From NCBI GenBank assembly GCA_021234155.1, contig JAJEKV010000051.1, positions 3,593,370-3,657,369 of the forward strand: a stretch of DNA of 64,000 nucleotides, read 5' to 3'. Position numbers and translations under genes: made by a program. Every line of letters starts with the position of its first letter. Position 1 is the stretch's first letter. Below the pieces are notes generated by a model. That model was not told the origin of the DNA. It was given only the letters and a program-made list of their open reading frames with translations, and searched no databases. This document shows, one piece after another, positions 1-64,000 of this stretch. This stretch comes from Isoetes taiwanensis. Taxonomy: Eukaryota > Streptophyta > Lycopodiopsida > Isoetales > Isoetaceae.

Positions 1-3000
1 CCCAACAATGACAAGGAAATGCAGTTCTAAAAGAATGTGCTGCTTCGTGGATATGAAGTCACTCATTTTATTGATTACAAGAAATTTACGCGCGCCAAGG
101 CCGCCGGAACGCTTCTTCCAACCCTATCAATCAGACTTATGATATGTTCCGCTATATTATCTAGTTTGGAGATTTGTGATAGTTCAGCTTCCACACAGGG
201 GCATCCCTTTGAATTAGCGCAAACCAATAGATCTCAAAACAAAGGTCGCCACAGTATTTATTCTTTCATTCTTCCTACTACCTATCAACTTGGACAGATA
301 ATCAAGAACGCAAGTGTGAATTCGAACCTGTGTATAGCCATGCATTTTGCCGCTTCTACAAAAAGATCCTCCCAAGACATGTGGTCTGGAAAATGAAACG
401 TACATCCTATCATTCTCATAATATTTTACACTCATGCATCCTATCATTCTCATAATATTTTGCCACTTCATGCACCTGCCTTCCTGTAGGCTATTCCTCG
501 CCTCTGATTTAGTTATAATAGGGCATAACACCCTTGTTCCATGGTGTTATCCCTCTCATAGTGGTGGCTAACACATCATTCATTGATCGGGAATATTTTG
601 TAGAATTGCTTCAAGCAAAAAAGATTGAATGAGCAGATTAAAGAACGGAAAAAGAAATGAATCGAGAGAGGTTGGTGCAAAGAAGCAAAAGAAATATACC
701 ATATCCGCTAGCATAGATCTTAAATTGGGAGGAGACATGAGTTAGAGCAATTTGAGCATTGATGGAGGGAAACCTGATGAAGCATTTGAGGCTATGCCCC
801 GATGAACTCTCCATTCTCTAAAGACCCTACCACCACCTTACTTTAACCTAGAGCTTCTCTGCCACTCTCTCTTTGGGCTCCTCATTAGCTCTTTTGATTG
901 CATTTAATCTCGAACGCTCCACAATCTTCCTTGGGAATAATTTAAATCAGACCAACCTTCCATTTCTCCAAAATATGCTTACGCACTTCTGTTTCATGCC
1001 TAAAGGCCAGCATAGCATGGGTACCCCAAAGCATATGTTTCCATGGTGGAATTCATCCAACATTCAGAACCTCCTACACATGCATGCTTCAAAACTTGCA
1101 GCTGAGGAGCCCAGGTTAAGTGACAAATGCCCTCGTTCTTTATATGAACCCCTTTAGCGATCTAAGAAACCCAGCAAATTCCTTAGGCAAGATCACCAAA
1201 TACCCAAACGAAAAGCGAATGGCTCTGAAGATTGCAATCCTTAGCTAGATTTTTCACTTTAGCTAGATTTTTCACTTGATCCATAGACATGGTCACATGG
1301 TTTCCAAATGAAATGTATATCACTGAATCTGTGAACTTTACAATCTAACCATTGGAAAAGCCCCCTCTGTTTTGGTCTTCATATGCAATAGCAGATCTCA
1401 AAGGCAGCGATGGTCCCTGTGCCAAGTAGTTATTGTGGCGTATAGATCTCATTATTTCAAACGCTCTCCTCAAGCTCCATCTCTTTCATTCTTGATATCA
1501 GGAAGAATTTGCCTCGCAAGCATGTTTTGTGATATTCATTACAAAAATCCTGAAAATAACCTATTTGAATATAATGAAAGTAATGTTTACCTATTTGCCC
1601 AAAGCTATCATTTGTTCCTTATGCTCTGCTCTATAATGTTTCAAGAAATGGGGCCTGCAAGAAAGCTAAAACAATCGTAAACATCTCAAGCAGTCGGCAC
1701 CCGACCATTAAATGCATACAAGAAAAACCTGGAATGGTTCAGCAGATGGTTCAACAAAATGGTTCAGCAGATGGTTTCAGATGCAAAAAAGGTTCAGCAA
1801 GAACCAATACAAGCGGTGATTATACAAGTCGGTGTACCAGTGTGATTTATATGATAAGAAAATTAAAATAAATGCTTACCTTATTCAATCAATGGGCAAA
1901 ATTGTAGCAGAAAAGGTTCGGATGGAGTTTGAACCCACCGGTCTGTGGAGTTCTACCGGTTGAAAAATGAAGAATATAAAAGAAGAATATGAAGCTCTAA
2001 AGAATGAAGACTATAAAAGAAAAGAATATGAAAAATGAAGCTCAAAAAATACAAACCGTGATTCTTTGGAAGAATCCCATGATTTGCTTTCGAGACAACC
2101 TATACCTACCGGCGTCAAGCCAGGATAAAAAATAGGTTCAAAACTCAAAAAACTTCAACATAAACTGGTTTACTTTTCGTCCCTTCTTTCTTTCTTTTCT
2201 TTTTTTCAAAGCCTATCCGCAGGAATGCCAATTGTGATTGCGGACCTGTGACCAACGAAAAATCGGAGAATGCGGGTTATGCAAGAAACACCCTCGTCAG
2301 AGCTTAAACCCATCGGCATCGACCAGCATACTTAGCATAAAAAATAGTAAAAACTTGAGCATAAAAGTAAGTAAAAACCGAAGTTCGGAGTCAAAACTGC
2401 ATAAAACCCAGTCGGACGCCGACCAGCTTCAATCACCGTTGGCCTGCCATTTCGTTTCCTTTCTTGCGTTTTCGCTTCCTTACGCTTTTTTTTCTTCCTT
2501 CATTTCCTTCCCACGCTTTTTTTTTGTTACATTATTTCTTGGTAAATAGTATAAGTCAATCATTCCAAAATGATAAATACCGTTCATACCTATAATATAG
2601 GTATGGTAAATAGAAAAGAACATGTTGCCTATAATCGATCCACATTAAAAATGTAACGTTTAACATTAATAAAAAATGTTAAACATGTATGGTGCCTATG
2701 GTTTGAACAAGGTTAACAATGTTAGCGGTCCATTCTTTCAGTTTGTTCCTTCATGGAAAGTGGCGTCCAAGAAGAGGGTGGGGGAAGAGAACAGAAATGA
2801 CAATGCCTTTATGACAATGCCTTTCGTGGGTGGAATTTGCAATCTAGAGAGCAAAGCTTTGGCATCCTTCTTTCACTTCCCAATAGATGCCTTGTGTGTT
2901 GTTCAAAATGGATATGGTCTACAATGTCTTTCCAATGTGTTGGAAAAAGAATGCAAGAATGATGCAGGCACCATTGTTACAAGATCGGCCGATGGTATGG

Positions 3001-3854
3001 TAACACGATGATTGTGTATGGTGGCCCGTTACCGAGATAAGCCCACTAGAATAATAAATTTAGAATCATCTTCTTCATCCATGATTCAATGAAAAGGGTA
3101 CAACTCAACCTTCACAAAGATGTTGCTTAATTAGTAATAAAGCAAGCTAAAAAGAATCTTGCAGATGGAAGTGAAGGAACCTAGGAAGCTTGTTTGTTTG
3201 CCACCACTATGATGGCAGAATTGTGTTTGAATTACCACAGCCAACAAGAAGCGGGGGGTAGTATGAGGGAATGCAAAATCAAAATCCACATCCATATCTT
3301 GAACAACTTACAATCACACTAACACTCACACTTGAAGGTACTTGAAGGAACCGTGAGACTTGCATATTGTGGTGGCTACCTTCAATGTCAATCCGTAATG
3401 TTGTGATTACTTTTTAGTAAAGGTGAGCATAATTCCTTGCATTGGAGTGGTAGTATTCATGTTAGACCGGATGTTGGTCCTATATGCACATGGCTCAGAT
3501 CACTTGTGCATCTTGCCAAAAGAATGGAAACCACATTTATATCATTATGCAATGCTATGATATACTATTGTCTTCCAAAGTGTACCCATGGATACAAGAC
3601 TTGTCATACAATTCCCATCCAATTAGACTATGAGCAAGTTTTGTGTCAATATGAGCAAGTTGTAGTTCTATAATTTGTTTGTCTTTCTTATTAGTATCGA
3701 AATGTGAAAAAAGAACAAAATGCCCAAACAAAGCCTCTAGAAAAATTTGCACCCTCCCGATATAAGGTGTCAAATAGAGTTTTCACAACATTTGAGAAGG
3801 TGGAAATATCTTGAAGATACATATGTTTTAAAGGGCTTGAAGAGCTACCTCAAG

Positions 3855-3885
<31 letters not shown>

Positions 3886-3962
3886 AATTGGACCGAAACC
3901 ATTGAAGTTCGCTTTGGAGCTGCAGATTATCTTCACAGTTAAGAGCCCCAAACAGCAAGTAG
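1..3962. other. AT-rich intergenic sequence, no recognised gene
   Basis: Open frames of up to about 119 codons occur here (for example 37-396 and 2676-3011), but none resembles a family I know, and splice-like junctions do not link them. The sequence holds short tandem duplications: a 25-base unit repeated at 403-427 and 437-461, and an 18-20 base unit repeated near 1240-1275. Pyrimidine-rich and T-rich runs lie at 2170-2210 and 2450-2530. It ends in an A-run of about 30 bases (3856-3885), just before the copia remnant. I see nothing else. Confidence 0.5.
403..461. repeat. 25-bp direct repeat, two copies
   Basis: The same 25 bases occur at 403-427 and 437-461, a period of 34. This is a local duplication with no coding context. 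Confidence 0.85.
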
Positions 3963-4295
3963 TTGCAGCAGGAGGAAAAAATGGAGGAAGACGATATGAT
4001 TCTTATTCTGTTATCTGCCATGGAGACCTCCTATTCTCAACAAGTGGTTAGTATTCAAACTCAAAAGGGAGTGGCCAGACCTTCCATGATCTTCAAAAAC
4101 TGTGCTCCTGATGCTGAACTTCAACAATCAAGAAATTCTAAGCAAGTACAAATTAATTATGCTAAAGCCAATCAAGATAAAGGAAAGCTGAATGCAGACA
4201 CCAAATCCAGCTTATCATGGCTGAGAGAAGAGCCAGGTTACTTCTTTGGCATGTGGGATTACAAGGGCACTATAAGTCAAATGCAAAGCCTATAA
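3963..4295 (+). pseudogene. Copia gag remnant
   Basis: A 110-codon frame holds a segment reading ILLSAMETSYSQQVVSIQ, like the tail of the copia gag domain (UBN2 type), where a 'LL.S.P.SY...V' pattern precedes the nucleocapsid. The zinc knuckle expected after the Lys/Gln-rich stretch is not recognisable. In an intact element this protein would package element RNA in cytoplasmic particles. The N-terminal half is missing, so the element is truncated here or upstream sequence has been replaced. The assignment rests mainly on its place directly before the other copia domains. Confidence 0.55.
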
Positions 4296-4320
4296 ACAGT
4301 TGAAAGATAGGCCTGCGGCT

Positions 4321-4373
4321 TCTAGCAGGAGTGAACCTTCTAGTAGGAGTGAACCTTCTAGTAGAGGTGAACC
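4321..4373 (+). repeat. 18-bp tandem repeat, three units, in copia gag-pol spacer
   Basis: Units start at 4321, 4339 and 4357 and differ by a few bases. Read in frame they encode a Ser-Arg-Ser-Glu-Pro-like hexapeptide three times. Such repeats are common in the linker between gag and protease/integrase of copia polyproteins. Confidence 0.85.
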
Positions 4374-4573
4374 GCTCAGGCATCTCAGGAGTTGCTTTAT
4401 CAGAGCATTCAGTGATTTAATACCTTAATGTGGCTTCAGATCAGCATCTATCTCCTAGTTTGAAATATCTCTCATGGACTCTTTAAGCTTCTCAACATCT
4501 TGCCACATCTCCAGCACTTCTTGTCAATGCTCGATGATACCTCCTTTCGTGTGACAGTTGGAAATGGAGCAGT

Positions 4574-5009
4574 GTGTCAATCAAGCTAAAGGCATTATTC
4601 ATCTTGAACAAGCACATGGAACCTGCCCAATTACAGAAGTATTTCATGTTCCAGATGCAAGGGCAAACTTACTATCGGGTCTCTACTTTTGATAAGCAAG
4701 GTAAGCATGTTATATTTGGTAATGGGCAAATGTATCTTCTGATATTAGTCATGGACGCTAATAAAGCGCCGAGCACCTTGGAGTAAGAATACAGGCCACA
4801 TGAATGCGGGTGGTCTATACACGGTTGATGGCAGACCACAAGTCACTTTACACCTATTTCTCGGCGGCGACTCCAACTTGGAAACCTTATGGCATAACGC
4901 TTTGGACATGTTGGAGGCAGGGCCATTGGTGAATTATCACGCTTTGGGAATGGTGCATGGCTTACCCAAATTGAAGAGTACATCCTTAGCGTGTCATGCA
5001 TGTCATTAG
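4574..5009 (+). pseudogene. Copia protease tail and GAG-pre-integrase domain
   Basis: Two consecutive frames (4574-4786 and 4800-5009) cover the region before integrase. The second holds the GAG-pre-integrase pattern: a leucine-tryptophan-histidine (LWH) start, a GMVHGLPKL motif and a terminal Cys-x2-Cys. Together these are the degenerate HHCC zinc-binding region of copia integrase. The usual LGH after LWH has decayed to LDM. A protease active site is not recognisable upstream. In the family this domain helps integrase multimerise and bind LTR ends. A frameshift separates it from the integrase core that follows. Confidence 0.8.
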
Positions 5010-5083
5010 GTAAAGCAACCTCAGCAACCATATCCTCCACAAGCTGAATTTCGAGCTACCAGCCAGTTCTAGAATTACTCCAC

Positions 5084-5808
5084 ATGGATCTTTGTTACAT
5101 GCCCACACTTTCTATGGGAGGAGCTCACTGGTTCTTCACTATTGTGGATGACTATAGTAGGTTCACTTGGGTTCTTTGTGTCAAAAAACAAAGGATCAAG
5201 CATTTCTCAAGTTCAAAGAATTTCATGTCTATGTTGAGGCAGAATTTCACACATGCCTTAAGGCTGTCAGGACAGATAATGGAACCGAATTTGTCAATAA
5301 ACAGTTCAATGACTATTTTACTTAGTCATAAGATCAGGAAGAGAGCTAACAGTCCCCTATGCTCATGCCCAAAATGGGGTGGCAGAAAGAAAGAATCACA
5401 GCATTACAAAACCTTGTTAGATCCATGCTCATTCATAAAGAATTACCAGCATATTTTTGGGAGAGGCAGTGGTTACAGCAGCCTATTTGGCTAACAGGGG
5501 TCCTACACTAGCCAACCCTCATGGAACTCCTTATGAACTTCATATGGGAGGGAAACCAAATGTAGATAATCACGGGTTTTTTTGGCAGCTTGGCATATGC
5601 TGCCATTCCACAAGAAAAGCTTCAAAAGCTTGGAAAGTTAGCAAACAGGGCTGTTAAATGCATTTTCATAGGGTATCCTATAAGTCAAAAAGGATGGAAG
5701 TTGTATAATCCAAAAACAAAGCAAGTCTTCATTTCTAGAAGTGTTGACTTTGTCGAAAGTGCCTCCTATTATGATGAGGAACCAATTGGGGAGCTGCCTT
5801 CAATCTGA
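5084..5808 (+). pseudogene. Copia integrase core (rve) with C-terminal region
   Basis: The frame opens with MDLCYMPTLSMGGAHWFFTI and continues into VDDYSRFTWV, the classic start of the copia integrase catalytic core; the aspartate in DDYSRF marks the first acidic residue of the DDE triad. The second aspartate region (TDNGTEF in intact elements) is out of frame at about 5270-5300. The downstream frames 5457-5657 and 5590-5808 keep AAYLANRGPT, the Pro-Tyr-Glu-Leu region, a CIFIGYP motif and KLYNPKTKQVFISRSVDF, all in family order. At least three frameshifts inactivate it. The family inserts element cDNA into the nuclear genome. Confidence 0.9.
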
Positions 5809-6252
5809 AAAATGCTTCAACACCTCTTTCAACACAGGAATCATTTGGACACAGATCCAACATCAACCATCACAAGTGCTCATGAAGAAACAATGTCTGG
5901 ATACAGATTCTGTTTCAGCTGATGGAGAAAGCAGAATTACAGTCACCCCGTGATCATTCTAATGTGGAGAATGCCTCATTAGATGATGCTTACAGATTAT
6001 GGGGAGACATATGACCTTCATGAACCTGACATTGCATGAAGTTGATGCTAACACCATATTAGAAAGCACTGCTCCCTGCTCCTGTGCTCAGAAGATCAGC
6101 AAGGCTGCAGTCCAAACAAGCACATGTTCGCGAACCAGCCCATTGCAACTATGCTCTCATGACTCAAATTATGGATACCACAGATCCTGCCACATACCAG
6201 GAGGCAGCAGCAAGCCCAGTGTGGCAAAAAGCCATGAAAGACTAAATATGAC

Positions 6253-7054
6253 ATGCTCATTAAACAAGATGCGTGGCAGTTTGTTCCCAAAACAGTACAT
6301 CAACATGTCATTGGGAATAAATGGGTCTTTAGGACCAAATATAACTCTGATGGAAACATAGCCAAGCATAAGGCCAGACTTGTGGCTAAGGGATATGCCC
6401 AAGAATTTGGCATTGACTATACTGATGTCTTTGCTCCTGTGGCAAGAATGCCAACAATCAGGGCCGTTATTGCATTAGCTGCTAGCAGAGGATGGCCCAT
6501 TTATCAGCTAGATTTTAAAAAGTGCTTTCCTCAATGGTGACCTGCAGGAAACCATTTTTATGGAGCAACCACATGGCTTTATCAAACCAGGTGAGCAAAC
6601 ACTTGTTTGTAAACTCCGTAAGAGTTTGTATGGGCTAAGACAAGCACCACGGTGCTGGCATAAGAAAATCAATGGATTTTACTGAAATTAGGCTTCAAAA
6701 GATCTAGGGCAGATCCTAGTCTCTATTATAAGCAAGCTCATGACAAGATATGCATTCTTGTTCTATATGTGGATGATTCCATCATAACAGGGATCAGCTC
6801 ATCTTATTTCTGATTTGAAAGTGCAACTCAACAAGTCGTTTAAAATCACAGACCTAGGACTTTTGCACTACTGCCTAGGAGTTGAGGTATGGCAAAAGAT
6901 ACATCTATCATGATCAGTCAAACCAAATACATTAAGGAAGTCTTGAACAGATTTCATATGGAAGACTCAAGCCAGTTCCTGCTCCCATATGAACCAGGCA
7001 TCAGACTTTACCTTAGATCTTGATGGAGAACCGTGACACCACTTTATTTGCCAA
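6253..7054 (+). pseudogene. Copia reverse transcriptase (RVT_2)
   Basis: The frame at 6253-6540 reads through WVFRTKYNSDG, KARLVAKGYAQ and DYTDVFAPVARM, the signature of the copia reverse transcriptase N-terminal half. A frameshift near 6530 then moves the 'AFLNGDL' region to another frame, followed by LRKSLYGLRQAP around 6620. The catalytic box reads YVDD at 6766-6777. Stops and indels follow at about 6684 and beyond 6780. In intact copies this enzyme copies element RNA to DNA using tRNA-Met as primer. Domain order and motifs make the assignment firm; the copy cannot be functional. Confidence 0.95.
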
Positions 7055-7705
7055 TTGGTTGGTTCTCTCATTTACTCCACTATTACAAGGCCTGATATTG
7101 TATTTGCAGTTGGGCAGGTTAGCAAATACATGCAACATCCTAAGAGGACTCATTGGATGGCAGCCAAGAGGATTCTAGCATACTTGAAAGGTACAATGTT
7201 TGGGGATTTCTTATTTTCGGAAATCAATCTCCCATGCTGTCCTTTTACACAGATGCAGACTTTGCATCTCATGATTATGAGACTAGAAAGTCTACTACAG
7301 GGTTTCTTTCATTTTTGGACAGAGTCAATAATGTGGTCATCGAAAAAAGCAAACCACTGTCAGCCTCAGCACCACAGAAGCAGAATTGAAAGCCATGTGC
7401 ACTGGATTTCAAGAAATTTTATGGATGCTCAATCTCTTTCAAGACTTGGGAGTGTCAATAAAGGCAGCCACACTATTAGTGGATAACTCTGGTGCTATAG
7501 CATTGACAAAGACCAGAAGTATCATCCCTTAACAAAGCATTTGGATACTCAGCTATGTTTCATGAGAGAGCAGCTTGACACTACCATGATCAATCTGCAA
7601 TTTTGTGCTACACGAAAACAATTGGCTGATGGGATCACTAAGCCTTTGGTTGGAATCAAACTCAAGCAGATGAAGCAGGCTCTAAGACTGCAGCTAGGCA
7701 CTTAA
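7055..7705 (+). pseudogene. Copia RNase H and polyprotein end
   Basis: The first frame starts at GSLIYSTITRPDI and continues to AKRILAYLKGT, the connection between reverse transcriptase and RNase H in copia elements. A second frame (7153-7389) carries FYTDADFAS, the first catalytic aspartate region of RNase H, then KSTTGFLSFL. The STTEAEL glutamate motif lies at about 7375-7395 in a third frame. The last recognisable residues end at a stop codon at 7703-7705. Three frameshifts split the domain. A short purine-rich tract (7761-7771) then precedes the 3' LTR. Confidence 0.9.
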
Positions 7706-7771
7706 GTGTGCTTTATTTGTTCTCTCTTTACAATTTTTGTTCTGTGTGTTAGGGTTCAGTTTCAGGACGGG

Positions 7772-7965
7772 TATTAGAGTTAGAAACTGACCTAACCCTA
7801 ACCTATGACCTAACCCTAACCTATGACGTGGTGGCCCATCTATGCCATCTACTATATAGCTAGGCTTGTTCTCCTTTTTCGTTACTTCAATAGAGCGTCT
7901 TCTTCTCTTCTTCTTGTTTCACTTTCACACATATGCTGCTGACTCATCCTCATTGCTGACTGTAC
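7772..7965 (+). repeat. Start of the copia 3' LTR (end uncertain)
   Basis: After the purine-rich tract the sequence begins TATTAGAGTTAGAA, close to the first bases of both LTRs of the separate element at 9381 (TATTAGAAGTTAGAA). A duplicated 18-base unit (CCTAACCCTAACCTATGA-type) follows at about 7790-7826. A TATA-like CTATATAGC lies near 7853. I cannot see a matching 5' LTR, so the right border given here is a guess. Confidence 0.5.
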
Positions 7966-9380
7966 ATAGTCTGACATGTCGAATCTTATCTGTCATATGA
8001 TTGTAGTTACTATAAAGGGGCTGCCGCAGCCTCATTACTAGTTAGTTCACTTTCTTCTGCTTGCTCGTTTTTTTGTGTTTCCTTCTAGATCTTTAAGGAC
8101 TTTCATAGCTCTCTTATCACTTTACACCTGGAAATCCGGGTCAGCGATAACTTATAAATTTTAGCATTCTTTGTGGGACTGGCTGTCCCATGCGAGGAAG
8201 TAGTCCTCAGGGCCAAGTTTATAGACAGTTTTGGACTAGCTACTGAAACACATTGTGGAAATTTTCCAGTATATCTGCTTGAACCATTGTTGGCTCTTAA
8301 CAATTGGAAGTCTAATTTAGGCACATCTTTAGGTTGTTTGTACAATAGACTTTTCATTTGTTTTTAGAAATATTGTTTTCGCCATATTGAGCTATTGGAG
8401 CTTTTATGATTCTGTGTAGACTCTAAGTTCTGGACTTGATGACTACCCCCGAGCATCACATCCAAGCATGGATGAACGCCATCTAGATTTGCGCTGCTGA
8501 TGGTTTTAGCTGCTAAATGTATGGATCTGATAGCTCAAATTGTGGAAGCTCCATCTGAAGTAAGCTGGCTTGGTTGATTCCAGTCTAATGAGCTCTTGCA
8601 ACTTGAAATTTATCTCATCAAGCAATGCCTCTTATCAGGTATATCAGAAAAACAGCGGAAATGCTTTCTGATATAAAGCTTCTGAATGAGGTAATTTTAA
8701 TTGCTTTTGTTTTGAATTGTATAGAGTTTTTTTTTTTCCCACTGTTACAGTTTTGAAAAATCCATTTGCCATTTCGTATTATTGTTAATCAATTCTCCTT
8801 ATTTTATCTGATAGTTACACTATGACCATTCGAGGGGGCATTATTATGACTACGGCAATCACACGGAAAAGGTTGGCATTCTATACTTCAGCCCACAATC
8901 CTTTCCGTTTAAAGGTTATGGATCTTTTTTGTAAATAAAGGAAGAAAAATTTCAATTTAAAGTATTACATGGAAGCATAGTGCCCTACCAGTTTTCTCGA
9001 GGAAGGACTAATTTCCTGGCGTGACTAAAAGACCAGGCTTAGCTTTGCATCTTTGGAGGATGAGCTGGACCCTTTTTTGGATGATGGATTAATTTCCTGA
9101 CCTGATAAAGACCAGGCTACCATTTTTTTGATGATGGATTTGGCAGTAAGCCATTACTCAAAATTTCATATGCTGCATAATGTCAAAATTCATATACTTG
9201 CCTGAAGAAAGTGAAAAGACAAAGACGGTTAAGGTGAAAATGTTGGTTGAAATTTACAGTACAAAGGAAGTTACAATCCCATCACAAAATGTATCAACAG
9301 ACTGAAAGACTTCTAGAGAACTGTTCACCTTTCTAGTTAGGCCCAGATTCCACTACAGCAGAAGTCTGGACGCTTGTTGG
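7966..9380. other. Intergenic or intronic sequence with one exon-like frame
   Basis: A 64-codon frame at 8173-8367 uses codons like a coding exon (it includes FGLATETHCGNFPVYLLEPL) and is followed by GTTTGT, but I do not recognise a family. A repeated pair of phrases (TTTCCTGACCTGA..AAAGACCAGGCT type) occurs around 9010 and 9090. The remainder is AT-rich and looks like intron or intergenic DNA. Confidence 0.35.
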
Positions 9381-9619
9381 TATTAGAAGTTAGAACCTAC
9401 ATATGTGACGGTCATGTACATACGATGTACATATGCTTACATGTACATTTGTACAGCAGCTAGTCTTCCTTATTCAGCCAGCCTGCTGACATGGCATTGC
9501 ATCCGACCGTTGAATGCTTGTATGGAGGGCTAGTTTTGATGCCTGCGTCACAAGGGGGGCTGAATAAGGAAGGTGTCCCCTTTCCTTGGTCTATCTCTCA
9601 TCGATCATTCATTCTAACA
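9381..9619 (+). repeat. 5' LTR of the non-autonomous element (239 bp)
   Basis: It shares about the first 80 and the last 45 bases with the right LTR. The middle differs: about 110 bases here are bounded by a perfect 15-bp inverted repeat (9465-9479 and 9558-9572). Confidence 0.85.
9465..9572. repeat. 108-bp inverted-repeat insert inside the 5' LTR (MITE-like)
   Basis: CTTCCTTATTCAGCC at 9465-9479 is the exact reverse complement of GGCTGAATAAGGAAG at 9558-9572. The segment between them is absent from the right LTR, which has unrelated sequence there. This fits a small TIR element nested in the LTR, but no clear target duplication is visible. Confidence 0.65.
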
Positions 9620-9631
9620 TGGTATCAGAGC
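9620..9631 (+). promoter_or_regulatory. tRNA-iMet primer-binding site
   Basis: TGGTATCAGAGC starts at the first base after the 5' LTR. It is the canonical minus-strand primer site of plant copia elements. Confidence 0.93.
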
Positions 9632-11333
9632 TCCAGGATTGAGAGATGGACATTTCAGCTTTAGATGCTGGAGAGTCTGGCCCGAAGTTTTAGGGGTCTT
9701 GTTGTTCTTGGCCAGATGAAAGGGCAGTCTTCAGATCTTGTTAAAAACTGACTGTAAAATCTTGTAACGAAGGCAGATCTGTTGAAGGAGAGCTGTTTCC
9801 CAGTCTAATGTACTTTTAGTTGATATCTTGTCCAGGTTAGTCTGTATTATGGCAGATTCAAGAGGATGTGTCATAAATTTTGCTGCAAAGGGGAAAGCTA
9901 GGGTATAAATCCATGGATTTTAATTGGAACTACTTGCAAAAATCAAGAGGAGGTCTGAATCTAGTGTGCAAGTAGGCCATCAATTGATCTCAAGAGGAGA
10001 TCTGGATTTGGTGTGCAGAGAGCCACTGGTTGATCTCAAGGAGCAATGCAAGAGGGCGAAGATTCGTGAAGGATTTTTCAAGTTTACCATCTGCGTGAGG
10101 GGAACAGGGAGTTGGAAGGAAGGATCTGTTGACGTGTTTGAGAATGGGGTAGATCGGACCAGAATCTTTTCGGTCGGATCTGCAATTGCGAGAAGAGCTG
10201 GATAAGACCAAAATTTCAGCTCCATAATTTGAAGACCGAATACTTTTGGTTGAACTATATTGTGCAGCGTGAGACCGGAAATATATGCTCCTTTTGGAGC
10301 TATTTTGGCCGGACGGGCTATTTTGTGGCTTTACTCGACAATATCGAACTGGAGTTTACATGCAATAAGGCATCAGATGGTTTTCTGCTGATGGCTCGAG
10401 AGCAGACCCTTAGATGACCTAGTAGCAGAGAGCCAATCTTGCCGATGTCTTTGCAAGGAGAGCTTACAATGTTTTGACGGTGACTGCTGCACTGGATATT
10501 GGCTGACCATTATAGTATCAGGGAAATATTCTGATTGGTTCAGTAGATCACTGATGCTAGAGTATGAGGGAGCTAGGCTGTAAGGATCTTGGTGCAAGAG
10601 GCAACCATTGACCTTCTCAAGGCAGAAATATTCAGGATCTAGTGATGTAGAGTATGGGTGAGTACTCTACGGAATTCAGTTGCAACAAAATCATCTTATT
10701 GGACGTCTTCCTAGCAGATTTGCAGATGAGTAATGATCTCCTGAGGTTATAGAACCTGGATTGTTTGTTACAGCAGGTTTTATTGGCAGAGTTTATGGCA
10801 AGGGAGAGCTGCCATGTAGTGAGGCATTCATATTCTGTTTTGGCCAGAAACGAATGCATGCAGCAATTTCAAAGCAGAAGGGGGAAAAGCTTAGAAATGC
10901 AACAACACTAGATTTGCTGATGGACCAGAGAATGCTGATGGGCCAGAGATTTAAGGGCATAGTAGCTGTGAGTTTAGAATAGTTCCTCGTTTTAATTGAT
11001 GAATTATGTTCAGAGCACGGGTGGCATTCATACTTTGTTATCAGGAATTCTTTAGGCAGCTCGTTTAGCTTCAAGTTTCTGAGTTGGCAAAATCTTGTTA
11101 AGGAAGTTCTATCATTATGTCAAACATCTGGTGCTACAGCGGGCGAAGAACAGGTGCTGCTTTGAAAAGTTGGAAATGGTTGCTTCAGAATGGTTCAGCA
11201 CGTAATCCCAGGGAGAGTTTGAACTTTAGAAGCATATGAAGTTTCACTCCAGGGAGAGCATATGGCGATATACTTTATGCAAACCTGAATTGAAGATGTA
11301 TATGTGGTGGTGGTAACTCACATATATAGGTTC

Positions 11334-11341
11334 AGGGAGAG
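11334..11341 (+). promoter_or_regulatory. Polypurine tract
   Basis: AGGGAGAG lies immediately before the 3' LTR, as expected for the plus-strand primer. Confidence 0.8.
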
Positions 11342-11526
11342 TATTAGAAGTTAGAACCTACATATGTGACATGTCATGTACATACGATGTACATATGCTT
11401 ACATGTACATTTGTACAGCTGGCACACATGTGCCTATATATTGTATCACCTCATTTATACATTGAAACAGTTTGTCATATCTCTTTCTCTTTCCGTGGTC
11501 TATCTCATCGATCTTTTATTCTAACA
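11342..11526 (+). repeat. 3' LTR of the non-autonomous element (185 bp)
   Basis: It begins TATTAGAAGTTAGAACC and ends TTCTAACA like the left LTR. It contains a TATA-like stretch (CCTATATATTG, about 11433) that the left copy lacks. Confidence 0.85.
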
Positions 11527-11539
11527 GTTTGTTGCCAAC

Positions 11540-11760
11540 TGCCATGTTCTTGGCAACAAATCAAAGCCAACTTTGCCGGAAGTGAGATTCCATCGCTCTC
11601 TTGGCATTTCACAGATTGAAGCTATGATAAGCTTATGTGGCGGTTTATGAGCATCTTAGAGCACTCCCCCATGACAAAGAAAAAATTGAATTTTTTGATG
11701 CCATGTCCAAGAACTTGGCCTGTGGAATCTCAAGGACAGGCATAAATGTAGCTTCTTGAT
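11540..11760 (+). other. Exon-like coding fragment, family not recognised
   Basis: Two frames with protein-like composition adjoin. About 11540-11635 includes LGNKSKPTLPEVRFHRSLGI, and about 11632-11755 includes DKEKIEFFDAMSKNLACGIS before a stop. One small frameshift would join them. They lie directly right of the LTR element and upstream of the GH63 fragment, but I do not see GH63 motifs in them. They may be exons of the same or another decayed gene. Confidence 0.3.
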
Positions 11761-12316
11761 TGCCCCGACAAGAACTATTGGGATGGTGGAATGTGGGCCT
11801 TAGTCATGCCCTGATTGACAAGAATACCTTGGAATTCCACCTTCTGCAGTTTTATGAGTTTCCAAAATGAAAATTCTCTATGTTCATAACATCCATAAGA
11901 CCTACAATTTCATACGGCCATAGCTAGACTGCTTAGAATCCGCAATAAGAAAGAATTGGTATCACAGGATGCCGATGTAATTGGCAACTTAGCAAAGAAA
12001 AAGAGGTCTCCTGATCTTGTTTATCATAGTTTTCAGATCATTGATCTATTGACATATTAAGTGAACCTCATGTGGGTTTGCAGGTCACACTCCAATGGGA
12101 AAATTCTTATAACCCTCGGTGGTGAGGTGAGCGGAGAGTCTCACGTCGGGGTTGCTTTGTAACGTCCCAAACTGCATTTGGTGCCGCATTTTGGTTATGT
12201 TAGTCTTTTCCATTTATTATGAAGCTAATTCCATCGGTGAGTATACTTTAGAGCTCTTAAAGTGTGCAACATAATTGTATGAAACCAGATCCTAAATTTA
12301 TTATTTGTCTGTTCAG

Positions 12317-13109
12317 GACTCTTCGGGATTCTCGAGAAGCATTTGCAGTTTATCCGTGATGAAGACCTACCACTGACCCGATTTTTGGGTTGCGTTCTCT
12401 ATCTCGACAAGGTACTAAATGCGATACTAAATTTTGCATATTAGTGGTGGTACATTTCGTTGTGAAGCTCACTAATTCACATTCAACCTTTTAGTTCTCT
12501 TTACATGAAGCATAATACGAGCACGACCCCTTATTGGCGTGGTACAGCTTTGGATCAACTTGAACTATATGGTTCTTTCTAAGACTTCATTTTTACTCGA
12601 GAGGTATATCATCGATTACTTAAGTGTGGGGCCATAAACGCATTACATGCCTCCACTATGCCCCATCATCGGGTTGTTGCTTATATTAGATACATGCATA
12701 TAATTAACTAGTAGAATAATATGAAGATATTCTCATTTATATTTTTCTTTTATTTCAAGTCTATATGACCTACTAATAAAGAGATTTCTCTATTTGAAAT
12801 AGAAACCGGACCCCTATCAAAATTCTTTTCAGCTTTATTGTATGTAGAACTTCGAGGCAACTTGATTAGGTGTGTGGTTTTGTGAATGTTGTTACACTCC
12901 GAATGAGCAGGTGGCTCTTATATTTTGTAAATTCCTTTGGTTGAGATGAGATAACATCTCTTTTTATTACAGGAACATTGTTCAACGCTATGATGAAAGC
13001 GGTTATCTCCGGGAGCAATATGATAACGAACAATGGAGTGGGAAGGTGCACATCCTTTCCCTTTGGTTGGACATCTTTGATATTGTTGATTATTGCAGAA
13101 GCGTACTAA
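12317..13109 (+). pseudogene. GCS1: 3' exons of alpha-glucosidase I (GH63, GCS1-like), frameshifted
   Basis: Three blocks match, in order, the C-terminal catalytic region of plant mannosyl-oligosaccharide glucosidase. This ER enzyme removes the first glucose from N-glycans. Block one (12317-12411, between TTCAG and a GTACTA donor) holds ILEKHLQFIRDE. Block two (from 12495 after TTTTAG) holds SLYMKHNT, PYWRG and, one frame over, WINLNYMVLS. Block three (from 12973 after TTATTACAG) holds NIVQRYDESGYLREQYDN, then in shifted frames HPF and GWTSLILLIIAEAY, and a stop at 13107-13109. The family reads LYMKRN..PYWRG.IWINMNYL and TGYLWEQYD..GWTSLVLLIMAE. Splice sites look intact but at least three single-base frameshifts occur, and block one ends in degraded sequence where family members have GLRSLSK. 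Earlier exons are not recognised. It is either a recent pseudogene or a real gene with assembly errors. Confidence 0.85.
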
Positions 13110-16100
13110 GTTATTGCTTATTTAAGGCCACTCCGCAAAGATTATCATAGCTTTATGAGATATGGTGTCGGAAGCACGCTAATCGCATTGATTTTGGCAA
13201 TGGTACATGTGACTCGACTTCGGGTTCATCATCCAATGTCACGGGGACTTAAATTTCTACAGTCCATCATGAGAATGGCAACATGTAATATTCTTTATTC
13301 CCTCCCTTGTCTTGGCTCAAGGTCTTCGTGCCCACACATGCACTCTTGAGAGCCTCCACCCTCTGTATATAATTTGATATAGGGAAAGAGGATTTTTTCA
13401 ATAGTTGGAATGTTTTGATGTTGTAGGCCTATGTGTCGGTTGGGGAGAGCAAGGAAAGGAAAATAATTGTCATTTAAATTACATGGTTAATATGGGATTA
13501 TATATTTAGACAATGATTGGATGTTGGCATGCTCCTTAGGAGGGCTCGAAAATAGTGATGTCCTTGACTAGCGAAAATGTGTAGGTTGGGGAGAGCAAGG
13601 AAAGGAAAATAATTGTCATTTAAATTACATGGTTAATATGAGATTATATATTTAGACAATGATTGGATGGTGCCATGAGGATCTTGCCCTCTCTCCAAAT
13701 ACCGGGTGCCTAAGCTCGAAGCCCTTGAGGCCATGCTCATGTAACTCCGCACTGCAGAGTTTAGCATCAAGATCCCGAATCTAAGCCGGTCAAATTAAGA
13801 TTTCCATCCACGACATCGACCCAGGTACCAAGTTTTTGGATTGCTTTGAATTGTTTTGGACTGTTTTGGGTCCCAATTATTGCTTCTGAAGCCCTTCATC
13901 TTGCCTTTGCATAGACCCTTTGATTTGCCCCTTTTGGCTTTCTCTCTTTAGGGTTTACAATCTCTAGCCCCGAAACCCTAAACGCCAAAAGGTGCCGCCT
14001 ACCTTTCTCGAAAGTCCCCAAATTGATTCTAAGCACCGCCAAACGCTTGAGACCGTCTAACCTTGGCACTTTTAACGCGTTGCCTTGATGGTATGGCGTA
14101 AAGATCAAAACGCGTATGGCCCTCGAGACTTCGTAAGTGGAAAAATTTATTCGGCCGCCTCGAGCGGCCCCGTCACGCCCTATGAAACCCCACGATTCGC
14201 CTTACGCCGGACGACCTTATCATTTGGGCATTTGCCGCCCTCTTTTCGCACCACCGGTCCCCCGATGGTTTTTAGTCAGCGACTTTGGACATCCTTGATG
14301 CCAGCTCTGTTGCGCCCAGAGGGTACTTTTTGATGGGATCCACACGGCCCTGTACACAGCGCCACTCTCACCGACGTGCCCCCGGTTGCCACCGGGCAGT
14401 CGGGTCCGGGCGACATTAGAATTGCCGCGCACGATTGCGTGGGGCGCGGCTCGGCGGTTCTATGCAGGGTCACCAAAGAAATGACTCTGTGGGCCTCCCA
14501 TGCACAGCGAGGACCGTGGTCTGCCTATGACCGCTGACACAGCCTTCCATGTTCACGCCTGCCTCCTCCAGGAGGATTTGCCGCCCCTCGCCCGTGCCGG
14601 GCGCCAGGTCCCGCCCCCGATGTCGGTAACGGCCACGCCACTTCACCGCCCTTTTTCAAGATTGTGGCCTTTATGAGACGGGTGATTTGACCCCACGAGC
14701 AGCGGCCTTTTTTGCTCGAGATGCACATCCATGCCGACGGGCATCCTTTCAAGATAAATGGTGGAGTAAAGACGCCCGACCGCCTCGCCATCTCTTGGTT
14801 TTGCTTTCAAAATGCTTTTTCCAGCCGCGACGCCTTTGGCGACATGGCAATCATTTGAAGGAGACCACCTTCTCGCAGAAGATTTGATCCTGCGTACCGC
14901 ATTTTAAAGAGGAATTGTGTCAATCCCGCGAGGCCCGCCCGGCAGCAGAAATGGGCAAAGGTACGAGGCTGCCGAGCTATCATTAGGGATCAATGGTTAA
15001 CCGATCCCCGGGCGCCTTGGTCTAGCCCCGGGTTTTGAGTGATAACGGGCTTTGTCCCCATGTTTTGTTGTAATCCGGCTTCGTTCCCATGTTTTGATTG
15101 GTTTTTGCTTGGCTTCGCCCACTGCTTCGTCCCATAGCCCGATTGGGCTCGCGGACGCTAAAAGTCTTCCTTCCTTCCTTCCTTCCTTCCTTTAGCGTGG
15201 CTTGAAAAGTGATGCCCCTTGGCTAGCTTAAAATCTTGTATTTCGTGAATTCTAGGAAAAAATATTGGAAGTGCAATTTTTTGGTGTATTTTTTTGTTTT
15301 TTTTTTTTGTTTTTAAGCCGAAAAACGAAAAAAACATTTTTAGATGGTTGGATATTTTTAGAATGGGCAGATTTTTCGAGGAGAAACCCCCTATTTTCGA
15401 TCCATGCTCCTTAGGGGAGCTATGATCAAGCAATAAGGCTCCCAAAATGTGGATGGGGTATTGGGTACCCTATGGTTTTGTGTGGTTTTGGAGTTGTATT
15501 CGTATACCTATATGTATAAATTTGACGCTGGAAAATGGGGTTCGAGTTTGGAAGCATTTCCGATGGTTTGGAAGGGCTATTCTTTGGAGTGCATGAGGGA
15601 CCCGATGAGCTGGTGGAGATCGTGGATTCAGATGGCGGCCCGGTTGCAAAAGACGAGAAGCCGTGGGCGCAGGTGGTCGGGCATGCATGAGATTTAAGGG
15701 CTGAGGGGGGGTTCCATGTATGCCATAGTTCGCTGGTTTTGCCGGGCCTCCGTTGTTTGTAGCCGCTGTTTGTAGCCAAGTTTGCAAGAGCTTAGATTTG
15801 GTGGTACGTGGATCATCTTTTCAACAACAGAAGCACACTTATGAATCAAACAATCTAATCTAGCAGGTCACATGCAATTTCCACAATGAATATTGAGCCT
15901 ACACTTTTCGTTTCACTCGGTATTTTGTGTAATACTTTTTAGTACGCCCTCCGCTAATAATAAATTGTCAAGAATTTGCATTGCACTTTGATGGAATGTT
16001 GGCTACTAATATGATACTGCATGAAGCAAACATATGTTATGAAGTAAAAAAGCAAGCAGATAGCTTCAGGGAGTTCCTAATAGAAGCTCAACTGTGAGAA

Positions 16101-16205
16101 AAGTAGTGACACATATTCTTGTTGTCCCATTTCAATTTACCATTACTTCAGGAATATTTCAAGGCATATATGCATTGCATTTTAACGCTTCTTTCTACTT
16201 GCTAG
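13110..16205. other. Intergenic; direct repeat and a GC-rich block
   Basis: A 100-bp direct repeat lies at 13432-13679. A GC-rich block at 13900-15140 has several mutually overlapping frames and resembles decayed retroelement sequence, but no domain is recognisable. A CTTCC microsatellite sits at 15165-15195. At about 15540-15695 one frame reads PDELVEIVDSDGGP and then EKPWAQVVG; it looks coding, but I cannot name it. Confidence 0.4.
13432..13679. repeat. 100-bp direct repeat, period 146
   Basis: Nearly identical sequence runs from about 13432 to 13533 and from 13578 to 13679. The copies differ by one or two bases. Confidence 0.9.
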
Positions 16206-16316
16206 GTAGATTTGGGTGGTTCCGAACGTGCGTAATTTAATAGGGCCGTGTGGTTGGAGGTTTAAGGAGCTCTGCGACCAGAAATTCGCGGCTTTAGCAC
16301 TTGGAAATGTGATCAG
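16206..16316 (+). pseudogene. Single kinesin motor-domain exon (kinesin-4-like), frameshifted
   Basis: The block is bounded by a good acceptor (CTTGCTAG) and a donor (ATCAG|GTAAAG). It starts VDLGGSERA, the switch-II loop of kinesin motors (family VDLAGSERA). After a stop and frameshift it continues RFKELCDQKFAALALGNVI, matching the family pattern RFKEG..IN.GLLALGNVIS at the expected spacing and splice position. This part of the motor couples ATP hydrolysis to microtubule binding. Neighbouring motor exons (P-loop, YRDSKLTRLLQDSLGG) are not visible within about 1 kb, so this is probably an isolated, degraded exon. The RFKEG pattern points to the KIF4/FRA1 type, with limited certainty. Confidence 0.7.
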
Positions 16317-18814
16317 GTAAAGGGTGGTCTTTTTTAGTTCTATAGTGCTTAGCATCTGTACCTAGGCCATAGACATTTGTAAGTAGTTGGTTCTCAAAGT
16401 GGGTAGAACATAGGTGAAAGAAGCAGCACTAAAAACTCAAACAGTCATTTGGCAAAAGAACCGTCAGCCTGCAAGGAGTTGTCATTAGAGCTTACCTACA
16501 CCCTCACATCATTTTCTTGGAAACAGATGGAATCAATTTGAGTGACTAAGTGGAGCCTCAAACTGTAGATGAAATTGCTTGGTAACCTTGTTTAAGACAT
16601 GTCATGACTATGGAGCAAAATCACATTGTATCCACCACTCCCTTCTTCACAATGTCATTGCAAAATTTAGGGATTCAAGTAGAAAGAAGAAAGTTGCCTA
16701 CATGAGTTTTATTATGTCACACGGTTGTAGTCCAGCAGGACTTTGAGATTGAATTCTTGTATTAACAATCATTTTACTTCTTTATCACCCAGACTTCACT
16801 TAGGGCAAGTTGGATGGCCACAGTGACTTTATTTCTTACTTTAACAGTCTTCAATTACAGCAGGTTCTGAATCCATTATACTGGAAGTAGCATCTGCACA
16901 GAAGTAAGGTCTGTTGTGAATGGGCAGCACGCGAAAATCCAGGGAAAAGGGTAAGGAATCTGTGGCTATGATGTGACATTTGAAATGTTTAAATTGTTTG
17001 CTTGGGCAGTTTCACAACCACATGTTTGGCTTGCTGTCTCATGTTCAGCAGGTTTGCATGCAGAATAAGGTAAGATCGCATGCGATACTCTCGCCACCAT
17101 GATTACGCTTCCAAAGTGCTTATTGGAGGTTCCAATTGAAGTTTAAGGGTTTCTTGCATCTTTGAAATGTTGTGGTCTCATACTCCTCACAAAATTTGTT
17201 GTTCTATGTGAGTTCATTGTACTTTGTGCTGAATTCTCTGGCTACTGGGGTTCAAATCCCCTCACGAGCTGTTTTATGAGATGTTTTTATGTTGACTTGT
17301 ATTTTGACTTATTGCAAAGGTTACAAAATCTTATGCTGAGGTGGAAATGGGGATTTGACCCGATCATGGACTTGGTGGATGGTCTAAAATGTCCATGAGA
17401 ATATTATGTACATCAATGGCCCAAAACAAACAATAAGATAAAACAGACGATAAATAAATTGATGAAACTACGTGTTAAAGAAAAATCTCTTTGTAGGATT
17501 AAAGGATGCATTGTAGCATTCTACAAAGAAAAATGGCATGAACAGGAAAAGTTTAGGGGAAAAAATTTAAATATACCCTTCAAGTTTGCAAATATTTTGT
17601 AACCTTCATGACCCTTACATTATTTTTATATTACTTTTTATGTTATAGGGGTTTTGTTTTTTAAGTAATTTTTGGGTGGAGTTTATATTAAAAAGAGCTT
17701 TTTAAAGATTACAATAGAGTACTCTGATGGCATAGCAACAAGGTCACAAGCAACAAGATTAGAATGCACGGGCTTTAATCGTTTTGGTCGAATCTAGAGA
17801 CCGGAGCAGATTTGCAAAGGTTCCATCAAATTTACGACGCATTTGGGTGTCCTCCAATGGATTTACACGGATTTCATAGGGCTTCAAGAGATTTACTTTG
17901 AACTTAAGGGATTTTTAAGAGATTTACCTTGAATTTATAGGGCTTGAAGAGATTTACGGGTGTTGCAATGTATTTGCAACAGATTTTCTGAGAGATTTGA
18001 GGTATATTGGGGAATGAGGAAGGCCATGTGGGGTAACCTTCACTACCCAAGGCTCCTTGAGGGAACCTGGCCCGGCCAGGCTCCTCGTGGCAACCTCGAG
18101 AAACATGATATTTAGCTAAAATTGCAATAAAATTTTGAGTTTATCAAATACAAAAAGTGTCCTTTTTTATGAAACTCATAGAGGAGAGTTTAGATTTTAC
18201 AGCGATAGTAGTAGAATCGATTAAGGGCGGAGTGAAAGACAACTCAAATGAGCATAACTTGTAAATTTTAACTCCGATTTTAGATGAATTTGACCTTGTT
18301 AGAAAAATCATATCTTAATTTGTAATGTTTATGAAGACAACTTCGATTTGTGGAGCTATGAAAACCGTCTTATCATATTCTCAATAATGCTCTTTATTTG
18401 GAGGCATGTTTGGAATATTTGCAAACTTCGAGGGTATATTTAGAATTTTCTTAAATTTTTATTGTAGAAAAAAAAAAAGATCACTCGCTTCTAAACATTA
18501 TGATACATGAAATTTATCGCGACTTTTCGTTTTATTGACTAGACATGTTTGTTCGATTTTTGACGCCTCAAAGTATATTGAATGATGGATTCTCATTAAG
18601 GTGTTGATTTATTGAACATTTCGAATAGGAACCTTTGAATTTATTTGTTTACTAATTACACCATCCCTTACAATTTCGTTTCCTTCCTTAGGACTTACAT
18701 CATTTGTATATATAGAAAGCTCCTAACTCTTGGCCATGTTGGGTAACCTAAAAGTGATTTTTGACCATTGAGTGTTTTTCTTCATACTTTTTCATGAGTG
18801 TGCAATATCCATCA
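16317..18814. other. AT-rich sequence, no gene seen
   Basis: No frame with recognisable motifs occurs. A repeated phrase about 'GGGATTT..AGAGATTTAC' recurs three to four times at 17870-17990, and an A-run lies near 18466. This may be long intron or degraded repeat. Confidence 0.4.
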
Positions 18815-18905
18815 GGGTGCATGGGCAGAGCATCCGACTCACACCTTGGGGGCGGAGATTGGAACATGCTTGAAGAAAAGGTAGATCACTTAATTGGTGA
18901 ATACT
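18815..18905 (+). pseudogene. LINE endonuclease fragment
   Basis: In one frame the sequence reads AWAEHP, and after a one-base shift GGDWNMLEEKVDHLIGEY. Plant L1-type non-LTR retrotransposons have W..LP....(V)GGDFNM.E...D at this point in their apurinic/apyrimidinic-type endonuclease; the aspartate and asparagine in GD(F/W)N are catalytic. Nothing else of the element is recognised close by, so this is a short decayed scrap. The enzyme normally nicks target DNA to prime reverse transcription. Confidence 0.65.
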
Positions 18906-21900
18906 AATAGTAGTCGTGGGCTGCATTTGACAATGCAATTACCTATGGTTGTAGGTGCATTGGCCTAGGGACGGCCGGGGATAAGGTGGATGATAACATG
19001 TTTGAAATAGCCCTAGGTATTATAAGACAACATTAGTGATAGAGACCTCGAGGGCATGGTAAGCCTCTCTAGAACACAAAACAAATAATATGGGTGAGCA
19101 TTTTATAAAAATTATCATAACTAAGCACCTCTAAAATTAGAGGATGTTGCAATCACCTCAAGATGGCTCATTGGTGCGAGAGGTGTAGCCAATTGGAGAA
19201 CAAGAGCCAAGGTGTGAAGAGTCCACGTTTTTAGCGATACTTGAGTCGAGTATAACCCAATTAAAAATTGAAGTTCAACAATCTTATGAATGGCCTGCCA
19301 ATCTATGACGTTTAATTGTGTCTAAAACCACAAATGAACATACAAAATGTTATAAAAGTATGACAAGGCGGATGTGGCATCTTGATTATGGATATTTCGA
19401 TTATTATCTCCAAAAATTGTATGATATGGCGAGATCAAGTTCAACAATATTGAAATCACACAATCTTAGAAAACCAGGGGATTGGTTTCAAACATGGAGG
19501 TGAAGAAAGATAGAGCGGAGAAGGGTGAAGTTCCCAATAATTTAAGCAAAGTGTCATAAAATGTTCTTTGGACTCTTTTTGTGTAAAGTGAGAGTCCTTG
19601 TTTTTGGTTATCATTATTGGTGCGGCCGATAACTAGTTATAATCTTGGAGGAGCATTAACATCGGTAATATTCCATCCCATATAAGACTGAGATAAAGGT
19701 GGTTGTGGTCTTCTCTCTAAATGATAACAAAATGCATTGCCTCGGTTATGCGTCCTCGATCGGACATTTGGCACGTAAGGCCTTGGCCCAGCCTTTGGCT
19801 CTAGCGGGATTAGCCTTACATGCCAAATATTTGGCCTTAGACATACACCTCCGGTCATACATTTTTGGTTATCAACCCCATTGAAAGATAACCTTACTTT
19901 CACGTTGTACAAAATAAGGTGATATATTGGGGCAAAAGCATTGCAATAGCCACATAAACATGTAGTTACAATCAAGAATACCATACACCTCTCGCATAAT
20001 GAAGATAGGTTAAGCCCTTATATGTTGTGTTTCTACATCCAACAAAAAATATTGAAGATTGAAGGCTGGTTAAGAAAAGACTAAATAGTTCCATAGTGGC
20101 GGGGGCAAAGGTCTAAGCTGCAAAGAAGTAGCAATTCTATGGTAGTTTCTTGCATTGTAGAAAATAGCTTTCTATTAAGGTTCAGAGAATTGAATTATGA
20201 GCTAAGAGCAATAGTTAACAAATAGAAAAAAATATTGGCTTGCAATTAGAGAACCTCGGACAAAACGAAAATAGCGTGGTTTGATCCATGGAATAAATTA
20301 CTACTCCTATATTTTAGTGTAGCGAAATAGGTTTGGCTAAACTACCCTCAAGTTGGAGACTTGAAGTTTCTAGCACTTAGCTAAAACTAGATGTTTTTTT
20401 CCTCACCATTTCTTGGCTTTGGCTAAACTTTCCAAAAAAATGGGAGGGCAAATATTGGCCATCACATTAAAGCTAATTTTAAAGAACATTGAACTTATTG
20501 TTATTACAATGCAATTTATTATGGACAAAGTAAATGACAAGCAATATAATGTGCCGATTGATGAATGCGATCATCATTGTTATAAACGCGGGCCAGCACA
20601 CCAAAGACTAGCACCCTTGGGACTATTTTTTTTCTTCATCAATGATAGCCTAGCCTATTTGGCCCATCACTTCATATAGACTGCACTAATCCATCATCAT
20701 CGCCATTTACAATCGTATGGAATGTGACCCCAAGGCAAACAAAGTTTGAATTTGTAAATAACAACCCGTCATCCCTAACTTTGTTGTCCGACCAAAAGCC
20801 TAAGGGAGAGAAAGCTTGAGAATTTCCACACTAGAGGTCACAGCATTCCAAGAATCAAACCACTATGGTAAAGAAGGTTGTTAATCCGCCATTTCAGCCG
20901 CGAACTCTAATGGATGCCATCGCGCTAGGTAAGCAAAATGCATTGCCAATTTTGATATGGGCTTAGTGTGCCTGTTAATTTATTTTCTTCAACGCCTTCC
21001 GGCCTTGAAGGAACCCCCGAGACCCGCAGACCGGGCCGATTGCGAACAGAGGAGGACTTTCATGTTTATAGATGGTCTACCAAATGATGGTGTACATCCC
21101 TCTCAATTTCGAGCGGATGTCATTCTCAGCTGCAGAGTATAATGAGGTTTGGGATACCAATGGTGTTATTCCCAACAAAACTTCAATTGACAAGGTAAGG
21201 CGGAGCATGAAGAAGCTTTTAATTGAATTCTTTGAAAGCAAGATATGCCCGATGGGTTGAAGAATAGAGAAGTAAGGAAAATGGTTTCTATCTATTTGCA
21301 TACAACAACTTCTGAGGGTCAGCCAGATCGAGAAAATTTCAAGGTTAACCTGGCGTGATGGACCGCAAAAAGTAGAACCCTATTCGAGCAAAGGTTAGAT
21401 GAACCCAGCGGAGCTCCGGCCCTGAGCATAAGCGAGGCCATCAAATCTCAAAGAAAGTAACGGCATTTTGAAAGCATATACAGAGGCCGTCTCAAAGAAA
21501 AGTAATTGGTGTAAAATTAGAAGGAGGTTGTCCTTCAAGAGTAATGCAATGCGCCCACGTTTTCAGCTTATGGGGAAAACATTGCTTGATGGAAGCATGA
21601 TCAAGGTGTGCGGATGCCCTTAAAATACGATAGAGTGATCTTAGGGTCCAAGAAGGAACTAGTTGCACAATCCTCGTGCTAAGGGCGACAGCAGAAGCTG
21701 CAGGCTGGTGCACATAAAGGGATAATCTTGATATGTCTTCAAGCCCTCTCCATCCTCCCAAGTGCCGCCGAGGTTCAGAAATTTGGAGAGGGAGAAAGAT
21801 ATGGCAGAGTATATGTTGAAGTCCTCCTTGAAATGGGAGGTGGGCCAATAGATGAAACCATGGTACAACGGATGGCTGCTCTAACGGAGATTGCCAATAA

Positions 21901-24154
21901 CGAACCCTCCTTGCAAAAGCCCACCAACACTTGAGAATGTCACCAAATGAGGGGAAATGACCAAGAGAAATGATCCGTCAAAGATCACCCAATACCATCG
22001 AGTGCCAATTGGAGATGATGAGAGATGTGCTCCACATGGTCTTGCATTCCAGATGATTACACCCTCAAAGCTACTGGATGAAATGTGGACATCATTATCA
22101 TGTGAGTACCTCCCGGTTGCTCATGGAAAAACATGTCACTGAAGTGTTCGAGAGACTATTCCTACGTGGTTAGTGCATGAATTAGGGGAAGCAGGAAACA
22201 TAAAAGCGTGAAGTGTTATATGTTGAGCATCCCACACAAACTGGGAATGAGATAATTGATGTTGATGAGCATGTAGCCACAACTCCCGTTTGCAAAGAAA
22301 AGGAAACAAGTCAATACAGAAGTAAAGGACCCGGGGATCAACAAAGCACAAGTCTACAAGGTTCAAACTCCACAAATGAAGACATGGAAAAAGGTACATG
22401 CCTATTTTCGGGGTCTCAATTTGAATTGGTAAGAGTAGAAGATCCTATAGACATTGGATAGCAAGCTTCATAGACAGCTCTGCGAAGACATTGCAACACG
22501 GCGACAAAGACAAAGGTCAAGACACCAACCCATGAAATCAAGAGAGATTCAAGTAGTATTGATGATGCCGCCAATTATGTTGTAGTTTCCAAATTCCGCA
22601 TTTGCCTCTACAAAGGCCTCCTAACATGGTTCTTTGCAGGAGGGAAGGAAAAACGATGGCTTAAGATGTCGGCAAAGCGGTGCTTAAAGTGGTTTTCAAG
22701 GTCAACAAAGTTGACAAAGTCAAGGACCAGGAAGGTTGTGGAAGAAGAGAGTGAGGATGAGTCAAGTTGATATTGATGAAGACGCCCTATAGAAGTAGCA
22801 TTTGAAAGGGCGCTTTTTTTTTCTTTGACAAAATCGCCTGTGTTAACTTAATTTCAGGGTTATTTTGCCATTCACGACATACAACCAAGCCCAGTCAGAT
22901 TTCAAAGTCTCTATTTCAATTTTAACGATAAAACACTTGAGTTTTAAGCATGGTCAGTAAAGAGGCTTCGAGGTTTAATAAGTTCTCCTAGACCAATCTT
23001 GAATCTTTTGGACTTGCTGAAGCAAGGTCCTTGAATAGAAGGGGATTCAATGGTGGGATAGGGGAAAATTAGCTCCCGAAGAAGGGGGCATTAGCATACG
23101 GCCTCCTGGGAGGAGAGTCACCGGGGAAAGGCTACCGAGAACTTTTTGGGATCTATCTCACGGGTCTGGCCTCTCCCTCTAGTGAGGGCAGCAAAAGACC
23201 CGATCTTAGTCAACTTGGGGAAACATACCAGCCTCGGTTGCTCAACAATAGGCTGCTTAGATGGGGGATATGTGTTATGGCACCCTCACGTCTCTGATTC
23301 GACAAGGATCTTGCGCCATGTCATGATATAGAGGGAGGGTCTTGACTTGAGGAGAAGGATCCTTGAATCCCCAGAAGCAAATTGCCCAAAAAGTCTTCTC
23401 CCAAAGGTCCCGGCGTTGGAAGGGCAACTCCCCCAAAGTTGCGAATTGGCTTTGTCAATGGACTTAGAATATCAACACCACAGGGGAGCAAGTTTTGTGT
23501 GGGATGAGCACCTCTTCTCTAAGAAGCACCCAAATAGCTCATGCCCAACACACTCGTGTAGTCAAAACGACCTAGGGACCTCTGGAGAATACCCCACCCT
23601 GTGGCGTTGATGTAACCATGTAGCTTGACATTCGAATAGCAGCAAAGTGGGATCATCCTCTCCTTTGAACAAATAGCAAAGCTGATGTAGCAACAATAGA
23701 TGCATGGTTGAAGATTCCACGGGAAGAAGTTTGATTTCAAAAAGTAAGCACCAAGGTCCAAGTAGTCAACATTTCAAGAATGTACACCTTTTCTAGTTCA
23801 AGTTGAAAAATCAAACTAAAATAAAATTGAAATCAAACTCAAGAACATACAAATAATAAGTCAATGACAACTCGAATAAGCACCCTTTTGGTAACAAAAT
23901 TGCTCTAAATTTTAAAGTTGCCTTTGCTAAATTGTTGGGATTTATGAGATCTGAAAAGAACCATTAGGGTAACATTTGTTCATTGAATATTCGATGACCA
24001 AGTGAGGAGCGATCATGATTTTATGGTGTATATGGGTTAATACTTGTAGGCGACCCTAACACATATAGCCTAAATTAAACGATTTGTATGAACTGATGGG
24101 TCAATATCTAAGAAAGTTCTACGGTAGTGAAGCCGATTTGTGTCTCACTGCGAG
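18906..24154. other. Long stretch without recognised genes
   Basis: Several frames of 60-118 codons exist. Those at 21072-21260 (reading EVWDTNGVIPNKTSIDKVRR), 21728-21934 and 22213-22461 on the plus strand have protein-like composition. They lie in one orientation over 1.4 kb and could be exons of one decayed gene or element. No domain is recognisable. The frames at 19637-19984 run antisense to each other and are probably spurious. Confidence 0.35.
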
Positions 24155-25626
24155 GTCCCTTCCGAATCGCATCGATCAAGGCCCTCGGATAGCCATTGAG
24201 TAGGGACGAGCCATTATCGATGCATTCCACATTCAAGACCCGATTCTCAGCGTCTTCTCACGGTAGCACTTCCTCCATTCTCATTTACTTCCCCCCTTCA
24301 TACCTTTGTTGGGCAGCCCGCGTCTCCCTTTTCACATGTGTTTTTTGTTCACGCACTCTTTTGTTTCCACCTCGAATTGTTGTTCACAATAATGTTTTTT
24401 TTCTTTTATCTCATTATGCGCATTATTCTCCACTGCGGGAGATCTTTATTTTATTTCCACCTTGGGGTGGCCGCACATTTTTGTTTTTCGCCAATTACGT
24501 TTTTCCACCGCGTTGGGTGGCCTTTTTTCCACCCTATGGGTGATGCTATCTTCTTTTTGCTATTTGTTTTTTCATATGTCCTCATCACTCACATCATTGG
24601 ATGATTTTTTGTTGTCTGACTTGCAGCGTCAACGCCATGCATGATTTGATTCCTTTAACCATTCACGGGTGCTTTTTGGTGTTCTGTTTTTGCTTGCGGG
24701 TTTCGCCATCATGGGGTTCCTTCCATTTTGGGTTTGCCCTTGACCCTCTCCTTAGATTCTCGGGCAACACATTCAAGATTGTTGTGACCATTTCTCATTA
24801 GGGTTTTCCTCGAAAACCGAGAACAGTGTTTTTATCAGATGAGAAGTTGTAGCCATTATCATCTATGCTACACGTGCACATTTTAGTTTTTTCACGGGAT
24901 AGCCCGATATTGTTCCTATGGTGGCTCCCCCTCTCTATTTTTCAAACATTGTATATTGCGGTGATGAATGACAAATATACAATGTTTGAAAAAAATAGAA
25001 GCGGCTCCCGCCTTTAATATCGGCCCCAGCATCTATAAAATATTGCCGAATGAAAATATAGAAAGGTAATAGCGTGGCTTCTCATCGAGATAAACCAGCC
25101 GCTTCCGAGGTTTTGGCTGAAAATGATAGCCAACAACCTGAAATGTTGCTGAAAATAGAAACGGTGGCGAGCAAAATGAAGAAACACGGCGCTGGCTAAA
25201 CGGTGCCAGCTGCAGTGAATAGTTAAAGGAATCAAACGTACATGAGTGATAACAGGCTGTGCAACAAGCATCAATGATATTATTGACTAAAGGGCTAACA
25301 ACGCACCCAGCAGAGATGAAACAAGTCGCCGGTGGCGGCATTTGAAAATAAAATACTCGAAGGTGAAATGCGCTGGCATCACCCGCGGTGGGCGATATCG
25401 CGACAATAACGACAAAAATGAAAACGTGCTGCGAGGTGGCACAACTAAAAGAGTCAGTCCATGGCGAAGAACGCGGCGAAAAGAAGCTGGAATGGAGGAA
25501 GTTATACTATGAAGACACTTAGATAGCGGTCCCGAATGTGGAATGCGTGTATAATGTAATAGCTCGTCCCTACCCGGAATGGCGATCGAGGGCTTTCCCG
25601 GATGTCTGCGATTACAGGAAGGGACT
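24155..25626. mobile_element. Foldback-like element: inverted repeat of about 1.47 kb
   Basis: The left end (24155 onward) and the reverse complement of the right end (25626 backward) align. Both have GTCCCTTCC, then GCCCTCG, GTAGGGACGAGC, GCATTCCACATTC and ACTTCCTCCATTC, in order. Matching continues inward with GATTCCTTTAAC.ATTCAC, GCAACA..TTCA and TTTTTCAAACATTGTATATT. The arms meet at a hairpin centred near 24965 (24940-24998). Nearly the whole element is therefore two diverged arms of 650-790 bp. No transposase frame is seen. One arm of the same family recurs at 48021-48371. No convincing target duplication is visible. Confidence 0.8.
24940..24998. repeat. Central hairpin of the foldback element
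   Basis: TTTTTCAAACATTGTATATT on the left is mirrored by AATATACAATGTTTGAAAAA on the right, with a loop of about 18 bases. This is the tip of the larger inverted repeat. Confidence 0.9.
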
Positions 25627-27175
25627 ATAATTTCCGGCGGCCGACTACCAAGAGAACTTCCTTTGCTAAGCCCGGCCCAGCGGTGGAAACCTCAAGTGTT
25701 GGGTCAAGTCGCCCGAAACGCGTAGCGAGTGGGAAGAGGCTCCAGCGGCCCGGTGAGCATGCCGCGGCATCATGTGGAACTCCCCGCCCCTTGGTACCCG
25801 AGGGGCCGCCCTTGACAAGCGAATGTGTACCATGTGGGATGGATCAAGCCCGTTAGCAAAGACAATCCCCTCCACCATAAGCGGGCCCATCCCGGATAGG
25901 ATAAAGTGCGTGCGAGGATGGAGAATATAAGCCCGAAGGCGAGGAGTAGGGCGAAAAACATGGACAAGGTTGAGTTAAGTCATGTTATGAAATGTCTACG
26001 GATATAACCACATTGAGATGGTGTTGTTACCTTGAGTTCTCATGCACCTAAATCAGACAGAGCAACGAATGGAAAGAGCCACAACCTGACAGGCATTAAG
26101 CTCTTGAACGAAAAAAAGAAACCTGGCATGTAAACATCCAAAAGGATTGCGGCACAGAAAAATCTGTGCAATAAAAACAGAAAATAGAAATAGGAAACTG
26201 CAATATATATGTGTAGAAAATGTCATTAGAACCAAGTGTAACTCTAACTCAATGAGAAAAGAACTTTAAAAAAAGGGGAAGAAACAATCAAAATCCTTGT
26301 AAAAGATGCAATTTGGAAGCACCAATCCGGATCCTTTGTAGATGTTTGAAAGCACCAGATCCCCAAGTCTTCTGGGGTAATGCATTCATTTCGTAATCCT
26401 TTTGCTGCATGAAAGAAGCTTTGGTACAATATTTGTGGGCTTGTTTAAGAGTGGGATTGGCCTTAAAACTCGGACAATGCCATTAGTTCTTTAAAAAACA
26501 GTGTCATCATTTCAACCTTCTAGTGCTGGAAAACGAGGTTATCTGCATCTTGCAGTTAATGGGGCCCGAACATAAGTGAATTCAGCTTAGAATTGGAGAT
26601 TTTAGACATTCAATTTCTTTTGCATCAAGATAATTCATCTCAAATAACATGTATCCTCAAGCGCAAGTGCCCAGGACAAGAGCCCAAGGACAAGAGAAAC
26701 TAACGATAGGATATATGCAGGAAGTATGCCAATATGTGATAAAGATTATCACAATGGGCGATTTCTGGAAAATGCATGAATGTAAATTGGCCATCTTTAA
26801 ATCCCAGCTTTAGCGAGGCATATAATGTTCAATGCGGTCACAAGTCTGAGACAAATACTAAAGAAGGATTTGCTTTCGAGTTTTATATCATTTGAAATTT
26901 TCACCTTAAAAGGACTTAAAAATGGCAAAATAAAAGTCCACAAACCATATACAAGCTGGAAAGCTTGACCTTCAACAAGGATGATGCGAGAAGAAAAGAA
27001 CACAGGTGCGACAAAACTAATAAATGATAATAAACAATTCTTGCTGTGGAACCAATACCAAACAGTAATTCTGGGTAGGAAGTCCACAAATTTGAATAGC
27101 TAGACTTTCAAACTTGCAATAGAGTAGCACATTCATGCTTGTGATCTGCTGTTATATTCACGCGCTCTTGCAATA
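25627..27175. other. Intergenic, 3' flank of the LysM gene
   Basis: GC-rich sequence at 25630-25960 gives overlapping frames on both strands and no domain. The phrase around 25925-25970 (GAGGAGTAGGGCGAAAAACA, then TGGACAAGGTT) recurs in similar form at 29365-29400. From 26000 the sequence is AT-rich with nothing recognisable. Confidence 0.4.
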
Positions 27176-28124
27176 TTAGGCTTTTGTAACTCTGCTACCA
27201 GGCAGTAGGTGCAATGGATTAGATCCTAATTCTTTCCTGCAAGCTCCCTGTAAGTGAGGCCATTTATGACCTTCCCCCAAATACTTGCAGCTCAAACTCC
27301 ACAAAGCATCACCTTCCTCAACCCTCCTCCAAATTTCCTCGTTTTCCAAGTAAAACTGACCTCCCTCATTAGAAGCCCCATTTTGTAATAACCACATCTA
27401 TTATTTTTTCTGCATTATCAAGGAACTTGTCTAGCAGATATTAAGATCAGATGCACGAAAAAACACATGGCAAAATCACAAGCATACCATAAAAATATCT
27501 CGAGCATGCAAAATATCAAATGCATGCCTTATAACACCATAATACTGTGTAAGCAAGGCTCACTTTTTTAGGTACACCAATTTATGGATGAAAGTGTCAC
27601 AGAAAAATGCACAAAAGAAGCATTAACATTTCTGATCCAGACCCCAGCATTGTGATTATGTTTCAGTAAATCAAACATGACATTAGAAGCTCAGAACATT
27701 TTATCGCACCAAGAATAAACCATATTTTCAAAAAGGTCAAAGCATGCTGCAACACAAATATAGAAAGCCGCGATTCTTGATCGGACCAAAAGCAGTTTAA
27801 TGGACATTTTCGGCAAACCAGGGCATTGTGATCATGTTCCAAAGGATCAAGATGCCAAACGAAGCATTACAAATTCTGATCCAACGGGCATTTATTAGAA
27901 TCAAGATTAAACCATGCGTTCAAAGTAAAGATTGACCTAAAACGAAAGATCCAAAAAAAACAAAGGGGAAAGAGGCAAGAAGAGGCTTACCTGCAGTATC
28001 TGAAGCAACATTAGTTGCAGCCTTGACAACATGAAGGGTGGAATCGATGATACTGGGTTCCGGAAAGGGCTCGTTGGGAGCCTCAGGGGCAGGGGGATTA
28101 GGGTTCCGCTCGTCCTTCCACCAT
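27176..28124 (-). CDS. LysM-domain protein, two exons, probably frameshifted
   Basis: Exon 1 (about 28124 to 27991, minus strand) encodes a proline-rich segment followed by EPSIIDSTLHVVKAATNVAS and ends at a good donor, GCAG|GTAAGC. After an intron of about 580 bases with a TAATGCAG acceptor (about 27411), the last exon encodes IIDVVITKWG and, one base out of frame, FYLENEEIWRRVEEGDALWS and LGSNPLHLLPGSRV, to a stop at 27176-27178. VEEGD.LWSLS.KYLG, then W..L and LGSNP....PGSRV, is a LysM module, which binds N-acetylglucosamine-type glycans or acts as a structural domain. The likely start is the ATG at 28124-28122, but that frame needs one shift after eight codons. A second slip lies in a GGGG run before the LysM module. 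No signal peptide is visible. The rest reads so cleanly that these may be sequence errors. Confidence 0.65.
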
Positions 28125-28163
28125 GGCGATCGAGGAGACAATAGCGGAGTTTTAAATCATGTC

Positions 28164-28235
28164 GAGTTTGTTTTAAGAAAGCACAAATTCCAGAAACCCA
28201 GCCAGAGTTTGTTTTGAGAAAGCACAAATCCCAGA
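28164..28235. repeat. 31-bp direct repeat upstream of the LysM gene
   Basis: The copies at 28164-28194 and 28205-28235 differ at two positions. They lie 40-110 bases upstream of the proposed start codon, where promoter or 5' UTR would be. Confidence 0.85.
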
Positions 28236-28269
28236 GTTTCAACTCTCTGCATACCTCACAACCCTTCTT

Positions 28270-28464
28270 TTGGATCCGGCGTCGGAATTCGTGCAGTGGG
28301 AAGAAATAGAGATGGAGGGCTCCATCGGATCATCCAGCTATGGCGGATCTGGCGATGTGTTGCAAATGCACGAATCCAACGACTATTACGTTTTACATTT
28401 GGCGGATCCGCGATGTCGATGTTGCCATGACCTCCAAAAATTGGCAGAGGCGGAGATTACTTAG
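28270..28464 (+). other. Short open frame divergent from the LysM gene
   Basis: A 64-codon frame starting MDPASEFVQWEEIEMEGS is rich in Ser, Gly and acidic residues and holds a Cys-x-Cys-Cys near the end. It starts about 145 bases from the proposed LysM start, in the opposite direction. I do not recognise it. It could be a first exon, a short unknown protein or chance. Confidence 0.2.
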
Positions 28465-30522
28465 AGAGCAACAAATGGAAATTGTAGCTTGTCACTGCCA
28501 GACGTCCATTTAGATTTGTCCCAAAACACGTGGCGTCAAAACATAAACATAGATTGCGGCCCAGAAGAATTCCATATGGGCGAACAGAAATAAAAAATTA
28601 CATTCTCGATTATATATGTCTAGATAAGCAGCATTTATAGAAACGAGGGATGAGGTAAAGTTAGCGGAGGGATGAGGTAAAGTTAGAGGTGGCAGACATA
28701 TTAGCGCAAAGTCAAAAGTCATGAGGAAGGTCAAGAAGCAAAATGAGGTTGGCATCAAATAGAAGTACCTAGCAAAGAGGTGCATAAGGTCTGCGAAATG
28801 GTCTGGAACAAGAATAGGAGAGTGAAGGTGAATATTAAGAGAGCCAAAGGTCGGTCAGGCTAGTAGAGTTAGATTCACCGCATATTCTAAAACAATATAC
28901 ATGTGCAAAAACATACCCTATGGAAAACCCTCTAATGATCAATTTAAAACCATGGGAATGCACCCATAAGTTAAAAAGGCAAATGCTCGCGCATCATCCT
29001 AAAGAAATTTCAAACCAACTGAACGACACACATTAGAACAACCTCATAGAAAAACACTTGCATAAGTAACTTAGGACCATGCAAAAATGCCTGAAAAGTT
29101 AGGAATAAATGCCCCCCCAATCATCGAAATTCCAAAGCCACAAAAATTCCCGGTAGTTCTAATAATATAGAAAAAACTCAATAGAATTTAGATCTGAGAG
29201 AAAGCCAAGTAGCAAACCGCATAAAAAAATAGATAACATGATGGCGCACCCGACTTCAATTCCCACAAATAGAGCGAGGGGCGAGGGTGAGGTTGAGGTA
29301 GAAGTCGCTTGAACACGGGAGCACAAAATCAAAGGAAGGTTAAGGACCACGAACATAAGCCGAGAGCGAGGAGTATGGCGAAAACAATGGACAAGGTTAG
29401 TCGAGGTTAGCAAATGAAAAATTGGGACATTGACATGCCCTTCGGTCACAAGGGTCAAATAAAGAGAGTCTTGGGATAGAAAGAGATCAACCTAACAATA
29501 AGACATGTCAACCAATTCCGTCAAGGTAAAAGATCTCGGGCAAGTTAACTAAGTAAGTGGGAGCAAACTAGAAAGGTTAACTATCGATGAGTCGATATAG
29601 ATGCAAAATGATCTCAATAGCCCGCTAGAAATCAATTCCCCAAGACAACTAGAATTAGGCAGAACTAGCACAATGCACAAAATTAGAATGCACCCAAGAT
29701 AATACCTCGTGCACAACAACTCAATATACTCCACATCTAGATAAAGATAAGCATCAAAAATAAACAAGGTCTTTGCGCTTGCGGAGGGTTTGCCCTCAGA
29801 GACCGAGAGTGAAATGGCTTAAATCACACTTCAAAGTCATGTTTTTGAGCATATCTTGACATATACTTGGAATATGCCACAAACACACATGGATGAGGTT
29901 TTTCCCCTTAGGGGCAACCCAAAAAACTGGACTCAAACATATCAGTGGAATGCTATTTCCATGCCCAATTCATAATTCATAAGGCAAGGCATTCAAATAC
30001 GCTAATAACTCACAAATTAAATGTTGCAAATAGGAAAAAGAAACACAATCCATTGGTTCCATTCAAACCTTGAACATATCGAAGGCGAGAAGCAAGAATG
30101 ATGATTTCGTTGGTGTTTTAGTTTTTCTTTATCGAGGGGCTCAACACATGCATTGTGTGTGAGTTCTCCAAGATTCAAGGAATTCGATTTTTTATTGCTA
30201 TTTTTGTTTTCTAAATTTGAAATTGCCTCAATATTTCCAACCACCTTTATTGATTTTAGTTCTAAATTGGGGACAAAGGAACATAAAAATGAGACACCCG
30301 GTGTGCTGGACATTTGTTTGGTTCTAAAACTACAAGGTTGAATCTATTATTAATGTTGACATTTTATGGTAGAGTATATCTCTCAATTTTGAATGGCGTG
30401 GAAGGCGATCTTGAATATGTGGGATTTGAACCCACATTATGCCCAAAATCTAAGCATACCAAAGTGTAATTATAATGGCTAAGAGATAGCCATGGAAGCA
30501 ACCACCATCCATGGTATTCATA
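28465..30522. other. Intergenic sequence
   Basis: AT-rich with purine-rich tandem phrases (GGGATGAGGTAAAGTTAG twice at 28646-28695). A phrase with the internal palindrome-like CCCCTTAGGGGCAA (29860-29930) recurs near 39400-39455. At 30419-30438 a T-arm-like hairpin occurs (TGTGGGATTTGAACCCACA). No gene seen. Confidence 0.4.
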
Positions 30523-30830
30523 TTCACAATGAATATATTACATCAAGAGGCCCTTACAATCTATAAGGTACTCTAATTATTAGCCGGATAACTTTATTTA
30601 TACTTATTACTCCATATATCATAACCATCATAACTTATCATAAGTGTATTTGCAGTGGCTCGATACCATGTTCACAATAAATATATTACATCAAGAGGCC
30701 CTTACAATCTATAAAGGTACTCTAATTATTAGCTTGACTAACTTTATTTATACTTACTCCATATATCATAACCATCATAACTTATCATAAGCGTATTTGT
30801 ATTTAAAAAGGCAAGTGGCTCGATACCATG
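30523..30830. repeat. 150-160-bp tandem duplication holding two primer-binding-like sites
   Basis: Unit one (30523-30670) and unit two (30671-30830) are nearly identical apart from small indels. Both end in GGCTCGATACCATG, whose reverse complement begins CATGGTATCGAGCC. This resembles the tRNA-Met primer-binding site of copia elements, so the unit is probably the 5' internal end of a minus-strand element. Confidence 0.8.
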
Positions 30831-30964
30831 TTGGAGCTACTTACATTTGCATGTTGATGTTACATATATATGATATATATGTTGTGTATCATACACGTTG
30901 GACCCATGTGACCTATCGTCCACATGGGGTTAACAATGTTGTTCAACATCCTTAACCTCCAACT
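30829..30964 (-). repeat. Short LTR-like repeat next to a primer-binding-like site
   Basis: The sequence begins TGTTGGAGC and ends CCTCCAACT, an imperfect TG..CA-type inverted terminus, over about 136 bases. It directly abuts the reverse complement of TGGTATCGAGCC. It fits the 5' LTR of a small minus-strand copia or TRIM element. No partner LTR is recognised to the left. Confidence 0.45.
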
Positions 30965-31610
30965 AAAGCATGCTTACCTTCACCATATCAGCTGGTTGGA
31001 TCACACAATTGGCTCCCATGCTAGAAAGGCCACCATTTACAAACAGACTTTATAGAGCTCAAACATCTTTAACAAAGTTTAAAATGAAGCACTTATTTCT
31101 TTGGGCGCACTTCAAAAGGAATCTTTGAAAGATTCTCTAAAATTCCTTAAAAAGTCCATTTTTAAGATTTTTTTTGTGACAGGTGTGACAATTTAGTTAA
31201 TTTAGGTACCTTTTTGAGGGGTTGATTGAACATAACTTCAGGTGCAAAAATTTCAAATAGCAATTTTTATCCTCCTATTTTAGAACAAAAATAGTTACTT
31301 ATGTAAAGTGTAGCAAAAAGGGCAAAAAAAAAAAATAGCAAGGGTAGTAGAGTGACAAAAAGTGATATATTCAAGGTTGTGAAAATTGTACAAAATTATG
31401 AACAAAATTGTCAAAATATAGGACATTTTGACGAGACAATCATCACTGCACTTTACGTTCTTTACATGTTTCGAGTCATCGAACAAACTTACATTTTGAC
31501 AAGATCGGGATGCATCTCATCCTCGACTCATTTATTCCACGATCACTTGAGCCTTCATCCTCGACTTCACTCTCAAAACTAGATGTGCGAGCGATCTTCT
31601 TCCTCTTTGT
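30965..31610. other. AT-rich spacer
   Basis: Contains T-rich and A-rich runs (31165-31175, 31323-31337) and no recognisable gene. Confidence 0.4.
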
Positions 31611-32882
31611 CTACAAGTGAGTCTTCATCATCATCTTTTTGGCCACCTTTTTGGCTTGTTTGTCTAATCCACATGCCAGAGCCTTATTAAAGTTTGAGTG
31701 ACCATCGTAACTTATTAGCGGCGGTCGAACAAAGTCATATGCAAGAACCTTTACTTGATTAGATCTATGGCAGCGATTGCTTGCTTTGGACTTAGCTCTC
31801 TTTCCCACTCTGTTTTTACCATCTCAAAGTATAACTCCCCTTTGAAAGCATTGGCGACAATCGTTCTCATCGATTGCACTTTTAATTGGTGGGAATTCCA
31901 TCTTCTCTTATTTACCTCGATTACTTTAGCTAGCCAAAATGGCCTCCCGGTTCATCATTATCATTTGGGAACAGCTATGAGCATTCCTTTTACGAATCTC
32001 GAGGCGAGAACCGGATACTCGAGCAACTTGTTGTCTTTGTGCGTCAGGGGCGGTGTACATGACTCTGTCATCTTCATCGAGCTAGCCAATATCTCTACAT
32101 GTTCCTCTTGATTCTCAACTTGCCGGGGAGAGTTTGCCTAGATGGCGAGTTGAATATGGCGGTCTTGACCTTGTAATGAAGCTTGCAACATGTCACGTTA
32201 GAGAAAAAATTGAGGCCACCATAAAGCATCTGCCTCCCCAAAGTGGTTAGGCGGGACTGAATACTTGTCTCAATATAATCCAATGATTTGTTTGAGTCAA
32301 ATGCTCTTCCCTCCTTTTTACTCTTTGTGATTTCTTTCAAGCTTTTTAGAGGCATTTGCTCTGCGAGAGAGAGCATGGAACTAGTATTGGGGATGGATGC
32401 GAATGAATTGAATATACCTTTGGCTGCTTACTTTGCAAAAGGATGTGGCATACTTCTTTCCTTGTAAGATGGCCTTGCCATCTACAAAGTGAAATTTTGA
32501 TCGATCTTTGCTGAAATGTAATGTTTCTCAAGGGCTCAATAGCACAGTGACCCAGTTGATCTCTCCGAAAAATCCATTCTTTGAAATCATAAGTTTCTTC
32601 CAATAACTCGATGTCTGGACGAGGATTGTAGAAATCTTGGATAACCTCAATCATTGCTGGTAGGCTGAGAGCTTTTTTTCGAGCAAGACGTTTAGAGAAC
32701 CTACTGAACATCTGATCAATTTGATCGTGTGTGTGACCAACAAGCAGGAAACCAATCTTCACCTTCTTGAAGATTTGTTTCTCTACTAGCATAGCACAGT
32801 AAGCAAACAACGCCTGATTCTTATTTTCCCTTGTCGTGTTGTCTAGCTGAAGATCTCCCACCAAAAAAAAGACTAGAACCAC
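31611..32882 (-). pseudogene. DUF7869-like protein (DDE-type fold suspected), C-terminal part, frameshifted
   Basis: The main frame (32882 to 32346) starts within a conserved domain: LQLDN (residues 11-15), then RENKNQALFAYCAMLVE (18-34), IFKKVKIGFLLVGHTHDQID (37-56) and MFSRFSKRL. I know the pattern LQLDN..RENKN....VGHTHEDIDQMFSR from large protein families now called DUF7869, common in invertebrates and seed-free plants. Its spaced Asp/His/Asp residues suggest an RNase-H/DDE-type nuclease or transposase origin, which is inference. A frameshift near 32370 leads into frame 32376-32095, and further minus-strand frames to about 31611 continue with protein-like text (for example GKLRIKRNM and ELYFEMVKTEWERELSPKQA). 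The N-terminal half is absent: the frame upstream of 32882 closes within about 50 bases, where the divergent methyltransferase gene begins. Confidence 0.65.
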
Positions 32883-33712
32883 AAAGGCATTGACTATAGA
32901 GGAGTCAGCAGAAGCTCTTCAGAAGGCTCCGGGTGCAGATATTGTTGTGAAGCCCGTTGACAAGTCAAGTGCTATTCTAAAAAAGGTTAATGACACTAAA
33001 CTGCTTAAGCAAACAATTTCCTTGACATTAAGAGGCCGCCTAAAAATGAAGATGGGGTCAGAGTTCTTCAGGTACGAAAGCTGTACGCGGCACATGTGGC
33101 TATACTCAAGCAAAGAATGAGAAGGAATCCTCATGCCCATGTGTCGCCACTTGTTGTAATGGTTGGCGAAGTCGGTGCAACCAACTAAAAGATTATAAAA
33201 AGGCTAACTTTGAGGATTACACATATATTTTGTACTTGGAGGCACACATAGTTACAAAGCAAGGAAGGAACTTTCAAAGAAGAATCCGTACTTGAAGTTT
33301 GGAAGGCGTGAAGCACATATCTACGTTGGAGTCCGCAGACGAGGAAGCAAAGGTCATTCCGTGAGTCATAATCTCGACAATGACTTGAGACTAAAAATGA
33401 GTCTTATAGACAAGATCCGCTTCATGCAGGGAATACGTAGAGTTCAAGCAAGTGCATGGGGAGGACTTCAAAAACAAAAGAACAAGCTCCAAGAACCCGA
33501 GGAAGCTTGTGTCACAATCTTTGCCTCATTTCACGATTAGGATAAAAGCCCATAATGGTACGTGAAGCGGTACGACAATTACTTCGGCTTGCTTTCGGGA
33601 GATGGTCAAGTAAGTAAAAGCTTTAATTTGGTTATCTGTAGTATTCTTAGCATAGGCTGAGTTTGTATATTAACATCGAACTTTGTAAATCGTACCAAGG
33701 AAGACCGACCAC

Positions 33713-33932
33713 GGTATAAATTTATACCGTCGGTCCGCGATATAAATTTATCGTGATCGGACTACGGTATGGTATAAATTTATCACCGATCACCGAACGC
33801 GGTATAAATTTATCACGTGCACGGTCCGCAGATATAAAGTCATCACCGTTGCGGACGCGGTATAAAGTCATGGATTACCGGGAGCCGCGGTATAAATTTA
33901 TCACCGTGCACGGTCTGATATAAATTTATCTG
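33713..33932. repeat. Cluster of eight TATAAATTTATA-type palindromes (presumed intron)
   Basis: Copies start at 33713, 33740, 33771, 33801, 33831, 33859, 33889 and 33915, every 25-32 bases. The core is GGTATAAATTTATC or the full palindrome GGTATAAATTTATACC; two copies have TATAAAGTCAT instead. Between them lie GC-rich linkers with ACCG, CGGT and GTGCACGG. The cluster follows the donor at 33609. Confidence 0.95.
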
Positions 33933-35024
33933 TGCACGGTATTCCGATGTGCAATAATATAGTAACCTTGAGTAACCAGCGGCATTAGCGCCATTCAAAA
34001 CTAAAATACTTGTGTTCGATCGTCAGCGGTGTGGGATCTTCAAGAAAGAATATTTTTGTATGTTCGAAGATGGTGAAATTTGAAAAGAACAATCTAGCTC
34101 TATCGGAAAAAAACAAAAAAAAAGGTGGTGAGGCAAAACAAAAAACATGAGCATTGTACCACGGGCCTTGACTCTACGGGGTTTGAAAAACAAAGAAATT
34201 TTTGTAAGACTTCTAGAAAAAGTTGTGGCCAAAAGAATTTACTCTCTGCGTGAAATGGCCAAAAGAAGCTAAGGCGTAAGCCACCCTTTTATGTTGTGTT
34301 CTTTTTTTCTTAATTTTATCGATCCACAATTTTCCCTCTGCGATCGGAAAGACATTGTCACTGCCCGCGGAGAATTAATGAAACAACTTAACACGGAGAT
34401 TTGGGAGGAGTGCAAGACTTTATATCAACCTCTACTACGGATACTATTATCGAGAGAAACCTTGTTGTTAACCCGATTATTTGGGTAAGTTGTCTGAGAA
34501 AATACTTTTTGTTTTAGTGCCTTTGTCTCTGATTTTTTCTTGAGAATAAGAAGAAAAGGCCTACCAAGCGGGATTTTTAAACACTGGTTCGTAGGGCCAA
34601 GGAGGGAAGCGGTAGAAAGCAATTGAGCAAGGAAAGGCGGTCGACACTAGCGGCTTTGACACTACTTACGAGAGATTTACTACATTTGGTGGGGCGTCCG
34701 GTCTGGGGTTGTTGAGTTGCTGCCTGCGGTGGGGACTCTTTTAGACAAACAAAGCTTTCACGTTATGCATTGCGGATATTCCTTATGGCTTCAAAATCAA
34801 GGATAGCACTTTTTGGCGAGGCTTTTACTCACGTGCAAGTCCGTTCTTTTTTGGATGGCCTAAAAGAAGTCCGCGACATCGAAAGCGGAGGGTCATCATT
34901 TTTCATTCCGACTGGGGCGATGTCGGGTGCTAAAGCCATTGGGAGGCTATGCATGCATATAGCGGGCCCAGCTAGCGTATGGTAAGCTTTGAATTTCTTG
35001 CTTTTCTATTTACTTTAACACCAC

Positions 35025-35100
35025 GGTATAAATTTATACCTCTGCTGACCTCGTGGTATAAATTTATCTGACAAAAGGCAATGGTGGTATAAATTTATCG
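35025..35100. repeat. Second cluster of TATAAATTTATA palindromes (three copies)
   Basis: Copies lie at 35025-35040 (perfect 16-base palindrome), 35055-35070 and 35086-35100. They follow a donor-like GTATG|GTAAGC at 34981, so they would sit in a short intron between methyltransferase motifs IV and I. Confidence 0.95.
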
Positions 35101-35838
35101 CCCAGCCACACCATAACTAACTTATTTTGTTCGTTTTCTTTACGCCAATGTTTAATTGCTTTTTTGTTTGGCGGGCTAAAAACAAATGTCAAAGGACATG
35201 GTGGTGGTCAGCGCTTAGTAAAATTTGCTTTGAACATTTCCATATTGGTTTTCTGGTAGCGGACACCAAAAAACCATGGTTCATTTCAACCACCTTGAGA
35301 ATGAAAAAGACTCCACCACTAGCGCTTTTCGGTTTCAGTTTGTTCTACAAAAATTGAGAGACCCACAGCGACAAGGGTATCGTATCTCATTATCGAAGCC
35401 CCAGTGGCTAATTAATAATTTAATTGATGGTTTTCGCCCGATTTGGATTCTAGATGCATTTTCGGGCTCGGGCACCCACGGCGGTTTGCGCCCTTAAGCA
35501 AAAAGGCGCAATGTTATCTCCGTCGACATACCCCGGGACAAAATAAGTTTCATCGGGGCGAGGATAAGCTCTTGTGAATCCTTTCACGATGAAAGCAGCC
35601 AGGAGCAAAAAGCGGTCTTTGGCGATGTGAAAGGCACATATCTGAAATCCGGCCTCCACTTACGGGAAGAAGAGATGAGGAGGTGGAGTTTGTCGATCTG
35701 GAACTGTGGTGCACGAGGCGAGAATCGGCGTACTGTACCATTGGAATCGGAAGGGGCGTCTACGCTATTATAACCTCGCCAAAAAGCCGGATCCTAAGGG
35801 GCACGAGAGTCACGTGAATTTGGGAAGAGCCACCTCTC

Positions 35839-35855
35839 GTATAAATTTATCTGAG
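35839..35855. repeat. Solitary TATAAATTTATC copy after the methyltransferase gene
   Basis: CGTATAAATTTATCTGAG has the same core as the two clusters. It lies 66 bases after the last open frame of the methyltransferase region. Confidence 0.85.
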
Positions 35856-36839
35856 ACCGGTATTTTAAATTAACTTTCATTGTAATCTATGTGCTAAGAA
35901 TTTTTATATATATTTTGATGAAGGTTTTCAAGCTGAAAACTTTGTCTCTTTAACAATGCTTAATTAGAACAATTCTTTTTTTTTGATTTATGATTTCACA
36001 CTCTTTCTCTTTTTCTATGTTTGATTTTCTTAGTACTTATATTAAGCTTGCAAAAAAAGACAAACTATATTTCCTTCTATTTTCAACAACAAATACTTAA
36101 TGAGTTTTTAAATTTAATGTCTCTCCTCAAAGCAAGCTTTCTTTTTTTTTTTTTTTTTAAAATGAAAAGGCTTCAAAAATGTTGCTTTTTGGGGTATTTT
36201 TGAATGCTATTTGCTCAACATTCTATTTTGCTCCCTATTTTGTCCATTTTTTTCAAGTTTCCAATTTTTAGAAAGGAATCTTTCAAACGCACTTCTTAAA
36301 TAAGTGCGTTTCATTTTAAACTCTGTTCTTTTAAACCACGTTTGCCGGACATTCTGAGGGGGCCGACATTATTCACTTTGGTCCTCTTAAGCTGTGGAAA
36401 ACAAGCAAGAATGAGACAAAGAAAAAAAAAACCTAAAATGCTGGAAACAATTATATAAATGAAAGTGAAACGAACTTTGATCATCCCATCAATCCCTTTT
36501 CTTTTGTTCGCTATGTGCACCAGCAATCTCTCTTTTATAAAAACACAGATAACCTATGTCAAAACAGTCTGATAAACCTCATGGTTGGAATCTATTCAAC
36601 TATGTTGCTAAAATTCCTCCCTTACTTGCCCAACGTTGGCAGCCTTAAGATATATTGCCGGGAATAAGAAAGTGGGGAGTAACTTGTGGCATGTACCTGT
36701 GATCCTGCTTCCTGAATGTTAAAGCATCATTCACGGTGGCAATTCAAGAAATGCATCCACTACTTACATGGCAAAAATAAAGGTATCTTTGTTCCATCTC
36801 CCGCCTACTACTTCCAATGTATCATCGATTTTCGCCAAA
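35856..36839. other. AT-rich spacer between methyltransferase and PPR genes
   Basis: T-rich runs (36140-36160) and A-runs (36421-36430), no recognisable gene. The part from about 36560 to 36839 would be the 3' flank of the minus-strand PPR gene. Confidence 0.45.
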
Positions 36840-38657
36840 TCAATTTATCTTGACATCTGCCAAGTATAGCATAAGCGGTTGACAGCAATATAATAGCTGC
36901 ATCATTATAAGGATCAAGTTGAGTGCTTGTTCTGCAGCATGTTCTGCTATATTCACATTTACATGGAGTTTACATGCACCAAGAAGAGCTAACCATATCA
37001 TGCTACCAGGTTGAAATGGCATTGACATTATAAAATCTTCTGCTTCATCAAGCCAGCCTGCATTGCCCAAAACATCTACAATGCAAACATAATGGTGCTG
37101 TGGTGCTAGTGCAGTTCCAGAATTATGACTAAGCATAGTAAAATAGTGGCAGCCTTCCGTCATGCGGCCCACATGACTGCATACAGAAAGAACAGATACA
37201 AAGGTGACACTGTCTAGATTGAACCCACTTTGGTGCATTACGGGAAGGATACCAAACACTTCCATACCATCTCCATGCTGGGCATATCCAGCAATTAGTA
37301 TGTTCCACATGATGTCATTCTTTCTAGCAAACAGTTCAAAAACTTGGCACGCCGCTTCCATGTTACCACATTTGGCATACATATCAACAGTTGCACTTCC
37401 AACACTAATATCATTTCTGTAATTACTGTTTAGAATATATGAGTGAATTCTTCTTCCATCTTCCAAAGCTGCAGGTTTTGTACAAGCACCAAGAGCAGCC
37501 AAAAGAGTGACCTCATTTGGTAACTTTCCTTCACCACACATTGTCCAAAATAGCTTCACAGCTTCTTTACCATTACCATCACCAGCATATCCTGCAATCA
37601 TTGCACTCCATGGGACCACATCCAGCATCCTCATCCTGTCAAAGACATAAGCAGCATCCTTTATTTTATCACATTTTCACGTACATATCGACAAGGCACT
37701 GCCCACAAAGATGTCTTTATCTAAACCAAATTCTGCAGCAAGAGGTGAAAATATTTTCACTTTTCAAGCGATGTTGTCCTGGCACAGGCAGTTAGGCAAC
37801 TAATGAAGGTCACCTTGTCTGGTTTCATATGCTCCTCCTGGGATTGCTTAAAAGCCAAAGTGCTCCTTCATCATCACCATGTAGAACATGTCAGAAATAA
37901 ATGCATTCCATGTTGCAACATTTCTCCCCGAGCTTCTCTTAAAAACCTGAGAAGCTGCTTCTAGATTCCCACATTTGGCATACATGTCAATGAGCGTGCA
38001 CTCCCAGGGAATTATTTAAGCACTTGGATATAATTATACATCCATGTACCCATTTCCCATAATCCAGAAACGTCATTTTAGTAGATGCAGCAAGGATGCT
38101 AAAAAAGGTGACCACATCTGGCGTTATATGCCCCTGCTGCATGTGCATAAAAATTTGAAAGGCCTTCTTTCCATCGCCAAGTTGAGCATACCCTGCAATC
38201 ATTGTTGTCCATGAGACTTCATTGAGAACATGCATTATATTAAAAACCTTGCAACCATCTTCCAGCGATCCACATTTGATGTTGAGATCAATAAGCTTAC
38301 TGGCAATAAATGCATCCGAACTATATTGTGTCTTCATTATACATGCATGAACCTGCTTGTCCTGTGCAAGAATTCCTAGATCTGTAGAGGCATTGAGTAT
38401 GCAAATGAGAGTGACCTTATCTGGCCTTATTCCTTCCAGCTGCATTAGCCAAAATAGGCACAAATCTGGACACTATTGTTGCTAGGATTTCTACGTGGAT
38501 GATCAAACTGACCTTTGATTTTAGCAGAGCTGCGTGGTTTCGTATTTGAAATTGAATCCTCCAGGACTCCATCCCACCAACACCACCTATTTAATTCTGC
38601 TAAGCCTCCATTTACATATACCATACGTGCCCTTCTCAAGCATATGGTTGAAAACAC
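36840..38657 (-). pseudogene. PLS-type pentatricopeptide-repeat protein, frameshifted
   Basis: Three minus-strand frames form one PPR gene. Frame 38657-38445 gives a possible N-terminus (MFSTICLRRARMVYVNGGLA). Frame 38463-37987 (158 codons) holds about four repeats with GIRPDKVTL, HACIMKTQYSSDAF and NEVSWTTMIAGYAQLGDGKK. Frame 37634-36840 (264 codons) continues with VPWSAMIAGYAG, PNEVTLLAALGAC, SVGSATVDMYAKCGNMEAAC and NIMWNILIAGY-like text. It ends in an E-type region (MIWLALLGACKLHVNVNIAE) without a DYW domain. Between 37987 and 37634 repeat-like text persists in broken frames. In plants these proteins bind organellar RNA for editing or processing. Usual length would be 500-900 residues; at least two frameshifts interrupt this copy. 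No intron is needed. Confidence 0.9.
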
Positions 38658-40250
38658 TACCAGATTATCTACATCACGTATTCACAACACATGTCCCAAA
38701 AAACTTGATTTTACACATAGAGCTTCACATAACACTATTGATACTCTTCTAACGTCAAACAAGAGCTTCTCCAGGTTGAAACAAAAACCCTGCTAACTTG
38801 CATAGCTTCGGCTCCATAAAAACAAGGAAACTCTCAATCCCGGCATTCACCACTAACACCAGTTTTTGCATCAACATTTAGAGACTAGAATATCAAACTG
38901 CATACCAGAAGCGAAGCCATGAAGCCATGAAAGAGATCAACGAAGATCTTGAGCCCTATATTCCTCACCCTCGCTGCGGAGTTACAATGTGGGATTTGAA
39001 CCCACAGGCACTAAAGCCTCAAATTAAAATAACAGAGAGAGGAAGCAGTCTATATCTGCATAAACAACACAAAATCAGACGAAACACAACATCCCGAGGC
39101 CTCCTCGATACTGCGCATGAGACTCCATGCAATCTGTTGCCGGAATCCAGATCCCTATACCAAAATGGACATAGGGACAAAATAGACTTGGTCGTAGGAA
39201 GCCATGGTCGGAAGCCCTGTGTTGAAGCCCGTCTCACCACAACCCTCGCTGGAATATGTCGCCGCCCCTGCCCAAGAAAAAAAGCAGTGTGCACCGGTTT
39301 CCCGGTGAACACAATTCCTCTCCATCAACAGGGGCAACCGAGCATTTACAGCCTATGATGGGTTTTTAGCAGTCATGGCATATTCTAGGTATATATTGGC
39401 ATATACCTAGCATATGCCACAAACCCACCTCAACAAGGGCTTGCCCCCTTAGGGGCAATCAAAAATGATCAATAGAAACCCATGTCCTGAAATTGCAATG
39501 GGTGCCAAAAGCAATATTTGGCACATCGGATACAACTAAATAGCAAATATACAAATGATGTATAATGATAGTCTTTGGAAGAACCTAAAGCGTAAAGAAT
39601 GACTTCAAGAACACGGCAAAGCGCAACTTGCCAAATAAGACATGTGTGCGTCAAATAATGCGATACAGCGCATTTTGAAAACAATATGGGGAATAAAAAG
39701 AAGCGTCGGTGTTAAATGAGAGGTTAGAAGGAAAGAAATACCACATGCCCATGAATAGATGTCATAATAGGAATAGTACGGTTAAAAATAAGGGAGGAGG
39801 TTGAGGGGAAGGGGCGGATATGTCGGCGCAATCTAGAGGAAGGGCAAATTGGATCATATCGTGGATCAAACAAAAAGGAATTTGAAGTCGGAAGAAAAGT
39901 ATGATGGTTATGCACAAGCAGTTTAGGTCGAATGTGAGGCCGAAGTCAAAGGTGAGGTTATGGCCAAGGAAAAAAGAAATAAAAGGTCAATAGAAATTTG
40001 AGATCGGTTGAGTGCCAAGAGGTTAGTCATATGGTAGAATGAGAAAAGAAAAGGACAAGTGAAAATATAATCCTATATTATAAAACCGTGGCGTCGATTA
40101 AATGCTTGCCCGTCGGCCGGTAGAGATCGCGCCAATGTCCTTGCCCTACATTTGGAATGGCCCAGTTGTCGCTTATATCAATGGCCCATATTGTGCCCCG
40201 TGACATTAAAATTGTCAATGAAAGGGTTTTTAAATGTAACATTTCAACAT
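38658..40250. other. Intergenic sequence
   Basis: A T-arm-like hairpin (TGTGGGATTTGAACCCACA, 38989-39007) lies here, identical in core to one at 30419. At 39400-39455 a phrase with CATATGCCACAAAC and CCCCTTAGGGGCAA resembles 29866-29925. No gene recognised; overlapping frames at 38927-39358 occur on both strands. Confidence 0.4.
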
Positions 40251-40257
40251 TCATTTC

Positions 40258-40976
40258 GTGACCATCTTTGGCATTCGTTGGATGCAAAAGTTACCTGATG
40301 GGAAAGAAAGAAATCTTTGGCATATTATCCCTAAATGCTCCGTCGTAGGTAATCCGCTGGGCATCCCGGATCCCCGAAGGTATGAATCCCAAATAGCCTG
40401 TCCGTCTGCCTCCTCTTCCTCGATCGATCTGCCCGTCAAATACATCCTGCGTTCCTCAGGGATTCAAGCGATTTTTTTCAATAAAATCTAAGACCTTCGG
40501 TCGATTTGCTTGGTTCTAAAGGTTAACCAATTTCTTAACGGTTCCCGGCCGGATAAAAGCGAACCCAATGAAGAATTAGATGCGGCCAGTTGGGCTGTGG
40601 CAATAGGCGGAGACAACGAGTATTTTTCACATCACGAAGATCATATCTATTACGGCAAGCTTCACCACTTCCAAGGGCAATGGGGTTTTGCCTCAAAGGA
40701 AATCTTGAATCAGCGAATTTTCTGAGGCGATGGCGGGCGTTTGAAAGTTACGGCTAAAATATGATTAGAGATAGTCGTTTTAAGGAGATTAGTTTCTGTT
40801 TTTCTAGAACATCACGATCTGAAATTTCTAGAGCTCAATCTACTATTGCAAATGCATTATATCTCATAAGCCGAGGGGACAAAGCGATTATATTACGAAC
40901 TATTATATGGATCCATTTAGCAAGACTCAGAGACCTTCATACTTTTCGAGAATCATCTTATACGCGTTGTGGCTAA
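40258..40976 (+). other. Exon-like coding frames, family not recognised
   Basis: Three plus-strand frames follow each other. 40258-40491 includes RWMQKLPDGKERNLWHIIP. 40510-40725 includes EELDAASWAVAIGGDNEYFS and HHEDHIYYGKLHHFQGQWGF. 40761-40976 includes ALYLISRGDKAIILRTIIW and HLARLRDLHTFRESSYT. Their composition (aromatic and acidic residues, few repeats) is that of a folded protein, and the spacing suggests one gene with small frameshifts. I know no family with these motifs. Flanks give no signal, and a chance origin cannot be excluded. Confidence 0.35.
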
Positions 40977-41442
40977 TATTGAGGTAAATACTCCTTGAAT
41001 TAGGTTAGATATAGCTGTAGTGTAATTTTTGTAAACTTACAGGGATTATATAAGAAAGGGGCTCGAAATATTGCCGTAGTTTCTTCATCAGAAGACAATG
41101 CGCCTGTGTATCTTTGGTGTTGCTAAAGCATGTTAGGAAATTTTTTTGTTCATTTTGTAGCACTTTAAATTTTGTAGCCCGGTGCATTTCATTCGGAAGT
41201 GTAGTTTTTCACACTGCCCCTTCTTATTACCTACGACCAGATAGATGCATATTGGCGGGGGCTGGCATATGGATGTAGCTGAAGCAACCATAGGAAGACT
41301 GAGAGCTGTGCGCTTTGGATTCATATAATGTCATCTGTTTTGTGCAGCAAAGCTTTCCCTTTATTTGTTGTTTCATGGGGTACCAAGAAGAACTGTTATA
41401 CTTTACAGTTCAGCCTTACTTATCCTTCAGCAAATTATTATA
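40977..41442. other. Spacer, nothing recognised
   Basis: AT-rich with short frames only. TTTTGTGCAG near 41347 looks like a splice acceptor but leads to no known exon. Confidence 0.35.
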
Positions 41443-41548
41443 CAAAGCATTGCACAACTGCCATTTTCAAAGTCATGTAGCAGGCAATGAAATGTCAAAG
41501 CATTGCACGACTGCCATTTTCAAAGTCATGTAGCAGGCAATGAAATGT
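41443..41548. repeat. 53-bp tandem duplication
   Basis: Units start at 41443 and 41496 and differ by one base. No coding context. Confidence 0.92.
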
Positions 41549-44104
41549 ATTGTGGAGATGTTTGCACCTATAGAAGCTATGTGTATCAGTTGATTCTTGA
41601 TATAACACGGAGGAGCTATTTGTTGATTGTAATGCAGGTGTAATAATTACTGGAATTTAGCTTTTGTCCTATTCTTCTGGGGTGAGGCTGCAATACTATT
41701 TTATCATTTATGCCACTGTTTCCACTTCTGAAAGCGCCTATGGGAAGGAAGTTGACATTTTTTAATTTTGACCCGGTGAAACCCCTATCACCCGGTTCTT
41801 CCATGCCAAGGTAGAATGGCACTTGGGAGAACCAAACATACTGTGGCGGTGTCGAATTTGCAGTGCCAGAAGAAGATGTCAAAAGAAGAATCCTTTTCAT
41901 TAAAATGTGAGGGGGACTTTCTTCATCGTATGTGTTACCTGCCCTTTCTCTCTCTATAACCCTTTTCTCAGCTCTGCCATTGCAGGTAAAAACTGCTTGG
42001 AACGATTCTAGCTTGGTATCTCTCAGCTCCTTCATTGCAGGGAAGAAAATGCTTGGTTTGGACAAAGGATTTTTTCTTTCGGCTCTGATAGGAAGCTCGA
42101 CTCCATCAAAGAGTCTTGATTTAAATGTCTTTGGGGCGTTTTGCATTTTAAAACTCATTCGTAACTGTATTTTAACTAAGTTAGGAGACAAACATAATCA
42201 ACTACTAATGTTTTTCATGCTTGAACTGCCTTGGTATAATCACATAAAAAGCCCACCAACAGTGGGCAATTTTCTAGTAACTATATAAAATGACATATTG
42301 CTAGTAAAGCTAGTCCCGTACAGATGATCTGCAATAAAAAAGCAAAAAGAGATAATGTACATGTGAAATGAAAGGAAAACAAATGATTCGGTAGAGTGAC
42401 ATATTGTAAGGAAAGCATGAAACAAATGCAACAAGAAAATAACCATGTACAAGGTGCCAAAAATATATATGAGCCAAAAAATACCTGTTGGAAATTGTAT
42501 GGCTTCACCTAAAAATGAAGAAGGGAGCTGTCTAAGTGTCGTCCCCAGTGGGGGCCCGGGGTGATAGGCTTAGAGTGAAATACGACAATGGTCAAAGTGC
42601 AGAAATTGATCATCCAACTAACAAAATGCAGTTGATGAATGTAAAACTCGAAGCCAAGTCAAGTTCAAAGAAAGGCGGGGTCGAGGTGAAGGCTGAGGTC
42701 GGATCCAAGTGTGTGGTTTCAACATTGAGAAAGAAGGAAAAAGAAGAGGAATGTTAGATATAGAAGACCTAATAGAAGCCAAATAATAGAAGCCAGATGA
42801 TATAAAACATGGAGAATGCATAATTTTAAAAAAGGTGGAGTTTAAAAGGCATAATTCAGAATGAGCATCCCAAGATTCTCCTACAAGTATACAAGACGGG
42901 GTTATACCAAAAGTACAATGCAAATCAGAATTGACCTAATATAGTGTCCATTCCACAAAAAACTCAATGTAGTGCCCATGTCGGTGAAAAAACTCAATGT
43001 CTTTGCTATCTGAGATAAAACTGCATAATAATATGAGTCCAACTGTTGAAAATCAAGATTCATTACTGCATAGTAATATGAGTGCAACTGTAGAGGCATG
43101 AATGAATTGAATAAATGAATGGAGCACCACAAGAGTTAGAAATTTGCAACATTGGCAAACCAAAGCGTTTGTAGTTAGTGGAGGATAAGACAACACAAGC
43201 TGTACATTAGGAAATAAAAATTCCTGTTAAAAAAATACCACAAGAACACTAGAATCACAAACGCAAAGCTGGGGATTGAGAAACACAGGGAATGATGGCA
43301 AAGGGCTCAGTGAAAGAAAAGGTTCTAATGCATACTTCCACCGCTAAGGAATTGATAGATGGGATGGGAAGAGTGGATGAAGCTCCCCATAAAAACCAAT
43401 GACAATGGAAGAAACCTATGGATGAAAGAATCTTAACTCGAAATACAAAAATCCACTAGATGAAGTCCAAAATCAAGATAAATCTGGAAAATTAAATAAA
43501 CAAGTGCTGCAGGAATTGGAAAGGAGGAAGGGAAAATCGAATGTCCTTGAAATTAGAAGAATAATGGCAATATATAGCTGAACAAAATGTAGCAGCATAT
43601 CAAAAAAACATGGCAAGAAAAGCAAGACCAAAATACGCATCAACAAACGTAGCATGCATGGAAAATAAAATGTCGAGCAATGCAACACCAATATAGCTCA
43701 CCCGCCCTCTGAGAAGAACATAAGATGAAAAATGCACCATACAAGCATCAAAAGGAAAAAGTGATGGATGTTAATGAAGTGCAGCGAGATAGAAGTCCAA
43801 CAAAATGTAAATCTAAGCACAAGTTTAGATGCAAAAAATGCCAAATGCATAACGGCAAGGAGATGTATTAGGCACAAATGCAAAGCCAAATGCAAGTCTA
43901 CAGGCAAAAACGGTAACTCGTGACATGTATGTAGGCAATTTGGTCTTTCAAGGGAGCCAGATAACCAAGTGAAGAAAATTAGCAAATTAAAAACACAATG
44001 ACCCGAAACGTAACATATTGTTTGCGTGGTACATATGGTTTGCGATAATAAAGGAAAAGAGGTAAGGTATAGGCTAAATGAAAAATGAAAATACAGTGAG
44101 AAAT

Positions 44105-44336
44105 CCATCAACAAAGCCAAATGCAAATAGAAAACTGCAACATACGTATAAGAAAATTAGCTAGAAAGACAGAAATGATGTCAACCGAGTTGAGCAAATG
44201 GAGCAGTTTTCAAGGACATATTGTTAGTATATAAACCATCAACAAAGCCAAATGCAAATAGAAAACTGCAACATACGTATAAGAAAATTAGCCAGAAAGA
44301 CAGAAATGATGGCAACCGAGTTGAGCAAATGGAGCA
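44105..44336. repeat. 101-bp direct repeat, period 131
   Basis: The stretches at 44105-44205 and 44236-44336 are almost identical (two or three differences). Confidence 0.92.
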
Positions 44337-45440
44337 CTCTAGAAAAATAGGTGTAAAAGTTGTATGTCCAAGTATGCAAAAGGAACCTATCACCGCGAGC
44401 TGAAAAAATATCATAAAAATCCTTTCATTGTAAAAATCAAAAGCCAAAAAGAAATGCCCAAAAATAGGTACTACTCTGACATAGAATTTAAAAATTAATT
44501 ACGAGGCCGCGTAGAAAAACAAAGGAATACATCAATACGGTGGTCAATGGGTTGAAGACAAAAAAAAGAAAACTACATGAACATCTTCCATAAACAATTG
44601 ATAAAGAGATCAAACTGACGAGAGAGAGAAATGAGAAAATTAAGCCAAATTGATGCGGATAACCCTTGGTCTTAGTCAGAAACAAAAACCAAAGTAGTTG
44701 CTCCAGCCATGTGGTAATAGCATAATTCGCCTTCTAAGGTATCTAAACAAGCTTATAACAACATTTTGCAACCCTTCAAAAATGATGAACTTCACAAGTA
44801 AAGATCATATTGCTGCTCCTAACGATGTGGGTCTTAATAATAAAAACTAAATAACAAAACTGCAGAAATGGAAAACCCCAGCATAAGGCCAAAACTCTGT
44901 AACCAAATTGTAAAAACCATGTTATAAGATAATGTTCCAACATGATTAATAACAATTCCAAGAAAACCTTGGGTTAGAAATGATGAATGCACAACAAAAA
45001 TGAAGCCATAAAAGGCCCAAACAATATCAAAGGGGTCATCAAGCTGCTAAAATGACATGGTGAATTATACTTTCTTAAATGCATCAATTTTACAAGACCT
45101 TTGTGAGGAGTAACCAAACTAGAAATACTAAGGAAATGATAGCATAGGAAGCTATTTAAGTACAAAAACACGAGCGTTATCGAGGGAAATTGGTAGGAGC
45201 GGATGAGTATGATATCATAGCGAGCAGTCTAAGCAGAAAATCACGTCCCAAGAAGTGCTAATGGCCAAGCAAGTCCATTCTGAAATGCGACGTCCTAAGG
45301 ATTGCAAGTGGCTAAGCAAGTTAATTTCAAACAATGCAGTGAATTACATGGTTACAATATGAGTACAAATCATATCTACTAGACCTTTGGCACAAGAAGG
45401 CCATTTACATTATCACAAGAAGGGACATTATTAGCAGATA

Positions 45441-45583
45441 GGTATGGGGCCAGCAAGCAAAGTACAAAGGGACTTTCTTGAAATAATTGGTAAGCAAAGG
45501 ACAATCGATTGGCGAGAGAGAGGTATGAGGCCAGGAAGCAAAGTACAATGGAAATAATTGGTAAGCAAAGGACAATCGATTGG
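45441..45583. repeat. 60-70-bp direct repeat, period about 80
   Basis: 45441-45512 and 45522-45583 share the same text apart from a 10-base deletion in the second copy. Confidence 0.9.
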
Positions 45584-45893
45584 TTAGAAATAAGTGTCAT
45601 CCAGTATTAGAAATTAATATTGTGTGAGGACATGGCATATTGTGAACAAAATCTGTGGTATTTTATTTTGAATGAAGAGAAATCACGGGCATATATCACG
45701 AAGAAGGAAAAAAGGAAGCACATAAAAAGCACATCGGTGAATCGATTTTTGAAAGTGTCTGAGATCAGTTAGGGGTAGGACTTTGGATTGATGGAAGAGA
45801 GATGTGCAGCCAAGGGCAGGTGAATCTGACAACGTAACCTTAGGGACCTGGAAATTTCCGTGGATTTCAGTGTCGTTTTTTTCCAGGTAACTT

Positions 45894-46205
45894 TTGGGTC
45901 TATTTTTTGGTGGCGATCTGGTGGCGCCGCCAAACAAGGTTTTGAGCCAGGAAGCTTTCCCAAGAACGGTGAACGAGTTTCTCTGCAGGAGCGAGCTTTG
46001 CCATGAGGGGGCTTCCGCAACAAGGCTTTGCATAGCAGGGGCTTTGTTCATTTCGGCTCTTTTGGCGTTGCTAGCGATGATGGGGCTGCTACTCCCGATT
46101 TATCTCTTTTTGCCATGCAAATCTACATTATTGATCCCATTTCGCCCGGATCTTGGAGCAAAGCTCTTGTGTAGAGTATTAGACACTGGATTTGCCACTG
46201 TTTGA
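45894..46205 (+). other. Open frame with a hydrophobic segment
   Basis: A 103-codon frame has a central stretch of about 30 hydrophobic residues (LCIAGALFISALLALLAMMG and on), which could span a membrane, between polar flanks. No family is recognised, and an overlapping minus-strand frame of 122 codons exists (45683-46051). It could be a small membrane protein, one exon, or chance. Confidence 0.25.
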
Positions 46206-47166
46206 GTTTGTTCTTAGATTACATTACCTTTGCCCGGGCGTTTCGTGTCCTAAGCTTGCTTGATTCTTTCTCTGATTTCCAGCGGATCAGCTTGATTTGT
46301 TCTACAAATCTCAGCGAGAAAAACTGAGATCAAACGGGAATCACAAATATGAACATGGAAAACGAGTTAAAAGGAAATTTCTAGGTCCCTAAAGGTTCTG
46401 TGGGAAACTTTTCGGCGAGGAAGTTTGAGGGAAGAAACTTTCTTTGGCGTGGCGCCCTTCGCTTGACAGCGCTTCGCCCTTCCGCCGCCCGACAAGTTTC
46501 TTCTGAAACTTCACTGCTCGAAGAGTTTCCCCTTCAAAAGCACAATTGTGAGCCATATTGCGGGTTGTGGCGGTCTTTGAAACTTTCTGATATTGGCACC
46601 AAGCTTTGATTCGGGGAAGGGAAGATAAGCGTGGATAGATGAGAGTGCATCACGAGTTCTTGAGCCCAAGGTGGAGAGTAGAAGATTAGTCATTTGTTAA
46701 TGAGGGACAAGAAATAGTAGAAAGCGAACTTGGTACTACACAAATCTGCAAAAATAAAACCGATTACAAAGCTCCGGCCAAAATTTGAACCGGGTTGGAG
46801 CGCCATGGAAGGAGAAAGACCCCGGAATGCCGGAAGAGAAGCAACGAAATCGTGCAAATTTGGAAAATAAGGCTACCATCGACAAAAGAAGCTGGTAGAA
46901 ATTTTTTTTAGGAAATCCTTTTGCCAAGATGGCGCAAACAACTGGGCCGATCTCAATCTGCCCATCAAAACAAGGAAATTTGACATGAAGGAGGATCGAC
47001 ATCTGAAGCATGCAAAACCGACTTGCAATTTCTGGAGACCTCAATCGTTTCATTTGTTGAAGAACAGGCTAAGATGAAATTGCTAGGGCAAACCATGTGA
47101 GGATGAGATTGGCATAAAAAGCTAAAGGCCGAACCAACCGAAGAACACAGAGGCGGAACTATGGTA
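46206..47166. other. Intergenic sequence
   Basis: A GC-richer section (46390-46620) has an open frame of 69 codons (46400-46609) of no known family. Nothing else recognisable. Confidence 0.4.
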
Positions 47167-47277
47167 GAGTGCATTATGCAGCCCCCCTCCCCTACGTGGC
47201 TGATATCTGGCGGTCCATGTTTGAAATGAAGGGCTAGGATAGCGCCACGTAGGGGAGGGGGGTTGTATAATGCACTC
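47167..47277. mobile_element. 111-bp MITE with 34-bp terminal inverted repeats
   Basis: 47167-47200 and the reverse complement of 47244-47277 match at 32 of 34 positions; the two differences are G/A transitions. The core is CCCCCCTCCCCTACGTGGC and its mirror. The loop is 43 bases with no coding capacity. The target duplication is not obvious. The transcript of either strand would fold into one strong hairpin. Confidence 0.85.
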
Positions 47278-48020
47278 GTCCCCAGTTTAGAAAGAATAGG
47301 CCAGAGGAAATAAGGAGATCCCATGTCCTACTGAAATTTCTTCTCTGTGGCAAAAACACCGATGCTACATGCAAAGGAAACCATGACATAAAGACCAAAA
47401 CCCGCGAGAACCTTAAATCAAGCTTGTAATCAAATCAACCCATCAATCGATAAGCTCGCAATGTCAACATGAAATCAACCAAATCTAGTATATAACATGA
47501 TGATCCTCCAAAGCATCTTGAACTTGTCCTCCTAGCATGCGAGATACTCAAGCGTATAGAAAGCGCAATCGGAATTTGCAAGCATAAAGAAGGCTGCGAG
47601 TAGAATTTGCAAACATAGAAAGCATTGGTAGAATTTGTGTTGCTTCGGAGGAGTGCGTAGAGAAAATTGGTCTTAAAGATCACCATGATGATGATGTCCA
47701 TATAAGAGATGGCGAAGAAGCCAACCCGATCTGGAAAGCATGAATCTAAATCTAACATCGAAATCTAGCAACGACGGAATGCATGCATGTAATACGGCAA
47801 GAATCAAAATATAAGAATAGATGAATGCATGATTCTAAATCCAATAACAGAGGTATCTGATGCTCCTAGAGTCTACTCCTATAATAAGAAGTTAAAATAA
47901 GAAGTTAAAACATAACGGACATGCATGAAGCCAACAAAAGTTACCCGATGCTCCGGTAGTCGATTCCCTATTGATGCTTTGCCAAAGTGCATAGAAAATC
48001 ATACCTGTCGATGCTACCCA
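47278..48020. other. Intergenic sequence
   Basis: AT-rich with no recognisable gene. Short repeats of TAGAATTTG and GCGTAGA-like phrases occur around 47560-47660. Confidence 0.4.
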
Positions 48021-48371
48021 TGAATAGGAGCTCCTACAAGACTGGAATCGAGATGATGAATGAGGAAGAGAATCTGGCATATGATTGCAAAAAAAAGCGG
48101 ATAAAGGCTAGCAAGAAAAGCATCGTTAGTAGCAGGAAAGGCATCGTTAGTAGCAGGAAAAAAATTTGAATCGAGAAAAGGGCTGCATGAAAGGTATGGA
48201 AAGAAACGAGAGAAGCAATAACGGTTTGGAAAGGAAGGGTGGGAAGCAATGAGAATGGAGGAAGTGCTGCTGTGAGAAGATGCCGATAACCGGTCCCGAA
48301 TGTGGAATGCACTTATATAATGGCTCGTCCCTACCCAGAATGGCGATCCGAGGGCTCGGATCAATGCGATT
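48021..48371 (-). mobile_element. One arm of the foldback family seen at 24.2-25.6 kb
   Basis: Read on the minus strand from 48371, the sequence matches the left arm at 24170 onward: GCCCTCGGATCGCCATT, GTAGGGACGAGCCATTAT, GCATTCCACATTC, TCTTCTCAC and AGCACTTCCTCCATTCTCAT in order. Matching fades near 48130, where a 21-base unit is duplicated (48117-48160). The opposite arm is missing, so this is a half-element. Confidence 0.75.
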
Positions 48372-49121
48372 TTGAAATATGAAATACGGGAGTTCGATCC
48401 TCTACCAAAATAACCTTTATACGTCTTTGGCTAAGATTTTAGAATATGAAATACGGGGGTTCGATCCTCTACCAAAATAACTCAATGTCCTAATAAGACT
48501 ACTTTAACCAATGTACCCAGTGAGCTAATGTGATTATTTTTTATCTTGAATCTATGTTTTTTTTTATGACAACCTATTCAATTGTTTTAGGGATATATAG
48601 TCTATGGTTTCAGGAATTGTTCTTTTTACATCCATATCAAATCCCCTTGGAGCCCCCTGTTATTTTTCTACATATTCTAAACGAGGTGCACCCTGACTAC
48701 CACAATCATCGGATTCGTCGATCTTACGACCCAGATCGTATGTTGGGGCTCTGGGCACCTCTCGTTCGCTTATAGTTATTTATGATTGGAGGCGCCTATG
48801 ATTTTGAAATATGAAATACGATTTTGTCTAAGGTTTTGAGGAGATATCCAACCTCTATACGTCTTTGGCTAAGATTTTTAGAATATGAAATATGAAGGTT
48901 CGATCCTCTACCAAAATAACTCAATGTTCTAATAAAACTACTTTAACCAATGTACCCAGTGAGCTAATGTGATTATTTTTTATCTTGAACTATGTTTTTT
49001 TTTTTTTTTATAACAACCTATTCAATTGTTTTAGGGATATATAGTCTATGGTTTTAGGAATTGTTCTTTTTACATCCATATCAAATCCCCTTAGAACCCC
49101 CTGTTATTTTTCTACATATTC
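48371..49121. repeat. Tandem segmental duplication, about 310 bp, period about 433
   Basis: 48371-48682 and 48802-49121 share long identical stretches. These include GTTCGATCCTCTACCAAAAT, CAATGTACCCAGTGAGCTAA and GGGATATATAGTCTATGG. The first copy also holds the 22-base phrase with GTTCGATCC twice. The intervening 120 bases (48683-48801) are present once. Confidence 0.9.
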
Positions 49122-49125
49122 ACAG

Positions 49126-49506
49126 ACAAACCATTACATCCAACACTTTAAAATTAAATCCCCCTTGAAACCCCCTTTGGTTTGGGTGCATATTCACACG
49201 GGGGGTGACTTCGGGCATTGAGAGCCGTTGGATAGGCATATTCACCCTTTATTTCTTAATCTACACCGTACGTAAAGTTCCTCGTTTGTGGGGTATGCAT
49301 GTACAAAATTTGCTATACTATATAACAAGTTTTGCAAAATACTATAAGATTTTTGGTAATATACTACATGGTGTTGATTTTGTACATATGAACATAATTT
49401 TAGGGGCTCTCGCTGCCCTACGTCACCCCCCGTGTGAATATGCACCCAAACCAAAGGGGGTTTCAAGGGGGGATTTAATTTTAAAGTGTTGGATGTAATG
49501 GTTTGT
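49126..49506. mobile_element. 381-bp element with about 84-bp terminal inverted repeats
   Basis: The left arm (49126-49209), from ACAAACCATTACATCCAACA to CACACGGGGGGTGAC, is mirrored by the right arm (49423-49506) with hardly any mismatch. The inner 210 bases hold a short frame without known motif. Long TIRs without coding capacity fit a MITE or Mutator-like derivative. No 8-10 base target duplication is evident. Confidence 0.85.
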
Positions 49507-50028
49507 GTTTTAACCCAAAAAATTTTTGGCCCCTTGGGGGCCTCAAGAATTGACGAACGAACTAGAAAAAATTTGTAATGATATTATATGTGTCATATGT
49601 GTTATTATTATATGTGTTATTATATGTGTTATATTGATAAAAGGACAAATGTGATGAGGATAGAAAAGAAAAGCCTGTCATAATGATGTTGCCATATTGA
49701 TGTAATATGGATCCAACCGTCAATGTAGACCAAGACAAGATAAAATATCATCCTTGTCATTGGAGCTGGGAGAATCTTAGAATCTCTTTAAAGACCTATT
49801 CGAAAATCCATCTGGCAAAAAGCCATAATAATTCATATTCAAACTCTAACCAGAACCACAAAACAAGCATCATACCATGCTTATAGCCCAAGGGTTTCTT
49901 TGGAACACTAGATTCTCGTTATTAGAATATACATTAAGAATAATGAGTGGACATATAATTTAATTTAATAATATCAAGCCATTTTAGGCCCCCAGGCCTC
50001 TATGGCAAATATGTACAGAGTTAAGCGC
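49507..50028. other. Spacer, nothing recognised
   Basis: AT-rich, with a short repeated phrase TATTATATGTGT(T/C)AT at 49590-49635. Confidence 0.4.
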
Positions 50029-50714
50029 TCATTCTAGAACGTTACAGGTTTCAAAGTCTGTCATAATTTCAAATAACATCATTATATCCTTTCGTTCTTT
50101 CCAGATGTCCTTCAGGTAGGAACTCAACTTATGAGTTGGCATACTTAGAAGTTCCTTCAATGTAGAAGCATGAACCTCATGTTGCTCCCTTAAGTGCACA
50201 TATGATCGCATTCAAAAAGCATGCTTACGTTTCTATCTCAATTCTAGACAACGGGGCAATACCTATTATGGCGTGGAGTGCCATTCCATCTACCGGTTTC
50301 TATATGAAGGGTATCGATGACAATCTCAATTGGGAGATAGTCTTAGATTATTCTGTCAATATGTGTAAGGAGATATGCTTGCTCTTTATATTCATGTAAA
50401 TCATTGATCTCATTGAGATAGAACTGCTTTTTGGTGTCCCCGTCAGCACCTACTTGCCACATTTTCCTCAATACTATCTCGGCAACCTGCTCATACACTT
50501 CTTTGCATTTGATTGATTCCGGCCATATACCCTGTCCCAAGCATTTGGCTGACCATTTCAAAATATCAAAGTACCACCCTTTCTCCCTTGATTGTTCTAG
50601 TGCAAGACGTGGAAGTCTATCTGAATCCATAGCAAAAACTCTGTTAACATAACTAATTGTCTGACATAAAGCCTCTACCTCAAGTGGCAAAAAACCAGCC
50701 TCTGCCAAAAGCAT
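50029..50714 (-). pseudogene. C-terminal region of a LINE-type reverse-transcriptase polyprotein
   Basis: Frame 50714-50343 (123 codons) reads MLLAEAGFLPLEVEALCQTI, SYVNRVFAMDSDRLPRLALE and GWYFDILKWSAKCLGQG. It resembles the region after the reverse transcriptase in non-LTR elements, where 'LL.E.G..P.E.....(R)...Y..R...M...RLP..A' is typical. A second minus frame (50211-50029) with HEVHASTLKELLSMPTHKLS continues the same kind of sequence after a break. The reverse transcriptase itself would lie at higher coordinates but is absent, and the gypsy LTR starts 280 bases away. It is therefore truncated. The family assignment is by general pattern only. Confidence 0.5.
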
Positions 50715-50994
50715 GCAATACGGATTAAACCAATAGTTTAATTAAAACAAATAGCTTTGAAAGTGCCCCCTAGGATTTGAACCTAGGCATGGCCACCAAC
50801 AAAAAAGAAAATAACCTAACTGTATTTGTGGTTTCCATGTGAAGTCTATAACCCAACATCTGGAGCCGAGCTAATGAATAGATCGTGGCACCAGCTCAAA
50901 ATTTATAGATTTCTTCCATTTAGCAATCAAATAAATTTAATAATGCAATAATGCGTGAGCTCATTGCAATAGTTCGGAACTTTATTTGGGCAGG

Positions 50995-51513
50995 TGTTAG
51001 TCCTGTGCCTCACAGTGCAGGACTATTCATCATCTGACGGACCAAGTCAAGTCAAGGATCCCTGACCCGACGCGGTCGGTCGTCAAAGGCCCGACAAAGA
51101 CCAAGCGGCGGACCACGTAGTCAAAGCCCAAGGCGGCTTCGGACAAGTAACGACCCGTCACACTTGCCAGCGTCGGCGTGATTCGAGCACTTCAAGAACG
51201 CCCGGCGTTCACCGCAAATCGAGAATCGGACAGAAATCGGTCGAGGAGTGTCTATATTGGGCCAAAGGCCATTGTACTATATATATGAGTAGAGCTAGCG
51301 CTCTAGTTTTTAGATGAGTTTTGAGTCTTGTCTCACATTGGTTTTCTCTCGATTGCGAGAGCTCATGTATCTTCATTGACATCAAGGAAGTTATTCTAAT
51401 TATTGTGATCTCAGTGTTCTCTTTTTGTCCCGTTCTCTTTTCCTTGTTCTTTTCTTGCAAATCCCGCGTGACACAGCTACCGGATCCTCCTGTTTGATCC
51501 ACGGGTCCTCACA
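50995..51513 (+). repeat. Gypsy LTR 1 (about 519 bp)
   Basis: Begins TGTTAGTCCTGTGCCTCACA and ends near CACGGGTCCTCACA. The same text with small indels recurs at 55793. A TATA box and the shared pyrimidine-rich 3' part are preserved. The exact right border is uncertain, because the sequence that follows is also similar in both copies. Confidence 0.85.
51278..51288 (+). promoter_or_regulatory. TATA box of gypsy LTR 1
   Basis: CTATATATATGAG lies in the middle of the LTR and is conserved in LTR 2 (56100-56110). It is the likely promoter of the element transcript. Confidence 0.65.
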
Positions 51514-51689
51514 GAGGGCTGTCTTGCAGGAGTTCGAACCGGACCCCAAACAACATGTCGCCCGTTCGGGTCTGATTCAAATTTCCTTTGATACATAGCC
51601 GCCATGCGCCGCGAAACTTCACTCGGAAGAACTTCTTTCCCGGGCGGCGTCTGCGGCAGGCGCCACCAGCGGCCGGGAAGTTGTTCGCG

Positions 51690-53470
51690 ACATGTATGGA
51701 TCTGCTTATGACATTGAGGGAGGCCACATTCGGTCTAGGGCTCAGTCGGCGCCACCCATCCCTCGTGTCCTGTCTCGTCCCAGTTCCCCGCCTCAAGCGT
51801 GCAAACATTGCTCACAGCCTCAGTCACCTCATCACTATCAGAAGCTCTATCAGGCTCCGCCTTCTCAACCTTACTTTCATACCCCAGAGCATGCCTACAT
51901 CCATCATTCTTCTGGCCATACACCTCTGCCTTCACAACCATCATCTCCTCCGGGCGGACAAGGATATCCACATGTCTCTTTTGCTCCTCCCCAGGAATTT
52001 CCATTCCCTACATTTCCAACCGCAACCTTACCGACCTCAAAACCAATGATCAGGCACCTCCAGTACCTCCCCCTCAGGCACCCCTTCATCAGGGTCTTTC
52101 AGGCACCATGCCACCTCCCACTCCGCCTCAATATAATCCTTATCCAATTCCTGTACAACCAAGCACTTTCACCTCTACCTTTCAGACCCTTAAGGTGACT
52201 TATCAACCTTTGGCAACCACGAAGGCAAACCTTTAGACCAAAGTGCTCGGGCCCACATGGAAGAATTTGAGGCTCTGGCTGCCTGAATGGTCATGCACAA
52301 CCTCAACTGAAATTTCACATCTTTTCCACCACCTTTGCATGGCTCTCCTCATCAATGGCTCATGTCCAACAAAAGCCACTTTGGAAACAAGATTGGTCGA
52401 GGAAATGGCTGCTTTTCTTTCTCACTATGGAACCCACGGATGATGATCAACTTCATCTCAAGCAACTCAATGACCTTCAACAAGAGCCCACAGTCCGCCG
52501 GGGATTTTTTGAGACCGACTTCACATCTTGCTTTCGGCAAACTAAAGGAGTACCGAGCCGCAGGCGGATCTTGGTGCGGTTTCTCCAAGGACTTCCTCGG
52601 CTATCAGACTCATGGTGAATACTGGCCCGAAGACTTTGGGCGGGCTATCGACCTGTCAATCACTTTCGGTCAATGTTTCCTCCGTGGCGTGGCTCTTGGG
52701 GCTCCCTTTCATTCCACCGGTCATGGTTCCCGCAGGCTGGCTGTACAACCTCAACACACCAATCAGCGGTAGCGGTCGGATGCGGTGCCATATCGTAAAT
52801 ACCAAGGCCACTTGGCAAATGAGTGCAACTCCACCAGCGGCCCACCTCATTGTAAGCGATGCAACATGTGCAATCATGCCGCGGAAGAGTGCACTTTCGC
52901 ACTCACCCTACACCTTTCCCAACAAGATGGTTTATCAAGTGCAAACCACACCTCGGCAACAATCGACATATCGGCCGCAACAAGCTGCGGGCTCAACCCC
53001 ACTCAACCCTATCGGCAACCTCGGCAACAGCGGGGACCAAGCACTTTCGCCCCCTTTTTATCCTTCTAAAGCTCGGTGTTATCGCGTCGAGAATGGGGTC
53101 ATACCACCACCGCGGCATGTCCTTAACTTCCCACAAGTTCGGTGCGGCTTCACGGCACCAATCGGACCACATCGGTCCGCCTCACGACTTACCAACTACG
53201 GATTGCCAATGGCAAACAAGGCCAGCGTCCGGTTCCGGAAACCACCCGCGTGCCTCGGCAATCACGCTATCAACCAGCTCCTGCCAATCAACCTCGGATG
53301 GATCAACAAAACACGGAAAAAATTTTTCGGGCTCTTAATCCTCGATCACGGCCGATCAAATTGGGTTGGTTTGGTTTCCGCGCCCGGACCGGGGCGTCCG
53401 CCCCTTGACCATTATTCCTCATAGCCGCAACCTGCTTTTGCGGTCGACCACGATCCCTCATGAAGAGGAA
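51690..53470 (+). pseudogene. Gypsy gag, copy 1, with CCHC zinc knuckle
   Basis: Frame 51692-52198 is rich in Pro, Ser, His and Gln (HHYQKLYQAPPSQPYFHTPE), a disordered N-terminal arm. Downstream frames carry the capsid-like part around 52240-52700 in pieces. At 52851-52892 a perfect CX2CX4HX4C knuckle reads CKRCNMCNHAAEEC. A preceding knuckle keeps only HLANEC and has lost its first two cysteines. The protein would coat element RNA in particles. At least five frameshifts are evident by comparison with copy 2, and the breaks differ between the copies. Confidence 0.8.
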
Positions 53471-53859
53471 AAAAGGTGCACTTGACTTGGAGAAACTCAT
53501 GCCTCATGTCATGCCTAAAAATGCGCCAAAGCATTACGAACCTCATGCAAGGCTGCTTTGAAGGCCACCCGTTTGGCTAATGTCCATGCCACCACCCGAG
53601 CTCAAGCGGCGTCAAGGCGCACCCTCCATCTCAACCTCCGCGGCTCTCGGACATATCCGAATATTCTTTGCGGAGGTGGAGCTCCTCAAAAAGTTCTTTG
53701 CTTCATTACCACGCCTCCGGCTCCGTGGATCGGCCAGATCCCTTTTCTCATGTGCCTCACGGAACTCCAAGGAGGGCTGGCAAAAATCAAAATTCCTTTA
53801 AGTTTGGCAACAATTTTGAAGCGTGTCCTGCTCTCAGGACCGGTTACCACTCAAACAGT

Positions 53860-54060
53860 TTTGGTTGGGGCCGTCGCTACCTCTACACCCGCGGTACATG
53901 CCACGGTGGGCAATCAACAAGTCAATCATGTTCAAATTGGCGGAGGTAAGCGGTATCAATCTCATCGGATAAACTCCAAGCAAATGGGCATCAAACAACT
54001 CTATGGTGCCCCATATGACATCAAATTGGTTAATGGCCATATCACCACGACCTCAAGGCG
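53860..54060 (+). pseudogene. Gypsy aspartic protease region, copy 1
   Basis: The frame reads TVGNQQVNHVQIGGGKRYQS where copy 2 reads NHVQIDGGSAVNLIADKL. Copy 1 has therefore lost the active-site aspartate region through small indels. The family protease cleaves the gag-pol precursor. Confidence 0.7.
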
Positions 54061-54849
54061 TCGCGCCTCTTCTTCACATCAACATTGGTGATCTCGATTT
54101 CCCTTAGAATTTGGTGTTTGGAATGTTGGTGGCCGGACCTTTTCTCTCAAACCGGGCCAAAAGTATCCATTCTTGGGCCCGCGGATCAGTTAGTCATCAC
54201 CGATGGTCACCTCAATGCCACTATAGACTTGGAAACCCGGCAAGATCATTTTGATTCGACCATCTTGAACCCTCTCTCTCCGACACCAAGATTACGGGGC
54301 CTTGAATATATCTATCATGTTCGGGGCTCCACTGCGGAGTGCGCCTCTGTCATCCTACCCGAATATCTTTGATCCTTGGGAGAAATGACTCTTGATCAAG
54401 ACCGGGCTGTGGTTGCTTTGCTTGACCCCTACGGCTCCTTGCAATCGCATCCAGCGTGTTGATCACTTTTCGGATCGCGGAACTTCCTCGATCTGTTGAT
54501 GTACCGCGTAATGAAGCAACCTGCAGCGATGACAATCGGCAACCTCTCTTCTTCACCCGCAGAGGCGCCACTCATCTGTCATGCTTCAACCTCCTGCTCA
54601 TATTGTTCAAGACGGAAGTTATCCCACATATTCGGACTCACGAGTAGAGATTGTGGGCGTTGGCAACAATCGGCCCGTCGCATTGCGCCAATCTTCCGAC
54701 ACCCTATCGTAAAAAGGCGATCCGCATTTGTTCAAAAGTTCAAACACATTTTTGCACGGAGCTCTGAGACCGCCGGGGATCAACAAAAACTTGGAGGGAA
54801 CTCACCATTCCTACCAAATCGGATGCGTCGTCTGTTTTTTTAGCGCCCG

Positions 54850-55792
54850 ATGCAGAGCTCAACCCCAATTTACGTGATCAGCGTCAAGGCGAAATTGACA
54901 AACTCCTTGCTGCGGGTTTGATCTATGAGGTCAAACATGCGAATGGGTGAGCCCCATCGTCATTGCTCTCAAACACAATGGTAAGATCGGCGTTTGCGTG
55001 GACTACGAGGAAACTCAATCGGGCCGCGGGCGTGATCATTTTCCACTTCCCTTCACGGACTAGGTTACGGAAAGTCATTTGGACATGAGATGTACTCCTT
55101 CATGGATGGTTTTACGGCTACAATCGGATCTCAATCAAAGAATCTGATCAACTCAAGACTACTTTCACCACCCAGGTGGGGTACTTTTTGCCTACAAGGT
55201 GGTTCCTTTTGGATTATCAAACTCTCCCTCAACGTTTCAGCGCATCATGCTCTCGGTTTTTCATGATTTTATGAAGGAAAATCCCTTCCTACAAATTTTT
55301 CAAGATGACTTCTCGCCTCACGGTTCCATGGCTGACCATTTGGATAAATTGGAACTTCGTCTTTCGAGAAATGTGATGAGTCAGGCATTAGTCTCAATCG
55401 AGAAATGCACCTTCTGCGTCACCTCCGGTGTTGTTAGGACATGTTGTCGACAAAGCGGTATCACCCGCGGATCTGCCAAAATCGGTTATTGTGCTCAAAG
55501 CTCGCGCACCGGCCAATATCAAGGAGACCGCGCTCTTTCTGGGTAAGGTAAATTATTACTCCACCTTCATTTCTGGACTAGCGCCATTGCGGATCCCATC
55601 CATAAACTCGCGGGTGATGAATCCACGGGCTTGGAATTCCGGAATTTGCTTTCAACGGTTGAAGCTTTTGCTTACTTTCGGGCCGGTTCTTGTTCCTTCT
55701 CAATGGGACAAGCCCTTTCATGTACATGTTGATGTGTCGGCGTTTGCTATTGGGCTGTTCTTTCTCAAGAATATGATGCGCTGCCCGACAAA
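54850..55792 (+). pseudogene. Gypsy reverse transcriptase and start of RNase H, copy 1
   Basis: Fragments of the reverse transcriptase run from about 54870 (EIDKLLAAGLIYEVKHA-type text) through a WV.PIVIALKHNGKI region. They continue to frame 55199-55546, which reads VPFGLSNSPSTFQRIMLSVF and LQIFQDDFS. The catalytic box is FQDD at 55298-55309, where plant gypsy elements usually have YxDD or FMDD. The following frame has LLGHVVDK and FLGKVNYYSTFI, the connection to RNase H. It ends at HVHVDVSAFAIGLFFLKNMM, just before the LTR junction. Several frameshifts interrupt it. Confidence 0.9.
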
Positions 55793-56327
55793 TGTTAGTC
55801 TGTGCCTCACAGTACGGGGACTATTCATCATCGTCGGACCAGGTCAAGCTCAAAGATCCTCGATCAACCCGCGGGTCAGACATCAAGCCTCCCGCGAAGA
55901 CTAAGCGGCGAGCCCTTGATCAAAGCCTTTGGCGTCAAAAGCGCCCGCTCGGACAAGTAATGACCCGTCACCGCCAGCGTCGGCGTCGGCGTGATTCTAG
56001 AGCACTTCAAGAGCACCGCCAACATTCACCAAATCAGGCCTCCTTCGAGTCGACGCGAGAATCGGTCGGAGTGTCTATATTGGGCCCAAGGCCATTGTAC
56101 TATATATATGAGTAGAGTTAGCTCATAAGTTTTTAGATGAGTTTTTGAGTCTTGTCTCTTTTCGGTTTTCTCTCTATTGTGAGAGCTCATGTATTTTCAT
56201 CATTGATATCAAGGAAGCTTATCATCTTTCTCTCATTTGTTACGTTTCTCTTCTTTTCCTTCTCTTTTCAGCCAAATCCGGCGTGACATAGTCCCCGGAC
56301 TCTCTGTTAGATCCACGGGTCCTCGGA
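55793..56327 (+). repeat. Gypsy LTR 2 (about 535 bp), shared by copies 1 and 2
   Basis: It begins TGTTAGTCTGTGCCTCACAG and has a TATA box at 56100-56110. It aligns with LTR 1 throughout, with many short indels. It is at once the right end of copy 1 and the left end of copy 2. Confidence 0.87.
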
Positions 56328-56507
56328 GGAGCTGTCTTCGGGAGTTCGAACCCGGACCCCAAACAACGCGCGCTGCGGGTGCGATTTTCTCCTACTTTCT
56401 TACATGCGCCATAATGCGTAAAGTAATTTCCGCCCGAGGAAGAACTCCTTTCTCAGGCGGCATCTGCGGCTTGGGCGCCATCGGCGTCGGAAGCCCTGTT
56501 AGCGACA

Positions 56508-58170
56508 TGTATGGATGCGCTTATGACATAGGGGAGGCCATCTTCGGTCTAGGGCTCGGTCAGCGCCACCCACCCCTCGTGTCGGTCTCGTCCGGTTCCG
56601 CCCCAAAGCGTGCAAACATTGCTCACAACCTCGGTCCCCTCATCACTATCGGGGCCTTATCGGCTCAACCTTCTCAACCGTACTTTCATACCCACGAACA
56701 TGCCTACATCCATCATTCTTGAGGGCCATACGCCTCTTCTTCGCCCAACCATCATCTCCCCAGGGTGGGCATGGCTATCCACATGTCTCCGCTGCGCCTG
56801 CCGGGAATATCCTTTCCCTCGTTTCCCCCTTTGCTCTTCTGTTTACAACCTTACGGATCTCAAAACCAATGCTCGGCTGCCGGTTTCTCACCCGCCCGTC
56901 ACCCCTTCATCGGTCCGTCGGGCACAATGCCAAATCCATCTCAACCTCAATATCCTCACTATCACGTTTCTGTCGGTGACACTTTCACATCTACCTTTCG
57001 GACTTTGAGGCCGACTTATCCCACCTTTGGCAACCACGAAGGCAAGAATTTCGACCAAAGTGCTCAGGCCCACATGGAAGAATTTGAGGCTCTAGCTGTC
57101 CTAAATGGGCGCAGCGCAACCTCAAGCGAAATTTCACATCTTTTCCACCACAACTGCGTGGCTCTCACCGTCAATGGCTCATGTCAACAAAAGCCATTGG
57201 AAACAAGGCTGGTGGAAATGAAATGCGCCTTTGCTTTTTCTCTCTCATTCTGGGACCCCGGATGATGATCAACTTCATCTCAAGCAACTCAATGAACTTC
57301 AACAAGAGCCCGCAGTGCAGGGATTTTTCGCGGATCGACTTTCACGATACGCTAAGCAAGCTCAAAGGGTACCCTACCGAGCCAGTTTTTGGTGCGGTTT
57401 CTCCAAGGACTTCCTCACGCTATTCGACTCATGGTGAATACTGCGTCCAAAAACTTTTGGAGCGGGCTATCGTTCTGTCAATCACTTTCGTCAATGTTTC
57501 CTCGGCGTGGCTCTTCAAGAACTCCGTTCATTCCACCCGTCATGGTTCCACAAGCGGTACATTGACCTCAACAAGCTAATCCCAGTAGCGATCAAATCGG
57601 TGCCATATTTGCAAATATCAAGGCCATTTGGCCAATGGTGCAACTCCACCAATGGCCGCCTCATTGCAGCGATGCAACATGTGCAATCATGCCGCGGAAG
57701 AGTGCACTTTCGCACTCATCCCCCACCGTTCGCCAACAAAATGGTTTATCAGGGTGCAAACCACACCTCGACCACAATGCGCTTTCTCGGTGACCACCTC
57801 TTGGTGCGGCCCGCGCAACTCTATCGACCGCGGGACCAACCACGGGGATCCAACCAGCGTCCTCCTTTTGATCCTTCTAAAGCTCGGTGCTATCAGCTGT
57901 CAGAATGGGGTCATACCACCCGCGGCGTGTCCTCAACTTCCACAAGTTGAGGTCCGCTTCACGGCACAAATCGGACCACATCGGTCCGCCTCACGGCTTA
58001 CCAACTCGGCTTGCTAATGGCAAACAAGGCCGCGACCAGTTCTCAAAGAAGCCCCAAGGCGCCTCGGCAATCCGCGCTATCAACCAGCTCCGACCAAATC
58101 AACCTCGAAATTTGGATCAACAAGCCCAAGAGGAAATTTTTCGGGCACTTAATCCTCCGTCACGGTAGTC
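56508..58170 (+). pseudogene. Gypsy gag, copy 2
   Basis: The Pro/Ser/His-rich N-terminal arm and capsid-like pieces align with copy 1. The zinc knuckle near 57670 reads RCNMCNHAAEEC, with the first cysteine destroyed by a one-base deletion relative to copy 1. The downstream basic, Gln/Pro-rich part is also shifted. It is not a functional gag as written. Confidence 0.78.
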
Positions 58171-58682
58171 AAATTGGGTTGGTCTAGTTTCACGCCCGGA
58201 CCAAGGCATCCGTCCCTTGACTATTATTGGAAGGACCGCCTTTGCGCTTTGCGGTTGACACCCTTCCTCATGAGGGGCGAAAAAAGGTTCACTTTGCACG
58301 ACTTAGAAAAGCTCATGCCAAATGTCATGCCCAAAGTTAGCCAAAGCATTTTGAATCTCATGCAAGGCTGGCGAAGGCCGCACATTGGCAAATGTTCATC
58401 ACCACCACTAGAGCTCAACAAAGACAAGATACACCTTCCACATCTCAACCTCCGCGCTCTCGGACATATCCCAATATTGCGGTAGGGTTGACTTACTCAA
58501 AAAAGTTCTTTGCTTCCACCCCGCGCACTCAGCACCAGTGGAACCGGCCGAGATCCTTTTTCTCATGTACCTCTCGAACTCCAAGAGGAGCTTGCCAAGA
58601 TCAAAATTCCTTTAAGCTTGGCTACCATTTTAAAACTTCGTCACGCTCTCAAGGACCGGTTACCACTCCCAAGCTGTTTTAG

Positions 58683-58913
58683 TTGGGGGTGGCTACCTCT
58701 ACACCCACGGTCCATACAGCGGTGGGAAATCGACAAGTCAACCATGTTCAAATCGATGGAGGTAGTGCGGTCAATCTCATCGCGGATAAACTCCGCCAAA
58801 CAAATGGGCATCACACAACTCTTTCGGTGCCCCATATGACATCAAATTGGCAAATGGCCATATCCACGAGACCTCAAAGGCGTCACACCTATTCTTCACA
58901 TCAACATTGGTGA
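58683..58913 (+). pseudogene. Gypsy aspartic protease, copy 2
   Basis: The frame reads AVGNRQVNHVQIDGGSAVNL. The retroviral-type aspartic protease active site is D-G-G-S (58755-58766), in place of the more common DTG/DSG; the hydrophobic surroundings are typical. A frameshift follows after about 20 residues (IADKLRQTNG). The enzyme would act as a dimer to process the polyprotein. Confidence 0.75.
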
Positions 58914-59699
58914 TCTCTGCTTTCCCATGGAATTTGGAGTTTGGAAAGCTGGCGAAGATCCGGTGACTATGAAATCTTTGGTGGGAAGACCCTTTCTCCG
59001 CCGGGGCAAAAGTATCCACTCTTGGGCCACGGACCCGGTTAGTCATCCACCGAGACGGTCATCTCAATGCCACCATGGACTTGCAAGCGAGGCGGGATCA
59101 TTTACGTTGACAATCACGGAACCCTCTCTCGGACGATTCTGAAGGCGCGGAGAATATTTATCGCGTTGAGGGCTCCCCCTGGCGTGCGCCTCTGTCATCC
59201 TACCCAGAATATCGCGATCTTGGGAGAAATGACTCTTGTCCGGGGACCGGTGTGGCTGCCTTGCTTGACCCTACGGCTCCTTGCAATCGAATCAATCGTA
59301 GATCACTTTTGGGATGACACTTACGCAACTCTGTTGATGTACCGCGCCGTCATGAAGCAACCAGCGCTAGATGACAGCGAGCAACCTCTCTTTTTCACTT
59401 CGCGCGATTACCCGCGCATCGGTTATGCTCAACCTCACGCACACATTGTCAGGGATCTTTTGAAGTCATACCTCATATTCGGACTCGAAGTCGAGAAATG
59501 CGTGGATGTTGGCAACAATCAACTGTCGCCTTAGCTGCGGACCTTCCGGCTCCTTATCGTCCACGGGGCCGTCCATGGCTGTTCAAAAAATTCAAACACA
59601 TTTTCGCTGGAGTTACAAAGATCTTGGGGGGAATCAACAAAAGCTTGGGGGAACTCACCATTCCTACCAAATCGATGCCGCGACCCGGTATAGCAGCGG

Positions 59700-60960
59700 C
59701 GATGCGGGCTCAACCCTAATTACGTGATCGGCGTCAAGGCAGAAATTGACAAACTCCTTGCTGCGGGGTTTGATCTATGAGGTCAAACATTACGAATGGG
59801 TGAGCCCTATCGTCATTGCCCTTAAGCACAATGGTAAGATCGGCGTGCGTGTAGACTATCCGGAAACTCAATGGGGCCCGGGCGTGATCATTTTCCACTT
59901 CCCTTCACGGACCAAGTTACGGAAGAAGTGGTGGACATGAGATGTACTCCTTTATGGATGGTTTCTCGGCTACAATCGGATCTCCATCAAAGAATCTGAT
60001 CAACTCAAGACCACTTTCACCACCAGGTGGGAATCACTTTTTGCCTACAAGGTGGTTCCTTTTGGATTATCAACTCTCCTTCAACATTTCAGCGCATCAT
60101 GCTCGGTTTTTCATGATTTCATGAAGGAAAATCCCTTCTTGCAAATTTTTCAAGATGACTTCTCGCCTCTGTTCCATGGCTGACCATTTGGATAAATTGG
60201 AACTTCGTCTTCGAAATGTGATGAGTCAGGCATTAGTCTCAATCGAGAAATGCACCTTTTGCGTCACCGGTGTTGTTGTTAGGCCATGTTAGCCCAAAGC
60301 GGGAATCACCGCGGATCTGCCAAAATCGGTTGTGTGCTCAAAGCTCAACCACCAGCCAATATCAAAGAGACACGCTCTTTCTGGGAAAGGTCAATTATTA
60401 CTCCACCTTCATACGGGTGGCGACCATTGCGGATCCATTCATAAACTCACGGGTGCGAATCCACGGGCTTGGAATTCCCGGTAATTTGCTCCAACGGTGA
60501 AGCTTTTGCTTACTCGGGCACCGGTTCTTGTTCCTCCTCAATGGGACAAGCCCTTTCCGCGTTCATGTCGATGTCACCGGCGTTTGCTATTGGGCTGTTC
60601 TCTCTCAAGAATATGATCGCGCTGCTTGATAAACCAAATCATTTCGCCCGGTAGAAAACTCAATTCTGGCGGCGCAACTATTACGCCGCGGGCGTGAAGC
60701 TTTGGGTCTCATTTTACGTGTCCAGCGCTTCCGTCATTACCTTTTGGGCAGTCAAATCAAGTTCTTTGTGGACCACCAAGCACTTCTCTATTTGATCAAC
60801 AAATCCCCACGGGCGCATTGCTTTCGTTGGGTCCTTCTTCTCAAATTTGCTCCTTTTGAAATCGTTCATAAAGGCGGGCACATCTCATGTTGTTGGGATT
60901 ATCTTTCCATCCACAGCGATGATCACGCAGCGGGGGTCTCGAGATGCCTTTCGGATGCTC
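59700..60960 (+). pseudogene. Gypsy reverse transcriptase and RNase H, copy 2
   Basis: Fragments match copy 1 along the reverse transcriptase, including YEVKHYEWVSPIVIALKHNG and SFMDGFSATIGS. The FQDD box at 60148-60159 is identical to copy 1. RNase H begins near 60540 (HVDVTGVCYW/SAFAIG region) and continues in frame 60702-61001. There FRHYLLGSQIKFFVDHQALL, YLINK and FEIVHKGGH match the Ty3-type pattern FRHYL.G..F...DH.AL..L...; the DH aspartate is catalytic. Frameshifts occur at least five times. Confidence 0.9.
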
Positions 60961-61025
60961 AACTCTTTTTTAGTCGCGGCAACACCACATTGGTTCCATG
61001 ATTTTCGGCGGTACCCTCCTCACGG

Positions 61026-62215
61026 GTGCTCTTCCACGGAGAGATGAGGCGGCTCTCTCATGCCCAGCGACAATCCGTCGCCATCAATTTCAGAGAGGTC
61101 GTGACTACACCATGGTTTGCGGACATCTCTACAAAAAGGGTAAGGACACCATCCGGTATTTGTGTTCTACCTCATGAAGTTCAGACATTGTTAGAAGCTC
61201 ATCAGGGGCTCGGTGGTGGTCATTTTCATGGTGACACCCGGACGCGCCAAAATTCTCCTTCTTAGGGTATTATTGGCCCACGCTCTTCAAAGATGCTCGC
61301 GCCCGCCCTTGCGTGTGGCGCTTGCCCGGGTGGGGCGCCCGGCGACCCGTGGCGCTCTTCCCTTGGCGCCGGTCGCCGCGCCACTTCCCCCGGCAAATGG
61401 GAATGGACTTTGTGGGACCTATAGACCCTCTGCGCGGCACACTTTCGTGCCCGATACATTCTGGTTCTCGCGACTTCACGCCACCAAATGGGCGGAAGCT
61501 TGTGCACTTCGGGACAACAACTTTGCAAAAGCACGGCCCGAGTCCTCTATCAACACATCATCGCAGCGATTAACGGTGCCCCGCGGGCTGGTCGGTGGCC
61601 GTGGTGTTCATTTCATCAATCATACTATCAAAAGGCGGCCGGATTATCTCTCGATACATCATCACAAGAGCACACCTTACTATCCTCAAGGCAATGGGTT
61701 GGCGAAAGCACCAACAAAACTCGGTCACCATTCTCAAGAAAATTTGTGGCAGCTTCCGCTTGCAGTTGGCGGACAAAACTTCCCTCTTGTTCTTTGGGCC
61801 TACAATACTTGTTTCAAGATTGCTTTCACGGGTCACCTCCTTTTAAATTGGTTTATGGTCGGGGAAGCTCTCATGCCCTTTGAATTCATCCTTCCAACAC
61901 TCCGTTTTCAACTAGCTCTTTGCTCATAATCCACCGGTTGCTCTCAAAGAGCGGGTCTATCAATTAGAAACGGTTGGATGAACTTAGCGGGGATGCTTAT
62001 ATTACGTGTTCTTCATGGACAACGGTTGCAAAAATCTTTACATGATAAGCGTTTGAAGACAAAACATTCAAACAAGGAGATTTGGTTCTTCTTTATGATT
62101 CGGTACAAAAATTTTTCGGGTAAACTCAAGTTTAGTTGGCTTGGCCCTTATCAAATTGTTCAAGTGGTTAGACCAAGTGTTTTTCCAACTTCGCTGAATT
62201 AGGCGGCACTCCATT
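61026..62215 (+). pseudogene. Gypsy integrase, copy 2
   Basis: The H2C2 zinc domain is seen as LPHEVQTLLEAHQGLGGGHF from about 61170, then in other frames a YYWPTLFKDA-like stretch and Cys residues near 61300. The catalytic core begins MGMDFVGPIDP near 61397 and later keeps PYYPQGNGLAK (about 61675), the region with the last catalytic glutamate. The C-terminal part is KFSWLGPYQIVQVV (62130-62170), then an ELGGTPLPTLVNGFRLK-like end. Core and zinc domain are spread over all three frames. Confidence 0.88.
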
Positions 62216-63245
62216 ACCTACATTAGTTAATGGTTTTCGTCTCAAAGCATTTCATCACAGAAAGTGAACATCAAAACAGAGAGGCAGTTCAAGAATCAAA
62301 CACCACGAGAAAGTGACTAGAAAGGCGGTGGAATTATATTATAGTGGAGATTTTTTTTACAAAATGTGGGCTGACCCGGCTATTTCGCTATGGGCTTTGC
62401 CCTATATACAAAAAGCGGACTCGAGCCCTATCTACTAAGTCCTAAGAGAAAAACCCTCTACTCGGGTTCGGGGCGAGAGGTGATGATGAGAGGAGATGGT
62501 AGAGGTTACGCTCCGGATCGGCGAAGATGAGAACCACCTCCATCCGTTGGTCTTGGTCGGGATGTTGAGCCATCGGCACACCGGCCGTCCATGCGAATGC
62601 CGCGGTTGTGGCGGCGCCCGAGATCGAACAATTCATCTTACAAGTGATCCACTCTCGGCGGTTAAATCGGCATGGTGCAATCTTCGTTCAAACCCGGCGG
62701 CCATTTGGCGCCATCGGATGCCTTCGTTTCTCTCGGTTCGTCTTATATAATAGCGAGGACCTCCTTGTCGGCGTGGACCAATCACACAAATCGCCAGCGT
62801 GTTTTGCAATGCAAAATTTGTTTCTAAAAAGGAGAATCTGTTCTCCGCGCATATCTAGCCATGGTACAAGCCGACACATTCCTTTTAATGATATCCCACC
62901 GAGTTACCCGGCATTGAATGCCCTTCCTTCTTTCCGCCCGTCGAACATTAATGGGTGTCCTTTGCCATCTGTCACATCGATCTTTCTTTCCGTCTCATCC
63001 TCACCGTTCATTGCTTCTCCCTTACGTTTTTGGGGACTTAGCCAAATTTTTGTCTCTCAATCCCTTTCTTAGCATCTTTTGATTTTGGCATCATCAGCGG
63101 TTCTGTTTCACACTCTTCATACCTCTTAGCCTCGGTTATTAAGCCCTAAAACAAACCTTTTTCGTTCCTCTGCGCCTTCATCCTCAGGTGCTCGACTTTT
63201 TCGTCTTCGCCTTTGGCATCTCTCTCGGATTCGCAAATCATTCCC
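62216..63245. other. Possible leader or LTR of another element
   Basis: No LTR of the preceding gypsy family is present. A TATA-like CTTATATAATAG lies at 62742-62753, and pyrimidine-rich sequence fills 62900-63240 before an ATG at 63246. This would fit an LTR/leader upstream of a new gag-like frame, but without a repeat partner in the window it is only a suggestion. Confidence 0.3.
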
Positions 63246-63993
63246 ATGGCTGCCCCAAGATTTTCTACACTTCAAGCTACAACTCCCAAGGATCCGGCTC
63301 TTTTTGCATCTGTATCCTTCTTGGCCCACTTTTCAGGTGAAGCCCTTGTTGGCCCCAATAAAAGTATTTGAGCGACACCGGCTTTACGAATTTTCTCAAA
63401 TGGAACTTAGGCTCCAAATCACGCCCGATTCGCAGCAATTCATCGCCAATATTGTTAACAGCCGCAAAGGAATTACACCGCGTGGTCGATGGCACCACTA
63501 TTTCATTGACTCAACACTTGATTTTACGAGGGTATTTCATATTCCCTTGCACACTCCTTGTGTATCATGAAGTGCGCTATCACGGGGATATTGATGTCCG
63601 CGAGTTTGGCGCACACGCTTATCCGCCAATGTCCATCGTCGACCAATATCGACAAAGCCTCATGAGACCTTTGTGAAATTTTGTGGCGCAAATTCACGGG
63701 GTATTCTATCAAGAACACCCATATCAATAAGCCTTTCTATAACACGGTCCTTCTTTGCTACACACTCCACGCACCACATAGATTGGCCCCAAATGATGTT
63801 CTATCGTCTTCTCCAAGAAATGGACCGCCTTGGGTACCACTTCCATTTACGAAGTTTTACGTGGGAGGGCACTTTCAAGCCCTCATCCGTCATTACTTCC
63901 CTCCCACACCACCAAATTCTCATACTTCCACTCGGCGGCTCCCTTCGGTCAATCACCAAGTTGGCACATCCGCCCATCTTCCCCTGGTCATGA
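63246..63993 (+). pseudogene. Gag-like or plant-transposon-type frames at window end
   Basis: From ATG at 63246 a frame reads MAAPRFSTLQATTPKDPALF. After one shift it continues (63350-63567) as KVFERHRLYEFSQMELRLQI, TPDSQQFIANIVNSRKGITP and WHHYFIDSTLDFTRVFHIP. A third part (63560-63675) has EVRYHGDIDVREFGAHAY, and a fourth (63673-63990) has HHIDWPQMMFYRLLQEM. The spacing of a Phe-Glu-Arg start, a TRVFH-like block, a V.YHG.D..F-like block and an HHI.WP block recalls the 'putative plant transposon protein' domain found in gypsy/Ogre-type elements. This is pattern memory only. The protein continues beyond the window. Confidence 0.4.
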
Positions 63994-64000
63994 CCACAGT

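Follow-up and report, generated by a model that had tools for sequence, protein, structure and literature searches.

A decayed beta-class DNA methyltransferase gene with motif arrays in its apparent introns, possibly left by a transposon, in Isoetes taiwanensis

Can a DNA methyltransferase gene of bacterial type in a plant nuclear genome have belonged to a mobile element that acted on its own DNA? The question is raised by a locus of Isoetes taiwanensis which lies in the middle of the window, the whole stretch of 64,000 nucleotides that was analysed. A sequence-only reading had described it as a ParB-like segment fused to a beta-class (N4/N6) DNA methyltransferase, intron-bearing, frameshifted and possibly part of a mobile or epigenetic system. 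All peptides quoted in that reading were found near the places given for them, spread across the three plus frames from 32878 to about 35600, and frameshifts and in-frame stops across these frames confirm that the copy is broken. The plant nuclear setting fits the PPR repeats at 36.8-38.5 kb of the window, PPR genes being suggestive of a land plant, and the duplicated retrotransposon at 51245-61929. The two copies of this retrotransposon, about 4.8 kb apart, are frameshifted and 75-96% alike in the pieces compared; it gave RNase H matches and a reverse transcriptase (RVT_1) score of 28.8, just under the Pfam cut-off of 29.6.

The pieces of the gene are collected in Table 1. Splicing had been proposed at 33609, 34488 and 34981. 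GTAAG donors do occur at 33610, 34485 and 34982, but the same five letters are common elsewhere, with 40 occurrences on the plus strand of the window, among them 34204 and 34276, both inside apparent intron 1. In the three short stretches examined, candidate AG acceptors preceded by pyrimidine-rich sequence were seen at 34350, 34543 and 35258. Judged by consensus, the stretches that carry the motif arrays described below are apparent introns. The length of the one at 34982-35259 is not a whole number of codons, which is in keeping with the frameshifts.

Table 1. Features of the locus, with positions in the window
Feature	Position	Strand	Basis
DUF7869 (PF25273) fragment	32571..32852	-	Pfam E 1.9e-37, profile positions 63-156 of 192
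N-terminal coding-like piece	32878..33020	+	open reading frame only; no Pfam match within read-through
ParB-like piece 1, HVAILK..M..NP..PLVVMV	33024..33185	+	hhalign ParB_N register match, not significant
ParB-like piece 2, VLGGTHSYKARKEL, other frame	33214..33537	+	non-significant hhalign register; no Pfam ParB
Apparent intron 1	33610..34351	+	GTAAGT donor 33610, AG acceptor candidate 34350-34351; consensus only
Array 1, eight near-palindromic sites	33711..33934	+	core TATAAA(T/G)T(T/C)AT
Array 1 cores	33715, 33741, 33773, 33803, 33833, 33861, 33891, 33919	+	
Middle coding-like piece	34352..34484	+	open frame between acceptor-like and donor-like sites
Motif IV piece	34745..34930	+	DIPYGF at 34775-34792; aligns with DPPY, weak alone
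Continuation in another frame, GEAFTHVQVRSFLDGLKEV	34815..34981	+	open frame; assignment inferred from order only
Apparent intron 3	34982..35259	+	GTAAGC donor 34982, AG acceptor candidate 35258-35259; consensus only
Array 2, three sites	35023..35103	+	cores 35027, 35057, 35088
Motif X and motif I piece, SKPQWLINNLI...LDAFSGSGT	35260..35494	+	profile match 35390-35479; phage tblastn matches
Piece after motif I, NVISVDIPRDKISFIGARI	35498..35580	+	frame of motif X-I piece, behind one in-frame stop
Twelfth motif site	35838..35855	+	3' of last coding-like piece

The methyltransferase claim (METHYLTRANSFERASE) is supported by home-made profile matches, by shuffled and resampled controls and by hhalign. 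A profile of motifs X to I was made from 11 sequences, eight phage proteins and three PDB chains (L009, a ninth phage protein, was left out for lack of this segment), and run over the six frames of the window with stops read as X. Its top match, at 35390-35479, scored 18.4 bits and the next one -0.3, while the best score in 40 windows resampled by a first-order Markov model was 7.9 bits. Because L001 and L002 had been fetched through their match to the window, the profile was rebuilt without them and gave 11.9, the highest control reaching 8.1; leaving out L001-L004 brought the score to 9.1 against 7.8, and with the three PDB sequences only it was 8.8 against 9.5, one of the 40 controls being higher. 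The place at 35390-35479 was the best match in the window under every leave-out profile.

A full-domain profile of nine phage proteins, a set not fully independent of the window because L011 was found by its DAFSGSGT motif and the other eight via L011 or L002, scored the read-through at 12.3 against 4.9 for the best of 1000 residue shuffles. On single frames the motif X-I place was again the best, with 8.3 against 7.8 in the top control. This profile aligns SKPQWLINNLI...LDAFSGSGT with motifs X and I and IADIPYGF with the DPPY of motif IV, in the right order, the latter segment being weak when taken alone (-1.4 bits). The beta-class order of motifs, IV upstream followed by X and then I, had been read correctly from the letters. 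In hhalign the methyltransferase read-through reached a probability of 87.6 with a pairwise E of 3.5e-6, and a tblastn search of 50,697 phage records returned two matches only, both weak (E 4 and 7). Each covers motif X-I of a protein that has FxGSG and either DPPY or DPPF. In beta-class enzymes motif X (KPxxL) is expected to be followed, about 23-25 residues on, by motif I (FxGSGT); the distance from KP to GSG is 23 residues at the locus and 23-25 in seven of the nine phage proteins, the remaining two having 11 (nearest KP only) and 35. The distance from motif IV to KP, about 114 amino acids with the apparent intron 34982-35259 removed, is short since it falls below all nine phage proteins (127-154 in eight of them, 216 in one).

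Stock libraries were silent. Pfam gave no relevant family for the separate pieces or for the read-through with X at the breaks, and PF01555 (N6_N4_Mtase) was not matched by either. Single pieces had sub-threshold matches to IL32 (E 0.089), DUF3311 (E 0.2) and Phage_gene29 (E 0.094), and the read-through had none even below threshold. For both domain read-throughs there was no match in NCBIfam and nothing relevant in PHROGs (a single match of unknown function, E 0.34); the PDB sequence search gave chance-level matches only (best E 0.13 and 0.35), and tblastn of the methyltransferase read-through in plasmids gave none. While the failure of the stock libraries to return the methyltransferase is an outcome that the sequence-only reading had named as refuting, this half of the reading was rescued by the home-made profiles. 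We take it to be a real, divergent beta-class N4/N6 enzyme. From its motifs, the putative product of this now broken gene may have methylated DNA amino groups, at N6 of adenine or N4 of cytosine.

The proposed ParB-like N-terminal part did not withstand the sequence tests, and no ParB-like profile match was obtained, an outcome that the sequence-only reading had itself named as refuting. The stretch 33024-33537 falls into the register expected for ParB_N by eye and in hhalign, but with a probability of only 0.2, and a home-made ParB_N profile (seven sequences) gave 1.5 bits, a score equalled or exceeded in 31 of 1000 shuffles; these tests were made with few relatives. Neither Pfam nor the profile placed the segment in ParB_N (PF02195). 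Nothing of ParB was found by Pfam in pieces or read-through or by the PDB sequence search, and tblastn of the ParB read-through in phages gave no match. In view of the weak profile score, the hhalign probability and the lack of a Pfam or PDB match the ParB half is unproven: it is a resemblance with a plausible register match that lacks statistical support.

True fusions of the two domains were encountered in viral contigs. A DNA pattern for DAFSGSGT was found in seven contigs, two of which (L011 and L015, both from IMG/VR) carried a ParB-methyltransferase. L011 has ParB_N (E 8.6e-14) and N6_N4_Mtase (E 1.2e-24) by Pfam and the motif LDAFSGSGT, and L015 is a nearly identical fusion with the same motif. 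The other contigs with this pattern were rejected: L010, L012 and L016 share one unrelated ORF, and L013 and L014 have a common ORF without methyltransferase motifs. Homologues of L011 covering 95-99% were present in Microcystis phage Mel-JY34 and Vibrio phage VS-ABTNL-3. The ParB-methyltransferase homologue of the latter (L019, 271-1647) carries DPIY as motif IV and GAGS as motif I, which shows that variation in both motifs occurs in a phage relative too. The phage fusions resemble the locus in the proposed domain order, in LDAFSGSGT as motif I (L011 and L015) and in a variant motif IV (L019), but unlike the locus their genes are in one frame and, as shown for L011, give clear Pfam matches. 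Searches for related loci by protein patterns produced no pattern match in viral contigs and 14 matching stretches in genome contigs, none of which was confirmed; the same was true of four stretches matching a DUF7869 pattern in viral contigs. A DNA pattern for VLGG(N/T)HS hit one contig, whose ORF appeared unrelated by eye.

On the other strand the 5' end of the methyltransferase gene is abutted by the DUF7869 fragment, which sits in ORF 32346-32918 and breaks off at 32852. Profile positions of DUF7869 before 63 were not found in a six-frame read-through scan of 30-40 kb. Minus-strand ORF pieces at 31614-32137 may, by eye, be the C-terminal part of a DUF7869 gene. The term DUF7869 had no occurrence in the literature searched. 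No transposase family was detected by Pfam in 30-40 and 40-50 kb on both strands, in 20-30 kb on the minus strand and in 54-64 kb on the plus strand, and there was no viral family among the Pfam matches of the scanned stretches. Since no transposase, TIR or target-site duplication was recognised for the locus, any element to which it belonged is one without proven ends.

Two candidate pairs of TIRs were discarded. The inverted repeats 24165-24299 and 48234-48371, considered as TIRs of a 24-kb element, are copies of a dispersed repeat of about 140 bp, because a third copy lies at 25490-25625; a 30-nt inverted pair at 32863-32892 and 35954-35983 (70%, rich in A/T runs) was not accepted. The copies at 24165-24299 and 25490-25625, inverted relative to each other with 1.2 kb between them, could be the two ends of a small inverted-repeat element. 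Farther on, two direct copies of a sequence of about 270 bp (48412-48677 and 48850-49121, 93% alike) precede an imperfect palindrome of 381 bp (75%) at 49126-49506. There was no Rfam match in the window.

What is new here is that arrays of TATAAATTTAT are confined to the locus within the 64-kb window. Neither these arrays in the apparent introns nor the abutting DUF7869 fragment were mentioned in the sequence-only reading. TATAAATTTAT is the most frequent non-simple 11-mer of the window: when 60,331 distinct 11-mers were ranked (strands merged, simple repeats excluded) ATAAATTTATA came out on top, with all of its places within 33715-35850. Exact TATAAATTTAT has 12 matches over both strands, which amount to 10 places, where 0.05 were expected from 100 shuffles. 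When two positions are allowed to vary, as in TATAAA(T/G)T(T/C)AT, there are 12 plus-strand sites and no extra minus-strand place in the 64 kb. Eight of the 12 lie at 33715-33929, three at 35027-35098 and one at 35840; none was seen in the window to the left of 33711, to the right of 35855 or inside the DUF7869 fragment. From GTAAG to the start of the array the distance is about 100 bp for array 1 (GTAAG at 33610) and about 40 bp for array 2 (GTAAG at 34982). Within the arrays the sites are spaced at 26-32 bp, or about 30 bp, by linkers of 50-76% GC.

Written out as GGTATAAATTTATC, the arrayed motif is near-palindromic and makes a putative recognition sequence; two copies read GGTATAAATTTATACC, a perfect palindrome of 16 bp, which in the first of them extends to 20 bp. 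Identity in the core is partly the result of selection and not independent evidence, because the collecting pattern had fixed nine of its 11 positions in advance. Independent evidence is provided by the clustering and by the positions kept outside the core: G at -2 (11 of 12 sites), G at -1 (9 of 12) and C after the core (9 of 12). Farther out, the flanks of the 12 sites show 27-28% identity, which is chance level. The array pattern was also matched by 92 stretches in viral contigs, taken as chance in AT-rich sequence.

Green and red algal cases of ParB-methyltransferases were reportedly treated by Iyer in 2011 and by Petroll in 2025. The eukaryotic combination of ParB and methyltransferase is not new, as it has been reported from algal transposons in a passage of PMC12477816. 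There the element Sola1-1_Ec32 of Ectocarpus (21.5 kb) has a transposase on one strand and, on the other, the gene of a 1104-aa ParB and N4/N6 methyltransferase protein. The authors cite similar proteins from both green and red algae and suggest that these may bind to the transposon that encodes them and modify it. The locus shares with Sola1-1_Ec32, as described in that passage, a eukaryotic N4/N6 methyltransferase, a proposed ParB-like part, a suspected mobile setting and a gene on the opposite strand; it differs in its land-plant-like setting, its unproven ParB part, the lack of an identified transposase and the arrays in apparent introns. No arrays are mentioned for Sola1-1 in the passage, and 'subterminal' and 'binding motif' are absent from the main text of PMC12477816. 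A literature search gave no report of ParB-methyltransferases in land plants among the matches listed, which is weak evidence of absence.

The arrays themselves have a parallel in VANC of the VANDAL elements of Arabidopsis. According to passages of PMC5735166, VANC21 binds YAGTATTAY, and VANDAL21 carries this motif in dense, uniformly oriented arrays in its introns and elsewhere in its non-coding sequence. At the locus, too, the motif is short, dense and in one orientation and is limited to non-coding parts of the locus, as far as the apparent introns are non-coding; the two fully palindromic sites have no orientation. VANC is a TE-encoded epigenetic effector with anti-silencing activity. The likeness is one of arrangement only and not of protein: VANC causes loss of methylation, and no methyltransferase domain is named for it in those passages. 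A bacterial-type amino-methyltransferase in a eukaryote is also known from the Marchantia 4mC methyltransferase and the N4-cytosine methyltransferases of bdelloid rotifers (PMC8885841). These are described in the passages concerned as working host systems, and the term ParB is absent from the main text of that paper.

The explanation that we consider best, and to which we give about half of our confidence, is that the locus holds one dead copy of a methyltransferase gene which was borne by a transposon and contained its own recognition sites. The idea of a mobile or epigenetic element is likely to be right. On this view a DNA transposon of a eukaryote, probably a plant, would have carried the gene as an accessory. 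The product would have been a beta-class DNA amino-methyltransferase, perhaps extended at its N-terminus by a ParB-like part that contacts DNA. While the element was alive, this protein may have recognised the near-palindromic sites arrayed in the introns and at the 3' end of its gene and may then have methylated or otherwise tagged the DNA of the element itself. Such tagging could have set the element apart from host DNA, be it for escape from silencing, for copy control or as a mark for transposition. The analysis itself shows the motif X-I homology, the decay and the confinement of the arrays to this locus in the 64 kb; we infer the functional pairing of methyltransferase and arrays from their position and from the parallels with VANC and Ectocarpus. 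Several findings count against this explanation: the failed ParB tests, the want of a recognised transposase, TIR or target-site duplication, the one control in 40 above the PDB-only match, the distance between motif IV and KP, and the fact that no intact relative was seen among the viral or genome contigs searched.

Repeated short motifs bound by a transposase are common in DNA transposons. It could be argued that the transposon is the same but that its transposase, be it the DUF7869 protein or an unseen one, bound the arrays as subterminal or internal sites, with the methyltransferase as independent cargo. The DUF7869 fragment, on the opposite strand at the 5' end, is placed much as the Ectocarpus transposase is described opposite its methyltransferase gene. 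The arrays, however, occupy the apparent introns and the 3' end of the methyltransferase gene, and neither the DUF7869 fragment nor any part of the window outside 33711-35855 has a site, which makes this account unlikely.

Minisatellites of about 30 bp are common as well, and the arrays might be an unrelated one that grew in the introns of a bacterial-type methyltransferase gene which the host had acquired and then lost. Eukaryotes are known to have N4 methylases that came from bacteria, Marchantia being mentioned in a passage of PMC8885841. Against this stand the flanks of the cores, which are at chance identity, unlike those of a young minisatellite, and the single core shared by two introns and the 3' end. 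We regard such a history as unlikely too.

The viral ParB_N and N6_N4_Mtase fusions with LDAFSGSGT, clear by Pfam in L011 and nearly identical in L015, would be in keeping with a source in a phage-like element or a large DNA virus, a piece of which became endogenised. Given the apparent introns, the lack of any viral Pfam family in the stretches scanned and the failure to find a related viral contig, that origin is very unlikely. Chance resemblance in non-coding DNA, with which the silence of stock Pfam, NCBIfam and PHROGs would agree, is contradicted by the resampled and shuffled controls and by the motif order and hardly deserves consideration.

For the transposon-borne methyltransferase gene a more specific role can be imagined. 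In the lineage of the host, silencing of transposons is usually tied to 5mC. A plant transposon that marks itself in N6A or N4C instead of 5mC, by way of palindromic arrays borne in introns, would be a self/non-self tagging module; this is a tentative and on the whole doubtful proposal. Algal ParB-methyltransferases have been proposed to mark their own transposons, with no target sequence named in the passage of PMC12477816 concerned. Such a target, concrete and testable, is offered by the short motif that is confined to the locus and arrayed in the apparent introns of the gene itself. Were intact copies to act in this way, a transposon would label its own DNA with a mark other than 5mC.
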